This document shows, in pieces, positions 1 to 62,063 of a DNA stretch of 62,063 bases. A program made the translations under genes and the position numbers. Under the pieces are notes generated by a model. That model worked only from the letters and a program-made list of their open reading frames with translations. It did no database searches and had not been told where the DNA came from. Position 1 is the first letter of the stretch. Each line of letters starts with the position of its first letter. The stretch comes from Ignavibacterium sp. (GTDB lineage Bacteria > Bacteroidota > Ignavibacteria > Ignavibacteriales > Ignavibacteriaceae): the NCBI GenBank assembly GCA_025056745.1, contig JANWVQ010000001.1:1-62063 (forward strand), written 5' to 3'.

Positions 1-1
1 A

Positions 2-370
2 ACAAAATCAGGTAAATATGCTTATAGATTAAAACAAATAGATAATGATGGTTCATTTGAATATTCAAAAATTGTTGAAGTAGATTTTGTAATGTTAGAT
101 AAATTCACACTTGAACAGAATTATCCAAATCCATTTAATCCTACTACAATTATAAGTTATCAGATACCAAAAAGCAGTAATGTAACTTTGAAGTTGTATG
201 ATATTCTTGGTAATGAAGTAGCTACATTAGTTAACGAATATAAAGAAGCAGGAAGGTATGAATATGAATTGAAAATAGGACAGAACATAAATCTTTCGTC
301 AGGAATATATTTTTATAAACTTCAGGCAGGAGAATTTTCTCAGATTAAAAAGATGATATTAGCAAAGTAA
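2..370 (+). CDS. 3' end of a T9SS-exported protein (type A C-terminal sorting domain)
   Basis: The frame is open from the window edge, so only the last 122 codons are present; the Met codon at 92 is internal. The first 30 residues (YRLKQIDNDGSFEYSK...) look like the end of the last beta-sandwich domain that usually precedes the sorting domain. From about residue 35 comes the sorting domain itself: LEQNYPNPFNPTT, then IPKSSNVTLKLYDILGNEV, then SGIYFYKLQAGEF and a basic end KKMILAK. In this family the domain directs a Sec-exported protein through the type IX secretion system and is then removed or used for surface attachment. The passenger domain lies outside the window, so its function cannot be told. 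A strong terminator follows. The NPFNP wording of the domain is typical of Ignavibacteria and relatives. Confidence 0.93.
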   Translation, partial: TKSGKYAYRLKQIDNDGSFEYSKIVEVDFVMLDKFTLEQNYPNPFNPTTIISYQIPKSSNVTLKLYDILGNEVATLVNEYKEAGRYEYELKIGQNINLSSGIYFYKLQAGEFSQIKKMILAK

Positions 371-398
371 AGAATAAAATTAAATTTCAAACTCAATA

Positions 399-433
399 TC
401 CCCCTTTGTTAAATACAGAGGGGGATTTTTTTT
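399..433 (+). terminator. Rho-independent terminator after the T9SS cargo gene
   Basis: A 7-bp perfect stem, TCCCCCT (399-405) with AGGGGGA (419-425), has a 13-nt loop and is followed at once by eight T (426-433). It lies 29 bases after the stop codon at 370 and separates this gene from the pst operon. Confidence 0.88.
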
Positions 434-486
434 GATTTATCTGTCATAATAATTAATTATTTAATAAAGTTGTAGAGACAATTGAG

Positions 487-514
487 TTAATAATTTGTTA
501 ATATGTTCTATAAT
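487..514 (+). promoter_or_regulatory. Candidate promoter of the pst operon
   Basis: A perfect TATAAT lies at 509-514 with a weak TTAATA at 487-492 upstream (16-nt spacer), about 60 bases before the pstS start. In 70 % A+T DNA such matches are common, so this is only a candidate. No complete Pho box is visible. Confidence 0.25.
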
Positions 515-573
515 GAAAGGAGAAGATTTTTTTTTAATTTAACACAATAAAAATTAAAGGAGAGAATAAATTT

Positions 574-1620
574 ATGAAGTCAATCTTCAAGATTAGCTTT
601 TTATTTATTATTATCACTTTATTTTTCTCTTGTGGCGGAGATTCAGAAAAACAAACAAATATTCAAGAAGATGTAAAAGCAGAAAATTTAGAATCTAATC
701 AAAAAGAAGAAAGCACATCGCTAAAAGTTGATGAAAATATTCCTCATTACACAAAAGTTTCTGGAATATCTGGTAATCTCTCAAGTATAGGCTCTGATAC
801 TATGAATAATTTATTAACTCTCTGGTTAGAGGGCTTCAAGAGATATTATCCTAATGTTAATATTCAAGTTGAAGGGAAAGGCTCAAGTACTGCTCCACCA
901 GCTTTAATTAGTGGCACAGCTCAGCTTGGGCCTATGTCTCGAGATATGAAAAAAGAAGAAATTGATGCTTTCGAAAAAAAATTCGGTTATAAACCAACAG
1001 AAATCAGGGTAGCTATTGACGCTCTCGCAGTTTATGTTAACAAAGATAATCCACTTAATGGTCTAACTCTTCCACAAGTTGATGCAATATTCTCGAAAAC
1101 TCGTAGAGGCGGTTATAAAACTGATATTTCGAAATGGGGAGATCTTGGTTTAACTGGAGATTGGGCAAATAGACCAATTAGTCTTTACGGCAGAAATTCA
1201 GCTTCCGGTACTTATGGATATTTCAAGGAACACGCATTATACAAAGGAGACTTTAAAGATAATGTTAAAGAACAACCCGGAAGTGCTTCAGTTGTTCAGG
1301 GAATAACAGAAGACAGATTTGGAATTGGTTATTCAGGTATTGGTTACAGAACTTCTGGAGTTAAAGCTTTACCTTTAGCATTAAGTGACAAAGATGAATT
1401 TCATCTACCTGACTATGAAAATTGCTTAAACAAAAAATATCCATTAGCAAGAACATTAAACATTTACATAAATAAAATTCCCAATAAACCCTTGGATCCA
1501 TTATTAAAAGAGTTCTTAAAATTTGTATTAAGTTATGAAGGACAAGAGATAGTTGTCAAAGATGGATATCTTCCTTTGACAAAAGAACTAGTTGATGCAG
1601 AACTTAAAAAGTTAGAGTAA
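574..1620 (+). CDS. pstS: Phosphate ABC transporter, phosphate-binding lipoprotein PstS
   Basis: A 348-aa periplasmic phosphate-binding protein, the capture component of the PstSCAB importer. A lipoprotein signal (basic start, hydrophobic 7-17, Cys20 in LFFSC) anchors it to a membrane. After a charged linker of about 50 residues, the PBP fold begins near residue 67 with [12 protein letters not shown]; the [14 protein letters not shown] segment and later SASGTYGYF resemble the PstS loops that hold phosphate through Ser/Thr hydroxyls. The start is set by a clear AGGAGA ribosome site 12 bases upstream. It is the first gene of pstS-pstC-pstA-pstB-phoU, all on the plus strand. By analogy the operon would be induced by phosphate starvation, but no operator is recognisable. 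Confidence 0.95.
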
Positions 1621-1683
1621 ATGAATAATATTAGTTGAATCCCATTGAATGTCTATTAAGCAGTATAATAGTGTAATAGATAA

Positions 1684-3915
1684 ATGATGAATAAACATCA
1701 TAAAAAAGCTTTGTTCTATGACAAGGTTTCGAAATTTGTAATCTACTTTGGTGGAATTACGACAATTGTTTCTGTAATAGCAATTTTGTTTTTTATCCTA
1801 TCAGAAGCATTACCACTTTGGTATGGTGCTGACTATAATAAAAAATCTGACATTAATCTTAGTGAAAAAATCTCAAGAAAGCCAATCCTAATTGGTATTG
1901 ATGAATATAAAGAAATACTCTTTGCAATAACAGAAGAAGGAACGGTTGATTTTATAGATATCGTTAAAGATTCTATAATAAAGTCAATAAAAATCGATGA
2001 ACTTAAAGACAGTAAAATCACTTCAACCTCAAAGAGTATATTAAACAATTACATCGGTTTGGGGAATGATAAAGGGCAGATTTATTTATTTCAAATAAAT
2101 TTTAAATCAGAGTTCAGTAACGATGGTAAAAGAGAGATAATTCCTGATTTGAAATTTATAAATTTTGTTCAAATTGACTCTTCATTCACCCCAATAACAA
2201 AACTTACATTTCGAGTTAATGATAATAAAAATTATAAAGTAGTAGCTATCAACTCCAACAATGAAATATTTCTTTATTCTTTTACTAAAGACTTAAATGA
2301 TTATGAAAATCCTGTAGAAAATTTACATTTCAGCAGATTAGATAGATTAGTTAATTCAAAAGTAACAGCTTTAGAATTAGATAATTTTTGTGAAAAATTA
2401 ATGATAGGAACATTCGATGGTAATTTGATTTATATTTCTTTGAGAGATGATAATAATCCAGTTCTTATTCAAACAATAAAAGCATTTAAAGATGATAATA
2501 GTCCAATTACTTTATTAGGATTTATCTTAGGTGATCAATCAGTAATAGTTGGAAACGAAAGAGGAAAATTATCTTCCTATATGCGAATCTTGGACGATAA
2601 AACAGAATACGGTTGGAAATTAGTTAATCCACATATTTTTCAAAATCATAAAAACCGAGTTGAAAGTTTCTCTGCTTCATCTCGAAATAAAACTTTTATA
2701 ACAGGCGACAAATCAGGTATTACTTACTTGCATCATCTTACAAGCGAGAGAACATTATTGGAATTGATAGGAGATTCTTCGAGTATTAAAGATATAGCAT
2801 ACTCTCCAAAAGCTGATGGGGCAGCTGTTCTGTATGAAAACTCTAAAGTTGCAGTTTTTGATATTAATAATCCACATCCAGAGACAACTTTAAAGACACT
2901 TTTTGGAAAAGTATGGTATGAAGGTTACTCAAAACCTGAATTTGTTTGGCAATCTACTGGCGGGACTGATGACTTCGAACCAAAGTTTAGTTTGATTCCT
3001 TTAATATTAGGAACTCTTAAAGGAACGCTTTATGCAATGTTATTTGCCATTCCATTAGCTTTGATGGGTGCTCTTTATACCTCTCAGTTTTCTCATCCAA
3101 GTATTAAAAATTTTATAAAACCTACTGTTGAAATAATGGCAGCACTACCGAGCGTTGTAATAGGTTTTATTGCAGGATTATGGCTTGCACCATTATTAGA
3201 AAAAATTTTTGTTAGTGTTATGTTACTATTCATCATCGTTCCTTTGATGATAATATTGGGTTTGATCCTATGGAATAGAGTCCCATCTAAATTTACGAGC
3301 AGACTTAAATCAGGTTCGGAGTTATTGTTTATAGTTCCTTTAATTATAATCGGATTTTTTATTTCACAATGGTTAGGACCTATTGTAGAATTATATTTTC
3401 TCGGTGGCGATTATCGACTTTGGATTTCAGAAGTTTTCAATCAACAATATGATCAAAGAAATAGCATTGTAGTTGGTTTTGCGATGGGTTTTGCTGTTAT
3501 ACCTGTAATTTTCACAATTTGCGAGGATGCTCTTTCGAGCGTTCCATCAAGCTTAACATCTGCTTCTCTAGCTCTTGGAGCAACAAAATGGCAAACTGCT
3601 ACTCGAATTGTGTTGCCTACAGCTAGCCCAGGTATTTTCTCGGCAATTATGATCGGATTTGGAAGAGCTGTGGGTGAAACTATGATTGTTCTTATGGCTA
3701 CTGGTAATACTCCAATTTTGTCTTTCAGTCCATTTAATGGAATGAGGACTCTCTCTGCAAACATTGCTGTTGAAATTCCTGAAGCTCCTTATGGTGGAAC
3801 TTTATATAGAATTTTATTCCTTTCAGCAACGATCCTATTTATTTTTACTTTTATAATTAATACTGTAGCAGAAATAGTTAGACAACGTTTAAGAAAAAAA
3901 TATGCACAGTTGTAG
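1684..3915 (+). CDS. pstC: Phosphate ABC transporter permease PstC with large extracytoplasmic domain
   Basis: A 743-aa inner-membrane permease, more than twice the length of E. coli PstC (about 320 aa). After one membrane helix (about 17-42) there is a soluble insertion of about 390 residues with repeated beta-rich blocks (for example KLMIGTFDGNLIYISL, KTFITGDKSGITYL) that read like beta-propeller blades. The permease part starts near 435 (SLIPLILGTLKGTLYAML) and has at least six helices plus an extra hydrophobic pair near 510-565. The cytoplasmic loop that docks the ATPase is seen in SLTSASLALGATKWQTATRIVLP. Long PstC/PstA forms are also known in Gammaproteobacteria, so the domain is unusual but not unique. 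It lies 63 bases after pstS and 5 before pstA. Confidence 0.93.
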   Translation: MMNKHHKKALFYDKVSKFVIYFGGITTIVSVIAILFFILSEALPLWYGADYNKKSDINLSEKISRKPILIGIDEYKEILFAITEEGTVDFIDIVKDSIIKSIKIDELKDSKITSTSKSILNNYIGLGNDKGQIYLFQINFKSEFSNDGKREIIPDLKFINFVQIDSSFTPITKLTFRVNDNKNYKVVAINSNNEIFLYSFTKDLNDYENPVENLHFSRLDRLVNSKVTALELDNFCEKLMIGTFDGNLIYISLRDDNNPVLIQTIKAFKDDNSPITLLGFILGDQSVIVGNERGKLSSYMRILDDKTEYGWKLVNPHIFQNHKNRVESFSASSRNKTFITGDKSGITYLHHLTSERTLLELIGDSSSIKDIAYSPKADGAAVLYENSKVAVFDINNPHPETTLKTLFGKVWYEGYSKPEFVWQSTGGTDDFEPKFSLIPLILGTLKGTLYAMLFAIPLALMGALYTSQFSHPSIKNFIKPTVEIMAALPSVVIGFIAGLWLAPLLEKIFVSVMLLFIIVPLMIILGLILWNRVPSKFTSRLKSGSELLFIVPLIIIGFFISQWLGPIVELYFLGGDYRLWISEVFNQQYDQRNSIVVGFAMGFAVIPVIFTICEDALSSVPSSLTSASLALGATKWQTATRIVLPTASPGIFSAIMIGFGRAVGETMIVLMATGNTPILSFSPFNGMRTLSANIAVEIPEAPYGGTLYRILFLSATILFIFTFIINTVAEIVRQRLRKKYAQL

Positions 3916-3920
3916 TAATT

Positions 3921-5561
3921 ATGAAGAATAAACGATATTCATCTGGCGATATTTTTATATGGTTTACTGGGATGGGCTTGGCAATTAGTCTAATAATGAT
4001 CTCTGGGCTGTTACTGTTGATTGTTCTTAATGGTAAAAATTATTTCTGGGCAGCTGATTTAAAGGAAATTAAACTAACTGATGGAAAATTAGTTTTAGGT
4101 GAAGTAATAAAAGAAGAATTAATTCCTAATTTTAATTTACCTGATTCATTAAAAAATAAAGGCCTCAAAAGAATTCAATTAAAAATTGGAAACAGAGATT
4201 TATATGGTTTTGACTTTCAATGGATTGATGAAAGAAGAATTCTTTCGGTTAATTATCCCCTCGATGCTGTATCAATTGAGAGATTTGAATTCGGCAATTT
4301 CTACGGCTTTATAAAGGAATTAATAATAAAAGAAACTGTTTATAAATCAAGCTCTCCAAATTTTTATGCTACTTTGAATGAAAATCTAAATTTGGTATCA
4401 AACTTAAGAGAAAGAATTAAAAAAATTGAGAAGTCAGAAATAGGTAAAATAAACTACAACATTGAAAAGCTTAGACTTGAAATTAAAAAAATTGAATATC
4501 ACCAAAAGAATAAATCGATTGCTGAAAAGAAAATTGCTGATATAAAAAAAGAAATTGAAAAAGAAAATTTGAATTATGAGAGGCTAAAACGAAGCGTTGA
4601 TTCCCTAAGAGAAAAAGCTTCAATGTATTCAATTTATTGTGAAGATATAAATGGCAGACCCAAATCTATTGCTTTAATGGACGTAGTTAAATACTACAGA
4701 CCTAATCAAATGTCCTATAGTGATAAACTCACTTATATGTTTTCAAAAATATTCGAATTTATTTTTGATGAACCACGAGAGTCCAACACAGAAGGAGGTG
4801 TTTTCCCTGCAATATTCGGAACAGTTATGATGGTTTTAATTATGAGTTTATTTACTGTCCCCTTAGGCGTTTTAGCAGCTCTTTATTTAAGAGAATATGC
4901 AAAGCAAGGAACTCTTGTTCGTTTAGTGAGAATTGCAGTCAATAATCTTGCAGGAGTACCTTCAATTGTCTTTGGTGTATTTGGACTTGGATTTTTTATT
5001 TACTTTGTTGGTGGGACAATTGATCAAATTTTTTATCCAGAAAGATTACCAACTCCAACTTGGGGTACTGGAGGAATTCTCTGGGCTTCCTTAACTCTTT
5101 CTCTGTTAACAATGCCTGTGGTTATTGTCGCTACTGAAGAAGCTCTGACACAAATACCTCGAGGAATGAGAGAAGCTGCACTTGCTCTAGGTGCTACTAA
5201 ATGGCAAGTTACAAGTAGGATAATTATTCCGGCAGCTATGCCAGGAATTTTGACAGGATTGATTTTAGCTATGGCGAGAGCAGCAGGTGAAGTTGCTCCT
5301 TTGATGATTACCGGAGTTGTTAAGCTTGCCCCAACTCTTCCTTTTGATTCTTATTTCCCTTTTATTCATTTAGACAGAAAATTTATGCACCTTGGTTTTC
5401 ATATTTATGACGTTGGTTTTCAATCACCAAATATTGAAGCAGCTCTGCCAATGGTCTTTACTACTACTCTTTTACTTATTTTGATAGTGGTGTTATTAAA
5501 TATAACTGCAATGATTATTAGAGCAAGATTAAGAAAGAAATATAAAACATCAGCATTTTAG
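3921..5561 (+). CDS. pstA: Phosphate ABC transporter permease PstA with periplasmic coiled-coil insertion
   Basis: A 546-aa second permease subunit. A first membrane helix (about 12-36) is followed by a soluble region of some 250 residues whose middle (about 155-230) is rich in E/K/I/L heptads (ERIKKIEKSEIGKINYNIEK...), a predicted antiparallel coiled coil. The permease core from about residue 290 has six helices; its ATPase-docking loop reads MREAALALGATKWQVTSRII. E. coli PstA lacks the insertion (about 296 aa). The enlarged domains of PstC and PstA probably face each other outside the membrane. That they contact PstS or sense something is inference. It starts 5 bases after pstC, so translation is likely coupled. 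Confidence 0.93.
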   Translation: MKNKRYSSGDIFIWFTGMGLAISLIMISGLLLLIVLNGKNYFWAADLKEIKLTDGKLVLGEVIKEELIPNFNLPDSLKNKGLKRIQLKIGNRDLYGFDFQWIDERRILSVNYPLDAVSIERFEFGNFYGFIKELIIKETVYKSSSPNFYATLNENLNLVSNLRERIKKIEKSEIGKINYNIEKLRLEIKKIEYHQKNKSIAEKKIADIKKEIEKENLNYERLKRSVDSLREKASMYSIYCEDINGRPKSIALMDVVKYYRPNQMSYSDKLTYMFSKIFEFIFDEPRESNTEGGVFPAIFGTVMMVLIMSLFTVPLGVLAALYLREYAKQGTLVRLVRIAVNNLAGVPSIVFGVFGLGFFIYFVGGTIDQIFYPERLPTPTWGTGGILWASLTLSLLTMPVVIVATEEALTQIPRGMREAALALGATKWQVTSRIIIPAAMPGILTGLILAMARAAGEVAPLMITGVVKLAPTLPFDSYFPFIHLDRKFMHLGFHIYDVGFQSPNIEAALPMVFTTTLLLILIVVLLNITAMIIRARLRKKYKTSAF

Positions 5562-5573
5562 TTTGGAGTTAAA

Positions 5574-6392
5574 ATGGAATTGGTAAATAAAGAAATTCTG
5601 GACAAACAAAATCAAAACGGTGATAAAAAATCGAAACTTAAAATAGAAGTAAAAAACCTGAATTTCTATTATGGCAGTACTTTGGCATTAGAACAAATAT
5701 CAATGAATATACCTACCAATCAAGTTACAGCTCTTATAGGTCCATCTGGTTGTGGAAAATCAACATTTTTAAGAACTCTAAATCGAATGAATGATTTAAT
5801 TGATGACGTTCGAGTTGAAGGAGAAATTAAAATAGATGGTCAAGACATTTACAAATCAGGAATTGATGTTGTTGAATTAAGAAAAAAAGTTGGAATGATA
5901 TTTCAAAAATCAAATCCATTTCCAAAATCAATATATGAAAATGTAGCTTTTGGTTTAAGAATTGGCGGAATGGGGAAAAAATCCAAATCACAAATTGATG
6001 AAATTGTTGAACAAAGCCTCAAACAAGCTGCTCTCTGGGATGAAGTAAAAGATAGATTAGATGAATCTGCTTTGGGATTATCTGGCGGCCAACAACAAAG
6101 ACTGTGTATCGCAAGAGCATTAGCAATTAAACCAGAAATTCTGCTAATGGATGAACCTGCAAGTGCATTGGATCCAATCTCAACAGCAAAAATAGAAGAA
6201 CTAATTCACGAACTTAGAAAACAATATACCATAGTTATTGTAACTCACAATCTTCAGCAAGCTGCTCGTGTCAGTAACTATACAGCTTTCTTTTATCTTG
6301 GTCGTTTAATTGAATTTGATAAAACTTCAAAAATTTTCACAAACCCTTCAAATAAACAAACAGAAGATTATATTACAGGTAGATTTGGATAA
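5574..6392 (+). CDS. pstB: Phosphate ABC transporter ATP-binding protein PstB
   Basis: A 272-aa ATPase that powers phosphate import. Visible motifs are Walker [10 protein letters not shown] (56-64), the Q-loop region [13 protein letters not shown] typical of PstB, the signature [16 protein letters not shown], Walker [14 protein letters not shown] and the switch His in VTHNLQQA. The length is slightly above the usual 250-260 because of a charged N-terminal extension of about 20 residues. It lies 12 bases after pstA and 19 before phoU. Confidence 0.97.
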
Positions 6393-6411
6393 TATTTTTT
6401 AAGGAGATAAA

Positions 6412-7101
6412 ATGGAAAGATTATTAGATGAACATCTAGAAAAACTAAAAACACGTGTAATCAAAATGTGCAGTCTTGTTGATGAACAAGTGCAATTGGC
6501 TTGTAAAGCAATTGAAGAAGATAATTTAGAATTAGCAAAATATGTAATCGAACAAGATAAAAAAGTAGATAAGTTTGATTTGAAGATCGATAAAATTTGT
6601 CAGAAAATTTTCGCATTAACCCAACCTGTTGCGATGGATTTAAGATTAATAATGTCTTCGATGACATTAAATACTGATTTGGAAAGAATTGGAGACATTG
6701 CAGTTAACATTGCTGAAAATCTTTTATTGATTCAGAAAAAACCAGATTTTTACTACCAAACAAAACTTCCTGAAATGTTTGAAAAAACAAAGCTAATGCT
6801 GAAGAATGCTATTGATGCTTACATAAATGCTAATCCAGAATTAGCCAAGACGGTTATTTTCGATGACAAGGAAGTTGATAAAATAAACTCAGAAAATCAT
6901 TCAATACTAAAGGGAATAATGAAGCAAAGCCCGAATAATATTGAAGGTGGAGTTGCTTTGTTGGTAATATCAAGAGAATTGGAGCGAATTGCTGATCACT
7001 CAACAAACATAGCAGAGGATGTTTTCTTTATTTATGAAGCTCAAATGATTAAACATAAATATGAAAAATTTTTCTTCGAAGATACTTCAGATGAGGATTA
7101 A
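6412..7101 (+). CDS. phoU: Phosphate signalling and transport regulator PhoU
   Basis: A 229-aa all-helical protein with two tandem PhoU repeats. Each carries the metal-site pattern of the family: LNTDLERIGDIAVNIAE near 85-105 and SRELERIADHSTNIAED near 190-210. In known systems PhoU restrains PstSCAB and conveys phosphate sufficiency to a PhoR-type kinase; no phoR/phoB pair is present in this window. A good AAGGAG site precedes the ATG. The stop codon overlaps the last bases of the convergent TetR gene, so the two transcripts collide. Confidence 0.95.
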   Translation: MERLLDEHLEKLKTRVIKMCSLVDEQVQLACKAIEEDNLELAKYVIEQDKKVDKFDLKIDKICQKIFALTQPVAMDLRLIMSSMTLNTDLERIGDIAVNIAENLLLIQKKPDFYYQTKLPEMFEKTKLMLKNAIDAYINANPELAKTVIFDDKEVDKINSENHSILKGIMKQSPNNIEGGVALLVISRELERIADHSTNIAEDVFFIYEAQMIKHKYEKFFFEDTSDED

Positions 7102-7670
7102 TTTATAAATATTTTTATAAATGATCTTAATCTTTCATCGTTGAATAGTTTTCTATTTTGATGAGAAAATTTATTATTAATAAAAGCTAACATCCAACTT
7201 AAAGTTACAATTTCGCGCGGAATATTTTCATCAAATTTTTCGATTTGCTCTCGATTAATAAAGCTTATTACCAACCTTAAAATTTCAACTTCATTTTCAA
7301 TTAGTTTATTGACCAGATCTGATTCTTTATCAATTAAATCTGAGGATATTTTTTTAAGTAACAAATTGACAATCATTTTATTTTCTGATAGAATATTCTC
7401 TTTGTATTGGAAGTATCTGAAAAATCTTTCAAATATCTCAACAGATTCATTATTAAAAATTGATTTTATCTTTTCCAATAATTCATTTGATTCCCACTCG
7501 ATCACTTCATAAAACAATTCATCTTTTGACTTGAAGTAATGATAAATAGTAGCTTTTCCAATTCGGATATCACGAGCGACTTCTTCGAGAGTGGTTTTAT
7601 TATATCCTAATTTTGAAAATCTTTTAGAGGCTGCTTTCAGTAGCTGAATTTTTCTTTCGTTGTTTTTCAT
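7098..7670 (-). CDS. TetR/AcrR family transcriptional regulator
   Basis: About 190 aa. The N-terminal helix-turn-helix is typical: AASKRFSKLGYNKTTLEEVA, then IGKATIYHYFKSKDELFYEV. The C-terminal ligand/dimer part is helical and not recognisable. I chose the ATG at 7670; a TTG at 7679 in the same frame would add three residues, and neither has a convincing ribosome site. The gene is convergent with phoU, overlapping by 4 bases, and divergent from kdsA across 183 bases. Its target is unknown; the shared upstream region holds two short inverted repeats that might be its operator. Confidence 0.88.
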   Translation of the reverse strand: MKNNERKIQLLKAASKRFSKLGYNKTTLEEVARDIRIGKATIYHYFKSKDELFYEVIEWESNELLEKIKSIFNNESVEIFERFFRYFQYKENILSENKMIVNLLLKKISSDLIDKESDLVNKLIENEVEILRLVISFINREQIEKFDENIPREIVTLSWMLAFINNKFSHQNRKLFNDERLRSFIKIFIN

Positions 7671-7701
7671 TGTTATCAATATTGAAAAATTTTATTTACT
7701 T

Positions 7702-7779
7702 TTTAGGTAGAGCATTATTAAAGGCCTAAATTCAAATCGCGAAATAATTTTGATATTAAAATTAATTATGTTAAAACAT
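7702..7779. promoter_or_regulatory. Possible operator repeats between the TetR gene and kdsA
   Basis: Two small dyads sit in the divergent intergenic region: TTTAGG (7702-7707) with CCTAAA (7725-7730), and ATGTT-AA-AACAT (7768-7779). TetR-family genes often bind such sites in their own upstream region, but in A+T-rich DNA short dyads also arise by chance. Confidence 0.2.
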
Positions 7780-7853
7780 ATTTCACAGCAATTTGTAATA
7801 CTTCTTAAACAGTCAAAAAATTTTTATCTTTCACAAGAGTATTAAAAATTCTT

Positions 7854-8669
7854 ATGGTAGAATTAAGAAATATTAAAATTGGAGATAATAATCCTTTTGT
7901 ATTAATCGCAGGACCCTGTGTTGTTGAGTCTGAAGAAATTATATATCAAACAGCAGAAGAAATAAAAGAAATCACCTCGAGATTGGGGATTCCTTTTATA
8001 TTTAAGTCAAGTTTTAAGAAAGCAAACAGAACAAGTATAAAATCTTTCACTGGACTTGGTGATGAACAAGCGATAAGACTTTTGAGCAAGCTACGAAGTG
8101 ATTTAGATTTGCCAGTATTAACTGATGTTCATAAAGAAACTGATATTGATTTAGTAAAAGATTCTGTTGATCTTATTCAAATTCCAGCTTTTCTTTGCAG
8201 ACAGACAGACTTACTTTTGGCAGCAGGGAAGTCCGGCTTAATTGTTAATATAAAAAAAGGACAATTTCTCGCTCCAGAAGATATGAAACACGCAGCTGAA
8301 AAAGTTGCCTCCACAGGAAATCAAAAAATACTTTTAACAGAGAGAGGAACAACTTTTGGTTATCATAATTTAGTTGTTGATATGAGATCGTTAGTAATTA
8401 TGCGAGAATTTGGATATCCAGTTGTTATGGATGCAACTCACTCTGTTCAATTACCAAGTAAAGATAATAAAAGTGGAGGAGAACCTAGATTTATCAAACC
8501 ACTGGCAAAAGCCGCTGCAGCGGTTGGAATTGATGCTCTTTTTTTAGAAGTTCATCCAAATCCATCTGAAGCATTAAGTGATGCAGATAGTCAATTACCA
8601 CTTAAAGAATTAGAGTCTCTTCTTATTGAAATCAAGAAAATTGATTCATTTGTAAAATCATTAGCTTAA
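7854..8669 (+). CDS. kdsA: 3-deoxy-8-phosphooctulonate synthase KdsA
   Basis: A 271-aa cytosolic enzyme that condenses phosphoenolpyruvate with arabinose-5-phosphate to give Kdo-8-phosphate, for the inner core of LPS. Family motifs are visible: LIAGPCVVES near the start, FKSSFKKANRTS, DVHKETD, IQIPAFLCRQTDLL, LTERGTTFGY, VMDATHSVQLP and a C-terminal LFLEVHPNP. The N-terminal Cys in AGPCVVE and the later His/Glu/Asp resemble the metal ligands of the metal-dependent class, which I infer but cannot prove. It is followed 5 bases later by kdsD, which makes its substrate, and then by lpt genes, giving a coherent LPS operon. Confidence 0.97.
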   Translation: MVELRNIKIGDNNPFVLIAGPCVVESEEIIYQTAEEIKEITSRLGIPFIFKSSFKKANRTSIKSFTGLGDEQAIRLLSKLRSDLDLPVLTDVHKETDIDLVKDSVDLIQIPAFLCRQTDLLLAAGKSGLIVNIKKGQFLAPEDMKHAAEKVASTGNQKILLTERGTTFGYHNLVVDMRSLVIMREFGYPVVMDATHSVQLPSKDNKSGGEPRFIKPLAKAAAAVGIDALFLEVHPNPSEALSDADSQLPLKELESLLIEIKKIDSFVKSLA

Positions 8670-8674
8670 AATCA

Positions 8675-9676
8675 ATGAATAATCATACTGAAATAATTCT
8701 CACTAAAGAAGAAATTATTCAAAAAGCTAAAAAAGTATTATCAATTGAGGGCGAGGCAGTATTAAATCTAATTGATAAAATTGATGAAGAATTTGTCAAA
8801 GCTGTTGAAATAATCTTTAAATCTAAAGGAAGAGTTGTACTAACAGGTTTGGGCAAGAGTGGTTTAATCGCAAGGAAAATAGTTGCAACAATGAATTCAA
8901 CAGGCACCCCCGCTATCTTTTTACATCCAACAGATGCTTTGCACGGTGATCTTGGTATGGTTCGTAATGAAGATGTTGCAATTGTGATTTCTAAAAGTGG
9001 TGCTAATGAAGAAATATTGAATTTAATACCAATGTTTAAAAGAATTGGCGTTCCAATTATTGCAATGACGTCAAATAAAAATTCAAAATTGGCTCAACAG
9101 TCGGATGTATTCTTAAGTATTTATGTTAAAGAAGAAGCTTGTCCTTATGATCTTGCCCCAACAGCATCAACTACTGTCACTTTAGCTTTAGGAGATGCTT
9201 TATCAGTTACTTTGTTGCATCTTAGAAATTTTACAGAAGAAGATTTTGCTTTCTTACATCCAGCTGGAAGTTTAGGAAAGCGCCTTTCTCTAAAAATTAA
9301 AGAGATAATGATTACTGGTGAAAGAATTCCAATTGTCAATGAAAATGATATGATGACAAAAGTTATTTATGAGATTTCAAGTAAAAGGTTAGGAACTACT
9401 TGTGTTGTAAATAGTCAAGGTATTTTAGTTGGAATTATAACTGATGGAGATTTAAGAAGGCTTTTAGAAAAAACTCTCGATATAAAAAATCTTACTGCTG
9501 CGGATGTAATGACAAAAAATCCTAAAGTTATCAAAGCTGATACTTTGGCATCATTTGCACTTCAGATAATGGAGAATTATAAAATTACTTCTCTAATTAT
9601 AACTGATGATGCACATAAACCTATTGGTATAATTCATATGCACGATTTAATTAACCTCGGACTTCAATCTAGATGA
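8675..9676 (+). CDS. kdsD: Arabinose-5-phosphate isomerase KdsD (KpsF/GutQ family)
   Basis: A 333-aa protein that converts ribulose-5-phosphate to arabinose-5-phosphate, the substrate of KdsA next door. The SIS sugar-isomerase domain spans about 35-185 (VVLTGLGKSGLIARKIVATM, HPTDALHGDLGMV, VISKSGANEEIL, APTASTTVTLALGDAL). Two CBS domains follow (about 210-265 and 278-333; DVMTKNPKVI). This is the usual layout of the family. The stop overlaps the lptC start by 4 bases (ATGA). Confidence 0.95.
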   Translation: MNNHTEIILTKEEIIQKAKKVLSIEGEAVLNLIDKIDEEFVKAVEIIFKSKGRVVLTGLGKSGLIARKIVATMNSTGTPAIFLHPTDALHGDLGMVRNEDVAIVISKSGANEEILNLIPMFKRIGVPIIAMTSNKNSKLAQQSDVFLSIYVKEEACPYDLAPTASTTVTLALGDALSVTLLHLRNFTEEDFAFLHPAGSLGKRLSLKIKEIMITGERIPIVNENDMMTKVIYEISSKRLGTTCVVNSQGILVGIITDGDLRRLLEKTLDIKNLTAADVMTKNPKVIKADTLASFALQIMENYKITSLIITDDAHKPIGIIHMHDLINLGLQSR

Positions 9677-10209
9677 AAGTTTTCTATCTCTTTTTGATAA
9701 TTTTAATAATTACAGCTTGTAAAACTGAAAGACTTAAACCTCCGATTGATTATTCATTCAAAGATGAAAATATACCTATTCAAGAATCCTGGAATTCAAG
9801 AGTAATTTTCTCTGATTCAGGTAAAATAAAAGCTATTTTGAATGCTGGTCATATTCAAGTTTTTCCACAAAGAAACGAAACTCTTCTTGATGATGGATTA
9901 AAGGTTGATTTTTTTGATATGAATGAAGTCAAAACAACAACATTAACTTCTAAAAGAGGAAGAGTAGATGACTTAACATCTGACTTATATGCAATTGATA
10001 GTGTTGTTGTTTTTAGTGATAGTGTCACAATATTTACAGAATTAATTAAATGGAAAAATGATGAGAGAAAAATTGTCTCAGATAAATTCGTTACAATACT
10101 TTCACCTACTGAAAAAATTCAAGGCTATGGCTTTGAATCAGATCAATCTTTAAAAAATTATGTAATATTTAACATCACTTACGTTACTCGAAGAGACACA
10201 GCTCAATGA
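9673..10209 (+). CDS. lptC: LPS export lipoprotein LptC
   Basis: A 178-aa predicted lipoprotein: hydrophobic stretch 3-14 and Cys16 in the lipobox IITAC. The rest (VIFSDSGKIKAILNAGHIQV, LTSKRGRVDDLTSDLYAI, KWKNDERKIVSDKFVTI) has the repeated short beta strands of the LptC/OstA jellyroll. LptC carries LPS from the inner-membrane LptBFG transporter to LptA. E. coli LptC is anchored by a helix; lipid-anchored LptC is common in Bacteroidota. Both ends overlap their neighbours by 4 bases, so expression is tightly linked with kdsD and lptA. Confidence 0.88.
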   Translation: MKVFYLFLIILIITACKTERLKPPIDYSFKDENIPIQESWNSRVIFSDSGKIKAILNAGHIQVFPQRNETLLDDGLKVDFFDMNEVKTTTLTSKRGRVDDLTSDLYAIDSVVVFSDSVTIFTELIKWKNDERKIVSDKFVTILSPTEKIQGYGFESDQSLKNYVIFNITYVTRRDTAQ

Positions 10210-11588
10210 GACTACTTTTATTGTTTATAATTCTTTCATCAAAAATTTTTGCTCAAAATGATTTGATTACTATTGTTGGTGATAGTCTCAAAGGAATGGT
10301 TATTGGTGGTGAATCAATAAGAGAAGTAATTGGAAATGTTATTTTAACTCAAGGGAATGTCAAAGTTACTTGCAATAAAGCAATTCAATATTTAGCACGC
10401 AATGATGCAGAACTGATTGGTAATGTTATTGTAACTCAGGATACATTAACCATACGAACAGAGCGTGGATTTTATTTTGGTAATTTACGTAAAACAATAA
10501 GTAATTCTGGAATCCAATTAGATGACAAAAAAGTAATACTCTCAGCTAAAAATGGTGAATATTACTTTGATGAAAATCGGGCATTTTTCAAAGATAATGT
10601 GAAATTGTATGATACTATTTCAACTTTAACATCAGATGCACTAACATATTTTAGAGACAAAGATAAAGCTATTGCAGTTGGTTTAGTTAAAATTGAAGAT
10701 AAAGAGAATATTATTTATTCAGATAGTCTTGAACATTTTAGGAGAGAGCAAAAGACTTTTGCATATAATAATGTTGTAATAAGAAATTTGAATAATAATA
10801 TTACAGTTTTAGGTAATTACCTCGAAGACGATCGAATTAAAAAATATACTTTGATCAAAGATTCACCTATTTTGATACAAATTGATACTATTATAACTAA
10901 GAATAATGATTCGACAGTTACTTCTTATGACACTTTGTTTATAATTTCTCAAGAAATGGAAATTTTTAGAGAAGGTGAGAATAAATTTGTCGCGAAAGAT
11001 TCAGTTAAAATACTTCGTGGACTTTTTAGCTCTTTGAATGAAATAACTATTTATTTAAGAGATTCTTCAAAAATAATTTCTTATAAAAAACCTGATTTAG
11101 AAAAACAACCAGTTGTGTGGTATGAATATTCACAATTAACAGGAGACTCAATTACAATTTATTTGATTGACAATAAAATATCTCAACTTGATGTTGATGG
11201 AAAAGCATTTATGTTAACTCAAAACGAAAATTATCAAGCCAGATTTGATCAATCTACTAGTTCATCGGCTAAAATTTATTTTAATGATAATAAAGTAAAC
11301 AAAGTTGAATATTTTGGAAACGTTTTTTCAATTTATTATATGTTTGATAATGAAAAACCAAATGGATTGGTAAAAGCAAATTCAAAAGAAGCAACGATTT
11401 ATTTTTCAGAAAATGAAGTAAGTGACGTTAAATTAATTGGTAACCCTGGCACTGAATATTATCCGGAAAATCTTGTTGAAAACAATGAAAGTAACTTTCT
11501 TCTTCCAAGATTTAATCTTATTCAAAATAGACCCACAAAAGAATTAATGTATAGTAAATTAAATAAATTCAAATGGCGAACACACTAA
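10206..11588 (+). CDS. lptA: OstA-like/LptA-type periplasmic LPS transport protein
   Basis: A 460-aa protein with a cleavable signal peptide ([16 protein letters not shown], cleavage about 16/17). It is made of repeated OstA-type beta segments in which a strand is laid down about every 20 residues ([52 protein letters not shown]). E. coli LptA is about 185 aa, so this version could form a longer bridge by itself, or could stand between LptA and the N-terminal domain of LptD; the C-terminal barrel of LptD is absent. Its place between lptC and lptB supports the role. The 3' end overlaps lptB by 16 bases. Confidence 0.85.
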
Positions 11589-12310
11589 GAAGTGAAGATT
11601 TAGTAAAAATTTACAAAAAAAGAACAGTTGTTAATAAAGCATCTGTCAAGGTTTCCAAAGGAGAAATTGTTGGGCTATTAGGTCCTAACGGAGCAGGGAA
11701 AACTACCACTTTTTATATGATTACAGGAATGATAAAGCCAAATAGTGGAAAAGTTTTTCTTGATGAGACAGAAATAACAAAAATTCCAATGTATCAAAGA
11801 GCAAGACTGGGAATTGGATATTTACCACAGGAAGCGTCAATATTCAGAAGACTTACGGTTGAAGAAAATATTCTCGCTGTTCTTGAGTTCACTAAGTTAA
11901 ATGCAAAAGAACGTAAAGAAAAATGTGAAAAATTGTTGGAAGAACTTTCAATTACCAAAATCAGAAAAAGTATGGGATATCAACTTAGTGGTGGAGAAAG
12001 AAGGCGAACAGAAATTGCTCGAGCTTTGGCAACCGATCCAAGTTTTATTCTACTAGATGAACCTTTTGCCGGTGTTGACCCAATTGCAGTTGAAGATATT
12101 ATGAATATTGTCGCTAATCTTAAAAATAGAGGAATTGGAGTATTAATTACCGATCACAACGTTCACGAAACTTTAAGCATTGTTGATAATGCCTATATTT
12201 TAATTAACGGTGTAATTTTTAAACAAGGCACAGCTCACCAACTTGCAGAAGATGAAGAAGTGAGAAAATTATATTTAGGGGAAAAATTTAGATTAGATAG
12301 GTATAAATAA
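11573..12310 (+). CDS. lptB: LPS export ABC transporter ATP-binding protein LptB
   Basis: A 245-aa ATPase that drives extraction of LPS from the inner membrane. It has Walker [10 protein letters not shown] (37-45), [20 protein letters not shown] typical of LptB, signature [18 protein letters not shown], Walker [17 protein letters not shown], and the LptB-characteristic [15 protein letters not shown]. Partners LptF/LptG are not in the window. The start lies inside the end of lptA, in another frame. It ends the LPS operon; a weak hairpin lies downstream but has no clear T-run. Confidence 0.96.
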
Positions 12311-12453
12311 AATCGACAAAAATTCAGGTGAATTTTATTGCTTGTTATTTAATTCATTTCTAAAGTTAAAATAATCCTTAAATAAATTCATTCCTTGTTT
12401 TTCTTAAAGTTTGATTATACATTAACATTATAAATTTAGTTTTCGGAGATAAT

Positions 12454-13869
12454 ATGAGTTTTAATAATCCAGATAACAATTTTGATGAATTTTTCGAAAA
12501 TTACGACTCTTTTGATGAAGCTTTCAATAAATGTAAAGAGATTATTGAATCTGGCTATTTCTATGATTCTGTTGAAATGATAGAAGATTTAATTGAAGAC
12601 GCAATTGATTTATCAAGATTTGATGAAGGATTATATCTTGTAAATGAACTTCTAAACATTTATCCCTATAATTCAGAACTGTGGTCATACAAAGGTCAAT
12701 TATTACAGGGACTTTTCGAATTCGAACAAGCTCTACAATGTTTTGAAAAATCTTTATCACTCAATCCCAATGATGATGACGTCCTTATTAGCAAAGCAAT
12801 TACTGAATTACAAATGGAGTTATATGAACAATCAGAAGATTCTCTTCAAAAAGCATTGGAAATAAACCCTTTAAATTCTGAGGTTTATTTTAATCTTGGA
12901 GTTTTATACCAAAAGCAGCAAATCTATGACAAAGCTATTCAACAATATGAAATATGTCTTGCACTTGACCCTGATTTTTCGGACTGTTACTATGAGATTG
13001 GATACTGCTATGAATGTTTGGAAGACTATGAAAATGCACTTAAAACTTATGAAAGAAGCATAGACTTAGATCCTTATAATCCTTTCGGCTGGTCAAACAA
13101 AGGAGATGTTCTACTCAAAATGAAAAATTATGAAGATGCAATTGAATGTTATGATTTTGCAACAACAATTCAAGATGATTTTGTAAATGCCTGGTTCGAA
13201 AAGGGAATTGCTTATGAAAATCTTGGGAAAATAGATAAGGCAATTTCTTGTTTTAAAAAAGTAATTGAACTCGATCCAGAAGATGAATCAGCTTATTATA
13301 ACATTGGACGTTTATACGAAGACTATAATGATATTTTTACGGCAATAACTTATTATACAAAAGCAATTGAAATAAGCCCTGATTACTATGAGGCATATTT
13401 AGCACGTGGTTATTGTTATGACTCTATTGGAAAAATAAAATTAGCATTAAGAGATTTTAATAAAGCAATTTCTATTTCGTTTGAAGAATCCGAAGCTTGG
13501 AATGCTAAAGCAGATTTACTCTATTCTATAGGTGAATTAGAAGAATCAATATTTTACTATAAAAAAGCAGTTGAACTCGATCCAGATAATTTGAACTTAT
13601 GGATTACTCTTGCAGAGGCTCAGTTCGAGGCAAATAATTGGCTTGAGGCATTAGAATGTTATGATAAATGTATAATTCTAAATTCACAAGAATCAGATTT
13701 TTATTATGCCAAAGCTAAAATTAATTTTATCTTAAATAGAACTTTAGAAGCATTAGAATGTTTGAAAAAAGCTTTTGAACTCAATCCAAATATTAAAAAA
13801 GAATTTGAGGAGGAGTTTCCGGAAATTCGCTCATCAAAGCTTTTCAAAAAGTTTTTGGATGAAATTTAA
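12454..13869 (+). CDS. Tetratricopeptide-repeat protein
   Basis: A 471-aa, strongly acidic, tyrosine-rich protein made almost wholly of about twelve 34-residue TPR units with the usual A/G-Y-P spacing (for example FEQALQCFEKSLSLNPNDDD, EDAIECYDFATTIQDDF, GKIDKAISCFKKVIELDPED). There is no signal peptide or membrane segment, so it is probably a cytoplasmic scaffold for protein contacts. The ATG follows a good GGAGAT site. It stands 5 bases before aroE and about 140 after lptB. Partner and role cannot be told from sequence. Confidence 0.9.
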   Translation: MSFNNPDNNFDEFFENYDSFDEAFNKCKEIIESGYFYDSVEMIEDLIEDAIDLSRFDEGLYLVNELLNIYPYNSELWSYKGQLLQGLFEFEQALQCFEKSLSLNPNDDDVLISKAITELQMELYEQSEDSLQKALEINPLNSEVYFNLGVLYQKQQIYDKAIQQYEICLALDPDFSDCYYEIGYCYECLEDYENALKTYERSIDLDPYNPFGWSNKGDVLLKMKNYEDAIECYDFATTIQDDFVNAWFEKGIAYENLGKIDKAISCFKKVIELDPEDESAYYNIGRLYEDYNDIFTAITYYTKAIEISPDYYEAYLARGYCYDSIGKIKLALRDFNKAISISFEESEAWNAKADLLYSIGELEESIFYYKKAVELDPDNLNLWITLAEAQFEANNWLEALECYDKCIILNSQESDFYYAKAKINFILNRTLEALECLKKAFELNPNIKKEFEEEFPEIRSSKLFKKFLDEI

Positions 13870-13874
13870 TTTTT

Positions 13875-14756
13875 ATGCAAGACTTTCTTAGGCTTAAAAC
13901 TAACTTAATTGGACTTATCGGTCACCCAATTAAGCAAACTTACTCTCCTTTAATTCATAATTTAGCAATTAAAATCAAAAATCTGGATTATTATTATCTA
14001 CCTTTTGATGTCGAATCAATAAATTTGAAAAGAGCAATTGATGGTTTGATTGCATTAAATTTCATAGGGTTTAATGTAACAATTCCTTATAAATCAAAAG
14101 TATTACCCCTAATAAACTATTTATCAGAAGAAGCTTTAGTCATTGGAGCAATTAACACTGTAACTATCAACGAAGGAAATCTGAGCGGTTATAATACAGA
14201 TGTTTTTGGGGTGGTTGAAACTTTAATAAATTATAAATCAGATTTAATAGAGAAAGAATTTACAGTTTTCGGAGCTGGTGGTTCAGCAAGAGCCGTAATT
14301 TATGCTTTAATTAAAAACTTTAAACCAACGAAAATATATCTTATCAACAGAACCGAAGATCGAGCTCTGGTGATAAAAGAATCGTTTCGAGAAAAATTAA
14401 AGTTTAATTCAATAGAAGTTTTAAACCTTGTTCTTCCAGATTTAGTTGAAATAATTCAATCATCAAAACTTGTCGTTAATGCCACTTCAGTTGGAATGTA
14501 TCCTGAAGTTGATGATTCAGTTATAAATTCAGAAAAATTTTTTAATAAAGATCAAATCATATTTGATTTAATCTACAATCCACAGGAGACGAAGTTTCTT
14601 GAATATGCTAAAAGATCAGGTGCAACAACAATAAATGGGCTTGATATGCTTATATATCAAGCAGCCAAATCTTTTGAATTATGGACATCAGAGGAATTCC
14701 CAATCAGTGAAGTAAAACAGGAATTGGGAAAGATTTTAAGAGACAGTTATTACTAA
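13875..14756 (+). CDS. aroE: Shikimate dehydrogenase AroE
   Basis: A 293-aa enzyme that reduces 3-dehydroshikimate with NADPH in aromatic amino acid synthesis. The substrate domain holds LIGHPIKQTYSPLIHN (shikimate-binding Ser), NVTIPYKSKV (catalytic Lys) and GYNTDVFGV (paired Asp); the cofactor domain begins with FGAGGSARAVIYAL, and the family motif VNATSVGM and the late GLDMLIYQAAKSFELW follow. It runs a few bases after the TPR gene, and its stop codon abuts that of the convergent lipoprotein gene. Confidence 0.96.
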   Translation: MQDFLRLKTNLIGLIGHPIKQTYSPLIHNLAIKIKNLDYYYLPFDVESINLKRAIDGLIALNFIGFNVTIPYKSKVLPLINYLSEEALVIGAINTVTINEGNLSGYNTDVFGVVETLINYKSDLIEKEFTVFGAGGSARAVIYALIKNFKPTKIYLINRTEDRALVIKESFREKLKFNSIEVLNLVLPDLVEIIQSSKLVVNATSVGMYPEVDDSVINSEKFFNKDQIIFDLIYNPQETKFLEYAKRSGATTINGLDMLIYQAAKSFELWTSEEFPISEVKQELGKILRDSYY

Positions 14757-15281
14757 TTATAATTTTAAGGCTTGTTTTTTCTCTATAATTTTATTGTATA
14801 ATAGATTAGAGATTTCAATAATTTCTTTTATTTCTTCATCGGATACATCTGTAAATAAACCTTGAACGACACGAGTTGATTCTAAAACCTGATCACCATC
14901 AAAATAAATATCAGTTAAAATAGATTGTTTTTTGCCTGAACTATTACTAGGAACTTTTATTGAGTTTTCATTAAAATAAATCAATTTACCATCTTTGTAA
15001 TAAAACATATAAGTTGCAGAACCTGTTACTCCAATAAATGTATCAGAAAAAATAAAAACTAGTTTATCATCTATGAAATGTCCTCTGTAACTAAATCTTT
15101 TTTCATCCTTGAAAGCAAGACCAGTAACCATATTTTTAGTATCAATCTTATTTTTAATTAATTCGACTTCTTGTTTAGCTAATTCCAACTTCTCTTCTTG
15201 ACTTGCACAAGAGGGAGAGATTATGATAAAAAGTATTACAAATAAAAATATAATTTGATTATTATTTCTCAGAATATTCAT
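14757..15281 (-). CDS. Unknown lipoprotein
   Basis: About 174 aa. The ATG at 15281 is preferred because a GGAGAT site stands just before it; an in-frame TTG at 15317 lies further upstream. The N-terminus (MNILRNNNQIIFLFVILFII) ends in a lipobox-like ISPSC, so the mature protein should be lipid-anchored. The body has beta-type segments (MVTGLAFKDEKRFSYRGHFI, KLVFIFSDTFIGVTGSATYM) and a helical end. I do not recognise the family. It follows prc by 10 bases and probably belongs to the same transcript. Confidence 0.75.
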   Translation of the reverse strand: MNILRNNNQIIFLFVILFIIISPSCASQEEKLELAKQEVELIKNKIDTKNMVTGLAFKDEKRFSYRGHFIDDKLVFIFSDTFIGVTGSATYMFYYKDGKLIYFNENSIKVPSNSSGKKQSILTDIYFDGDQVLESTRVVQGLFTDVSDEEIKEIIEISNLLYNKIIEKKQALKL

Positions 15282-15291
15282 TATATCTCCG

Positions 15292-17376
15292 CTATTTAGA
15301 TAGAGCAATATAGTCAATTATTATTTTCCCTGTTTCTCTTATTGGGTATTCATTTTCTATTTCTTTTATTGAATTAGTCTTATCTCCTTTTTGAAGTAAT
15401 TCTAATCCTTTCTTTTTCCTATAATTATTTTCACGAACGAACTTTTTTTCTTCTTGTTCAGATTGTTCTTTCTTTCTTTTTTCTTCATTTAGTGAAATTA
15501 CTCTAGTATTTCTTGAGTTTCTGTAATCTTCAATTTGTTGAATTAAATATTCAAATTCTGGGTCAGAGTTTACTCGTGTTTGATGTCTTTTACGAAGTTC
15601 GGGTATAATTTTAGAAAGATCAGCTACTTTTTTATAGTTAGCAGCTTTTATTTTATCTGGTTGTAAAGCAGATTTTTGATTAGCTTCACCAAATTCATCT
15701 GGCGAGAAATAAGATGGAAATTCAATATCTGGTTTAGCTCCATATTTCTGTGTTGTTTCACCATTTATTCTGTAAAATTTAGCCACCGTTAATTTCACTT
15801 GACCATATTTATAGTTTTTATTAGGAGACATAACATTCAAATCGATAAGATTTTGAACAGTTCCTTTTCCATAGGAATTCTCTCCGATTACTAATCCACG
15901 ACCATAATCTTGAATTGCGGATGCAAATATTTCCGAGGCAGATGCACTAAATCTGTTTATTAAAACAGCTAAAGGTCCATTGTAATAAATTGATGAGTCA
16001 GTGTCTGAATTTATATCAATGAAGTTCATAGAATTTCTAACTTGAACAACAGGTCCATAATTAATAAATAGCCCTGTTAATTCAACTGCTTCATTTAATG
16101 CTCCTCCTCCGTTATTTCTTAAGTCAATTATAAGTCCATTCATTCCTTGAGATTTCAGTTCTTCTATTAGTCTTTTTACATCTTTTGTTGTGCTTTTACC
16201 ATCTTCACCTGTTCTTCGGGCTTCAAAATCGGTGTAGAAACGCGGTATTTCGATTACACCAATTTTATATTTTTTCCCATTTTGTTCTAACTCGATCATT
16301 TTGCTTTTAGCAGCTTGATCTTCAATTTTAACTTTTTCGCGGACGAGTTTTACTTCTTTCGGTTTTGAGTTTAAACTTTCGCCTGCAGGAATTACAAGTA
16401 ATCTGACAACAGTACCTTTCTCACCTCTTATTTTACTAACTACGTCGTTTAATCGCCAGCCAATTACGTCTTCAAACTCACCATTTTCTCCTTGTGCGAC
16501 TGCGATAATTTTGTCATCAGGCTTTAATTCTTTGCTTTTGTCCGCAGGTCCACCCGGAATTATTTCGAAAATTTTAGTATAATCATCTTCAGTTTGTAAT
16601 CTTGCCCCGATGCCTTCTAATGAGAGGGACATTTCAATCTTAAAGTTATCCGATGTAACTGGTGAAAAGTAATTTGTATGTGGATCGATTGACTCAGCAA
16701 AAGAATTCATTGCGAGTTGGAATACATCATCAGAATTATTTTGTAAAAGGAACTTCAATAAATTTTTATATCGTTTCTGTAAAGTGGTTTTAATAAAATC
16801 CCAATCTTTGCCATTTAATTTATAGATCAAAGCATCGTTTTTAATTCTTTTGAACCAATCTTCATCAAGTTCTTCTTTTGTTTTTGACCATTCAATTGAA
16901 TCTCTTTTTATTATGAAATAATCATCTGAAGAAAAATCAATTTCATTTTCAAGAGTCTTGATCGCAAATTCAACTCTTTCTTTTACTCTTTGAACATATC
17001 TATTATAAACATTAAAAAAGAAATCAATATCTTCATTCATTAGCATATCATCTATGTTGTATCTCTGCTTTTCAAATTCCTTTATATCAGAGAGTAAGAA
17101 ATAGCTTTTACTGTTATCTAAATTATTTATAAACTCGTCGAAGATGACAGATGAGAGTGAATCGTTTAATGAGAATTTTTTATAGTGATACCTGGTAAGA
17201 ATTGATGTAATTAATCTTGTTTCTGTTTTATGCTTCGGTTCAGGAAGTATAACTTTGATTGAATCAATATCTGTAGCATAAGTAAAGTTAGTTTTATCTT
17301 TAGCAAAAATTAAACTAATTAAGATAATTAAAGTTATTATTGAAAATGCCTTGATGATGTTATTCTTATTTTTCAT
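15292..17376 (-). CDS. prc: C-terminal processing peptidase Prc/Tsp (family S41)
   Basis: A 694-aa periplasmic serine protease with an N-terminal hydrophobic anchor or signal (about 7-25). A helical N-domain (about 60-240) is followed by a PDZ domain (about 255-345; EGIGARLQTEDDYTKIFEII, GGPADKS) and the S41 core: LIIDLRNNGGGALNEAVELT, then FSASASEIFASAIQDYGRG with the catalytic Ser, and SYGKGTVQ with the catalytic Lys 25 residues later. The charged C-terminal domain matches the long Tsp type rather than the short CtpA type. It degrades or trims exported proteins with nonpolar C-termini. It is the fifth gene of the plsY-to-lipoprotein minus-strand run. Confidence 0.95.
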   Translation of the reverse strand: MKNKNNIIKAFSIITLIILISLIFAKDKTNFTYATDIDSIKVILPEPKHKTETRLITSILTRYHYKKFSLNDSLSSVIFDEFINNLDNSKSYFLLSDIKEFEKQRYNIDDMLMNEDIDFFFNVYNRYVQRVKERVEFAIKTLENEIDFSSDDYFIIKRDSIEWSKTKEELDEDWFKRIKNDALIYKLNGKDWDFIKTTLQKRYKNLLKFLLQNNSDDVFQLAMNSFAESIDPHTNYFSPVTSDNFKIEMSLSLEGIGARLQTEDDYTKIFEIIPGGPADKSKELKPDDKIIAVAQGENGEFEDVIGWRLNDVVSKIRGEKGTVVRLLVIPAGESLNSKPKEVKLVREKVKIEDQAAKSKMIELEQNGKKYKIGVIEIPRFYTDFEARRTGEDGKSTTKDVKRLIEELKSQGMNGLIIDLRNNGGGALNEAVELTGLFINYGPVVQVRNSMNFIDINSDTDSSIYYNGPLAVLINRFSASASEIFASAIQDYGRGLVIGENSYGKGTVQNLIDLNVMSPNKNYKYGQVKLTVAKFYRINGETTQKYGAKPDIEFPSYFSPDEFGEANQKSALQPDKIKAANYKKVADLSKIIPELRKRHQTRVNSDPEFEYLIQQIEDYRNSRNTRVISLNEEKRKKEQSEQEEKKFVRENNYRKKKGLELLQKGDKTNSIKEIENEYPIRETGKIIIDYIALSK

Positions 17377-17391
17377 TTTATTTCTTAATAA

Positions 17392-17910
17392 TTATTTTAA
17401 TTTCATTGCAAGTTCAAAAACTTGGTCAGCGTGTTGACTAATATTAATGTCTCTTAAAATATGTGCAATCTTACCTTCTTTGTCAATTACAAACGAAACT
17501 CTGCTTGATATTCCAAAATTATTTAAGACATCGTAAGCTTTAGAGACTTTTTTATCTTGGTCGGAAAGTAAAGGGAAATTTAGGTTATTTTCATCCTTAA
17601 ATTTTTTCTGTGCTTCTTTTGAATCGACACTTATTCCAAAGACGACTATACCATTTTTCTGAAACTTATCATAATTGTCTCTAATTCCACAGGCTTGTTT
17701 TGTGCAGCCGGGTGTTCCCGCTTTTGGATAGAAAAAAATTACAACTGGAGACTTCCCTCTAAATTCTGATAAAGTATAGCTTTTTGAGTTCTCATCTTGA
17801 AGTGTGAAATCAGGTGCTAATTCTCCTTCTTTTATTGATTGAGCATTTCCACCGCAACCGAATAGTCCAAATGTAATAATACTAAAAAAGAGTTTAATAA
17901 GTTTTTTCAT
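17392..17910 (-). CDS. bcp: Peroxiredoxin of the Bcp/PrxQ type with lipoprotein signal
   Basis: A 172-aa thiol peroxidase. The thioredoxin-like core has FYPKAGTPGCTKQACGIRD: peroxidatic Cys69 and resolving Cys74, the five-residue spacing of PrxQ/Bcp. Family segments GELAPDFTLQDE and VVFGISVDSKEAQKKF are clear. Unlike typical cytosolic Bcp it starts with a hydrophobic segment and a lipobox-like FGLFGCGG (Cys19), so it is predicted to act on the periplasmic side. The AGGAGG ribosome site lies within the end of purB, and the genes overlap by 4 bases. Confidence 0.93.
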   Translation of the reverse strand: MKKLIKLFFSIITFGLFGCGGNAQSIKEGELAPDFTLQDENSKSYTLSEFRGKSPVVIFFYPKAGTPGCTKQACGIRDNYDKFQKNGIVVFGISVDSKEAQKKFKDENNLNFPLLSDQDKKVSKAYDVLNNFGISSRVSFVIDKEGKIAHILRDINISQHADQVFELAMKLK

Positions 17911-19217
17911 AGTTCCTCCTGGCTAAAAATTGTTCGTTGAAAAATTAAATCTACGTTTCTCAACATTCTTTCAAAACTAAAAGTTTCTTCAATTTCTTCA
18001 TTTGATAAATATTTTTTTATTTCTTCGGAATGAATTAATTCACTCTTCAAATCAGTATTTTGATTGTGCCAAACTTTCATTGCAGCATCCTGAACAATTT
18101 TATAAGCATCTTCTCTTGTCAACCCTTTTTGAACTAATTTTAATAAAACACTCTGTGAAAAAATTAAACCTCTGGTCAAATTTAAATTTCTCAACATATT
18201 TTCTGGATACACTATAAGGTTCTTAACTAACTTTATTGAGAGATCGAGAATGTAGTTTAATGCAATGCAACTATCTGGTATGATTATTCTTTCAACGGAT
18301 GAATGAGAAATATCGCGCTCGTGCCAAAGGGCAACATTTTCTAATGCTGCAATTGAATTACTTCTTATTAATCTTGCAAGTCCGCAAATTCTTTCACTTA
18401 TAACTGGATTCCTTTTATGTGGCATTGCTGAAGAACCTTTTTGACCTTTAGAAAAAAATTCTTCAGCTTCGAGCACTTCTGTTTTTTGAAGATGTCTTAT
18501 TTCAGTTGCTATTTTTTCTAAAGTTGAAGCAATAACAGCAAGAGTTGAAATGAATTCTGCGTGTCTATCTCTTTGAATTATTTGAGTAGAAATTGGATCA
18601 GGTCTCAAACCCATTTTGGAGCATACGTATTCTTCGATATCAGGAGTTAAATGTTCAAAAGTTCCAACAGCACCACTGATTTTACCGACACTAATTGAAT
18701 TTATAGAATTTTTTAGTCTGATAATATTTCTTTTAACCTCTTCGTACCATAAAGCAAATTTCAAACCCATAGTTGTTGGCTCTGCGTGAATACCGTGCGT
18801 TCTTCCAATGCAAATTGTTGATCTATGTTCGATTGCTCTGTTTTTTAGTACATCCTTTAATTCAAAAAGTTGATTCAATAAGATTTCACCTGCAGACTTC
18901 ATCTGATAAGATAATGTGGTATCAAGTATGTCTGAAGAGGTCATTCCGTAATGAATGTGCCTTGAAGCAGGCCCAACGAATTCTGCCACATTTGTAAGAA
19001 AAGCAATAACATCGTGTTTGGTTGTTTCTTCAATTTGCAAAATTCTTTCTAAGTCAAATTTCGCTTTAGATTTTATTTCATTTAAGTCTGACTCTGGAAT
19101 TTCTCCTTTGATAGCACGTGCTTCACAAGCTAATATTTCTATTTTTAACCAAGTTTCAAATTTGAATTTGTCTTCCCATATTCTTGACATTTCGGGAAGA
19201 GAATATCTTTGAATCAT
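17907..19217 (-). CDS. purB: Adenylosuccinate lyase PurB
   Basis: A 436-aa cytosolic enzyme that cleaves SAICAR and adenylosuccinate in purine synthesis. Superfamily motifs in order: TTKHDVIAFL, YGMTSSDILDT, IGRTHGIHAEPTTMG (catalytic His region) and the signature KGSSAMPHKRNP with the mobile catalytic Ser. Length fits the short bacterial/archaeal PurB class. The start overlaps the degP stop by 4 bases. Confidence 0.96.
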   Translation of the reverse strand: MIQRYSLPEMSRIWEDKFKFETWLKIEILACEARAIKGEIPESDLNEIKSKAKFDLERILQIEETTKHDVIAFLTNVAEFVGPASRHIHYGMTSSDILDTTLSYQMKSAGEILLNQLFELKDVLKNRAIEHRSTICIGRTHGIHAEPTTMGLKFALWYEEVKRNIIRLKNSINSISVGKISGAVGTFEHLTPDIEEYVCSKMGLRPDPISTQIIQRDRHAEFISTLAVIASTLEKIATEIRHLQKTEVLEAEEFFSKGQKGSSAMPHKRNPVISERICGLARLIRSNSIAALENVALWHERDISHSSVERIIIPDSCIALNYILDLSIKLVKNLIVYPENMLRNLNLTRGLIFSQSVLLKLVQKGLTREDAYKIVQDAAMKVWHNQNTDLKSELIHSEEIKKYLSNEEIEETFSFERMLRNVDLIFQRTIFSQEEL

Positions 19218-20389
19218 TTTCTAACCAGTTTCATTTTCTTAATTAGTTCTTTGTTTTCTCTAATTATTTTAACATCAACAGTCTGATTAACTCTAAATTC
19301 TTGAAAAACTCCAAACAATACTTTTTCATTGTTTATTTTATATCCTTCTATTTCAACTATGATATCCCCAACTCGAATATCTGCTTTGTCAGCAGGAGAG
19401 TTTGGAATAACTCTTGTAACAATTACTCCTCTTGTACTTTGGAGATCATAATATCTTGCAATTCCTTCATCGATGCTTTGAATGCTCATACCAATTTGAA
19501 AATCTCGATCGATTTTACCTTTTTCTTTTAATTCAGTAACTATTCTTCTAACTTTATTAATAGGAATTGCGAACCCGAGTCCAATATTTCCTTGGCTACC
19601 TCCAGCAGTGAAAATTAAAGTATTCATTCCAATAACTTGTCCAAGGCTGTTTACTAATGGACCTCCACTGTTCCCACCGTTAATTGCTGCGTCGGTTTGA
19701 ATCATATTTATGTAGTATCGGTTGTTGAGTGGTTCGAGGTTCATTTGTTTCGCACTTATAACGCCAACCGTTACGGTTGGTTGATCATTTATATCAAATA
19801 AACCGAAGGGATTTCCTAATGCAATAACCCATTCACCTATGATAACATCATCAGAATTACCTAATTCAAGATATGGCAGATTATTTCCATCAATTTTTAG
19901 CAAACAGATATCAGAAACTGGATCAGTTCCAACTATTTCAGCTTTATGATGAGAACCATCGGTCATTGTAACTGTTATCTCACTTGCATTTCCTGCAACG
20001 TGATCGTTTGTCACTATGTAACCGTCTGGTGAAATTATAAATCCAGAACCAAGTCCTTGAACTCTTTGACTATAATTTCTTCTGTCACCAAAAAATTGTC
20101 TGAAGAAAGGATCATCAAAAAAGTAACTGAATGGATCTCTGAATTGCCGAATTTCAATTACATTTATTCCTACTACAGCAGGACTTACTTGTTCAACTGT
20201 TTTGGTTATAATATTTCTTCTTGAGTTATTTATTTCGTCTTGTAATTGATTTTGAGAAACTAAAATCTGACTATTAACAGGTGGCTTTATAATACTGTTG
20301 TTAATATCGTTTTTTAAGTAAACTACAGAGCTTATAATTAAAACGATTATTCCAATAAGTGAAATATAGAACGTCTTTTTGCTAATCAT
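19214..20389 (-). CDS. degP: Periplasmic serine protease/chaperone of the DegP/HtrA family
   Basis: A 391-aa protein with an N-terminal membrane anchor or signal (about 7-25). The trypsin-like domain shows GSGFIISPDGYIVTNDHVAG (catalytic His), DPVSDICLLKI (Asp) and INGGNSGGPLVNSLG (Ser); a phenylalanine-rich stretch RDPFSYFFDDPFFRQFFGDR precedes it, as in other HtrA proteins. A single PDZ domain closes the protein (about 300-390), so it is closer to DegS or a one-PDZ DegQ than to two-PDZ DegP. Role: removal of damaged envelope proteins. It overlaps both neighbours slightly. Confidence 0.93.
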   Translation of the reverse strand: MISKKTFYISLIGIIVLIISSVVYLKNDINNSIIKPPVNSQILVSQNQLQDEINNSRRNIITKTVEQVSPAVVGINVIEIRQFRDPFSYFFDDPFFRQFFGDRRNYSQRVQGLGSGFIISPDGYIVTNDHVAGNASEITVTMTDGSHHKAEIVGTDPVSDICLLKIDGNNLPYLELGNSDDVIIGEWVIALGNPFGLFDINDQPTVTVGVISAKQMNLEPLNNRYYINMIQTDAAINGGNSGGPLVNSLGQVIGMNTLIFTAGGSQGNIGLGFAIPINKVRRIVTELKEKGKIDRDFQIGMSIQSIDEGIARYYDLQSTRGVIVTRVIPNSPADKADIRVGDIIVEIEGYKINNEKVLFGVFQEFRVNQTVDVKIIRENKELIKKMKLVRK

Positions 20390-21011
20390 TTTTTATCCCT
20401 TTGTGATTAAAACTTTTTAATAAATCTTTTAATGGCTCAATATGTTTAATAAAAATAATCATTAAGCCCATAGTAATAATTAATACAACAGTCTCTGAAT
20501 TAGTTGCATTTGGACTGCTATATTTAAGTGAAAGTTCAGCATTGTTAAAAATAATTAATAACGAAAGTATGGTTGCAGAAACATTAGAAAAATGTATGTT
20601 CTTTTTCATAAGATAAGTAATAATCCATAGTAATAACCAGATAATTAATAAAGGATAGAGTAAAAGAATAACTCCACCAGCTGCAGTAGCTAATCCACGA
20701 CCACCATTAAAATTTATCCAAGGATTAAAGCAATGACTGAATATTGCAAAAATCAATGCTATTCCTTGCAATGCGAAACTTTCAGGATAGAAAAATCCGA
20801 CAATTAATACACTCAAAAATCCTTTTAAGAAATCTATAAGAAGAACAGTAATTCCGATTACTTTTGAGTTTGTAACTTCATAAGAATTCATTGCGCCTAC
20901 ATTTCCACTTCCTACCTTGGTTATATCAATTCCTTTTTTCTTCAAAAGCACGTAAGCAGTTGGGAAAGAACCAAGAACGTATCCTATAACTGAACTTATT
21001 AAATGATCCAT
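20382..21011 (-). CDS. plsY: Acyl-phosphate glycerol-3-phosphate acyltransferase PlsY
   Basis: A 209-aa integral membrane enzyme for the first acylation of glycerol-3-phosphate. The three PlsY motifs are present: GSFPTAYVLLKKKGIDI near 15-30, GSGNVGAMN near 37-45 and NFNGGRGLATAAGG near 100-113. About five membrane helices are evident. It is the first gene of the minus-strand run; the partner PlsX is not in the window. Confidence 0.95.
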   Translation of the reverse strand: MDHLISSVIGYVLGSFPTAYVLLKKKGIDITKVGSGNVGAMNSYEVTNSKVIGITVLLIDFLKGFLSVLIVGFFYPESFALQGIALIFAIFSHCFNPWINFNGGRGLATAAGGVILLLYPLLIIWLLLWIITYLMKKNIHFSNVSATILSLLIIFNNAELSLKYSSPNATNSETVVLIITMGLMIIFIKHIEPLKDLLKSFNHKGIKND

Positions 21012-21282
21012 AATGCTTTATTTTATTTTATTTTATTGCAAAAATAATTATTCATACTTTTTAATTTAATTTTATAAAAGATTATTTTTAATTACGATGC
21101 TAAATATTTAATCGATTAATTTTAATCTATTGTTTTTGGTTAATAGATAGTCTTTCTTTGTAATTAATAGTCATTAGTCTTTTTATAAATAAATGATAGT
21201 TAATTCTTCAATTTTAATTATAAACCACATTCTCCATTCTACATTAAAAACAAATATATTTGTTGGAAAAAAATTTACTTCT

Positions 21283-22074
21283 ATGAACATAGCAGAAATT
21301 TGGTGGACGGTCAGTCCAGAGATTCTAAGATTGGGACCTATTTCAATTAGATGGTATGGACTTTTATTTGCCTTAGCTTTTGTTTTTGGATATATGATTA
21401 TGCAAAAAATTTACAAATCTGAAAAAAAGCCACTTGAGGACTTAGATAAACTTTCTATATATGTCGTTGTTGGAACAGTCGTTGGGGCAAGGCTTGGGCA
21501 TTGTTTTTTTTATGATCCACAATATTATTTGTTAAATCCTTTTGAGATAATTAAAGTGTGGCAAGGTGGATTAGCATCTCACGGAGCTGCAATCGGAATT
21601 TTATTTTCTCTTTATCTTTTTTCAAAAAAGGTTAAAGGTCAAAATCTGATTTGGATATTAGATCGCTTAGTAATTGTTATAGCACTTGGTGGAGCATTGA
21701 TTAGACTTGGAAATTTGTTTAATTCAGAAATTTATGGCAAACCAACAGATGTTTCCTGGGCTTTTATTTTTTTGAGAATTGATAACATTCCAAGACATCC
21801 AACTCAACTTTATGAAGCAACTTTCTATTTAATATCTTCTGTGATTTTATATCTGAACTACTTAAAAAATAAATCAGAACTAAAAGAAGGATTAAATTTC
21901 GGCTTGTTTTTAATACTGATTTTTGGATTTAGAATTTTTGTTGAGTTCTTCAAAGAGAATCAATCAGATTTTGAAGCAACTCTTCCATTGAATATGGGTC
22001 AATTGTTAAGTATTCCATTTGTTTTATTGGGTATTTACTTCTTGATTAGAAAGGTTAGCTTAAGAAAGAATTGA
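21283..22074 (+). CDS. lgt: Prolipoprotein diacylglyceryl transferase Lgt
   Basis: About 263 aa from the ATG at 21283; an in-frame ATG at 21193 would add 30 residues that look unlike the family, and neither start has a clear ribosome site. Lgt attaches diacylglycerol to the lipobox Cys of preprolipoproteins, many of which occur in this window. Motifs: GPISIRWYGLLFALAFVFGY, GTVVGARLGHCFFYDP, WQGGLASHGAAIG, the signature ALGGALIRLGNLFNSEIYG and RHPTQLYEA. Seven hydrophobic helices are evident. Its TGA stop overlaps the znuA ATG. Confidence 0.94.
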   Translation: MNIAEIWWTVSPEILRLGPISIRWYGLLFALAFVFGYMIMQKIYKSEKKPLEDLDKLSIYVVVGTVVGARLGHCFFYDPQYYLLNPFEIIKVWQGGLASHGAAIGILFSLYLFSKKVKGQNLIWILDRLVIVIALGGALIRLGNLFNSEIYGKPTDVSWAFIFLRIDNIPRHPTQLYEATFYLISSVILYLNYLKNKSELKEGLNFGLFLILIFGFRIFVEFFKENQSDFEATLPLNMGQLLSIPFVLLGIYFLIRKVSLRKN

Positions 22075-22974
22075 TGAAAAAATTTTTATTTGTTTTAGTA
22101 GCTTTCATATTTTTTTTATCTTGTCAAAAAAAAAAGTGATGATGTTGATATTGTTGTAACTATCTATCCATTCAAATTTATATTAGAAGAAATTACTAAA
22201 GATGAGCTTAAGATTGACGTTCTTTTACCCTCATCAGTTGATCCACACACTTATGAAATGGTTCCATCTGATTTAATAAAAGTTAAGAATGCAGAACTGT
22301 TTATTTATTGTGATAAAAATTTAGATGGGTGGGCAGCAATACTTGAAGCTAAACATAAAATTCAACTCTCTGATTATGTGCCTGATAGTTTAAGATTAGA
22401 TATTTCAGAACCAATAATTAACAATCTTTCTCATATTCACGATCACTCTTTGACTCATAATCACTTCGGTTTTGATCCACATTTTTGGACTGACCCAATT
22501 ACAGTAAGGGGAATGATAGATAACATCGTTAGTTTATTAATTTCGCATTTCCCAGACAAGAAAAATTTTTTTTCAGCAAATGTAGAGCAGTTCAAAAAAA
22601 AATTAACAGAGCTTGATAGTATCATTTCCGAAAAAACGAAGTCGATTGAAAACAAAAATATTTTTTCATCACATCCATTTTATAATTATTTCTTTCATAG
22701 ATATGGTTTTAACGTAATTGGATTTTTAGAAATATCACCCGGTCAAGTTTTGTCACCGAAAGATATGAAAATTATGATAGATTTTGTTAAACAAAATAAT
22801 GTAAAAGCAATTTTCACTAATAAACAACATAGCGACCGAACAACCAAAATTCTTGCTGAAGCTGTTGGTATTAATCATTATGATTTAGATCCAATTGGCG
22901 GTATAAATAATTTGAATGATTATGTTAGCATAATAAATTATAATCTTGAAATAATAACTAAAGCTTTGAAATGA
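22074..22974 (+). CDS. znuA: Zinc/manganese-binding lipoprotein ZnuA-like, frameshifted in an A10 run
   Basis: Read from the ATG at 22074, the gene gives a lipoprotein signal (MKKFLFVLVAFIFFLSCQKK) and then meets TGA at 22137, just after ten A (22126-22135). One base over, the frame continues without a break as SDDVDIVVTIYPFKFI and onward to 22974, giving a solute-binding protein of about 299 aa. With nine A the two halves join exactly. The body has DPHTYE and FDPHFWTDP (metal-binding His), a His-rich loop HIHDHSLTHNH typical of ZnuA, and SSHPFYNYFFHRYG. It heads znuA-znuC-znuB. The extra A may be a sequencing error, a real mutation, or a site rescued by slippage; an internal ATG at 22258 would lack the signal peptide and first strand. 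Confidence 0.87.
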
Positions 22975-23711
22975 AAAATGTAGTAGAGAGCAAGAATTTA
23001 TCATTTAGCTACAATGGTATATTGGCTCTATCAGATATAAATATTTCAATACCACAAGGAAAATTTGTTTCAATAGTAGGCCCAAATGGAGCAGGGAAAA
23101 CTACATTATTAAAAATTATTCTTGGTTTAATAAAAAATTATTCAGGCACCATAAAAGTATTTGATAAAAACCCAGATGAAGTTGATCCAGCTTTGATTGG
23201 ATATGTTCCACAATTCAAAACTATGGACAGGAAATTTCCTGCAATCGCAATTGAGTTAGTTGCTTCAGGCATTATAAGGAAATGGCCTTGGCGAATAAGA
23301 GGTAAATCAAAACAATTGGCCTACGAGGCTCTGTCGTTAGTTAAATCTGAACATCTTGCAGAGCGCTCATTATCATCTTTGTCTGGTGGAGAATTACAAA
23401 GAGTTTGTCTTGCAAGAAGTTTTGTCCGAAATCCAAAACTTATTGTTCTCGATGAACCAGCAACCGGAATTGATGCAATCGGAGAATCGGATCTTTATAA
23501 TCTGCTCGAAAATTATCAAAGTAAATCAGGTGCAACAGTTTTAATGATTACTCACGATTGGCACGTGGCACTTCACCATTCAGATTTAGTTTTATTATTA
23601 AACCGAAGACAAATTGCTTTTGCATCTCCAAAAGAAGCCTTGAGTGAAGATAATTTAAGAATTGCTTTTGGACATATCGGGCATCAGCACAACTTTAGGG
23701 GAGAAAACTGA
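22971..23711 (+). CDS. znuC: Zinc/manganese ABC transporter ATP-binding protein
   Basis: A 246-aa ATPase: Walker [10 protein letters not shown] (37-45), PQFKTMDRKFPAIAIE as Q-loop region of the metal-import class, signature LSSLSGGELQRVCLARSF, Walker B LIVLDEPATGID and switch His in MITHDWHVALHH. The His-containing tail (FGHIGHQHNF) is common in this subfamily. It overlaps znuA by 4 bases and znuB by 1, so the three are translationally linked. Confidence 0.94.
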   Translation: MKNVVESKNLSFSYNGILALSDINISIPQGKFVSIVGPNGAGKTTLLKIILGLIKNYSGTIKVFDKNPDEVDPALIGYVPQFKTMDRKFPAIAIELVASGIIRKWPWRIRGKSKQLAYEALSLVKSEHLAERSLSSLSGGELQRVCLARSFVRNPKLIVLDEPATGIDAIGESDLYNLLENYQSKSGATVLMITHDWHVALHHSDLVLLLNRRQIAFASPKEALSEDNLRIAFGHIGHQHNFRGEN

Positions 23712-24508
23712 TGTTGGAAATTTTTACTATTCCTTTTCTTCAAAGAGCTTTTATTGCTGGGGCACTGGTGGGATTTTTATCAAGTTATTTTGGAGTTTTT
23801 GTAGTTCAAAGAGGTATGGGATTTTTAGGCAGTGGATTAGCTCACGCTGCTTTTGGTGGAGTTGCAATTGGAATATTTTTGAATCAAGAGCCATTATTGT
23901 TTGCTATTCCTTTTACAATTCTTGTTGCGATTGCAATTACTTATGTTAAAGAGAAAACAAATTTAGCTGAGGACACAGCAATTGGAATATTCTTCTCTGT
24001 CTCGATGGCTTTAGGAATTATTTTTATCGCTTTGAAGAAAAATTATTCGAGCGATGCTTTTAATTATTTGTTCGGATCAATTTTAGCTGTTAATTACAAT
24101 GATATTCTGATTACATCATTACTTTCTTTAGTGACAATAATATTATTTCCATATTGGAAAAAATGGGCTTATTCATCATTCGATAGAGAGCTTGCTTATA
24201 CTGACAAAATAAAGGTTGTCTTTGATGATTATTTGTTAAATATTATGGTTGCAATAACAATAGTAGTTTCAATAAAGGTTGTAGGAATTGTTTTGATTGC
24301 TGCTTGTTTAGTCATTCCACCAGCTGCAGCTCGTTTAGTTTCTAAAACATTTTCAAAAATGACTGTTCTTTCTATTTTTTTAGGTGTTATTTCAACTTTT
24401 ATTGGAATAATATTTTCTTATTATTTAGACCTTCCCACCGGAGCTCTAATAATTTTACTTCAAGCAGTATTTTTCTTCTTTTTTATGTTAATAAAAAATA
24501 ATTCTTAG
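23711..24508 (+). CDS. znuB: Zinc/manganese ABC transporter permease
   Basis: A 265-aa membrane protein of the ABC-3 family with about eight hydrophobic helices. Family landmarks are QRAFIAGALVGFLSSYFGVFVVQRGMGF (abridged in the gene as a first helix), GSGLAHAAFGGVAIG, the segment VVGIVLIAACLVIPPAAARL and PTGALIILLQAVFF. Whether the substrate is Zn or Mn cannot be fixed from the permease; the His-rich loop in the binding protein favours Zn. Confidence 0.93.
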   Translation: MLEIFTIPFLQRAFIAGALVGFLSSYFGVFVVQRGMGFLGSGLAHAAFGGVAIGIFLNQEPLLFAIPFTILVAIAITYVKEKTNLAEDTAIGIFFSVSMALGIIFIALKKNYSSDAFNYLFGSILAVNYNDILITSLLSLVTIILFPYWKKWAYSSFDRELAYTDKIKVVFDDYLLNIMVAITIVVSIKVVGIVLIAACLVIPPAAARLVSKTFSKMTVLSIFLGVISTFIGIIFSYYLDLPTGALIILLQAVFFFFFMLIKNNS

Positions 24509-24600
24509 ATTTCTATCAGAATCAAGTTAAATTCATAATCGTAGATGCATTTGACCTACTTATCTTTGGTGTAAATTATTGACTCAAATAGAATCAAAGT

Positions 24601-25026
24601 TTATTTCTCTACAATTCTATAAGAATGTTTTATTTCAATTGCTTTTTGTAACATTGCAGTAACACTGCAGTATTTGGTTTGGGACAGTTCAATTGCTCTT
24701 TCAACAGCTTCTTTTTGAATATTATTTCCATAGAAAACATATTCCAGATCAATTTTAGTGTAAACTTGCGGATGTTCTTCTTGCATTTGGGCAGTAATGT
24801 TAATTTCAAAATCATCAAGCTTGACTTTCTTCTTTTCCAAAATAGTTACTACATCACTTGCTGTGCAACCAGCTAAAGCAAGTAATAATAATTCTTTTGG
24901 TCTTATTCCGGCATTGCTTCCACCGAAATTTTCTGGACCATCAAGAGTTATCCAATGATTTGAATCGGTTTTACCGATAAATGTGATACCTTTGACTTGT
25001 TTCAAGTAAGCTTTTTTTTCTGACAT
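24601..25026 (-). CDS. OsmC/Ohr-family peroxide-detoxifying protein
   Basis: A 141-aa cytosolic protein. The family Cys pair is visible: Cys54 in LLLLALAGCTASDVV and a second near 119 in SQTKYCSVTAML; the first lies in the central helix as usual. OsmC-type proteins reduce organic hydroperoxides. The YhfA-like subgroup fits the 141-aa length better than Ohr. AGGAA precedes the start. It faces znuB convergently. Confidence 0.9.
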   Translation of the reverse strand: MSEKKAYLKQVKGITFIGKTDSNHWITLDGPENFGGSNAGIRPKELLLLALAGCTASDVVTILEKKKVKLDDFEINITAQMQEEHPQVYTKIDLEYVFYGNNIQKEAVERAIELSQTKYCSVTAMLQKAIEIKHSYRIVEK

Positions 25027-25076
25027 AGTATTTCCTTTTTTATTAAGTATGATGATTGATTATTAAAAAGGTTACA

Positions 25077-26513
25077 TTATTCAATCTTATTACGCAATAT
25101 TTTATCAATAGATTCTTGAATAACATTTTTTGCTAATTCAATATGTCTCTCTTCTTGCCAATAGCTTCCGAATGTAATTCTTAAAACTATTTGATCTTTT
25201 AATTTAGTATTTGATATAAAAATCTTTTTGGACGAATTTATTATTTCTAAGAGTTTTTGGTTGTAGTAATTGATTTTATCTTTACAAGATTCTGAATTTA
25301 TTCGGAATTGAAAACAAACAGTTGAAAAGTGTACTGGTGATATTAAAAAAAGATGAGGATGATTTTCTACCCAATTAGCAAAGTCTTTTGCCCAATTAAT
25401 ATGATTTCTAATTTTGCTTTCAATACCTTTGACTCCAAGATTATTTATTATAAACCAAAGTTTCAATGCACGGAATCTTCTACCTAGTTGAAGTCCATAA
25501 TCCATAAGATTATCAACCTCATCGTCTTTTTTTGTCTTTAAATATTCTGGCACAAGAGTGAAAGCTCTTTTAAGAATATTTTTGTCTTTAATCAAAAATA
25601 TACTACAATCCATTGGGGTAAACATCCACTTGTGAGGATTTATAACTATAGAATCTGAATTCTCCCATCCTTTTGTTATCCACCTCATTTCAGGAAGAAT
25701 AGCAGCGACACCTGCGTATGCTGCGTCAATATGCAACCAAAGATCAAACTCTTTACATACTTTTGAAATTTCTTCGATAGGATCGATGCTTGCAAAAGAG
25801 GTTGTTCCAACAGTAGCAACCACACAAAATGGTTTTGCGCCATCATTAAGGTCTGAATTTATTGAAGCTCTAAGTTCATCTATATCCATTTCAAATTTTT
25901 CATTAGTCTTAATTTTTTTTACATTATTTTGACCTATTCCAAGAGCAATTGCAGATTTTTCAATTGAAGAATGAGCGTGTTCTGAACAATAAATTGTTAA
26001 TTTTGGAACATTTCTGCCCGCGAGACCTTTTTCTTTTATTTGAAGATCGAGTTTTTCCCGAGCTGCCCCTAAAGCGTGAAAAGTACTTATTGAGGCTGTG
26101 TCATAAATTATTCCCCAGAAATTATCACTTAAGCCAACCATATTCCTAAACCAGCTAATAACGATTTCTTCAAGCTCTGTTGCAACTGGTGACGTTATCC
26201 AAAGCATTCCATTAAGATTTAATGCTGAAATAAGAAATTCTGATAAAATACCTGCTTCTGAAGAGCTTGAATTAAAATAAGCCATAAAACCCGGGTGATT
26301 CCAATGAGTGATTCCTTTTGTTAATTTTTTTTCAAATTCTTCCACAATATCTGAAATTTTTCTACCTTCTATTGGAGGAAGAGAATTTAATGATTTTTTA
26401 ATCTCAGTTGGATTTACATCTGAAATAACAGGTTTTTCCTCTAAATTCATTAAATAATTTGAAATCCACGTAGCGAGAATTTCAATATCGATTTTAAAAG
26501 AGTTTATATCCAT
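25077..26513 (-). CDS. Group II pyridoxal-phosphate decarboxylase (aromatic amino acid/glutamate decarboxylase type)
   Basis: A 478-aa enzyme. Features: GITHWNHPGFMAYFNSSSS near 70-90, the substrate/PLP segments ASISTFHALGAAREKL and YCSEHAHSSIEKSAIALG, LWLHIDAAYAGVAA (Asp that binds the PLP nitrogen) and SIVINPHKWMFTPMDCS with the Schiff-base Lys. The motif after it and overall length match aromatic-L-amino-acid decarboxylases (tyrosine, tryptophan, phenylalanine or DOPA) rather than GadB. The true substrate, and whether the product is a signalling amine, cannot be told. Divergent from the SCO gene across 70 bases. Confidence 0.9.
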   Translation of the reverse strand: MDINSFKIDIEILATWISNYLMNLEEKPVISDVNPTEIKKSLNSLPPIEGRKISDIVEEFEKKLTKGITHWNHPGFMAYFNSSSSEAGILSEFLISALNLNGMLWITSPVATELEEIVISWFRNMVGLSDNFWGIIYDTASISTFHALGAAREKLDLQIKEKGLAGRNVPKLTIYCSEHAHSSIEKSAIALGIGQNNVKKIKTNEKFEMDIDELRASINSDLNDGAKPFCVVATVGTTSFASIDPIEEISKVCKEFDLWLHIDAAYAGVAAILPEMRWITKGWENSDSIVINPHKWMFTPMDCSIFLIKDKNILKRAFTLVPEYLKTKKDDEVDNLMDYGLQLGRRFRALKLWFIINNLGVKGIESKIRNHINWAKDFANWVENHPHLFLISPVHFSTVCFQFRINSESCKDKINYYNQKLLEIINSSKKIFISNTKLKDQIVLRITFGSYWQEERHIELAKNVIQESIDKILRNKIE

Positions 26514-26583
26514 TATTTCTCCATATTACAAGTTTTCTTTTTTTATTATTTTGTGACTGATAATATTTTTATTAACTTGAGCA

Positions 26584-27207
26584 TTGCAAAAAAAGGAATT
26601 TGCTTACTTGCTTAAAAATACAAATTACTTTTTTCTAATGTTCTTTGTTTTTTTTATTGCTTATTCTTGCTATGAACATTTTCCTCTCAAGCAAGACATA
26701 ACAAGAACTCAGAATAAATTCTTAACACAAGATAGTATACTGGTTGAATTTCCGAAAATAATCCAGGGAAAAGTTACTTTGGTTACGATGATTTATACGA
26801 ATTGCCCAGATATTTGTCCGATGACTACACATAATATGCAAATGGTATTTGATAGTTTAAAGGATGATATTAAAGATCAAGTTAGACTTGTGGTAATAAC
26901 ATTCGATCCTGAACGTGATTTACCGTATGTTCTGAAGGACTATGCAGTTATTCGAAATTATGATCTTTCTAAGTGGTATTTTTTGACGAGCGACCAAATT
27001 CAAACAAATGAAGTTATGTTAAAGTTTGGAATTAAAGCTGTCAAGACCGATTCATCTTATGATGCTAATGGAAGATTAAGTTATTACATAACTCATACAG
27101 ACCGAATTAGTTTAATTGATAAAGATGGATTTATAAGGAAAAACTATAAAGGTAGTGTGATAAATGTTGAAGAAATAGTTAAAGATATTTCTTATCTTCT
27201 TAATTAG
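26584..27207 (+). CDS. SCO1/SenC-family copper chaperone/thioredoxin-like protein
   Basis: A 207-aa membrane-attached protein. The copper/redox motif is MIYTNCPDICPMTTHNM (CxxxC) with the distal His in YYITHTDRISLID; VVITFDPERD and the thioredoxin-like order are typical of SCO. The start is a TTG at 26584, giving a basic N-region, a hydrophobic segment and IAYSC (a possible lipid-attached Cys); the ATG at 26638 would leave a signal with no positive charge, so I prefer TTG. SCO proteins deliver copper to the CuA site of cytochrome oxidase or act as thiol reductases. No oxidase genes are nearby. Confidence 0.9.
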   Translation: MQKKEFAYLLKNTNYFFLMFFVFFIAYSCYEHFPLKQDITRTQNKFLTQDSILVEFPKIIQGKVTLVTMIYTNCPDICPMTTHNMQMVFDSLKDDIKDQVRLVVITFDPERDLPYVLKDYAVIRNYDLSKWYFLTSDQIQTNEVMLKFGIKAVKTDSSYDANGRLSYYITHTDRISLIDKDGFIRKNYKGSVINVEEIVKDISYLLN

Positions 27208-27263
27208 ATAACAAGAATTTTTTTGATATTTTAGTCAGTATTATTAAATAATTTTTAGAAAAA

Positions 27264-27524
27264 ATGTTTAGAAAATCATCAAGTTGTCCAAACTGTGGAA
27301 ATATCGGTAAGCTTCATAAATCTCATTCGAGGAATTTTCTCGAAAGGATAGTCAATCATTCATATATTTGGGCAACTTTCAGGTGTCATAACTGCGGTTG
27401 GCGTGGTATTTTGATGAGAAAAGGGGGATTCAAAGTTAGTCTTTTAGGAGTAATTAAAACCTTTATTTTACTATCTATTGTCTACTACATTGTGGTATAT
27501 TTAATAAAAAATTACACAAAATAA
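27264..27524 (+). CDS. Small zinc-ribbon membrane protein
   Basis: An 86-aa protein with two CxxC pairs, SCPNCGN (Cys8, Cys11) and FRCHNCGWRG (about 41 and 44), about 30 residues apart, as in a zinc ribbon, and one C-terminal hydrophobic helix (about 58-80) ending in a basic tail. The pattern suggests a cytoplasmic zinc-binding head tethered to the inner membrane. The family is not recognised. It is 12 bases upstream of the SLBB gene, so it may be part of the exopolysaccharide transcript. Confidence 0.72.
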   Translation: MFRKSSSCPNCGNIGKLHKSHSRNFLERIVNHSYIWATFRCHNCGWRGILMRKGGFKVSLLGVIKTFILLSIVYYIVVYLIKNYTK

Positions 27525-27536
27525 TCAGAAGGAATT

Positions 27537-28049
27537 ATGAGATCTTATTTTATTGTAGTTTTCATAGCTATAGTCTGTATCTCTACTAATATCTATGCGC
27601 AAGATATAAGAATAGGTGCTTCAGAGAATCGATATAATGCTCAAGGTGGATTTTATGATTATAGTGATCCTCGATATGTAAATATAATGGTTAACATATG
27701 GGGTTACGTAAGATTTCCTGGTAAATATTATGTTCCTGAGAACTCAAAAGTATTAGATTTAATTTCTTATGCAGGAGGTCCAACACCGGATGCATTTTTA
27801 GATGACATTAGATTATACCGGGGGACAACTAACAACGAAGGTTCTATAAAGGTACTAGATTTCGATGAATTAATGAATAAAGAAAATCCAAAAGTTCAGA
27901 ATTTAGAAGCTCCCTTATTATTACCGGGCGATATTATATTAGTTCCAGGTGAACCAAAACTTTATTTTCGTGATTATGTTTCAATATACACATCAATTAC
28001 ATCTGTTTTAATTTCTTTGGCAATTTTAATTCTAAACATTGCAAAATAG
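27537..28049 (+). CDS. SLBB-domain polysaccharide export-type protein
   Basis: A 170-aa exported protein: signal peptide about 1-21 (ending IYAQ), a single SLBB domain (about 50-130; VNIWGYVRFPGKYYVPENSK, VLDLISYAGGPTPDAFLDDI, LLLPGDIILVPGEP) and a C-terminal hydrophobic helix (about 143-167). The N-terminal Poly_export domain of Wza-type outer-membrane export proteins is missing, so this is not a complete Wza. It precedes the Wzc-like kinase by 15 bases, which implies a role in export or secretion of a surface polysaccharide. AAGGA precedes the ATG. Confidence 0.85.
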   Translation: MRSYFIVVFIAIVCISTNIYAQDIRIGASENRYNAQGGFYDYSDPRYVNIMVNIWGYVRFPGKYYVPENSKVLDLISYAGGPTPDAFLDDIRLYRGTTNNEGSIKVLDFDELMNKENPKVQNLEAPLLLPGDIILVPGEPKLYFRDYVSIYTSITSVLISLAILILNIAK

Positions 28050-28064
28050 TCCGAGGTCTATAAA

Positions 28065-30338
28065 ATGAATAACAATAATAATAATTTTAATTATGTTCAA
28101 AATGGAAAAGATGTCAAGCAAAATGAGTTAAAAGATTATATTATAATTTTCTTTCAAAAGAAGTTTATTGTAATTGGAATTTTTTTAGTTGCCGTAATCA
28201 CCTCTATCATTTATTCCTTAACTGCAATAAACATTTATACAGCATCTGGCTCCATCAAAGTTTCGATTCCTAAATCAAATCCAATCTCAGGTCCATTATT
28301 TGAACAATTTCAAGAATTCGGTAGTGATAGGTTTATTGCAAATGAAATTGAGGTCTTAAAAAGTCGCACAATAGCTGAAATAGCTGCCAAAACAATCATT
28401 GATTCTTTTAATTATTCTCAAAAAAATAATTTATTTTATAATTTCCTGAAAGACCCTGAAAAACCTGAACAGGGTTTAAAGAGTTTTGAAAGCATTGTTA
28501 GAACGTTACAAAAAGGAATAGATATAGAGCAAAAAAGAGGACTTGATATAATAGTCTTCAAAGCAGATTCCCCCTCGCCCTACGAATCAGCACTAATAGT
28601 TAATGCATACATTAATGCTTATTATACCTATAATCTAAAGATGAGCAGGCAAAGATACACTTTAGCAAAAGATTTTCTTGAAAAACAAAGAGAAGATAAA
28701 GCTAAAAAACTTAAAGAATCAGAAAATGCAGTTAGCGAATTTCAACAAAAAAATAATGTGGTTGTCTTAGATGAACAAGCACGTTCTTTAGTTGAACAAA
28801 TTTCACAATTAGAAGCCCAAATGAACGCTGCAGATATTGAGGCTAAGTCTAAACAACAAGCTTTAAATGAGTTCAGAGCAAAATTAGAACAAAAGGACAA
28901 AGATGTTGCTAAATACATAGATAAAATTTCAGCTGAACCATATATAAAAGCTTTACAAGAACAGATAGCTAAATTAGAAGTCCAAAAAGAATTAGTTGTT
29001 TCTTCACTTGGTTTATCTAATCCAAATAATGATGTCTCAGTTCAAAACTACAATCGTACAATAAAAGATTTAAAGAAGAAACTTGACGAACAAATGGTGG
29101 CTCTTGAAACCGGTCTAGTAGCATATACTCCAGACGATATTAGACAATTGTCAATGGATGTTCTCAAATTGGATTTAGAAATAAAATCTGCTCAAGCAAA
29201 AGCTGAAGAACTGAGAAAAGCCGTTAGAAGTTATGAAGCAAAATTTAATAAACTACCGGTTCAGTCAATAGAATTCGCTAGACTTGAAAGAGATAGATTA
29301 GGTAATGAAAAACTTTTCACTATACTTGAAGAAAAATACCAAGAGTCTCTTATTGCAGAACAATCAGTCCCCTCAAACGTTGAAATTATTGATGCTGCCA
29401 GAATACCATTGATTCCTTCAAAGCCTAATAGAACATTAATTATTATAATTGGATTTGTAGTCGGAATAGGTTTTGGAGTCGGTTTCATTTTCTTGACAAA
29501 ATATTTTGATGTTACAATTAGAACACCAGAAGATGTCAGAAATAGAGGAGCTAACGTTCTATCTTGGATACCTAAATTAGAGGACTTCATTGAAACAGAT
29601 GTAGTTGATCACGAAATTGTAGTTGCAAGTTTACCTGATTCCGTACCAGCAGAAGCTTTTGTGAGTACGCGAACAAAAATTAAATATACACGTCTTTCAG
29701 AAAGTCCAGTAAAAGTTATACTAATTACTAGTCCTACCCCAAAAGATGGGAAAACTTTTATATGCTCAAACTTAGCAGTTACTTATGGCTTATCTGGTGA
29801 AAGAGTTCTTGCTTTAGACTTAGATCTTCGTCGTCCAAGACTTCATCAACCATTTAAGTTAGAAAAAAGGAAAGGCGTTACTGATTATCTTTTCAATCAA
29901 GCCTCATTTGAGGAAATTGTTCAGTCAACAGAATATAAAGGTGTTGATTTCATATCCGCCGGCTCAAAAATACCTAACCCTGCTGAAGTAATTTCATCAA
30001 ATTTACTTAAGGATTTAATCGAGAAACTAAAAAATCATTATGATTATATTTTCATTGATTCACCGCCAATTATCGCTGTCTCTGATGCTGCAATTATTTC
30101 CCAAATGTCTGATATAACTTTACTCGTTGCCTCAGTTAATCAAACAAGGTTGGATCTATTAGAAGAAGCAATTAATACATTAAACTCGATCAAAGGCAAA
30201 TACTTTGGTGTGATACTTAATAGATTTGAATCAACAAATGGATATGGTTCTTATTATAAATATTATTATTATTACTACTCCTCTTCTAAACCAAAGAAAC
30301 CTAAAAAAGTACCCAATATCTCTGATGTAGTTTCATAA
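28065..30338 (+). CDS. Wzc-like polysaccharide co-polymerase with BY-kinase domain
   Basis: A 757-aa inner-membrane protein. N-terminal Wzz domain (helix about 33-54), long periplasmic coiled coil (about 200-420), second helix (about 458-480), then a cytoplasmic bacterial tyrosine kinase: Walker A SPTPKDGKT (near 556), Walker A' VLALDLDLRRPRLHQP and Walker B YDYIFIDSPPI. The C-terminus carries a cluster of Tyr (YGSYYKYYYYYYSSS) as the autophosphorylation tail. In known systems cycles of phosphorylation control chain length and export of capsule or exopolysaccharide. No glycosyltransferase or Wzx/Wzy genes are in this window, so the rest of the pathway lies elsewhere. Confidence 0.93.
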   Translation: MNNNNNNFNYVQNGKDVKQNELKDYIIIFFQKKFIVIGIFLVAVITSIIYSLTAINIYTASGSIKVSIPKSNPISGPLFEQFQEFGSDRFIANEIEVLKSRTIAEIAAKTIIDSFNYSQKNNLFYNFLKDPEKPEQGLKSFESIVRTLQKGIDIEQKRGLDIIVFKADSPSPYESALIVNAYINAYYTYNLKMSRQRYTLAKDFLEKQREDKAKKLKESENAVSEFQQKNNVVVLDEQARSLVEQISQLEAQMNAADIEAKSKQQALNEFRAKLEQKDKDVAKYIDKISAEPYIKALQEQIAKLEVQKELVVSSLGLSNPNNDVSVQNYNRTIKDLKKKLDEQMVALETGLVAYTPDDIRQLSMDVLKLDLEIKSAQAKAEELRKAVRSYEAKFNKLPVQSIEFARLERDRLGNEKLFTILEEKYQESLIAEQSVPSNVEIIDAARIPLIPSKPNRTLIIIIGFVVGIGFGVGFIFLTKYFDVTIRTPEDVRNRGANVLSWIPKLEDFIETDVVDHEIVVASLPDSVPAEAFVSTRTKIKYTRLSESPVKVILITSPTPKDGKTFICSNLAVTYGLSGERVLALDLDLRRPRLHQPFKLEKRKGVTDYLFNQASFEEIVQSTEYKGVDFISAGSKIPNPAEVISSNLLKDLIEKLKNHYDYIFIDSPPIIAVSDAAIISQMSDITLLVASVNQTRLDLLEEAINTLNSIKGKYFGVILNRFESTNGYGSYYKYYYYYYSSSKPKKPKKVPNISDVVS

Positions 30339-30361
30339 ATAATATTTAATTTTAATTAAAA

Positions 30362-31183
30362 ATGACATTAATATCAGGGAAATTTTCTAAACACTATGAA
30401 AATTTCCCTGTTGCATCTTTTTTAATCCCTTCTGAAAAAAGAAATGTTATTAGGCTTGTTTATTGGTTTGCGAGAACAGCAGATGATTTAGCTGATGAGG
30501 GTGAGGTCTCACCTGAAATAAGAATTAAAAACTTAACCGAATTTGAAGAAGAATTCAAAAATTCTCTTTCAAATTCTTCAAATATTCTTTTTATGAATCA
30601 TTTATCAAAAGCAATTCATTTATACAAAATTTCTACAGAACACTTTTTTGATCTATTATCTGCCTTTAAGCAAGATGTGATAAAAAATAGATACAATAGT
30701 TTTAGTGAGATAATGGATTATTGCAAGCGTTCGGCAAATCCAATCGGAAGGATTATCCTTGAAATTTTTGATTATAGATCAACTGATTTGTTTTTTCTTT
30801 CTGATCATATTTGTTCATCATTGCAGTTAATAAACTTTATTCAGGATACGAAAATCGATATCAAAAAAAATAGGTTATACTATCCAATTGATGAATTTTA
30901 TTCATTTAATATAGATGAATCTGATTTTTTTAATATGGAGTATGACAATAGAATTAAACAGTATTTAAAGTTTAATGTTGATCGTGCTAGAAAAATATTA
31001 AATGAAGGTAAATATTTAATAAAATATTTAAATGGAAGATTATCTCTTGAAATAAAATGGACAATTTCAGGTGGAGAAGAAATATTAAATAAGATCGAAA
31101 GAATTGACTATAATGTTTTATCTTTTCGACCGGTATTATCTAAATTAGATTTTATAAAAATTTTATTTAAGAGTCTATTGTGA
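30362..31183 (+). CDS. hpnC: Squalene synthase HpnC (class I prenyl synthase)
   Basis: A 273-aa member of the squalene/phytoene synthase family, with the first aspartate-rich motif in WFARTADDLADEGE and the second in QLINFIQDTKIDIKKNRLYYP. In the three-enzyme HpnCDE route, HpnD makes presqualene diphosphate, HpnC converts it to hydroxysqualene and HpnE reduces it to squalene. The order C-D-E and the tight overlaps support this over a carotenoid route. No hopene cyclase is in the window. The end overlaps hpnD by 4 bases. Confidence 0.88.
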   Translation: MTLISGKFSKHYENFPVASFLIPSEKRNVIRLVYWFARTADDLADEGEVSPEIRIKNLTEFEEEFKNSLSNSSNILFMNHLSKAIHLYKISTEHFFDLLSAFKQDVIKNRYNSFSEIMDYCKRSANPIGRIILEIFDYRSTDLFFLSDHICSSLQLINFIQDTKIDIKKNRLYYPIDEFYSFNIDESDFFNMEYDNRIKQYLKFNVDRARKILNEGKYLIKYLNGRLSLEIKWTISGGEEILNKIERIDYNVLSFRPVLSKLDFIKILFKSLL

Positions 31184-32016
31184 CAAGTTCAGCACAAAAA
31201 ATTTCAAAAAAAAGTAATAGCAGTTTTTATTATGCATTCAATATGCTTCCTAAAGTTAAAAGAGAAGCAATGAATATTCTTTATGCATTTTGTAGAAAAA
31301 CAGACGATATTGTTGATAATGATTTACCAGTCGAAATCAAAATAAAAAATTTAAATAACTGGCTAAATGAATTTGAAAAATCTTTAATTGGAAACAGCAA
31401 AGAGTTTTTGTTGAATGAACTATCTAAAGTTATTTCATTTTTCAAAATACCTCTTGAACCATTTTACGATTTGATAAAAGGAATGGAGATGGATATAAAA
31501 TTAAATCGATATGAGAATTTTGAGATCCTTAAACAATATTGTTATAGAGTTGCTTCAACTGTTGGGTTAATTAGTATTGAGATTTTTGGATATTCTAATA
31601 AAATGACAAAAGATTTTGCAGTAAATCTTGGAATTGCACTTCAATTAACAAATATCTTGAGAGATGTAAATTCTGACTTAAGTTCTGGAAGAATTTACAT
31701 ACCCAAAGATGAAATGAAACTTTTTAACTATAGCGAAGATGACTTATTAAATAAAAAATACTCAGAGTCTTTTGTAAATCTTATGAAATTTCAAGTTGAA
31801 CGTGCTGAAAATTATTTTAAGAAAGCAAAAGAATCACTTCCAAAAGAAGATGAAAAAAATATGTTTCCTGCAAAAGCAATGCAGTTAGTTTATTTAAGAA
31901 TTTTAGAAAAAATTAAAAAATATAATTATGATGTTTTTTCAAACAATATAAGAATATCTAATTTAGAAAAGTTGTTTATTGCTTTAAGAATTTGGTTTGG
32001 AAATAAGTTTTTGTAG
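31180..32016 (+). CDS. hpnD: Presqualene diphosphate synthase HpnD
   Basis: A 278-aa paralogue of HpnC. Motifs: YAFCRKTDDIVDND and IALQLTNILRDVNSDLSSGRIYIP (only parts of one segment), both with the Mg-binding aspartates, and YCYRVASTVGLI. The start is GTG at 31180 inside the hpnC stop. By sequence alone a phytoene synthase is possible; the neighbours argue for HpnD. Confidence 0.88.
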   Translation: MTSSAQKISKKSNSSFYYAFNMLPKVKREAMNILYAFCRKTDDIVDNDLPVEIKIKNLNNWLNEFEKSLIGNSKEFLLNELSKVISFFKIPLEPFYDLIKGMEMDIKLNRYENFEILKQYCYRVASTVGLISIEIFGYSNKMTKDFAVNLGIALQLTNILRDVNSDLSSGRIYIPKDEMKLFNYSEDDLLNKKYSESFVNLMKFQVERAENYFKKAKESLPKEDEKNMFPAKAMQLVYLRILEKIKKYNYDVFSNNIRISNLEKLFIALRIWFGNKFL

Positions 32017-32017
32017 G

Positions 32018-33307
32018 ATGAGAAAAGTACTTATAATCGGCGGAGGATTAGCAGGATTATCTGCTGCAGTTTACTTGTCCCATAATAAATTTAATGTTAC
32101 TTTGATTGAATCAACTAGAAGGCTTGGTGGAAAAGTATATTCTTTTTATGAGCAAGCCTTTAATTCTTACTTAGATAACGGCCAACATATACTTTTGGGC
32201 TGCTATGATGAGACTTTGAATTTTTTAAGGTTAATATCAGCTTTTGATTCTTTAGAAATACCGAAAAATTTTTCTCTCAATTATCTTTTCGATAACCAAA
32301 AATATTCTGAGCTTAAAACTTTAAACATTTTTCATCCTTTTAATTTATTATTAGGATTCATTTCATTTATTGAATTTGACATTTTTGATAAACTTTCAAT
32401 TTTGAAACTATTAATTAAACTTAGATTTATTGACTCTGATAATTTATCAAACCTTACTGTAAAAGAATGGCTTGAAATAGAAAAGCAATCAAAAAAATCA
32501 ATATCGTTGTTTTGGGAGGTTATAGCGGTAGGTGCACTAAATTCTTCTACAGAAATTGCATCTGCAAAATTGTTTTGTGATATTCTTAAAAAAATTTTTT
32601 GGACTAACAAAGATGCATATAAAATTTTATTACCTAAAAAATCATTACAAGATACTTTCATAAATCCTGCCTATGAGTTTCTTGAAAGAAACAAAGCAAA
32701 AATTCTGCTTTCGGAGAAATGTGAAAAGATTATTTTTCAAGGTAATGAAATAAAAAAAGTAATAACTAACAAAAGAGTTTTCGAAGATTATGATTTTTAC
32801 GTTTTTGCTATTCCATTTTATTCACTTAAATCTTTAGGTTTTACTGTTCAACCTGAAATTAATTTTAATTACTCACCGATATTGAATTTATACATAAAAT
32901 TGAAAGAAAATAGTTTAACTAAATCACATTATATTTTGGTTAACTCATTAATTCATTGGATTTTTAATAAAGGAGATTTTATTAATATTACAATCAGCAA
33001 TGCTGCAGAATTGAATCATAAGTCAAAAGAAAAAATAGAAAGTTTAATAATTGAAGAACTTGAACGATTTCTACCCGGAATAAAGCAAAAAATATTAAAG
33101 GTAATAGTTATAAAAGAAAAACAAGCTACTTTTATTCCAACTAAAGAAGTAATTAATAATAGACCAAGTTTGGAAAATAAAATCAACAATATGTTTTTAG
33201 CCGGTGATTGGACAAACACAAAATTGCCTTCAACGATTGAAGGAGCAATAAAAAGTGGTAGAATTTGTGCTAATAAAATAATTGAAGAACTTTATAGCAA
33301 ATTATAA
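32018..33307 (+). CDS. hpnE: Hydroxysqualene dehydroxylase HpnE (FAD amine-oxidase fold)
   Basis: About 429 aa from the ATG at 32018, directly after the hpnD stop (an upstream in-frame TTG lies inside hpnD and is less likely). The dinucleotide motif is RKVLIIGGGLAGLSAAVYL, followed by RLGGKVYSF, and the C-terminal FAD segment MFLAGDWTNTKLPSTIEGAI is typical. It would reduce hydroxysqualene to squalene with FAD. The resemblance to phytoene desaturases is expected within the fold. Confidence 0.88.
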   Translation: MRKVLIIGGGLAGLSAAVYLSHNKFNVTLIESTRRLGGKVYSFYEQAFNSYLDNGQHILLGCYDETLNFLRLISAFDSLEIPKNFSLNYLFDNQKYSELKTLNIFHPFNLLLGFISFIEFDIFDKLSILKLLIKLRFIDSDNLSNLTVKEWLEIEKQSKKSISLFWEVIAVGALNSSTEIASAKLFCDILKKIFWTNKDAYKILLPKKSLQDTFINPAYEFLERNKAKILLSEKCEKIIFQGNEIKKVITNKRVFEDYDFYVFAIPFYSLKSLGFTVQPEINFNYSPILNLYIKLKENSLTKSHYILVNSLIHWIFNKGDFINITISNAAELNHKSKEKIESLIIEELERFLPGIKQKILKVIVIKEKQATFIPTKEVINNRPSLENKINNMFLAGDWTNTKLPSTIEGAIKSGRICANKIIEELYSKL

Positions 33308-33311
33308 TTAT

Positions 33312-33812
33312 ATGAACCAAAAAGCTAAATTTTACATAGAAAAACTCGACTTAAAACCTCACCCTGAAGGAGGTTATTATAAGGAAATTTATCGCTCTGC
33401 AGAGTCTATTATTATTCCTGATTACACCTTAAACAGAAAAAAGCAAAGAAATTTTTCTACTTCAATTTATTTTTTATTAGAGGGAAACGACAAATCACAT
33501 TTTCATAAGCTTACTTCTGATGAAATATGGCATTTTTATGATGGTTCGGATATTAAAATAATTTTATTAGATGAATTAGGAAATTTAACAGAGGTTATCT
33601 TAGGAAAGGAAGCTCATTGTTTTCAGTATACTATTAAGAAAAATTTATGGTTCGCAGCTGAGTTAATTGATAAAAAATCATTTGCTTTGATAGGTTGCAC
33701 CGTTAGCCCCGGTTTTGAATTTGAAGACTTTGAATTAGCCGATAGAAATTATTTGCTATCTTTATTTCCACAGCACGAAAAAATTATAAAAAAATTTACA
33801 AGAAATAATTAA
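33312..33812 (+). CDS. DUF985-type cupin protein
   Basis: About 166 aa from the ATG at 33312, 5 bases after hpnE; an in-frame TTG at 33282 lies within hpnE. The DUF985 (cupin_5) hallmarks are LKPHPEGGYYKEIYRS, STSIYFLLEGNDKSHFHKL, DEIWHFYDGS and LIGCTVSPGFEFEDFELADR. The His/Glu set would bind a metal in a beta-barrel. Function in the family is poorly known; its position after hpnE may only mean shared transcription. Confidence 0.88.
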   Translation: MNQKAKFYIEKLDLKPHPEGGYYKEIYRSAESIIIPDYTLNRKKQRNFSTSIYFLLEGNDKSHFHKLTSDEIWHFYDGSDIKIILLDELGNLTEVILGKEAHCFQYTIKKNLWFAAELIDKKSFALIGCTVSPGFEFEDFELADRNYLLSLFPQHEKIIKKFTRNN

Positions 33813-33937
33813 TTTTACACACTAAAAAATTGACTTAAATGATATTATGATAAAATATAAGTTTATAGTAAAATTTAGAAAATTTTTATTTCAACCTTGA
33901 AAGTTAATAGGAGTCATATCGAAAAACTTCTACGATT

Positions 33938-36900
33938 TTGATAATTTTTCGGGTGTTTCATATCAAAAAGCAAAATAAAAAAATCTCTGTCAAAAGTTTA
34001 TTAAAGATTTTGTTATTATCCATACTTTTAATCTATTCAGGGATTAGTATTGGTTTTACTTCAAATCATTACACTAAACCTGATAGATTACTTTGGGCAG
34101 AAATGCTTTTCTTATTTTTACAAAATAATGATGGAAATCAAGCTCCTCAATCACCAAGTTCAATTAAAAACTACAATAGCAATTTTCAATTTTCTAAGAA
34201 TAATTTTGAAAAACCTGATAGCAATGATTTTAGCTTAAAGAATCAATTAGCTCTACCAGATACCAATGAAACAGATTCTACTTTTTTACAAATTGAAGAT
34301 ACGACTCAAACCTCATTGGGAGATACTCTCCCCCCGATTAAAGTTAATAAGGATTCTTTGAGATTAGTTCAGTGGTCAATTGATTCAACTGCCAGATTAG
34401 AACATTTTAGATATCAAAGAGAAGATTATCCTGTTGTAAGATTAAAGCAGAAAAAACTTTCAAAATTTTTCATAGAACCATCTTCTTCATTAAAGCAATT
34501 AAAGATTTCAATAGACTCAACGGGAAAATTTGTTGAAATCAGTGAATTAATAGCAGGCAGGCAAAGTAAAATCATCTTGAGAATGCCAATTGAAGAATAC
34601 ATTAAAGAAAGATTAAAGGTAGAAGAGAGAAAAAAATGGGAAGCTTTAGGCTATGCATACGAAATGAAAGAAGGCAAAATGGGTCTTCAAGAGCTGATGA
34701 AAAGCATAACTGACTTTGAGATTCCTCTACCTAAAGTTGGTGTGTTAAGTATATTTGGTGAACCAAAGATAAGCTTAAAAATTGGCGGTGCTGTCCAAAT
34801 TCACGGAGCTTGGAGAAATGAAACTACCGAAGGTGTTACAGCTTCAAGATTAGGAAATACTCGCAATGAGCCAGATTTCAAACAACAAGTTCAAATTAAT
34901 GTTAATGGGACGATTGGTGATAAATTAAATATTTCTGCAGACTGGAATACTGAAAGAACATTTGAATATGAAAATCAGCTTAAAATTAAATATACAGGTT
35001 ATGAAGATGAAATAATTCAATCAATTGAAGCTGGTAATGTATCTCTTCAAACTGCACCTTTAGTTGGTGGAAGTGAAGCTCTCTTTGGAGTTAAAGCCTT
35101 ATTTAAATTTGGTCCTTTTACACTAACAACTCTTGCAAGTCAAAAAAAGGGAGAAACAAAAGAAGTTGAAGTTTCCGGTGGTACCCAAGCCGTTGAATTC
35201 CAGAAACGTGCTTATGAATATTCCACGAATCATTATTTCTTAGATACAGTTTATGCAAGCAAAACTTTGAATATATTCAATGACTACTTTGGAAATCCTA
35301 CTCCGATTGTAAATAATACTTATCTCGTAACTGAAGTCCAAGTTTGGAAATCTATTAATGTAATATCAACTGATAAGTCAAGAGAAAGAGAAGCTAACGC
35401 TTTTATTGAACTTCCAGCAATTAGTCGTAATCAATCATATCCTGATAATTTTAGAGAACCTCTTACAAACCCAATCCCTGGAATTCAGGAAGCAGGAAGA
35501 TTTTTATTGTTACAAGAAGGAATTGATTATATTGTTCAAAGAGAAACGGGTTTTATTACTTTCAAAACACCAATTAATGATAACGATGTTATTGCTGTGT
35601 CTTATGGTAGAGAAAATGGTCCCGGAACTGCTAATGACGAATATTTCGGAGAATGGTTAGCCCCTGGAGATACAAATACAACTCGAAGAATGGTATTAAA
35701 ACTTATAAAACCAAGAAACCTTCAACCTCAATATAAAATAGCTTGGAAACTTCAACTTAAAAATATTTATCCAACTGGAGTTCAGAGAGTTAAAGAAGAT
35801 GGTTTTGAATTTGAAATAAGATATGAAGTTCCAGGAGCAGAGCCAATTAGAGAACTTGCTAATGTCAGATTTCTTAATGCTTTTGGATTAGATTTACTTG
35901 ATGCAAGTAAACAACCAAATCCAGATAACAAATTTGACTTTAGACCGAACATAACAATATTTACAGAAACAGGTGAGGTAATCTTTCCGAAACTTGAACC
36001 CTTTGGCTCTGATTTACCAAATGGTATTCCGTCTGAATACAATTATCAACTCATTTATGATACTTTGAAAACAATTGCTCAACAAGATAAATCAAAAGAT
36101 AGGTGGGTACTTGTTGGAAAAAGTTCAGGAGCATCCTCAGCAACTTATCAGCTTGGTTTTAATGTTGTAGAAAATTCAGTAAAAGTCACGTTAGATGGCA
36201 GACCACTAAAAGAAGGAATTGATTATCGTGTTGATTATAATAGTGGGCAATTAACAATTACAAATAGTGCTGCTTTAGTTCCCGGAGCTAATCTTAGAAT
36301 AACTTTTGAACAAAATGATTTATTCCAACTTGCATCCAAAACATTACTTGGTGCAAGAGGTATATATGAGTTCTCTAAAAAAACAAATTTAGGTTTTTCG
36401 ATATTAAACCTTAATCAACAAACACTCAGTGACAAAGTTAGAATTGGTGAAGAGCCATTAAGCAATACCATTTATGGATTAGATTTTAATACATCAGCAG
36501 ACCTTCCTTTTATTACACGAGCTATTGATAAAATTTTCTCTACTAGAGAAATGTCATCTTTCAATTTTGCTGGTGAATTTGCTTATATTGATCCAGACCC
36601 TAACACAAAGAAAAGTACTATCAGCTCTGATAGAGGAAAAAGCATCGCATATATCGATGATTTTGAAGGAGCGAAAAGAACAATTCCCGTTGGAATATCA
36701 TATACATCTTGGAAAGATTTAAGTGCGCCTGACTCTCTTTTCAGTTTACCAAACTTATCAAGAGCTGAGAAAATGCCTTTCAAAGGAAAAACTTTTTGGT
36801 TTAATGAAACTCCATCTTCTGTAACTGTTCAAGAAATTTATGGAGATAGAAAACAAGTATCACGCTCAGATCAGAATGTTACAGTTTTAGATGTTGTATT

Positions 36901-39900
36901 TTTGCCTGACACACCCGGAACTTACAACTGGTTCCCAAATTTGACTGATCGAACCAAAGTCTGGGGTGGATTTATGAAAGCGCTTTCTTCTACTGCTAAT
37001 AACTTAGATCAAGAAAATATCGAATTCATTGAATTATGGATGCAGGTCTTAGATGCTGATCCTAATGCAAAATTATACATTGATTTGGGTAGAATCAGTG
37101 AAGATGTAATTCCCAATAACAGGTTGGACACTGAAGATAAAGATAGAAACGATGCTATTGATACTGAAGGAAAAGAAGATACCGGTCTTGATGGAATTTT
37201 TGATGATCAAGAAAGAATTCAATATCAAAGTTCAAAAGCTGATCCATCGGGTGATAATTTCTTCTTTCAAAGAAGTAACCCTCCTAACTTGTTTGATTAC
37301 TTCAACATTAACGGAACTCAAGGAAATGCAATCTTAACAGATATTGGTAGAATTCCTGATACAGAAGATCTAAATAGAAACGGTAATCTTGATAATGCAA
37401 CAAGTTTCTTCAGATATGAAGTACCTTTAGATACCTCTGCTTCGAGAAATCCTTTTATTGCAGGTGGCGGATTAACACCAGCAAATTGGTTCTTGTTCAG
37501 AATTCCTCTTAAAGAATTCAAAGAAAACATCGGCGGTGCTACTTTTACAAATATAGAGTTTATCAGAGTTTTTATGACTGGAGTGAACCAAAGAGTTCAT
37601 TATAGAATTGCTGAATTTAATCTTGTTGGTAGTCAGTGGCAAAAATTAGTCAAAGCAGATACAGTTTTATCAGTTTCAGTTGTTAGCTTGGAAGAGAATC
37701 CCGATTATTCAAGTCCTCCGGGAGTTTTTCAAGAGCGAGATAGAACCAGACCTGATGAGAATATTTTAAGAAACGAGCAATCTCTTAATTTAATTTTCAA
37801 CGGCTTACCTGATGGTCAAAGTAGAGAAGCTGTTAAATATTTATTCAGACCTTTAGATGTTTTTAGTTATAAACAAATGAAATTATTCATTCACGGTGAT
37901 AAAAATAATTTCCCAGGATCAATCTCATATAATGATACAATCGGAGGTCAATATAATTATTCTGCTGAGGTTTATTTCAGATTTGGAATTGATACAAATA
38001 ACTATTATGAGTATAGAAAACCAGTTCTTCCCGGCTGGAATGAAATTACAATTGACTTTGAAAAAATTACAGCCATAAAACAAATAAAACTTGATTCCGC
38101 AAATCTAATTAGAAGATTTCCAGTTGAAGGTAAGCCTTATGATTTTTATTCATTTAAGGGAAATCCTTCTTTAACGTCAATAAAATTCTTTTCGGTGGGT
38201 GTTTATAATATTGATAATAATTTTAATCAAGGTCAACTCTCTGGCCAGTTGTGGGTTAATGAACTTCGTGTTATTGGTGCAGATGATTCCCCCGGCTGGG
38301 CTTATAGTATTAATACCTCATTAAAGTTAGCTGATTTAATGACAGTTAACTTTACTTACAGTAAAAAAGATCCTTATTTCCATAGATTATCAGAAAGGTT
38401 TGGTTCTCGAGTTGACAACACTAATTGGTCTTTATCCACAGATGTAAATTTGTTGAAACTAATTCCTATCTCTTTACCTGAAAGTAATTTTAGAATAAAT
38501 TACTCACACACAGAGCAAATTGGTAAACCATTATATCTTCCAAATACCGATATTCGCGTAGATGAGGCTGTAAAACGTCAAGAAGAAATTTATAAAAATG
38601 ATACTACAGGATTAGCAAAATCTCCTAAACAATTACGTGAAGAATCTGAAACAGAATCTATTTCTGATACTTGGTCTGCTTCAAACATAAGAATTAAGAT
38701 TCCTTCAAATTGGTGGTTAATTAGAGATACATTCAATTCACTTACTTTTGGTGTAAACTATAATAGAACATTTTCACGAAGCCCATCAATTGAGCGTTCT
38801 ATTAATTGGATATGGAATTTTAATGTCAATTACTCTTTGAACTTAAGTCCGGACTATTTCTTTCAACCAATTGATATTCCAATACTTGGAACTTTCTTTG
38901 CTTTATTTAAAGATTATTCTAACGTGAAAATTTATTTTACTCCACAAAATCTAAATCTTACTTTATTGGTAAGAAGAAATAAAAACGTTAGTAAATCAAG
39001 ACCAACTATTAATCCTTTAACAAATCAACTCAATCAAACTGAGGAAGCAATATCTAGAGATTTCGGAACTCAAAGAGGCGCAACCATAAATTGGAAATTA
39101 ACTGAAGGTGGATTCTTAAATCTTTCGACAAGTTATAATGTTAATGTAAGCTCATCGCTTGCAAGTGTTGAATTGGATGCTTTTGGAAAAGAAAGATCTG
39201 AATCAGAGATTTGGCGAGATATTTTCACAAAGAAATTTTTTGGACGGGATTTTAGATATCAACAAACCTTCGATTTAAGAACAAGTCCAAGATTACCCTC
39301 ACTTTGGGATCTGAACAAATTTATATCAATAAATCTTGGATATTCAGCAGGTTATCAATGGGACTACGATTTTCGACAAGAAATATTAGGTAGAAGTGCT
39401 GGCTTTAACAATCGTTCTAATTTTGGATTTAATTTAAGATGGAAAGCAATGTTCTCGCCATTGTTCTCTGAAACCAATAACCCACAAAGTCAATTCGCAC
39501 AATATCCAAATTTACAAAGGAACATCACACAAGAACCTGACACTTCTGAAACCGGAGAGATACAAGATACCTCATTGGTAACAAGAGGACCATCATCATT
39601 AGATAGAGCATTTGCCTATTTAAAGACATTCATCAAAACAATTTTGATTGATTATGATAATATCTCAGTGAATTTTACAAATGATAATACTGTATCAAAA
39701 TCAGGGTTGAAATCTAAAGGAACTGGATTTAAGAACTTCGTTGGAATTTTTTATGATGAAAATGCTGGTCCTTCAAGATTGTTTATGCTCGGTTTATCAA
39801 GTGATGTCGGGCCTCGAGTTGCTTTACCAAATACAAATCTGAGTGATAATTTTAGTCAAAGGAATAACCTTGATTTCAAGACTTCGAAGCCCTTGTGGGA

Positions 39901-40855
39901 AGGAGCAAAAATTGATTTAAATTGGAAAATCGGTTGGTCTTTGAATAAGAGTGCGACATTGTCTGTAGATCAAAATGGTGATTTATTTGTTGCTAACATA
40001 AATTCTTCAGGAACTATAACACGATCGTTTCTGTCATTGCCTCCGTTTTTATTCTTTACTTTTGCAGGAACAGGAATTAAAAAAGTGAACGAGCTCTATA
40101 ATCCACGCTCTGGTAATCCAGCCAATAGTTTATCAAATGCCTTTATTGAGGGTTTTGAAAGTTTTCCATTGCTTTCAAAAATATCTTTTGTTAAAAAACA
40201 TTCGAAATACATACCAAGACCTAATTGGAGAATTACCTGGGATGGATTGGAAAAGTTGCCTTTCCTGAATGTAATTGCTAAACGCATTTCTTTAGATCAT
40301 TCTTACAATGCAAGTTATAATGAAGGGTGGAAATTGAATAGAGATGGTAAAGAAGAAATTCAAACTCAGAAAATTGAATATGGTTTTAATCCTTTAGTTG
40401 GATTAAATCTAACTTTTGGTGAAGTATGGTCAGGTAATTTAATTGGAAATTTCAAGTATGGAACTCGCACAAATTATGATTTAAGTATAACTACAAACAA
40501 TATTAATGAAACATTAACTCAAGACGTCGGTTTTACTCTTCAATACACCAAATCTGGTTTTGAAATTCCGCTTTTTGGATTAGCATTGAAAAATGATGTT
40601 GAAATAAGTTTATCTTACAATCGAGCCAAAAACGCCATAGTTCGATATGAAATGAATAACTTTACAGAAGAAGGAATTCCTCAAGACGGAACAACAAGAA
40701 CTACGATGGAGCCAAGAATTAGATATGTTTTAAGTGCGAAAGTCACTCTTTCAATTTTTTACAAAAGAACCTCTGTTGAACCAACAGGAGCTTCAAGAAT
40801 ACCTCCAACTACTACAAATGAAGCTGGAATTGATATTAACATAGTAATTAACTAA
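33938..40855 (+). CDS. sprA: SprA, outer-membrane translocon of the type IX secretion system
   Basis: A 2305-aa protein, in the size range of Flavobacterium SprA (about 2400 aa), forming the giant 36-strand outer-membrane pore of T9SS. A signal-like hydrophobic segment (about 20-42) is followed by repeated SprA segments: PLPKVGVLSIFGEPKISLKI, GTIGDKLNISADWNTERTFE, LLQEGIDYIVQRETGFITF, SSDRGKSIAYIDDFEGAKRT and WVNELRVIGADDSPGW are typical. The second half is rich in alternating beta strands (SPDYFFQPIDIP, NVKIYFTPQNLNL). There is no ATG: a stop at 33908 bounds the frame, leaving TTG 33938 or GTG 33953 as starts. porX follows by 8 bases. Confidence 0.95.
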   Translation: MIIFRVFHIKKQNKKISVKSLLKILLLSILLIYSGISIGFTSNHYTKPDRLLWAEMLFLFLQNNDGNQAPQSPSSIKNYNSNFQFSKNNFEKPDSNDFSLKNQLALPDTNETDSTFLQIEDTTQTSLGDTLPPIKVNKDSLRLVQWSIDSTARLEHFRYQREDYPVVRLKQKKLSKFFIEPSSSLKQLKISIDSTGKFVEISELIAGRQSKIILRMPIEEYIKERLKVEERKKWEALGYAYEMKEGKMGLQELMKSITDFEIPLPKVGVLSIFGEPKISLKIGGAVQIHGAWRNETTEGVTASRLGNTRNEPDFKQQVQINVNGTIGDKLNISADWNTERTFEYENQLKIKYTGYEDEIIQSIEAGNVSLQTAPLVGGSEALFGVKALFKFGPFTLTTLASQKKGETKEVEVSGGTQAVEFQKRAYEYSTNHYFLDTVYASKTLNIFNDYFGNPTPIVNNTYLVTEVQVWKSINVISTDKSREREANAFIELPAISRNQSYPDNFREPLTNPIPGIQEAGRFLLLQEGIDYIVQRETGFITFKTPINDNDVIAVSYGRENGPGTANDEYFGEWLAPGDTNTTRRMVLKLIKPRNLQPQYKIAWKLQLKNIYPTGVQRVKEDGFEFEIRYEVPGAEPIRELANVRFLNAFGLDLLDASKQPNPDNKFDFRPNITIFTETGEVIFPKLEPFGSDLPNGIPSEYNYQLIYDTLKTIAQQDKSKDRWVLVGKSSGASSATYQLGFNVVENSVKVTLDGRPLKEGIDYRVDYNSGQLTITNSAALVPGANLRITFEQNDLFQLASKTLLGARGIYEFSKKTNLGFSILNLNQQTLSDKVRIGEEPLSNTIYGLDFNTSADLPFITRAIDKIFSTREMSSFNFAGEFAYIDPDPNTKKSTISSDRGKSIAYIDDFEGAKRTIPVGISYTSWKDLSAPDSLFSLPNLSRAEKMPFKGKTFWFNETPSSVTVQEIYGDRKQVSRSDQNVTVLDVVFLPDTPGTYNWFPNLTDRTKVWGGFMKALSSTANNLDQENIEFIELWMQVLDADPNAKLYIDLGRISEDVIPNNRLDTEDKDRNDAIDTEGKEDTGLDGIFDDQERIQYQSSKADPSGDNFFFQRSNPPNLFDYFNINGTQGNAILTDIGRIPDTEDLNRNGNLDNATSFFRYEVPLDTSASRNPFIAGGGLTPANWFLFRIPLKEFKENIGGATFTNIEFIRVFMTGVNQRVHYRIAEFNLVGSQWQKLVKADTVLSVSVVSLEENPDYSSPPGVFQERDRTRPDENILRNEQSLNLIFNGLPDGQSREAVKYLFRPLDVFSYKQMKLFIHGDKNNFPGSISYNDTIGGQYNYSAEVYFRFGIDTNNYYEYRKPVLPGWNEITIDFEKITAIKQIKLDSANLIRRFPVEGKPYDFYSFKGNPSLTSIKFFSVGVYNIDNNFNQGQLSGQLWVNELRVIGADDSPGWAYSINTSLKLADLMTVNFTYSKKDPYFHRLSERFGSRVDNTNWSLSTDVNLLKLIPISLPESNFRINYSHTEQIGKPLYLPNTDIRVDEAVKRQEEIYKNDTTGLAKSPKQLREESETESISDTWSASNIRIKIPSNWWLIRDTFNSLTFGVNYNRTFSRSPSIERSINWIWNFNVNYSLNLSPDYFFQPIDIPILGTFFALFKDYSNVKIYFTPQNLNLTLLVRRNKNVSKSRPTINPLTNQLNQTEEAISRDFGTQRGATINWKLTEGGFLNLSTSYNVNVSSSLASVELDAFGKERSESEIWRDIFTKKFFGRDFRYQQTFDLRTSPRLPSLWDLNKFISINLGYSAGYQWDYDFRQEILGRSAGFNNRSNFGFNLRWKAMFSPLFSETNNPQSQFAQYPNLQRNITQEPDTSETGEIQDTSLVTRGPSSLDRAFAYLKTFIKTILIDYDNISVNFTNDNTVSKSGLKSKGTGFKNFVGIFYDENAGPSRLFMLGLSSDVGPRVALPNTNLSDNFSQRNNLDFKTSKPLWEGAKIDLNWKIGWSLNKSATLSVDQNGDLFVANINSSGTITRSFLSLPPFLFFTFAGTGIKKVNELYNPRSGNPANSLSNAFIEGFESFPLLSKISFVKKHSKYIPRPNWRITWDGLEKLPFLNVIAKRISLDHSYNASYNEGWKLNRDGKEEIQTQKIEYGFNPLVGLNLTFGEVWSGNLIGNFKYGTRTNYDLSITTNNINETLTQDVGFTLQYTKSGFEIPLFGLALKNDVEISLSYNRAKNAIVRYEMNNFTEEGIPQDGTTRTTMEPRIRYVLSAKVTLSIFYKRTSVEPTGASRIPPTTTNEAGIDINIVIN

Positions 40856-40863
40856 TTAAACTT

Positions 40864-42432
40864 ATGGAAAAGAAAAATATACTTTGGGTTGATGATGAAA
40901 TAGATTTATTAAAATCTCATATAATTTTTTTATCTGAAAAAGGATATGAGGTTGATACTGTGACAAATGGTGAAGACGCCTTATCTTCAATTAAAGAAAA
41001 AAGCTACGATTTGATTTTCCTTGATGAAATGATGGCTGGAATGGGAGGCTTAGAAACTTTATCAAAAATACGTGAAATTGAACCTAATATCCCTGTTGTT
41101 ATGATTACAAAGTCTGAAGAAGAATCATTAATGGATGAAGCAATTGGTGGAAAGATTAATGATTACTTAACCAAACCTGTAAATCCAAGTCAAGTTTTAC
41201 TTGTTTGCAAAAAAATTTTTGAATCAAAAAAGATCGTTGGTCAATATGCTGCAAAAGATTATTTACAAGATTTCAACTCGATTTCTCAAAAGTTAATGAA
41301 TAATCTTGACTATATTGATTGGATTGATATTTATGTTAAACTTGTTAATTGGTCAATTGAATTAGATAAACATCCAGAGCTTGGATTAAAGCAAACATTA
41401 TTGGATTTATACAGAGAGGCTAACAAAGAATTTTCAAAATTTATCGAAAAATCTTATCCTGACTGGCTTGATAAATCAAATTATGACAACAAACCTACAC
41501 TGAGCCCTGATATAGTTGAAAAATATTTGATTAAACATCTTAATGAAGAAAACAAGTCAATCTTTTTCATAGTCATAGATTGTTTAAGATTAGACCAATG
41601 GATGATAATGGAGCAGCACTTAAATGATTTCTTTAAAATAGAAAAAGACTATTATTACTCAATTCTTCCGACAGCAACACCATATTCAAGAAATTCATTA
41701 TTCAGTGGTCTATTTCCTTCAGAAATTGAAAATAGGTATCCAGAGTATTGGACAAATAAAAATGAAGATGAAAAAACGATGAATAAATATGAAAGGGAAT
41801 TACTCATTCTTCTTCTTGAAAGGAAAAAAGTTAAGTTAAGAAACGAATTAAAGTATATTAAAATAATTGATTCAGATGTGGGAAAGAATTTCGAACAAAA
41901 CATTTTGTCTTATCAAAATAATCATCTTACTGCTGTTGTCGTAAATTTTCTTGATATGATAGCTCACGGTCGTTCAGATTCTGATATACTTAAAGAAATT
42001 GCCCCTGATGAATCTGCATATAGATCTTTAACAAATAGTTGGTTCATACATTCTTATTTGTTTAATGTTTTAAAATCAATCTCCCAAATGCGTAATGTTA
42101 AAGTAATTTTAACAACAGATCACGGAAGCATAAGATGTCTCAGGGGTGCAAAAGTATTAGGTGATAGAGAAGCTTCAACTAATTTGCGATTTAAATTTGG
42201 AAGAAATCTTAAAGCAGAAAGCAAACACGCAGTTTACATCAAAAACAGTGAAAATTATAAACTACCCAAAATAGGTGTTACAATAAACTACATAATCGCA
42301 AAAGAAGATTATTATTTTGTTTATCCGACAGATTATCACAAGTATCTAACCTATTTCAAAGATACATTTCAACACGGTGGTATTTCATTGGAAGAAATGA
42401 TTATACCAATTGTTACTATGGAACCGAAATGA
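40864..42432 (+). CDS. porX: PorX-type regulator: receiver domain fused to PglZ phosphatase
   Basis: A 522-aa protein. The receiver domain (about 4-118) has the acidic pair Asp10/Asp11, phospho-acceptor Asp54 in LIFLDEMM and Lys in LTKPVNP. A helical linker leads to an alkaline-phosphatase-like PglZ domain (about 220-520): FFIVIDCLRLDQW (metal Asp), SILPTATPYSRNS (nucleophile Thr near 270), VVNFLDMIAHG and LTTDHGSI (metal ligands). In Porphyromonas and Flavobacterium, PorX with PorY controls T9SS; its PglZ part hydrolyses oligonucleotides. Lying 8 bases after sprA, it ties regulator and translocon into one transcript. The end overlaps tsaE by 4 bases. Confidence 0.93.
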   Translation: MEKKNILWVDDEIDLLKSHIIFLSEKGYEVDTVTNGEDALSSIKEKSYDLIFLDEMMAGMGGLETLSKIREIEPNIPVVMITKSEEESLMDEAIGGKINDYLTKPVNPSQVLLVCKKIFESKKIVGQYAAKDYLQDFNSISQKLMNNLDYIDWIDIYVKLVNWSIELDKHPELGLKQTLLDLYREANKEFSKFIEKSYPDWLDKSNYDNKPTLSPDIVEKYLIKHLNEENKSIFFIVIDCLRLDQWMIMEQHLNDFFKIEKDYYYSILPTATPYSRNSLFSGLFPSEIENRYPEYWTNKNEDEKTMNKYERELLILLLERKKVKLRNELKYIKIIDSDVGKNFEQNILSYQNNHLTAVVVNFLDMIAHGRSDSDILKEIAPDESAYRSLTNSWFIHSYLFNVLKSISQMRNVKVILTTDHGSIRCLRGAKVLGDREASTNLRFKFGRNLKAESKHAVYIKNSENYKLPKIGVTINYIIAKEDYYFVYPTDYHKYLTYFKDTFQHGGISLEEMIIPIVTMEPK

Positions 42433-42854
42433 AAATAGAAGAATATATTTCAACCTCAGAGGAAGAAACGAAAAAAATAGCTGAAGATTTTTCTAAAAAG
42501 ATAAAAACAGGGGATGTTGTTGTATTAAATGGTTTATTAGGTTCGGGTAAAACATTTTTTGTAAAAAAAGTAGCAGAATTTTTTAACCTGTCAAATTCTT
42601 CAAGCCCTACTTTTGCAATTGTAAATGAATATCAAGGAAAAATAAAAATTTTCCACCTGGATTTTTATCGAATCAATTCTATTGAAGAATTATATGATAT
42701 TGGAATTACTGATTATTTAACTGATTCTACATCTGTAGTTTTTATTGAATGGGGCGAATTGTTTGAGGAAGTTTTACCCAAATCCAGATACGAAATTTCT
42801 TTCAGTATTAATGAAGATGATTCTAGAAAAATAATTATCAATAAGTATGAATAA
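42429..42854 (+). CDS. tsaE: tRNA threonylcarbamoyladenosine synthesis ATPase TsaE
   Basis: A 141-aa P-loop protein with Walker A LNGLLGSGKTFFVKK (about 34-48), SPTFAIVNEYQG, FHLDFYRINSIEEL and VVFIEWGELFEEVLP, all diagnostic for TsaE. It binds TsaB-TsaD during t6A37 formation in tRNA. It overlaps porX (4 bases) and tsaB (8 bases). Bacteroidota also often have tsaE beside porX. Confidence 0.96.
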   Translation: MKIEEYISTSEEETKKIAEDFSKKIKTGDVVVLNGLLGSGKTFFVKKVAEFFNLSNSSSPTFAIVNEYQGKIKIFHLDFYRINSIEELYDIGITDYLTDSTSVVFIEWGELFEEVLPKSRYEISFSINEDDSRKIIINKYE

Positions 42855-43509
42855 GTTAACTCCACTTTTAGCAATTGAGACTTCAGATAAAATTTGTGGT
42901 GTTTGCATTGTTAGTGAGTCAAATGAATTTTTCTCAATACAAAGTGATAAGATTTATTCTCATTCCGAAGCTTTATTTGAACAAATTGAATTAATACAAA
43001 AACAATCTAAAATAGATATCAAAGAGTTGAAATCAATTGCCGTTTCCATTGGACCGGGTTCATTCACTGGATTGAGAATAGGATTAGCAGCTGCTAAAGG
43101 TATAGCTGCAGGTTTGAACATACCAATTATTCCTGTTCCTACATTTGAAGCATTCGCTTTTCAAATATCAGCAATATTACCTGAAGGCTTTTCATTCTAT
43201 ATAGCAAATAGAGCAAGTAAGGATGAATGCTATTTCGCTAAATTTTTTGTTAAATCTAATAGTTATATATTTGATAGTGAATTAAAAATTATCAATCAAT
43301 CAGACTTGAATGCTTTAGACCAAAATATGATTTTCGGGAATTTAAGTAGAGTCATCAATAGACCTTATTCGCCCGATCCACTATATGTCGCTAAATGGGC
43401 AAGTAATTTTGGTATTGAAAAGTTGGTTTATGACATAGATTTTTTGGAACCAAATTATATAAAGGATTTTATTGTTAGGAGGAAAAACAATGAAAAAATA
43501 TCTCATTAG
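42847..43509 (+). CDS. tsaB: tRNA threonylcarbamoyladenosine synthesis protein TsaB
   Basis: A 220-aa ASKHA-fold protein. Motifs: LLAIETSDKICGVCIV, HSEALFEQIELI, and VSIGPGSFTGLRIGLAAAKG. It partners TsaD and TsaE in t6A synthesis; TsaD is not in the window. Its 3' end overlaps the start of the next gene. Confidence 0.95.
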   Translation: MNKLTPLLAIETSDKICGVCIVSESNEFFSIQSDKIYSHSEALFEQIELIQKQSKIDIKELKSIAVSIGPGSFTGLRIGLAAAKGIAAGLNIPIIPVPTFEAFAFQISAILPEGFSFYIANRASKDECYFAKFFVKSNSYIFDSELKIINQSDLNALDQNMIFGNLSRVINRPYSPDPLYVAKWASNFGIEKLVYDIDFLEPNYIKDFIVRRKNNEKISH

Positions 43510-44203
43510 TTTTATAATAATCATTAATTTTTCAAGTTTTGCACAATTAGTAGGTCCCAAAATTTCTGCTCAACCTTTCGAATACAATTTTGGAGATATT
43601 GTTCAAGGTGAAGAGGTATCATATCCTTTTACAATTACAAATAGCGGTGGCGACGTTTTAGTAATTACTAATGTTCGTGCTTCTTGTGGATGCACAGCTG
43701 CAGAACCCGATAAAAAAGAATTGAAACCAGGAGAGTCAACTAAAATTAAAGTTACCTTTAACTCAAAAGGAAGAGTAGGACCTCAAGTCAAAAGCGTTTA
43801 TGTTTCCTCAAATGATCCGGATAGAAAAGAAATTGAATTAAAAATTAGGTGCAATATTATTTTACCAGAAAAGAAAACTAAATCTGGTGCAATTCTATTT
43901 TTACCTGAAACACAATATAATTTTGGAAAAGTTAAAGAAGGTGATGTTGTTAGTCATATATTTAAATTAATAAATAATGGTCAGGATGTCCTCGAGATCA
44001 AAGATGTTAAAACATCCTGTGGTTGCACTGCAGCTATGCTAAGTAACTCAAAGCTCAAACCAGGAGAATCAGGTACGTTAAAAGTTGATTTAGATACAAA
44101 AAACAGAGTTGGAAAAATGAGTAGAACCATTACTATTGTTTCCAACGACGTTGAACAAGAAAATAAAATTTTAACAATATTTGCAGAGGTTATAAAAAAC
44201 TAA
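43490..44203 (+). CDS. Secreted protein with two DUF1573 domains
   Basis: About 237 aa from the ATG at 43490, chosen because an AGGAGG site stands at 43478-43483. A signal peptide (about 1-18, ending SSFAQ) precedes two tandem DUF1573 (ASPM/SPD2/Hydin-like immunoglobulin fold) domains, about 30-120 and 140-235. Each has the same landmark: FNFGDIV/YNFGKVK, then [20 protein letters not shown] and [20 protein letters not shown]. The repeated SCGCTAA may bind metal. Role unknown; such proteins are abundant in Bacteroidota envelopes. The start lies in the end of tsaB. Confidence 0.9.
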
Positions 44204-44204
44204 T

Positions 44205-45044
44205 ATGCCTTGGTTTAAAAGATCAAAACAGAATATTGACCCAGAAACTCAGAAAAAAGAATTACCTGATGGACTTTGGGAAAAATGCCCATCTTGTGGA
44301 GAAATCATTCATAAAAAACAGCTGGAATTAAATTACTGGACTTGCTTAAAATGTGACCACCATTGGAGGATCGGCAGTAAAGAATATATTTCATTTTTAT
44401 TTGATCAGGGCACGTTTAAAGAGCTCGACAAAAAAATGCGCTCAGCTGACCCACTAAATTTTGTTGATACAAAAAAATATACGGATCGAATTGCTGAAAC
44501 TATCAAAAAACTCGATCTTTATGATGCAATCAGAACTGGAGTTGGAAAAATTGATGGAATAGAAATAGCTTTTGGTTGTATGGATTTTGAATTCATTGGT
44601 GGAAGTATGGGCTCTGTTGTAGGTGAGAAAATTGCACGTATAATCGATCGAGCTTTAAAAGACAAAATTCCTTTAGTGATTATATCGCGTAGTGGTGGTG
44701 CAAGAATGATGGAAGGGGCATATTCTCTGATGCAATTGGCTAAAATTAGTGCTAGATTGACAAGACTTGCGGAAGCTTCAATTCCATACATTTCTGTTTT
44801 AACTGACCCTACCACAGGGGGAACAACAGCAAGTTATGCAATGCTCGGTGACATTCACATCTCCGAACCTAAAGCTTTGATTGGATTTGCTGGACCTCGT
44901 GTAATTAGGCAAACTATTGGTAAAGATTTACCAGAAGGATTTCAACGCGCAGAATTTCTTTTAGAAAAAGGTTTTATTGACTTTATTTCTCACAGAAAAG
45001 ATTTGAGAAATAACCTTGTTAAGGTCTTGAATTTGCTAATGTAA
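44205..45044 (+). CDS. accD: Acetyl-CoA carboxylase carboxyltransferase subunit beta AccD
   Basis: A 279-aa subunit for malonyl-CoA synthesis. An N-terminal zinc ribbon (Cys28, Cys31, Cys47, Cys50; CPSCGEII and CLKCDHHW) is followed by the carboxyltransferase core: [39 protein letters not shown] (in part), [19 protein letters not shown] and [12 protein letters not shown]. Its partner AccA is not present. The convergent neighbour birA encodes the ligase that biotinylates the carrier AccB, a functional link. Confidence 0.97.
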
Positions 45045-45050
45045 TTTTAA

Positions 45051-45824
45051 TTAAACTAAGCTAAGATCGCCGGCAGTAATTTTTTCGATGCCGGCTTTTG
45101 TTTTCAATAATAAAAAGCCATTATCATCAATATCATCAAAAATTCCAAATTTAACTTCATTGTTTTGTTTAATTGATATTTTCTCACCAATCATTTTACA
45201 ACGTAATTTCCATTCATTTATGATTTGATTTTTATTGCTTTTGAGTTTATTAATTAAAATTTCCAAGTTATTTAATATTTCTGCCAATAATCTTTCTCTT
45301 TCAACTTCTTTCCCTAACTCTATTCTAATACTTGTAGGCGGATAGTTGAATTCACCTTTGAAATGATTTTGATTTACATTTAGACCAATTCCTACTACTA
45401 CCCTTTCGATATTACTATTTGATGTGACAGTTTCAACCAAAATTCCGCAAGTTTTTTTTCTTGAAATCAAGATATCATTTGGCCATTTTAATTCTGGTTT
45501 TATTTGGTATAAATTTTCTAAAGACACGGCAACAGCTAGGGCAGCTGAAAAATTAAGAAAATTCAACATTTGAAATAATTTTGGGTTATCTAAAAATAAA
45601 ATTGAGAATGTTAAATTTTGGCCAGAGTTACTTGACCAACTGCGGTCCATTCTACCTCTTCCTTTGGTTTGAAATTCTGCAAATACAACCGTGCCTGAAA
45701 TATCAATATTGTTACTTTTATCGAGCAAATAGGTATTTGTAGAATCAATTTCCTCAAAATAAAAAAAATTTCTTCCGATGTAGTTTGTGTTTAGTTTTAA
45801 TCCGAATAATTCTAAGTTGAACAT
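45051..45824 (-). CDS. birA: Biotin-[acetyl-CoA-carboxylase] ligase BirA
   Basis: A 257-aa single-function ligase: the N-terminal DNA-binding domain of E. coli BirA is absent, so it should not act as a repressor. Motifs: YFEEIDSTNTYLLDKS, VVFAEFQTKGRGRMDRSW with the biotinyl-adenylate loop GRGRMDR, LKWPNDILISRKKTCGILVE and VVGIGLNVNQN. A short C-terminal SH3-like domain follows. Convergent with accD, 6 bases apart. Confidence 0.95.
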   Translation of the reverse strand: MFNLELFGLKLNTNYIGRNFFYFEEIDSTNTYLLDKSNNIDISGTVVFAEFQTKGRGRMDRSWSSNSGQNLTFSILFLDNPKLFQMLNFLNFSAALAVAVSLENLYQIKPELKWPNDILISRKKTCGILVETVTSNSNIERVVVGIGLNVNQNHFKGEFNYPPTSIRIELGKEVERERLLAEILNNLEILINKLKSNKNQIINEWKLRCKMIGEKISIKQNNEVKFGIFDDIDDNGFLLLKTKAGIEKITAGDLSLV

Positions 45825-45922
45825 AGTTTCTCATTTTTTATTATGCAAAAATAATTCATAAATATTCAATCTTATAATGAAAATATGTCATCAGGCTTTG
45901 ATAAAATGTCCTAATATTGTGA

Positions 45923-46010
45923 TTTTTTGGCATACTAAAAATATCATTATAAAAATCAACATTAAAAAAATGAAAAAATTCGACTTTTTTTATTGGCATA
46001 AAGTTTGGCA
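45923..46010. promoter_or_regulatory. Three TTGGCA repeats upstream of dnaK
   Basis: TTGGCA occurs at 45927-45932, 45993-45998 and 46005-46010; the first two extend to TTGGCATA and are preceded by T-runs. They lie 45-125 bases before the dnaK start, in the 228-base gap between divergent birA and dnaK. No CIRCE element is present. Possible regulator or sigma-factor sites; not proven. Confidence 0.3.
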
Positions 46011-46052
46011 AAAACTTACTAATTTAATTAAACTAGAAAGGAGATATAAATT

Positions 46053-47963
46053 ATGAGCAAAATAATAGGAATCGATTTAGGAACTACAAATTCCTGTGTA
46101 GCCGTAATGGAGGGTAATGATCCAGTTGTAATTCCTAACTCGGAAGGTGGAAGAACAACGCCATCTGTTGTAGCATTTACAAAAAACAATGAAAGATTAG
46201 TAGGTACTCCTGCTAAAAGACAAGCAATTACAAATCCTAAAAACACGATCTTCTCCATTAAAAGATTTATGGGTAGATTTTACGATGAGGTAGAAAGAGA
46301 GAGAAAAGAAGTACCTTACGAAGTTGTTAGAGGTGATAATAATACTTGTAGAGTAAAGATAGGTGATAGACTTTACTCACCACCAGAAATTTCAGCAATG
46401 ATTCTTCAAAAAATGAAAAAGACAGCCGAAGACTACCTTGGACACGAGGTAACAGAGGCAGTTATAACCGTTCCGGCTTACTTTAATGATGCTCAAAGAC
46501 AAGCTACAAAAGATGCTGGAGAAATTGCAGGACTAAAAGTTAGAAGAATTATAAATGAACCAACTGCAGCCGCCTTAGCTTATGGATTAGATAAAAAACA
46601 TAAAGAACAAATTGTTGCTGTATATGATTTAGGTGGCGGTACTTTCGATATTTCAATTCTCCAGCTCGGTGAAGGTGTTTTTGAAGTAAAATCAACAAAT
46701 GGAGATACTCATCTTGGTGGTGATGACTTTGATCAAAGATTGATTGATTATTTGGCTGATGAATTTAAAAAACAGGAAGGTATCGACCTTAAAAAAGATC
46801 CAATGGCTTTGCAGAGATTGAAAGAGGCTGCTGAAAAAGCTAAGATCGAATTATCTTCATCAATGCAGACTGATGTAAATTTACCATTCATTACAGCTAC
46901 TCAAGATGGACCAAAACACTTAAATATCACTGTTACTCGTGCAAAATTTGAACAACTAATTCACGATTTAGTTGAAAAGACTCGAATACCTTGTGAACAA
47001 GCTATGAAAGATGCTGGAGTTACACCAAGCCAAATTGATGAGGTGATTTTAGTCGGTGGTTCAACAAGAATTCCTATGGTTCAAGATTTAGTAAGAAAGA
47101 TTTTTGGTAAAGAACCTCATAAGGGCGTAAATCCTGATGAGGTCGTTGCAGTGGGGGCTGCTATTCAAGGTGGTGTTCTGGCTGGAGATGTTAAAGATGT
47201 CTTGTTGTTGGATGTTACTCCTCTGTCATTGGGTATTGAGACCTTAGGCGGAGTTATGACTGTTTTGATTCCAGCTAATACTACAATTCCAACCAGGAAA
47301 AGCGAAATATTCTCAACTGCATCAGACAATCAGCCATCTGTAGAAATTCACGTTCTACAGGGTGAAAGACCAATGGCTGCTGACAATAGAACTCTTGGTA
47401 GATTCCATTTAGATGGTATTCCACCAGCACCAAGAGGAGTTCCTCAAATCGAAGTTACTTTTGATATTGATGCAAATGGTATTTTACACGTTAGTGCAAA
47501 AGATAAAGCTACTAACAAAGAGCAAAGTATTAGAATTACTTCTTCAAGTGGTTTGACTAAAGAAGAAATAGAAAGAATGAAGAGAGAGGCTCAGGAGCAC
47601 GCTGCAGAAGATAAGAAGAGAAAAGAAGCTGTTGAAGCAAAGAATCAAGCTGATTCACTTATTTTCCAAACCCGAAAACAAATTGATGAATTGAAAGATA
47701 AAATCAACCCAGACCAAAAGGCTAGGTTAGAATCTGAAATTCAAAAAGTGGAAGATGCTATTAAAACAAATAACACCGATACAATTAAGTCAGCCACTGA
47801 TTCATTGATGAGAGTATGGAATGAAATCTCTCAACAAATCTATAGTCAACAAGCTTCTTCAAGTTATCAGTCATCTTCAAGCAGTTCAGGGACTCAAAGT
47901 CAAGAAAAGAAAGAAGATGTTCAAGATGCATCTTATGAAGTCGTAGATGATGATAAAAAATAA
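46053..47963 (+). CDS. dnaK: Chaperone DnaK (Hsp70)
   Basis: A 636-aa Hsp70. Nucleotide domain: [54 protein letters not shown] and [16 protein letters not shown]; substrate domain from about 385 ([20 protein letters not shown]) and a helical lid with a Ser/Gln-rich linker ending in the acidic EVVDDDKK. It unfolds and refolds client proteins with DnaJ and GrpE, which are not adjacent here. A strong AAGGAGATAT site precedes the ATG. A terminator follows, so it is probably a single-gene transcript. Confidence 0.98.
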
Positions 47964-47995
47964 TTTTTAAAAACTTATCTAATCAGAAAAATTAC

Positions 47996-48047
47996 AAACG
48001 CTGCCCTGAAAAACTGAGAATATCTATTTGGGGGCAGCGTTTTTTTT
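47996..48047 (+). terminator. Rho-independent terminator after dnaK
   Basis: Stem CGCTGCCC (47999-48006) pairs perfectly with GGGCAGCG (48032-48039), extended by AAA/TTT, and eight T follow from 48040. The distance from the dnaK stop is 36 bases. Confidence 0.92.
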
Positions 48048-48099
48048 GTATATCTCATAGTATTTTTATTTTTAGCCAACCTATTAAATTCAATATTTA

Positions 48100-49191
48100 A
48101 TGAGTAAAGTAGAAAAGAAGCAAAGAATAATATTTATTGATTTGTTAAGAGCTTTTGCAGTTATACAAATGGTTCAAGGACATACTGTTGAAGTTCTATT
48201 AGCAAATGAATTTAGAACATTTGATTCTTTAGCTTACACGATTTGGCACTTTATGAGAGGAATGACAGCTCCAATTTTTATGTTCACATCTGGGACAGTA
48301 TTTACTTATCTTTTTAGACTTGTAAATGAACCTTTTGAAAAAAATCCAAGAGTTATCAAAGGACTAAAACGGTTTCTATTACTTATAACAATTGGATATT
48401 TGCTTAGATTTCCAACTTTCAACCCTTTTAACATTGAATTTATTACTGAAGAACAATTAAATATTTTTTATTCAGTCGATGTTTTGCATTTAATTGGATT
48501 CGGATTACTTTTCATTATGATTTTCGCATTCATTTCTGAAAAAACAAAACTTGGCGACACACTCACATTTTTCATCGCTGCAATGATTTTCATCGTTCCA
48601 ACACCATACTTTGATAAAATGAATTGGTTATTGTATTTCCCGAAACCGATTGCAAATTATTTTTATCAAGGTTCAGGCTCTTTATTTCCTCTTTTCCCTT
48701 GGGCCGGTTATATGTTATTAGGTGCTATTATGGGAAGCAAATTAGCTAAAACTCCAAACATATTCAGGAATTCAAATTTCAGTTTAAGCACCATTGCTAT
48801 CGGTTTGGTTTTAATGATATCATCTTTTATATACGATTACTTTATCTATTCAAATTTCAAAATTCACTTTGACTCTTATAATTATGAAACAATAGTATTT
48901 AGAGTAGGATTTGTTTTAATACTAACAGGTTTAGTTTCGTTCATATCTCAATCTATTGAGTCAATTCCACATATAATCATTTTAGTAGGTAGAAATACAC
49001 TTTTAATTTATGTCGCTCATTTACTAATACTCTATGGAAGTGCGATAAGTCCAGGAATAATTGTATTGTGGGGGCATAAATTAGGTCCTTTATCAACTGT
49101 TAGCATTGCAATTTTTATGATAATTTTAATGGTTCTTTTAGTAATATTATTGAGCAAACTAAAAATTAGAAATAAACAACTTGTAACATAA
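48100..49191 (+). CDS. Membrane acyltransferase, heparan-alpha-glucosaminide N-acetyltransferase/DUF1624-like
   Basis: A 363-aa integral membrane protein with about ten hydrophobic helices. The N-terminus [20 protein letters not shown], with the conserved His, and [20 protein letters not shown] resemble DUF1624/HGSNAT-type acyltransferases that move acetyl groups from acetyl-CoA across a membrane; [10 protein letters not shown] near the end is also typical. The acceptor is unknown. Related OpgC-type or acyltransferase-3 proteins are alternatives. It ends 2 bases before ruvB. Confidence 0.78.
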
Positions 49192-49192
49192 A

Positions 49193-50218
49193 ATGCCCAA
49201 AAGAACAAATTTAGATTCATCCAGAACGGAAGAAGATAAGAGTTTTGAACAACATATTAGACCAAAAAGAATTTCTGATTTTCTTGGTCAAAATAAAATA
49301 ACTGATAATTTAAAAGTTTTCATAACAGCCGCAATTAAAAGATATGATGCATTAGACCATTGTTTATTGACTGGTCCTCCTGGACTTGGTAAGACAACTT
49401 TAGCGTATATTATCGCTAACGAATTAGACGTTCCAATCAAAGCTACATCAGGCCCGGTGCTTGAAAAACCAGGAGATCTCGCCGGTATTTTGACAAATTT
49501 AGAAGAACGCTCAGTGCTTTTTATTGATGAAATACATAGGTTGAGTCCAATAGTAGAAGAATATCTTTATTCAGCAATGGAAGATTTCAAATTAGACATT
49601 ATGATTGAAAGCGGACCCAATGCCAGAACTGTTCAAATAAGTTTACCAAAATTTACTTTAGTAGGTGCCACAACAAGAGCTGGAATGTTGACTTCTCCAC
49701 TTCGTGATAGATTCGGAATAAAATTTAGGTTAGATTATTACGATAGTGAAGTTCTTAAAAAAATTGTTCAACGCTCTTCATCTATTCTAGGTATCCAAAT
49801 CGATGATGATGCTGCCGATGAAATTGCGAGACGTTCAAGGGGAACCCCAAGAATTGCAAATAGATTACTTAGACGCACTCGTGATTTTGCTGATTATGAA
49901 AATAAAACAAAAATCGATTTAGACATCGCTAAAAAAGCTTTAGAAGCATTAGAAGTTGATGAATCAGGTTTGGATGAAATGGATAAGGAAATTCTTTTAA
50001 CTATAATTGATAAATACAATGGTGGTCCTGTTGGATTGAATACTTTATCTGTCTCTGTTAATGAAGATCCTGGAACAATTGAAGAAGTCTATGAACCTTT
50101 TTTAATTCAAAAAGGATTTATTCAACGAACCCCACGTGGAAGAGAAGCAACTTTATTAGCTTATAAAAAATTTGGTAGAAAAAAGTTTAATAGTTCACAA
50201 ACTCTTTTTGATGATTAA
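49193..50218 (+). CDS. ruvB: Holliday junction branch migration helicase RuvB
   Basis: A 341-aa AAA+ motor. An N-terminal [20 protein letters not shown] leads to Walker [10 protein letters not shown] (61-69), Walker [11 protein letters not shown], sensor 1 [20 protein letters not shown] and sensor 2 near [17 protein letters not shown]; the C-terminal winged helix ends [17 protein letters not shown]. With RuvA it drives branch migration. RuvA and RuvC are not in the window. Confidence 0.98.
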
Positions 50219-50258
50219 TTCTTAAAATTTAACAAACAATTTTAAGAGCGGAGGTATT

Positions 50259-52127
50259 TTGAAAGTTCTGATATTTATCTTAATTATTTCTCAACAATTA
50301 TTAGCTCAGGAATTATACATTCCTACAAATATTCAATCTGCTTATTCAAAAAAAACAAGAAGCTTCGATGGAAAGCCTGGAGAAAATTATTGGCAAAATA
50401 AATCTGATTATCATATTAAAGTTAATTTTAATCCGTTTAACAGAACTCTTACGGGTTGGGAAAAAATTACTTACTACAACAACAGCCCAAATTCACTTAC
50501 TGAATTAATTATAAGATTATATCCGAATATTACTAAATCAACTGCAATTAGAGATTTTTCTATCTCTCAAAAAGGTATTACAGATGGAGTTACATTAAAA
50601 AGAATTATTTTGAATAAATCTGAGATGAATATTCAAGATGAAAAAGTAATTAAATATACAAGCACAAATGCAAAACTCTTTTTACCTGATGAACTTCTAC
50701 CTAAGTCTAGCTTGGAACTTGAAATAGAATGGAGTTTTCAATTACCACCAACGAACTTTGCGCGAATGGGTACTTATGACTCCACATCTTTTTTTATTGC
50801 TTATTGGTATCCACAAATTGCTGTCTATGATGATATTGATGGTTGGGATCAGCAAGAATATACTGGCTTTACTGAAATGTATAATGATTTTAATAATTAT
50901 AAAGTTGAGATTAACATTCCTAGAGATTATCACGTCTGGGCTACTGGCATTTGGAAAAATCCTGAACAAATACTTTCAGAAAAATTCTTGAATCTATATT
51001 TAAAAGCTCAAAACAGTGATGAAATTATAAGAATATTCAAATCTGAGGATATTTTGAGAAAAGATAAATATAAATCGGAAGATTCAACTCACACCTTCGT
51101 ATTCGAAGCAGATGAAGTTCCAGATTTTGCATTTGGTGTAAGTAATAAATATTTATGGGATGCTACAAGTTATTTATCACCAACTGGAAAAAGAATTTTT
51201 ATATGTGCCGCTTACAAAGAATCTTCAAAAGATTTTTATGATGTTGCTTTTTATGCAAAAGAATCAATAAAATATTTTTCTGAAGAAATGCCGGGATATC
51301 CATTCCCTTATCCTTCATTAACAGTATGGAATGGCTCAGGTGGAATGGAATATCCAATGATAGTCAATAATGGAAGTTTTAATACAAAAGCAGGAACAGT
51401 TGGAGTTACTGCACACGAGATCGCACATCAATATATGCCTTTTATGATGGGCATAAATGAAAGAAAATATGCCTTTATGGATGAAGGGTGGGCAGTCTTT
51501 TTCCCTTTGGATTTGCAAGATAGATTAGTTGAAAATATCAATCATCGAACAAGGAATATCTCAAATTTCAATATGGTTTCCGGTTCTGATTATGAGGTTC
51601 CTCCAATTGTTCTTTCATATCTTCTAAAAGGATCATCTTACAGAATAGCTTCTTATTCAAGGTCAAGTGTTGCATACGATATGTTATATAATCTTTTAGG
51701 AAAAGATTTGTTCAAAAAAGCATTACATCATTTTATCGATAATTGGAAAGGTAAGCATCCAACTCCGTGGGATTTCTTTAATTGTATTAATTATTCCTTA
51801 GGCAAAAATTTAAACTGGTTTTTCAAACCTTGGTTTTTCGAGTTTGGATATCCAGACTTAGCTTTAAGTTCATATAGCATTGAACAAAATAAGTTGAAAA
51901 TTAAAGTTGAAAAAGTTGGGCAATTGCCGGTACCAATAAAATTAAAACTATTTTATAATAATCAAATTGTGGGAGAATATAACTTTAAAGCTGATATTTG
52001 GAGTTCAGATAATAAATTTTATGAAATATCAATAGATCAAATTGATTTTGACAAGATTGTTATTGGTGACCAAAATATTCCTGATGTAAGATCGAGTAAT
52101 AATGTTTTATTAAAATCTGGAAATTAA
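50259..52127 (+). CDS. M1-family zinc metallopeptidase (secreted)
   Basis: A 622-aa exported peptidase. Signal peptide about 1-16 (LIISQQLLAQ). The N-terminal beta domain (about 40-250) is followed by the catalytic thermolysin-like domain: substrate loop SGGMEYPMIV in place of GAMEN, and zinc site HEIAH (His386, His390) with Glu409 in FMDEGWAVFF; 18 residues separate His390 and Glu409 as in M1. The TTG start is supported by a GGAGG site at 50250-50254. Such secreted M1 proteins in Bacteroidota often release N-terminal residues from peptides. No sorting domain is present, so it probably stays periplasmic. Confidence 0.93.
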   Translation: MKVLIFILIISQQLLAQELYIPTNIQSAYSKKTRSFDGKPGENYWQNKSDYHIKVNFNPFNRTLTGWEKITYYNNSPNSLTELIIRLYPNITKSTAIRDFSISQKGITDGVTLKRIILNKSEMNIQDEKVIKYTSTNAKLFLPDELLPKSSLELEIEWSFQLPPTNFARMGTYDSTSFFIAYWYPQIAVYDDIDGWDQQEYTGFTEMYNDFNNYKVEINIPRDYHVWATGIWKNPEQILSEKFLNLYLKAQNSDEIIRIFKSEDILRKDKYKSEDSTHTFVFEADEVPDFAFGVSNKYLWDATSYLSPTGKRIFICAAYKESSKDFYDVAFYAKESIKYFSEEMPGYPFPYPSLTVWNGSGGMEYPMIVNNGSFNTKAGTVGVTAHEIAHQYMPFMMGINERKYAFMDEGWAVFFPLDLQDRLVENINHRTRNISNFNMVSGSDYEVPPIVLSYLLKGSSYRIASYSRSSVAYDMLYNLLGKDLFKKALHHFIDNWKGKHPTPWDFFNCINYSLGKNLNWFFKPWFFEFGYPDLALSSYSIEQNKLKIKVEKVGQLPVPIKLKLFYNNQIVGEYNFKADIWSSDNKFYEISIDQIDFDKIVIGDQNIPDVRSSNNVLLKSGN

Positions 52128-52170
52128 ATTTTATGAAATTTAATCATTAAGTATAATCAGCGGGGTTAAT

Positions 52171-52587
52171 ATGAAAGAGCGAAATTTACACATAGTCTCT
52201 TCAAACGATGAAATATTTGAAGATTTAAACGATCTTGGAGCATTCAACATTGGTGGAAAAAGTGAAAAACAAGTTCAAGAAGAGTTTTCTGAAAAGAAAG
52301 AATTTGTAGAAGAAAATCTTTGGACAAAGTTAGAGAGTGTTGGGAAAAAAATTTCTTTTGCTAAAGATGTTGTTGCCTTGTTTAATTATATGATGGATCC
52401 TTTAGTAAGCTGGCACAGAAAAGCAATTGTTATTTTGGGCTTGATTTACTTTATATCTCCTATTGATACAATTCCTGATCTTGCTCCACTATTTGGTTAT
52501 CTTGATGATCTTGGTGTAATAACAGCTTTATTAAAATTTCTTGGAAGTGAGCTTATTCCATATTATAAACCCAACTACCGAAAGTGA
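52171..52587 (+). CDS. DUF1232 (YkvA-type) membrane protein
   Basis: A 138-aa protein. The DUF1232 core is clear: SWHRKAIVILGLIYFISPID, then PDLAPLFGYLDDLGVITALL; the hydrophobic parts are short, about 85-125. The N-terminal 60 residues are acidic and variable. Function unknown in the family. It lies 43 bases after the M1 gene and 3 before the NUDIX gene. Confidence 0.88.
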   Translation: MKERNLHIVSSNDEIFEDLNDLGAFNIGGKSEKQVQEEFSEKKEFVEENLWTKLESVGKKISFAKDVVALFNYMMDPLVSWHRKAIVILGLIYFISPIDTIPDLAPLFGYLDDLGVITALLKFLGSELIPYYKPNYRK

Positions 52588-52590
52588 TTT

Positions 52591-53130
52591 ATGTATAAAT
52601 TAATTAGTTCTAAAGTTTATTATGAAGGTAAAGTATTAAAACTTCAAGTTGATGAAATTGAATATGAAACGACTAAGAATAAAGGAATCAGAGAAATCGC
52701 AATTCATCCGGGTGGTGCTGTAATTGTTCCGATAACGGATGAAGGAAAATTAGTTTTAGTTAAACAATTTAGGTATCCGCTACAAAACGATTTAATTGAA
52801 TTTCCTGCAGGTAAGTTAGATAAAAATGAAGATCCATTGATTTGTGCCAAAAGAGAGCTTGAAGAAGAAACTGGCTATTCAAGTGATAAAATTTCTTATT
52901 TAGGTAAAATTTATACTGCCCCCGGATATTGTACAGAGTTACTTAATATTTTTGTCGCGGAAAATCTTAAGTCTGGAAATCATAATAGAGAAGAAGGCGA
53001 AAAAGAAATGCAGATATTAGAATTGAGTCTTAGTGAAATTATTGAACTTATTAAAGAAGAACAGATTGTTGATTCAAAAACAATATCTGCATTATTTTTT
53101 CTAAAATTAAAAGGAATAATTAAGTTCTAA
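52591..53130 (+). CDS. NUDIX hydrolase, ADP-ribose pyrophosphatase type
   Basis: A 179-aa enzyme with a full Nudix box near 72-94 (GKLDKNEDPLICAKRELEEE then TGY), the metal-binding REXXEE pattern, and the preceding VKQFRYPLQNDLIEFPAG typical of ADP-ribose/ADP-sugar pyrophosphatases. APGYCTELLNIFVAENL follows, also as in that subgroup. It would clear ADP-ribose or similar dinucleotides. Its 3' end overlaps the convergent small gene by 11 bases. Confidence 0.93.
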   Translation: MYKLISSKVYYEGKVLKLQVDEIEYETTKNKGIREIAIHPGGAVIVPITDEGKLVLVKQFRYPLQNDLIEFPAGKLDKNEDPLICAKRELEEETGYSSDKISYLGKIYTAPGYCTELLNIFVAENLKSGNHNREEGEKEMQILELSLSEIIELIKEEQIVDSKTISALFFLKLKGIIKF

Positions 53131-53389
53131 TAACTTGAATACTTATCTCAGAGTTCTTTTTCATCTCTTTAGATTTTTCAGAATTCTTTTTTGAGTAAGG
53201 GCATTCGCTATTACTTGAATTTGAGTCATTTCCCTGAGGTCCATTATTCAGAAATGGACATTTTGAAGATTCCATTTTTTGAATATAGGGACAATTTGAA
53301 CCAGACTTTTTAGGGTCATCTGTTAATGTATAAGCTACAGATATTGAAACAAAATATAAAGAAAAGAAAACCAAAAGAAACTTTTTCAT
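53120..53389 (-). CDS. Small secreted protein with three Cys-Pro-aromatic motifs
   Basis: An 89-aa protein with a signal peptide (MKKFLLVFFSLYFVSISVA, about 1-19). The mature part is Ser/Asn/Lys-rich and low complexity but holds three similar motifs, NCPYIQK, KCPFLNN and ECPYSKK, with Cys at about 33, 44 and 63. Cys-Pro pairs can be heme- or metal-binding (heme regulatory motif), which is only an inference. A strong GGAGGT site precedes the ATG. It lies 52 bases downstream of the MFS gene on the same strand, so it may share the transcript. No family recognised. Confidence 0.7.
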   Translation of the reverse strand: MKKFLLVFFSLYFVSISVAYTLTDDPKKSGSNCPYIQKMESSKCPFLNNGPQGNDSNSSNSECPYSKKNSEKSKEMKKNSEISIQVIRT

Positions 53390-53441
53390 ATTACCTCCAT
53401 TTTTAATCTGAACTAACTTGAAATGTTAAAAGTTCAAAACT

Positions 53442-54941
53442 TTAATCTTTATCCTCTACAAAATATACAAGTAAACCTCCGATAATCATTGATATTCCAC
53501 CGAGAATAAGAGCATAGATTGCTTCTCCAGAGAATAAATTCTTAACAAAAAATCCAAGAATAGCTGCAGCAGTTATCTGAGGAATCACTATGAAAAAGTT
53601 GAATATTCCCATATAGACTCCCATCTTTTCCGCTGGTAGAGAACCTGTCAATATTGCGTAAGGCATAGCTAAAATTGAAGCCCAAGCAAGTCCTATCCCA
53701 AGTTCTGAAACTAAAAGTAGTTGAGGATTTTTAATAAAGTAGAATGATATTAGAGAGATTCCTCCGATTACTAAACTTAAGAGATGAACAAACTTTCTAT
53801 TTGTTTTTTTGGAAAGCCAAATAATAAAAAACGCCATTACTGCAGCAAAACCATTGTAAACAGACATCAAAACTCCGACCCAATCTGCTCCCTGATTGTA
53901 TAATTGACTAGTTGGATCATCTGTCCCATAAATATGTCTTGTAACTGCTGGAGTTGTATAAATCCACATAGCAAACAATGCAAACCAACTAAAAAATTGA
54001 ACAACAGCAAGTTGTTTCATAGTTTTTGGCATTTTATACAAGTCAGTTAGAATTGAAACTAAGCTATTGTTATAATTACCAGTTTTTGAAATAAATGATG
54101 AAATAATTTGAAGTAGTCCAAAAATTAGTGAACCAACAAAGAGAACATATAAACCAAAATCATCTTCTTTGAATAAGTAATGAAGTACTATCGAACCTAA
54201 TAAACCAATTAAACTCCAGATCAATCCAAATTTGAGAAATTTTTTATCGGAGATTTTTATTTGATTTGAAGATGATTTTGATTTTTCTTCTTCTGATTGG
54301 GAAAATGCTTTTAATTCTTCAGGCGAGTATTCTTTAGATGAAATCACCGTCCAAAGAACCGCAAGTAAAAAAACAGTTCCTCCAATATAGAAAGAGTATT
54401 TAACTGAAAGGGGGATTTCTCCTTCAGGTGCAGTATTTGTAATTCCAAACCAATTTGTTAAAACATAAGGCAATGCAGAGGCGATTACTGCTCCAGTTCC
54501 AATAAAAAAGCTTTGCATAGAGAAGCCTAAAGTTCTCTGTTCAGAGGGTAACATATCACCAACAAATGCTCTGAAAGGCTCCATTGAAATATTGATTGAA
54601 GCATCCATAATCCAAAGCATTCCAGCTGCGATCCAAAGAGCTGGTGAATTAGGCATAATGAATAATGATAATGAAGCAAGAACTGCTCCGACTAAAAAGT
54701 ATGGTCTTCTCCTTCCTAATCTATTCCAAGTTTTATCGCTGAAATGACCAACTATCGGCTGAACTATCAATCCAGTAACAGGAGCAGCAATCCACAATAA
54801 TGGAATTGTTTCAATCTTTGCTCCAAGTGTTTCAAATATTCTGCTGACATTTGCATTTTGTAGTGCAAATCCAAATTGTATCCCTAAAAATCCAAAACTC
54901 ATATTCCATATTTGCCAAAAAGATAATTGTGGTTTTTTCAT
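53442..54941 (-). CDS. MFS transporter, SLC45/sugar:proton symporter type
   Basis: A 499-aa protein with twelve hydrophobic helices. Landmarks: FWQIWNMSFGFLGIQFGFALQ at the start, the loop GHFSDKTWNRLGRRRPYFLVGA (abridged) with the MFS signature RLGRRRP, and a central cytoplasmic loop. The combination fits bacterial SLC45-like or glucose/maltose transporters. The substrate cannot be predicted. AAGGAA precedes the ATG. Confidence 0.88.
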   Translation of the reverse strand: MKKPQLSFWQIWNMSFGFLGIQFGFALQNANVSRIFETLGAKIETIPLLWIAAPVTGLIVQPIVGHFSDKTWNRLGRRRPYFLVGAVLASLSLFIMPNSPALWIAAGMLWIMDASINISMEPFRAFVGDMLPSEQRTLGFSMQSFFIGTGAVIASALPYVLTNWFGITNTAPEGEIPLSVKYSFYIGGTVFLLAVLWTVISSKEYSPEELKAFSQSEEEKSKSSSNQIKISDKKFLKFGLIWSLIGLLGSIVLHYLFKEDDFGLYVLFVGSLIFGLLQIISSFISKTGNYNNSLVSILTDLYKMPKTMKQLAVVQFFSWFALFAMWIYTTPAVTRHIYGTDDPTSQLYNQGADWVGVLMSVYNGFAAVMAFFIIWLSKKTNRKFVHLLSLVIGGISLISFYFIKNPQLLLVSELGIGLAWASILAMPYAILTGSLPAEKMGVYMGIFNFFIVIPQITAAAILGFFVKNLFSGEAIYALILGGISMIIGGLLVYFVEDKD

Positions 54942-55053
54942 TCTAATTTCCTTTCATTACTAAAACTGACTGAAATTTAATAACATCAGAAAAATAATCT
55001 TTAATAGATAAATTAGCATACAAAATATTTTAAATAATTAATGAGAGAATTAA

Positions 55054-55212
55054 ATGAGTAAACTATCTATCTTATCCGAGTTGTGGGAATTTCTAAAAGT
55101 CAGAAAAAAATGGTGGTTAATGCCAATAATTATTTTTCTGGTTTTACTCGGTGCTTTAATTGTTCTGACTCAAGGCTCTGCCCTTGCTCCTTTTATTTAC
55201 GCAATCTTTTGA
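55054..55212 (+). CDS. DUF5989-type small membrane protein (52 aa)
   Basis: A 52-residue protein that begins MSKLSILSELWEFLKVRKKW and continues to a single hydrophobic helix (about 23-50) with GALIVLTQGSALAPFIYAIF at the end. This wording is that of the DUF5989 family: short amphipathic start, KxRKKWWL turn, one helix. In other genomes such proteins stand next to carbamoyltransferase or envelope biosynthesis genes; here it is 45 bases upstream of a glycosyltransferase and divergent from an MFS gene. It is too short for most gene callers. Confidence 0.8.
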   Translation: MSKLSILSELWEFLKVRKKWWLMPIIIFLVLLGALIVLTQGSALAPFIYAIF

Positions 55213-55256
55213 TAATGTATAATTTTTAAAGTAGAATGTATAATGTATGATTTATA
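55213..55256. repeat. GTATAAT-type short repeats before the glycosyltransferase
   Basis: The 44 bases between the DUF5989 gene and the glycosyltransferase are built from imperfect copies of a unit around AATGTATAAT (at 55213-55222, 55235-55244 and the partial TGTATGATTTATAAT just before the start). This looks like a local A+T-rich microrepeat and may hold a -10 element. No function is shown. Confidence 0.35.
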
Positions 55257-56066
55257 ATGAGTAGAGCATCTGTAATTGTTTCTTTTTACAATAAAATAGA
55301 TTATTTGAAATTAGTTCTTGCTGGTTTTGAAATTCAAACAGAAAAAGATTTTGAAATAATTATTGCAGATGATGGTTCAAATCAGAGTGTCGTAAATCGA
55401 ATACAAAATATATTTCAAAACTATTCATTCAGAATAAAACACATCTGGCAAGAAGATAAAGGATTCAGGAAAAATAAAATCCTTAACAAATCAATTTTAG
55501 CGGCAGAATCAGACTATTTAATATTTATTGATGGAGATTGTATCCCCCATTCTTATTTTGTTGAGGGTCATCTAGTTAACTCAGAGAAAAATAAAATCCT
55601 CACAGGTCGAAGAGTTAATCTTTCGGAAAAAATTTCAAATCAATTAACAGAAGAAAAAATTAAACAAAAGTATCTTGAAAAAAATTTTTCCGTTCTTTTA
55701 TTTGATGGATTATTCGGGAAGTCTTATGATGTTGAAAAAGGGATTTTTACAAAAAACAAATTTTTTCTAAGACTTCTAAACAGCAAACCAAGAGGAATAT
55801 TAGGCTGCAACTTTTCGTTATTCAAAGATGATATTTTAGAAATCAACGGATTTGATGAACGATATGAAGCTCCTTCAATTGGTGAAGATTCAGATGTTCA
55901 ATTCAGGTTGGAACTTATTGGTAAAAAAATTAAATCAATAAATCATATTGCAATTCAATATCATCTTCATCATAAACTTCAAGAGAGACCACAAAAAAAT
56001 TTGGTTTTATTAGAAGAAATTAAAAGAAATAAAATTTATTACACTCCGTTCGGTCTTAAAAAATAA
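55257..56066 (+). CDS. Family 2 glycosyltransferase
   Basis: A 269-aa GT-A fold enzyme. Motifs: SVIVSFYNKIDYLKLVLAG at the start, the nucleotide-binding FEIIIADDGSN, the metal-binding DGDCIPHSYF (DxD) and late DERYEAPSIGEDSDVQFRLE. It would add a sugar to a polysaccharide, lipid or protein acceptor; the short DUF5989 gene upstream may belong with it. No signal or helix is present. Confidence 0.9.
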   Translation: MSRASVIVSFYNKIDYLKLVLAGFEIQTEKDFEIIIADDGSNQSVVNRIQNIFQNYSFRIKHIWQEDKGFRKNKILNKSILAAESDYLIFIDGDCIPHSYFVEGHLVNSEKNKILTGRRVNLSEKISNQLTEEKIKQKYLEKNFSVLLFDGLFGKSYDVEKGIFTKNKFFLRLLNSKPRGILGCNFSLFKDDILEINGFDERYEAPSIGEDSDVQFRLELIGKKIKSINHIAIQYHLHHKLQERPQKNLVLLEEIKRNKIYYTPFGLKK

Positions 56067-56178
56067 GACAATATTATCTATTTACCATAATAATTTAAGT
56101 TTCTATAAAAAATACCCTAAAAAATTTTGGTAATAAAAATATTTCTTCTATATTTGCTCCACAAAATTTTAATTCAAT

Positions 56179-56625
56179 ATGATTGATGAAATTGATTTAA
56201 AAATTTTACGAATTCTCCAAAAGGATGCTCGTGCTAAATTAAATGAATTAGCCGAAGCAGTCCATCTAACTGTTCCTTCGGTAAGTGAGAGACTTCATAA
56301 ACTCGAGGATAAAAAATTTATTGAAGGAAATCATACCAAATTGAATAGAAAATTATTTGGTTATGATATCACTGTGTTCATTTTGGTTATAATGGAATCT
56401 TCAAAAAATTATAAAACACTTATTAGCAAAGTTGATAAGATTCCTGAGATTCTTGAATGTCACTCCGTTTTGGGTGAAGGCTCACATTTACTAAAAGCAG
56501 TTGTTAAAAAAACAGAAGATTTGGAAAAGTTATTAAGCGAGATTCAATCTTGGCCTGGAGTTGTATCAACTAAAACTACTTATGTCCTTTCGACTATTAA
56601 AGAGACGTTTGAAATAAAAATTTAA
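56179..56625 (+). CDS. Lrp/AsnC-family transcriptional regulator
   Basis: A 148-aa protein: winged helix DEIDLKILRILQKDARAKLN with recognition part LTVPSVSERLHKLEDKKFI, then a RAM ligand domain (about 65-145). It starts 34 bases upstream of glnA in the same direction, so it probably controls nitrogen or amino acid genes, including itself and glnA. This is inference from position. Confidence 0.92.
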   Translation: MIDEIDLKILRILQKDARAKLNELAEAVHLTVPSVSERLHKLEDKKFIEGNHTKLNRKLFGYDITVFILVIMESSKNYKTLISKVDKIPEILECHSVLGEGSHLLKAVVKKTEDLEKLLSEIQSWPGVVSTKTTYVLSTIKETFEIKI

Positions 56626-56658
56626 TCCAACTAATTAACAACAATAAAAGGGAGGTAT

Positions 56659-58089
56659 ATGTCTAAGTCTAATAATGGAGCAATTGAAAAAGTGCTCAAG
56701 TTTATCAAGGATAACAAAATCCAATTTGTAGATTTGAAGTTTATGGACTTCCCAGGTCAGTGGCAGCATTTCACAGTCCCTTCAGATCAACTCGATGCTT
56801 CATCTTTTGAATCAGGTTTTGGATTTGATGCATCTTCAATCAGAGGATGGAAAGCAATTAATGAAAGTGATATGATTATAATTCCTGATCCAACAACGAT
56901 GTTTGTTGATCCATTTATCAAAGCACCAACCATATCACTTATATGTGATGTTTACGAGCCGGCAACTATGGAAAAATATACACGCTGTCCAAGAAATATC
57001 GCTCAAAAAGCTGAAGCATATTTAATCTCAACTGGAATTGCTGATACAAGCTACTTCGGCCCTGAAGCAGAATTCTTTGTTTTCGATGATGTCAGATTTG
57101 AATCGAGACCAAATGGAAGTTTTTATATGGTTGATTCTATTGAAGGTAGATGGAATTCAGGAAGAGATGAAAATCCAAACTTAGGTTATAAACCGAGATA
57201 CAAAGAAGGATATTTCCCTGTTCCACCAACCGACTCTTTAGTCGATCTAAGAAATGAAATGGTTGTGAATCTTATAAATTGCGGAATAGAGGTAGAAGCT
57301 CAACATCACGAAGTCGCAAGTGGCGGTCAGTGTGAAATAGACTTAAAGTTTGCTCCACTTCTGAAAGCAGCCGATCAGTTACTTTTATTCAAATATGTTG
57401 TTAAAAATACTGCAAAAGCGAATAATAAAACTGTAACATATATGCCTAAACCAATATTTGGTGATAACGGTAGTGGAATGCACGTCCATACTTCCCTATG
57501 GAAAAAAGGTAAACCACTTTTTGCTGGAACTGGCTATGCTGGTTTAAGTGAAACTGCTTTGTATTTCATTGGTGGATTGCTCAAGCACGCAGCAAGTTTA
57601 TTGGCATTTACTAATCCAACTACAAATTCATATAAAAGATTAGTCCCTGGATTTGAAGCTCCAGTAAATTTAGCATATTCACAAAGAAATAGAAGTGCTG
57701 CAATCAGAATTCCAATGTATTCATCTTCACCAAAAGCTAAAAGAATTGAATTCCGATGTCCTGATCCATCTGCAAATCCTTATTTGGCTTTCTCTGCAAT
57801 TTTAATGGCTGGCTTGGATGGAATAATTAATAAAATAGATCCAGGTGAACCATTAGATAAGGATATTTATGATTTGCCACCAGAAGAATTAAAAAATGTT
57901 CCGTCAACACCTGGCTCTCTTGAAGAAGCTCTAAAATCATTAGCAAAAGATCACGAATATTTATTAAAAGGTGATGTTTTCACTGAAGATGTTATTGAGA
58001 CTTGGATAAAATACAAGATGGATAAAGAAGTAAAACAAATGGCACTTCAACCTCATCCTTTCGAATTCTCCCTTTATTATGACGTATAA
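56659..58089 (+). CDS. glnA: Type I glutamine synthetase GlnA
   Basis: A 476-aa enzyme of bacterial GSI. Motifs: [17 protein letters not shown], the ATP-site and metal ligands in [47 protein letters not shown] (in part) and [20 protein letters not shown]. The segment DIYDLPPEE near residue 404 matches the adenylylated Tyr region (NLYDLPPEE) of the GSI-beta class, so regulation by adenylylation is possible; GlnE is not in the window. GGGAGG precedes the ATG. Confidence 0.96.
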
Positions 58090-58097
58090 AATTCACA

Positions 58098-58140
58098 GGC
58101 TGATTTGTTTTATAAAAACAAGTCAGCCCCTATTTTTCTT
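58098..58140 (+). terminator. Rho-independent terminator after glnA
   Basis: GGCTGATTTGTTTT (58098-58111) pairs with AAAACAAGTCAGCC (58115-58128) except for one T-G pair, leaving a 3-base loop; a T-rich tail runs to 58140. It is a very stable hairpin, nine bases after the stop. Confidence 0.9.
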
Positions 58141-58328
58141 TGAACGATTCTTCTAATTGACTTGTTGGTAATTCAACACAAAAGTATTTTTAATTGATAA
58201 AAATTTAATAAAATAGCTAGGAATTAATTTTTAGAATTGATAAAAATTAGTTAAGGCATACTTAATTGTTTTTAGAACTTAACTGAATTTTGTAAACTAT
58301 TAAAAACATAAATTAACAGGAGGAAGCT

Positions 58329-58871
58329 ATGTTAATGGTACAAGATGTTGATTTAACTCCCAACCCCCACGCTTTGAAGTTCATTCTAAATGAAAAACTC
58401 TTAAACTATGAAACGAGGCAATTTTCAAATAAAGAAGAAGCTGAGAAAGATCCATTTGCTAAAGCAATTTTTCAGATACCCGGGGTTGTTTCAGTATTTT
58501 ATATGGATAGATTTGTTACAATTGAAAAGTCAAAAGAAGCCAACTGGGGCTCAATTCAAAGACCTTTCATAAATCTACTAAAAGAATTTGATAAAAATTT
58601 GATTCCCCCTGAAAAGGAAATAGAAGTATCAGAAAAAGAAAGCAATGAGCTTTTAAGGAAAATTAATGAACTTCTTGATCGAAAAGTAAGGCCTGCATTA
58701 GCTGGTGATGGTGGTGGACTTGAGGTTATTGGAATTGAAGGTATGACAGTAAAAATTAGATATCAAGGAGCTTGTGGTAGTTGCCCTAGTTCAATTAGTG
58801 GTACCCTTCTAGCAATTGAAGGTTTATTAAAGAGAGATATTCATCCAGCAATTCAAGTTGTTCCTGCATAA
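58329..58871 (+). CDS. Nfu-type Fe-S cluster scaffold (NifU C-terminal domain)
   Basis: A 180-aa protein in two parts: an N-terminal Nfu_N domain (about 8-95; LTPNPHALKFILNEKL, IPGVVSVFYMDRFVTIE) and a C-terminal NifU-like domain with ALAGDGGGLEVIGIEG and cluster ligands Cys149 and Cys152 in YQGACGSCPSS. Such scaffolds deliver 4Fe-4S clusters to target proteins. AGGAGG precedes the ATG. It stands 3 bases before the ogt gene. Confidence 0.95.
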   Translation: MLMVQDVDLTPNPHALKFILNEKLLNYETRQFSNKEEAEKDPFAKAIFQIPGVVSVFYMDRFVTIEKSKEANWGSIQRPFINLLKEFDKNLIPPEKEIEVSEKESNELLRKINELLDRKVRPALAGDGGGLEVIGIEGMTVKIRYQGACGSCPSSISGTLLAIEGLLKRDIHPAIQVVPA

Positions 58872-58874
58872 TTT

Positions 58875-59384
58875 ATGACACTTAAGTTTTTTACAACTTT
58901 TCAAATAGATGGAATAGACTTTTATGTTATCTCTGAAAAGGGTAAGATAATTAAGATTGGAATTAATGAGGAACTGCCTAATGATTCGATGATGGTCTTT
59001 AAAACCGTTAAAGATAAACTTTTCAATTCGTGTTATAATCAATTACTTGAATATTTCAACTCGAAAAGAAAAAAATTTAGTTTGAAGTTCAAACTCACCG
59101 GCACAGAATTTCAGAAAAAAGTTTGGAAAGCTCTTTTGAAAATACCTTATGGAAAGACTGTTTCGTATGAATATATTGCTGAAAAAGTTAATAATCCTAA
59201 AGCAGTAAGGGCGGTTGGTCTTGCCAATAAGAAAAATCCTCTGCCTATAATTATTCCTTGCCACAGAGTAATTGGCAAAAATGGAAAATTAATAGGTTAT
59301 TCAAGCGGCTTAGATATTAAGGAGAAACTACTAAATTTAGAAATGTTAAATAATAAAAGAGCAAAAAAAGAAAAAGGCTGTTGA
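58875..59384 (+). CDS. ogt: O6-methylguanine-DNA methyltransferase (Ogt/MGMT)
   Basis: A 169-aa suicide repair protein that takes alkyl groups from O6-methylguanine. The active site is IIIPCHRVIGKNG with Cys129, and the winged helix segment YGKTVSYEYIAEKV, NPKAVRAVGLANKKNPLPII precedes it. A short N-terminal domain of about 80 aa is normal. The extreme C-terminus is Lys-rich, and the coding sequence runs into the hairpin that terminates the convergent small gene. Confidence 0.95.
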   Translation: MTLKFFTTFQIDGIDFYVISEKGKIIKIGINEELPNDSMMVFKTVKDKLFNSCYNQLLEYFNSKRKKFSLKFKLTGTEFQKKVWKALLKIPYGKTVSYEYIAEKVNNPKAVRAVGLANKKNPLPIIIPCHRVIGKNGKLIGYSSGLDIKEKLLNLEMLNNKRAKKEKGC

Positions 59385-59404
59385 GTAAAAATTCTCATAC
59401 AGCC
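59363..59404 (-). terminator. Terminator for the minus-strand 54-aa gene
   Basis: GGCTGTTGAG (59376-59385) pairs with CTCATACAGCC (59394-59404) with one bulged base. On the minus strand it is followed by an almost pure T-run (complement of 59363-59375), so it acts toward the left, ending the minus-strand gene; it overlaps the last codons of ogt. On the plus strand no T-run follows. Confidence 0.8.
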
Positions 59405-59413
59405 CAGAAAAAA

Positions 59414-59578
59414 TTAATTAATCTCTGTAACTTTACTGATATCTGATATTTTGACAAACTTTTCGTTAAACTTGTAAGTACCTTTTTCGGTACCAACTGA
59501 TTTAACTACTTTAACCATAATAAAATCTTGTTTCTTCTTCGCTTTAGCTTTTTCTGCAAATGATTGTTGCTTTGCCAT
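59414..59578 (-). CDS. Conserved-looking small basic protein (54 aa)
   Basis: A 54-aa protein, MAKQQSFAEKAKAKKKQDFI onward, with a lysine-rich N-terminal third and a beta-like end (VKSVGTEKGTYKFNEKFVKI). A GGAG site precedes the ATG by six bases and a strong terminator follows its stop, so it is a real single-gene unit although short. It resembles short basic proteins of Ignavibacteria, but I cannot name the family; nucleic-acid binding is only a guess from charge. Confidence 0.75.
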   Translation of the reverse strand: MAKQQSFAEKAKAKKKQDFIMVKVVKSVGTEKGTYKFNEKFVKISDISKVTEIN

Positions 59579-60224
59579 TTTTTCTCCAAATTTATTGTTG
59601 CAAATATAATGTTAAATGGTTTAATTTGAAATTAGTATTAATCAAAAGCATTTTAATTTTCGGTTGCTGATTAATATACATTTAAGAGCTCCTTAACCAG
59701 TCTTTACTCTCTCATTAAAGCAATCTGTTTGTGTATTAAATCTCAAATAATTAAATAACTCAATTGTTTTTAATATGTCTATTCTTGTTATCAGTAATGT
59801 TAGTAATTGTTCAATAATTATTAATTTATCCAAATCTTTTGTAAATGAACTAAATGGATAATTAAATCATCATAACTTTGCTGTTCCTGATTTGTTAAAA
59901 GTTCTTCTTGAACTGTATCTCCACTGCTGTCTACTAATCATTTCGTTACCTTTTACATTTATGAATCTGTCGTCTATCACTAAACATTCTTCCCATCTCG
60001 GATTATAGTCTTCTTTAATTTGTTTACTGCTTTTTACATCTTCTATCAAAACTAACAGATGAAAGCTACCTTTGACAATTGAATTTTGTATTAAAACTAC
60101 AACAATTTGGACATCGAACTGAGCGCTTCCTTTTTGGTTGCATATCGAATTTCTCCATTATCAAGTGCACAAACTTGATAATTTCTGTAATTATTTATCC
60201 TATAGTATCTTACAGCTATTTTAG
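59579..60224. other. 646-base region without intact gene
   Basis: This gap holds the inverted-repeat-bounded segment and the possible decayed minus-strand gene described separately, and a perfect hairpin at 60157-60182. No tRNA, RNA gene or intact coding frame of over 60 residues with an ATG is seen. Confidence 0.6.
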
Positions 60225-60243
60225 CAACCGAAAAGTGTAACGC
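59648..60243. mobile_element. Possible small element bounded by 21-bp inverted repeats
   Basis: GCATTTTAATTTTCGGTTGCT (59648-59668, 17 of 21 bases matching) has its inverse complement at 60223-60243; the inner 12 bases, TTTTCGGTTGCT and AGCAACCGAAAA, match perfectly. The 550-base interior carries the decayed minus-strand frame. Terminal inverted repeats around a decayed gene fit an old insertion sequence or a MITE, but I see no target-site duplication, and the right repeat lies inside the start of the plus-strand decayed gene. Confidence 0.28.
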
Positions 60244-60288
60244 TTCCGATAAATATAACAAATATTCAAATAAATAGCCTTGGAAATG
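59693..60288 (-). pseudogene. Possible decayed minus-strand gene of unknown family
   Basis: One minus-strand frame (stop at 59693-59695) is open leftward from 60157 except for two adjacent TGA at 59867-59872: about 155 codons where 70 % A+T DNA would give around a dozen stops. A second frame from 60288 down to 60100 (63 codons, YLSEALHFSVAKIAVRYYRI) may be its continuation after a frameshift near 60130. Neither has a recognisable motif or clear start. It could be a transposase remnant, given the flanking inverted repeats. Confidence 0.3.
60157..60182. repeat. Perfect 10-bp-arm hairpin
   Basis: ATTATCAAGT (60157-60166) and ACTTGATAAT (60173-60182) are exact inverse complements around the loop GCACAA. 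No T-run follows, so it is not an ordinary terminator. It lies inside the inverted-repeat-bounded segment. Confidence 0.75.
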
Positions 60289-61546
60289 TCAAAATTCACT
60301 GTTCAAATGATTTTGGATTTAAAAACTTAGAAAATGCAAGTAAGGGTAGTTTTAATGGATTTCCAATAATAGTTGAAAGTATTTTATTAAAAAAAGAAAT
60401 AAACTATAAATTCAAAATTTTGGGAGACATTATTTGAGCTGATAACTAATCAAATGATCTGGAACGCCATTCAATGTATCATCTGAAATACCTTTAAATT
60501 TTAGAGGTAAGGATGCTTGTTATGAAAATAGTAATTTCAATAAATCTAATGTTAGTCAAATTCCTATAAAATTTAATAACAACACATCTGAATTTCTTGC
60601 TCATAGTAAGATATTAATAGGTAAAACAGACAACGGAAATGGATTCTCATATTGGTTTTTTGAAACAGGAGCTGAATTTACTCCTGCTATTTCAACAGGT
60701 TTCTTAGATATTGGCATAAGTGGATTCATTGGTAGGGTTTATTCAAAAATGAAACATTCAGGTAAAGGAATTTCTTCATCTGATTATATTCTGAACAAAT
60801 TTGGGGAGTATATACTAAATTGCCAATCTCCTCAATCTCAGAGAACGGGAAAAAATTTTTGGGTTATACAAATCTTAAAATTTTGGTTGGAGAAGGATCT
60901 ACTACAATTTTACTCAGTGAACTGCATCTTTTTGCATCAGGGTATAATAAAACTGATGGAAAGATTAAAGGTGAAGCAACAATTATTGTCAGTACTAAAC
61001 CGACTCTTTTCAGCACGGAGGCCAGTGTAGAAATGAATCTTTGGGGGGCTTTATGTGGAAATGCTAATCTCCTCGCTTATATTGATGATAAACAATGGTT
61101 TGTAAAAGTCGGGTCAAAAGAAAACTCCAATATTGTTAAAGTTCTATGCAGTAATGTTTATACATATAAAAATTATTTAGAAATAAATACAACAATAGCT
61201 TCGATGGGAATTTTTTATGACTTTGACACATAAACAGACTTGGGGAGAAGGATTTGGTTTTTATGGACACGCTTAGGGAAATATATCTTTCTTTGGATCT
61301 TTGAATTATCAAGACTTTAACGTATTTGCGAGTGCCTCCTTAGAAGCCCACGCAGTTATCGGTGTTTTCATTGATATTGAAGTTTGGTCAGGTGAAAAAA
61401 CTCTGTTAGAGGGACACGTCTATGCAAATTTGGAAGCTAATTTCCCTAATCCTTTATGCGTTGCAGGTTCTGTTAGTGCTGAATTATGTTTTTATCCTTG
61501 CCCATTTTTTGTTGTGAAATTTGTCCTAAAGCTTAATTTAAACTGA
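60225..61546 (+). pseudogene. Decayed large secreted/surface protein gene
   Basis: Protein-like sequence runs through all three plus frames: frame from 60225 (LPINITNIQINSLGNVKIHC), broken by TGA 60435 and TAA 60447; frame from 60458 (SGTPFNVSSEIPLNFRGKDA, later YWFFETGAEFTPAISTGFLD); frame from about 60785 (GYTNLKILVGEGSTTILLSE, LLAYIDDKQWFVKVG), ended by TAA 61231; and frame from 61229 (HKQTWGEGFGFYGHA), broken by TAG 61274, then SASLEAHAVIGVFIDIEVWS to a natural stop at 61546. So at least three frameshifts and three stops. The order of blocks recalls the C-terminal half of large beta-rich exported proteins of Bacteroidota (FEPNKWYIHIG-type). No sorting domain follows. Confidence 0.72.
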
Positions 61547-61960
61547 GATATAAGAAAGTAAGCTTCGCATTAAAGAATAAGTATTTCGATTAGTTAAATA
61601 TATTTAAATGAAGTTGTGTCTGATTTTAGATGAAATGATTAAATCATTATCAAATACCATATAGTATTATTAAGTCGTGTCTTTAGTTTTCTAAATTCCC
61701 CAGATAAATACTCTTTCATTTCAATAAGTGTCAAAATAGAGTTGTTGTTTTAACTTTAATTTATTAAATAATTGAAAGTTTATTTGTCACATAGCACATT
61801 CATAAAAGATTTGATTTATATCTCAACTATTGAAGTGATTTGACAATTATTTGATATATATCATTGTCAAAGGGTTGTGGCAAATCTTATTTTCACCGCA
61901 GTTCTCAATTCCTGTTAAAAGAGCAAAATAACTAATCCAAAATAAAACGCGAGTTATATT
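61547..61960. other. 414-base intergenic region with two inverted repeats
   Basis: No coding frame is supported. It contains a perfect 15-base dyad AATGATT-A-AATCATT (61634-61648) and the pair TTTGACAAT (61839-61847) and ATTGTCAAA (61863-61871), and presumably the promoter of the gene starting at 61961. Confidence 0.6.
61839..61871. promoter_or_regulatory. Inverted repeat upstream of the final gene, possible operator
   Basis: TTTGACAAT (61839-61847) and ATTGTCAAA (61863-61871) are exact inverse complements of nine bases around a 15-base A+T spacer, 90 bases before the start at 61961. The length and spacing fit a dimeric-repressor site or a hairpin, but nothing identifies the protein. Confidence 0.35.
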
Positions 61961-62063
61961 ATGAGTAAAACAAATTACATCTCATCGTTAAGATTAGCAT
62001 TATTAAACTTCGCAACCGTCTTTATAACTTTTGCTATCCCAAGTTTTGCTCAAACGGATGAAA
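61961..62063 (+). CDS. 5' end of a secreted protein gene (cut by window edge)
   Basis: Only 34 codons are present. MSKTNYISSLRLALLNFATV, then the hydrophobic ITFAIPSFAQ, is a clear Sec signal peptide with likely cleavage after SFA (about residue 30). Because the decayed gene upstream is on the same strand and ends with a similar kind of exported protein, this might be an intact relative, but the sequence seen does not show it. No convincing ribosome site. Confidence 0.8.
   Translation, partial: MSKTNYISSLRLALLNFATVFITFAIPSFAQTDE

Follow-up and report, generated by a model that had tools for sequence, protein, structure and literature searches.

Long adenine runs are prone to slippage in bacteria generally, as the preliminary description of the DNA analyzed here had pointed out, and slippage of RNA polymerase has been documented at runs of nine to eleven A (A9-A11) (PMC1088944, PMC4256274, PMC5009743). 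At the A11 run of Citrobacter rodentium tssM1 it reaches ~20% (PMC4256274), and in endosymbiont genes 12-50% of transcripts are corrected (PMC5009743). When homopolymers slip in E. coli and Buchnera, a single base is inserted in most cases (PMC5574713). In this work we analyzed an A10 run at which the reading frame of znuA is broken in an Ignavibacterium genome. The gene lies within a stretch of 62,063 nucleotides, referred to as the window.

Gene organization of the znu locus

The assembly holding the window is of the Ignavibacterium type, comprises 2.74 Mb in 185 contigs and is 99.8% complete. Its closest relative among the GTDB contigs searched is an uncultured Ignavibacterium metagenome-assembled genome; a search of viral contigs gave no match. 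The genes lgt, znuA, znuC and znuB follow one another in this order, with each overlapping the next (Table 1). The LGT domain, the ZnuA domain (PF01297), the ABC ATPase (PF00005) and the ABC-3 permease (PF00950) all scored above the cut-off, and the last three form one operon.

Table 1. Features of the znu locus (positions refer to the window)
Feature	Coordinates	Strand	Evidence	Remarks
lgt, prolipoprotein diacylglyceryl transferase	21193..22074	+	ORF; Pfam LGT 244 bits	
lgt stop/znuA start overlap	22072-22074 (TGA of lgt)	+		TGA overlaps the ATG of znuA
znuA, 5′ frame	22074..22139	+	translation	lipoprotein signal with lipobox FLSC; stop after CQKKK
A10 run	22126..22135	+	sequence	site of the frame break; 1 base longer than in the 2 nearest relatives
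ZnuA body, open frame	22102..22974	+	PF01297 match	match starts at 22150
A9 run, second long run within znuA	22594..22602	+	sequence	Lys-Lys-Lys, in frame
znuC, ABC ATPase	22971..23711	+	ORF; Pfam ABC_tran 105 bits	ATG overlaps the znuA stop (ATGA)
znuB, ABC-3 permease	23711..24508	+	ORF; Pfam ABC-3 241 bits	single copy in the genome

Elsewhere in the window, a 1.4-kb segment (59385-60819) contains no ORF of at least 70 codons, no tRNA gene and no Rfam match. On its minus strand lies a short ORF (59414-59578; 54 aa), which presumably resembles a small conserved Bacteroidota protein.

Position of the frame break

The znuA frame that opens with the ATG at 22074 reads MKKFLFVLVAFIFFLSCQKKK and is ended by a TGA codon (22137-22139). 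The body of ZnuA is encoded in another frame than this signal and matches PF01297 end to end (215 bits, profile positions 1-263 of 263). The preliminary description had placed signal and body in separate frames, with the switch inside the A10 run, and translation and profile match agree with it on both points. The codon of the lipobox Cys (22122-22124) belongs to the first frame, whereas all sequence downstream of the run is in the body frame; the shift is therefore located in the A10 itself. A slip-prone run (A9 or longer) therefore sits exactly at the frame junction, between lipobox and body.

Other ways of joining or starting the two parts were considered. The body frame contains no ATG, GTG or TTG upstream of 22258, the position of its first in-frame ATG (and the end coordinate given in the preliminary description), so an alternative start for the ZnuA body was rejected. 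Re-initiation at the overlapping TGATG (22137-22141) yields MMLILL only, while slippage at a T8 run (22110-22117) would lose the lipobox Cys.

Restoration of the frame takes a net loss of one base or a net gain of two. The gain of a single A, equivalent to a shift into the -1 frame, leads to a dead end, KKKVMMLILL followed by a stop. This bears on programmed ribosomal frameshifting at A AAA AAG TGA. A classical -1 slippery heptamer (A AAA AAG) does stand in frame just upstream of the stop, but shifting by -1 leads to the third frame rather than to that of ZnuA, for which +1 or -2 would be required; furthermore, the site is not conserved. A dnaX-type -1 event, giving the same dead end instead of a long product, was rejected, and we assign programmed frameshifting by the ribosome practically no probability.

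Comparison with related genomes

All ten orthologues examined, from five of five congeners and five further family members, are in frame without a break. A relative of ZnuA is detectable in 25 of the 80 family genomes, i.e. its distribution in the family is patchy, although every one of the six genus genomes has it. In G003 (71% protein identity) the site carries an A9 run, read in frame as CKKKED, while G005 (75% protein identity) has no long run there; neither the remaining congeners nor the more distant orthologues have a comparable run. The relatives also possess the lipoprotein signal and its Cys, in frame with the binding-protein body, whereas in the assembly the two are out of frame. 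From the Cys codon to a conserved GTTGA motif the window has 19 nt and both nearest relatives have 18 nt. The earlier proposal that znuA is broken by one extra A, and that nine A would restore the frame, thus holds, since the stretch is exactly one base longer than in both of them and the A10 occupies precisely the positions reported.

A shared break was sought in the genus, in the 80 family genomes and in the GTDB contigs, and was not found; nor was any clearly broken gene seen among the congener loci listed with runs of A10 or longer. As the relatives read in frame without it, the break is, in the sequences compared, private to the window genome. This makes a slip in an error-prone run, of recent or technical origin, the most likely reading, rather than an evolved switch.

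The same comparison bears on phase variation, in which znuA would be a contingency locus switched by the length of the run. Poly-A tracts at the 5′ end are able to toggle genes, e.g. inlA (PMC2831843). However, the run is missing in G005 and the other congeners, bar the in-frame A9 of G003, and no family of such tracts was found among the 100 genomic runs of at least 9 A. We regard phase variation of znuA as very improbable.

Long adenine runs in the genome

Within the window, each added A cuts the count of A-runs by a factor of ~0.4 up to length 6, matching the prediction from dinucleotide content, but only 22 A8 matches were observed versus 87 expected. Exact runs in the 2.74 Mb genome number 708 for A8, 93 for A9 and 7 for A10, with none longer, i.e. 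count ratios of 0.13 (A8 to A9) and 0.075 (A9 to A10). Long A-runs are strongly depleted genome-wide and A10 is consequently rare; it is scarce in the congeners too. The depletion of runs of at least 8 A suggests, without proving it, that such runs carry a cost in this lineage.

Among the runs of at least 9 A, 73 of 100 are enclosed by an open frame of 90 codons or more. No frame break occurs at the other A10 runs in coding sequences or at the A9 runs that an ORF spans. The remaining runs were inspected for the signature of an interrupted gene, with a homology check that covered some of the gene boundaries, and znuA was the sole clear case. Since 73 of 100 are intact and znuA alone is clearly split, neither a generally faulty assembly of homopolymers nor habitual recoding fits the genome. 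Systematic homopolymer error, as in uncorrected long reads, was ruled out by these runs.

An isolated error is another matter, and the tenth A may be absent from the cell. It could have arisen in sequencing, in assembly or in the consensus of mixed strains, the znuA of the cell being intact. Homopolymers are the usual site of such errors, the assembly is fragmented, the break is unique to this genome, and neither decay of the gene nor a substitute for it was detected. Against this, the other long A-runs are in frame, which would make the error a one-off (~1 in 75). We consider a technical origin a serious possibility, though one with somewhat less than an even chance.

Integrity of znuA and possible substitutes

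In a relative-rate test, the dN of ZnuA to G003 was 0.188 for the window genome and 0.189 for the intact G005, and to G002 it was 0.407 and 0.405, respectively; with synonymous sites close to saturation, the information lies in this relative comparison alone. Rate comparisons of lgt with G005 were disregarded, their absurd dN being an alignment artefact, probably caused by an in-frame stop upstream of the start. No signs of a pseudogene were detected in znuA: there is no stop within the body, which evolves no faster than its intact sister. Its histidine motifs (DPH, DPHFW and SHPF), which form the metal site in this protein family, are retained and occur at, or close to, the aligned positions of such motifs in zinc-binding proteins of known structure. 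The view that the operon is otherwise intact was thus borne out, with ZnuA, ZnuC and ZnuB whole and the dN of znuA equal to that of its intact sister. There is no sign of decay, and a young, a technical or a rescued break would all look alike in this respect.

The genome was searched for a second ZnuA (PF01297), a second ABC-3 permease and any ZIP transporter, and none was found. As the genome has one PF01297 gene, one ABC-3 permease and no gene for a ZIP transporter, the cell should suffer from a loss of znuA under zinc limitation, as far as substitutes of these three kinds are concerned.

Origin and consequences of the break

A break in a sound gene might be tolerated through maintained transcriptional slippage, the A10 being kept and RNA polymerase slippage giving a useful share of full-length ZnuA. 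This would agree with the slippage documented at A9-A11, with the conservation of the ZnuA body and with the depletion of long A-runs, which suggests that they are costly in this genome. However, the run is not conserved, as the split frame is absent from the ten orthologues and only G003 has the run, as an in-frame A9; no further gene is clearly split at a long run; and the commonest slip of the polymerase, the insertion of one A (PMC5574713), ends in KKKVMMLILL and a stop. This second dead end argues against programmed slippage. Conservation, and use of the commoner direction, are what one would expect of an evolved site; znuA shows neither, so that slippage maintained by selection is not supported and seems to us quite unlikely. 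Slightly less credit still is due to a leaky, slippage-dependent setting of the sole recognised zinc ABC importer in this free-living, A+T-rich Ignavibacterium, where the rate at which RNA polymerase miscounts ten A would determine how much ZnuA is made and, by way of coupling, how much ZnuC and ZnuB. The suggestion that slippage or phase variation is in use at znuA was therefore not upheld: the run is not conserved, no other gene is clearly split and the usual slip goes in the wrong direction. In our reading, the A10 of znuA has not evolved as a site of recoding or switching.

The explanation that we prefer, and to which we give about an even chance, is that an otherwise sound znuA has suffered a one-base slip, private and recent, in the run of lysine codons right after the lipobox Cys. 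Replication slippage in this slip-prone run would have added one A, recently and in one strain, and the break would be young or partly tolerated. A gene for which no substitute was found is, on the other hand, an unlikely site for a fixed null mutation. If the base is real, most transcripts would give a 21-residue lipoprotein stub, and slippage of RNA polymerase (or the ribosome) on the A10 may yield a minority of full-length ZnuA; such leaky rescue is possible. The coupled znuC and znuB would probably be expressed less, as early termination would leave ~830 nt untranslated upstream of znuC and weaken the coupling.

A real tenth A would add a case from beyond the endosymbionts to the known homopolymer indels in non-decaying genes, and would mean that ZnuA is missed by automatic annotation. 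A technical one would be a reminder to check single homopolymer frame breaks in metagenome-assembled genomes.

Comparison with known systems

The locus shares with ZnuABC zinc importers a full ZnuA domain, an ABC ATPase and an ABC-3 permease in one operon, but its binding protein is, in the assembly, out of frame with the lipoprotein signal. The event itself, a one-base slip at a homopolymer, is of a well-known kind. In C. rodentium tssM1 (PMC4256274) a stop also stands just past a long A-run (A11), with the remainder of the gene in another frame. Slippage was demonstrated there through the addition of bases to the run, whereas znuA, read from its sequence, needs a net change of -1 or +2. Listeria inlA (PMC2831843) likewise has a poly-A tract near the 5′ end where a frameshift leads to a very short product; its variation spans strains, while the znuA break occurs in one genome and is absent from relatives. 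The frameshifted homopolymer genes of Blochmannia and Buchnera (PMC3017870, PMC5009743) are also similar, with a single poly-A indel in an otherwise intact, non-decaying gene of an A+T-rich genome. Several genes are affected in those reduced genomes, compared with one in a genome of 2.7 Mb in which A-runs of at least 9 are strongly avoided.
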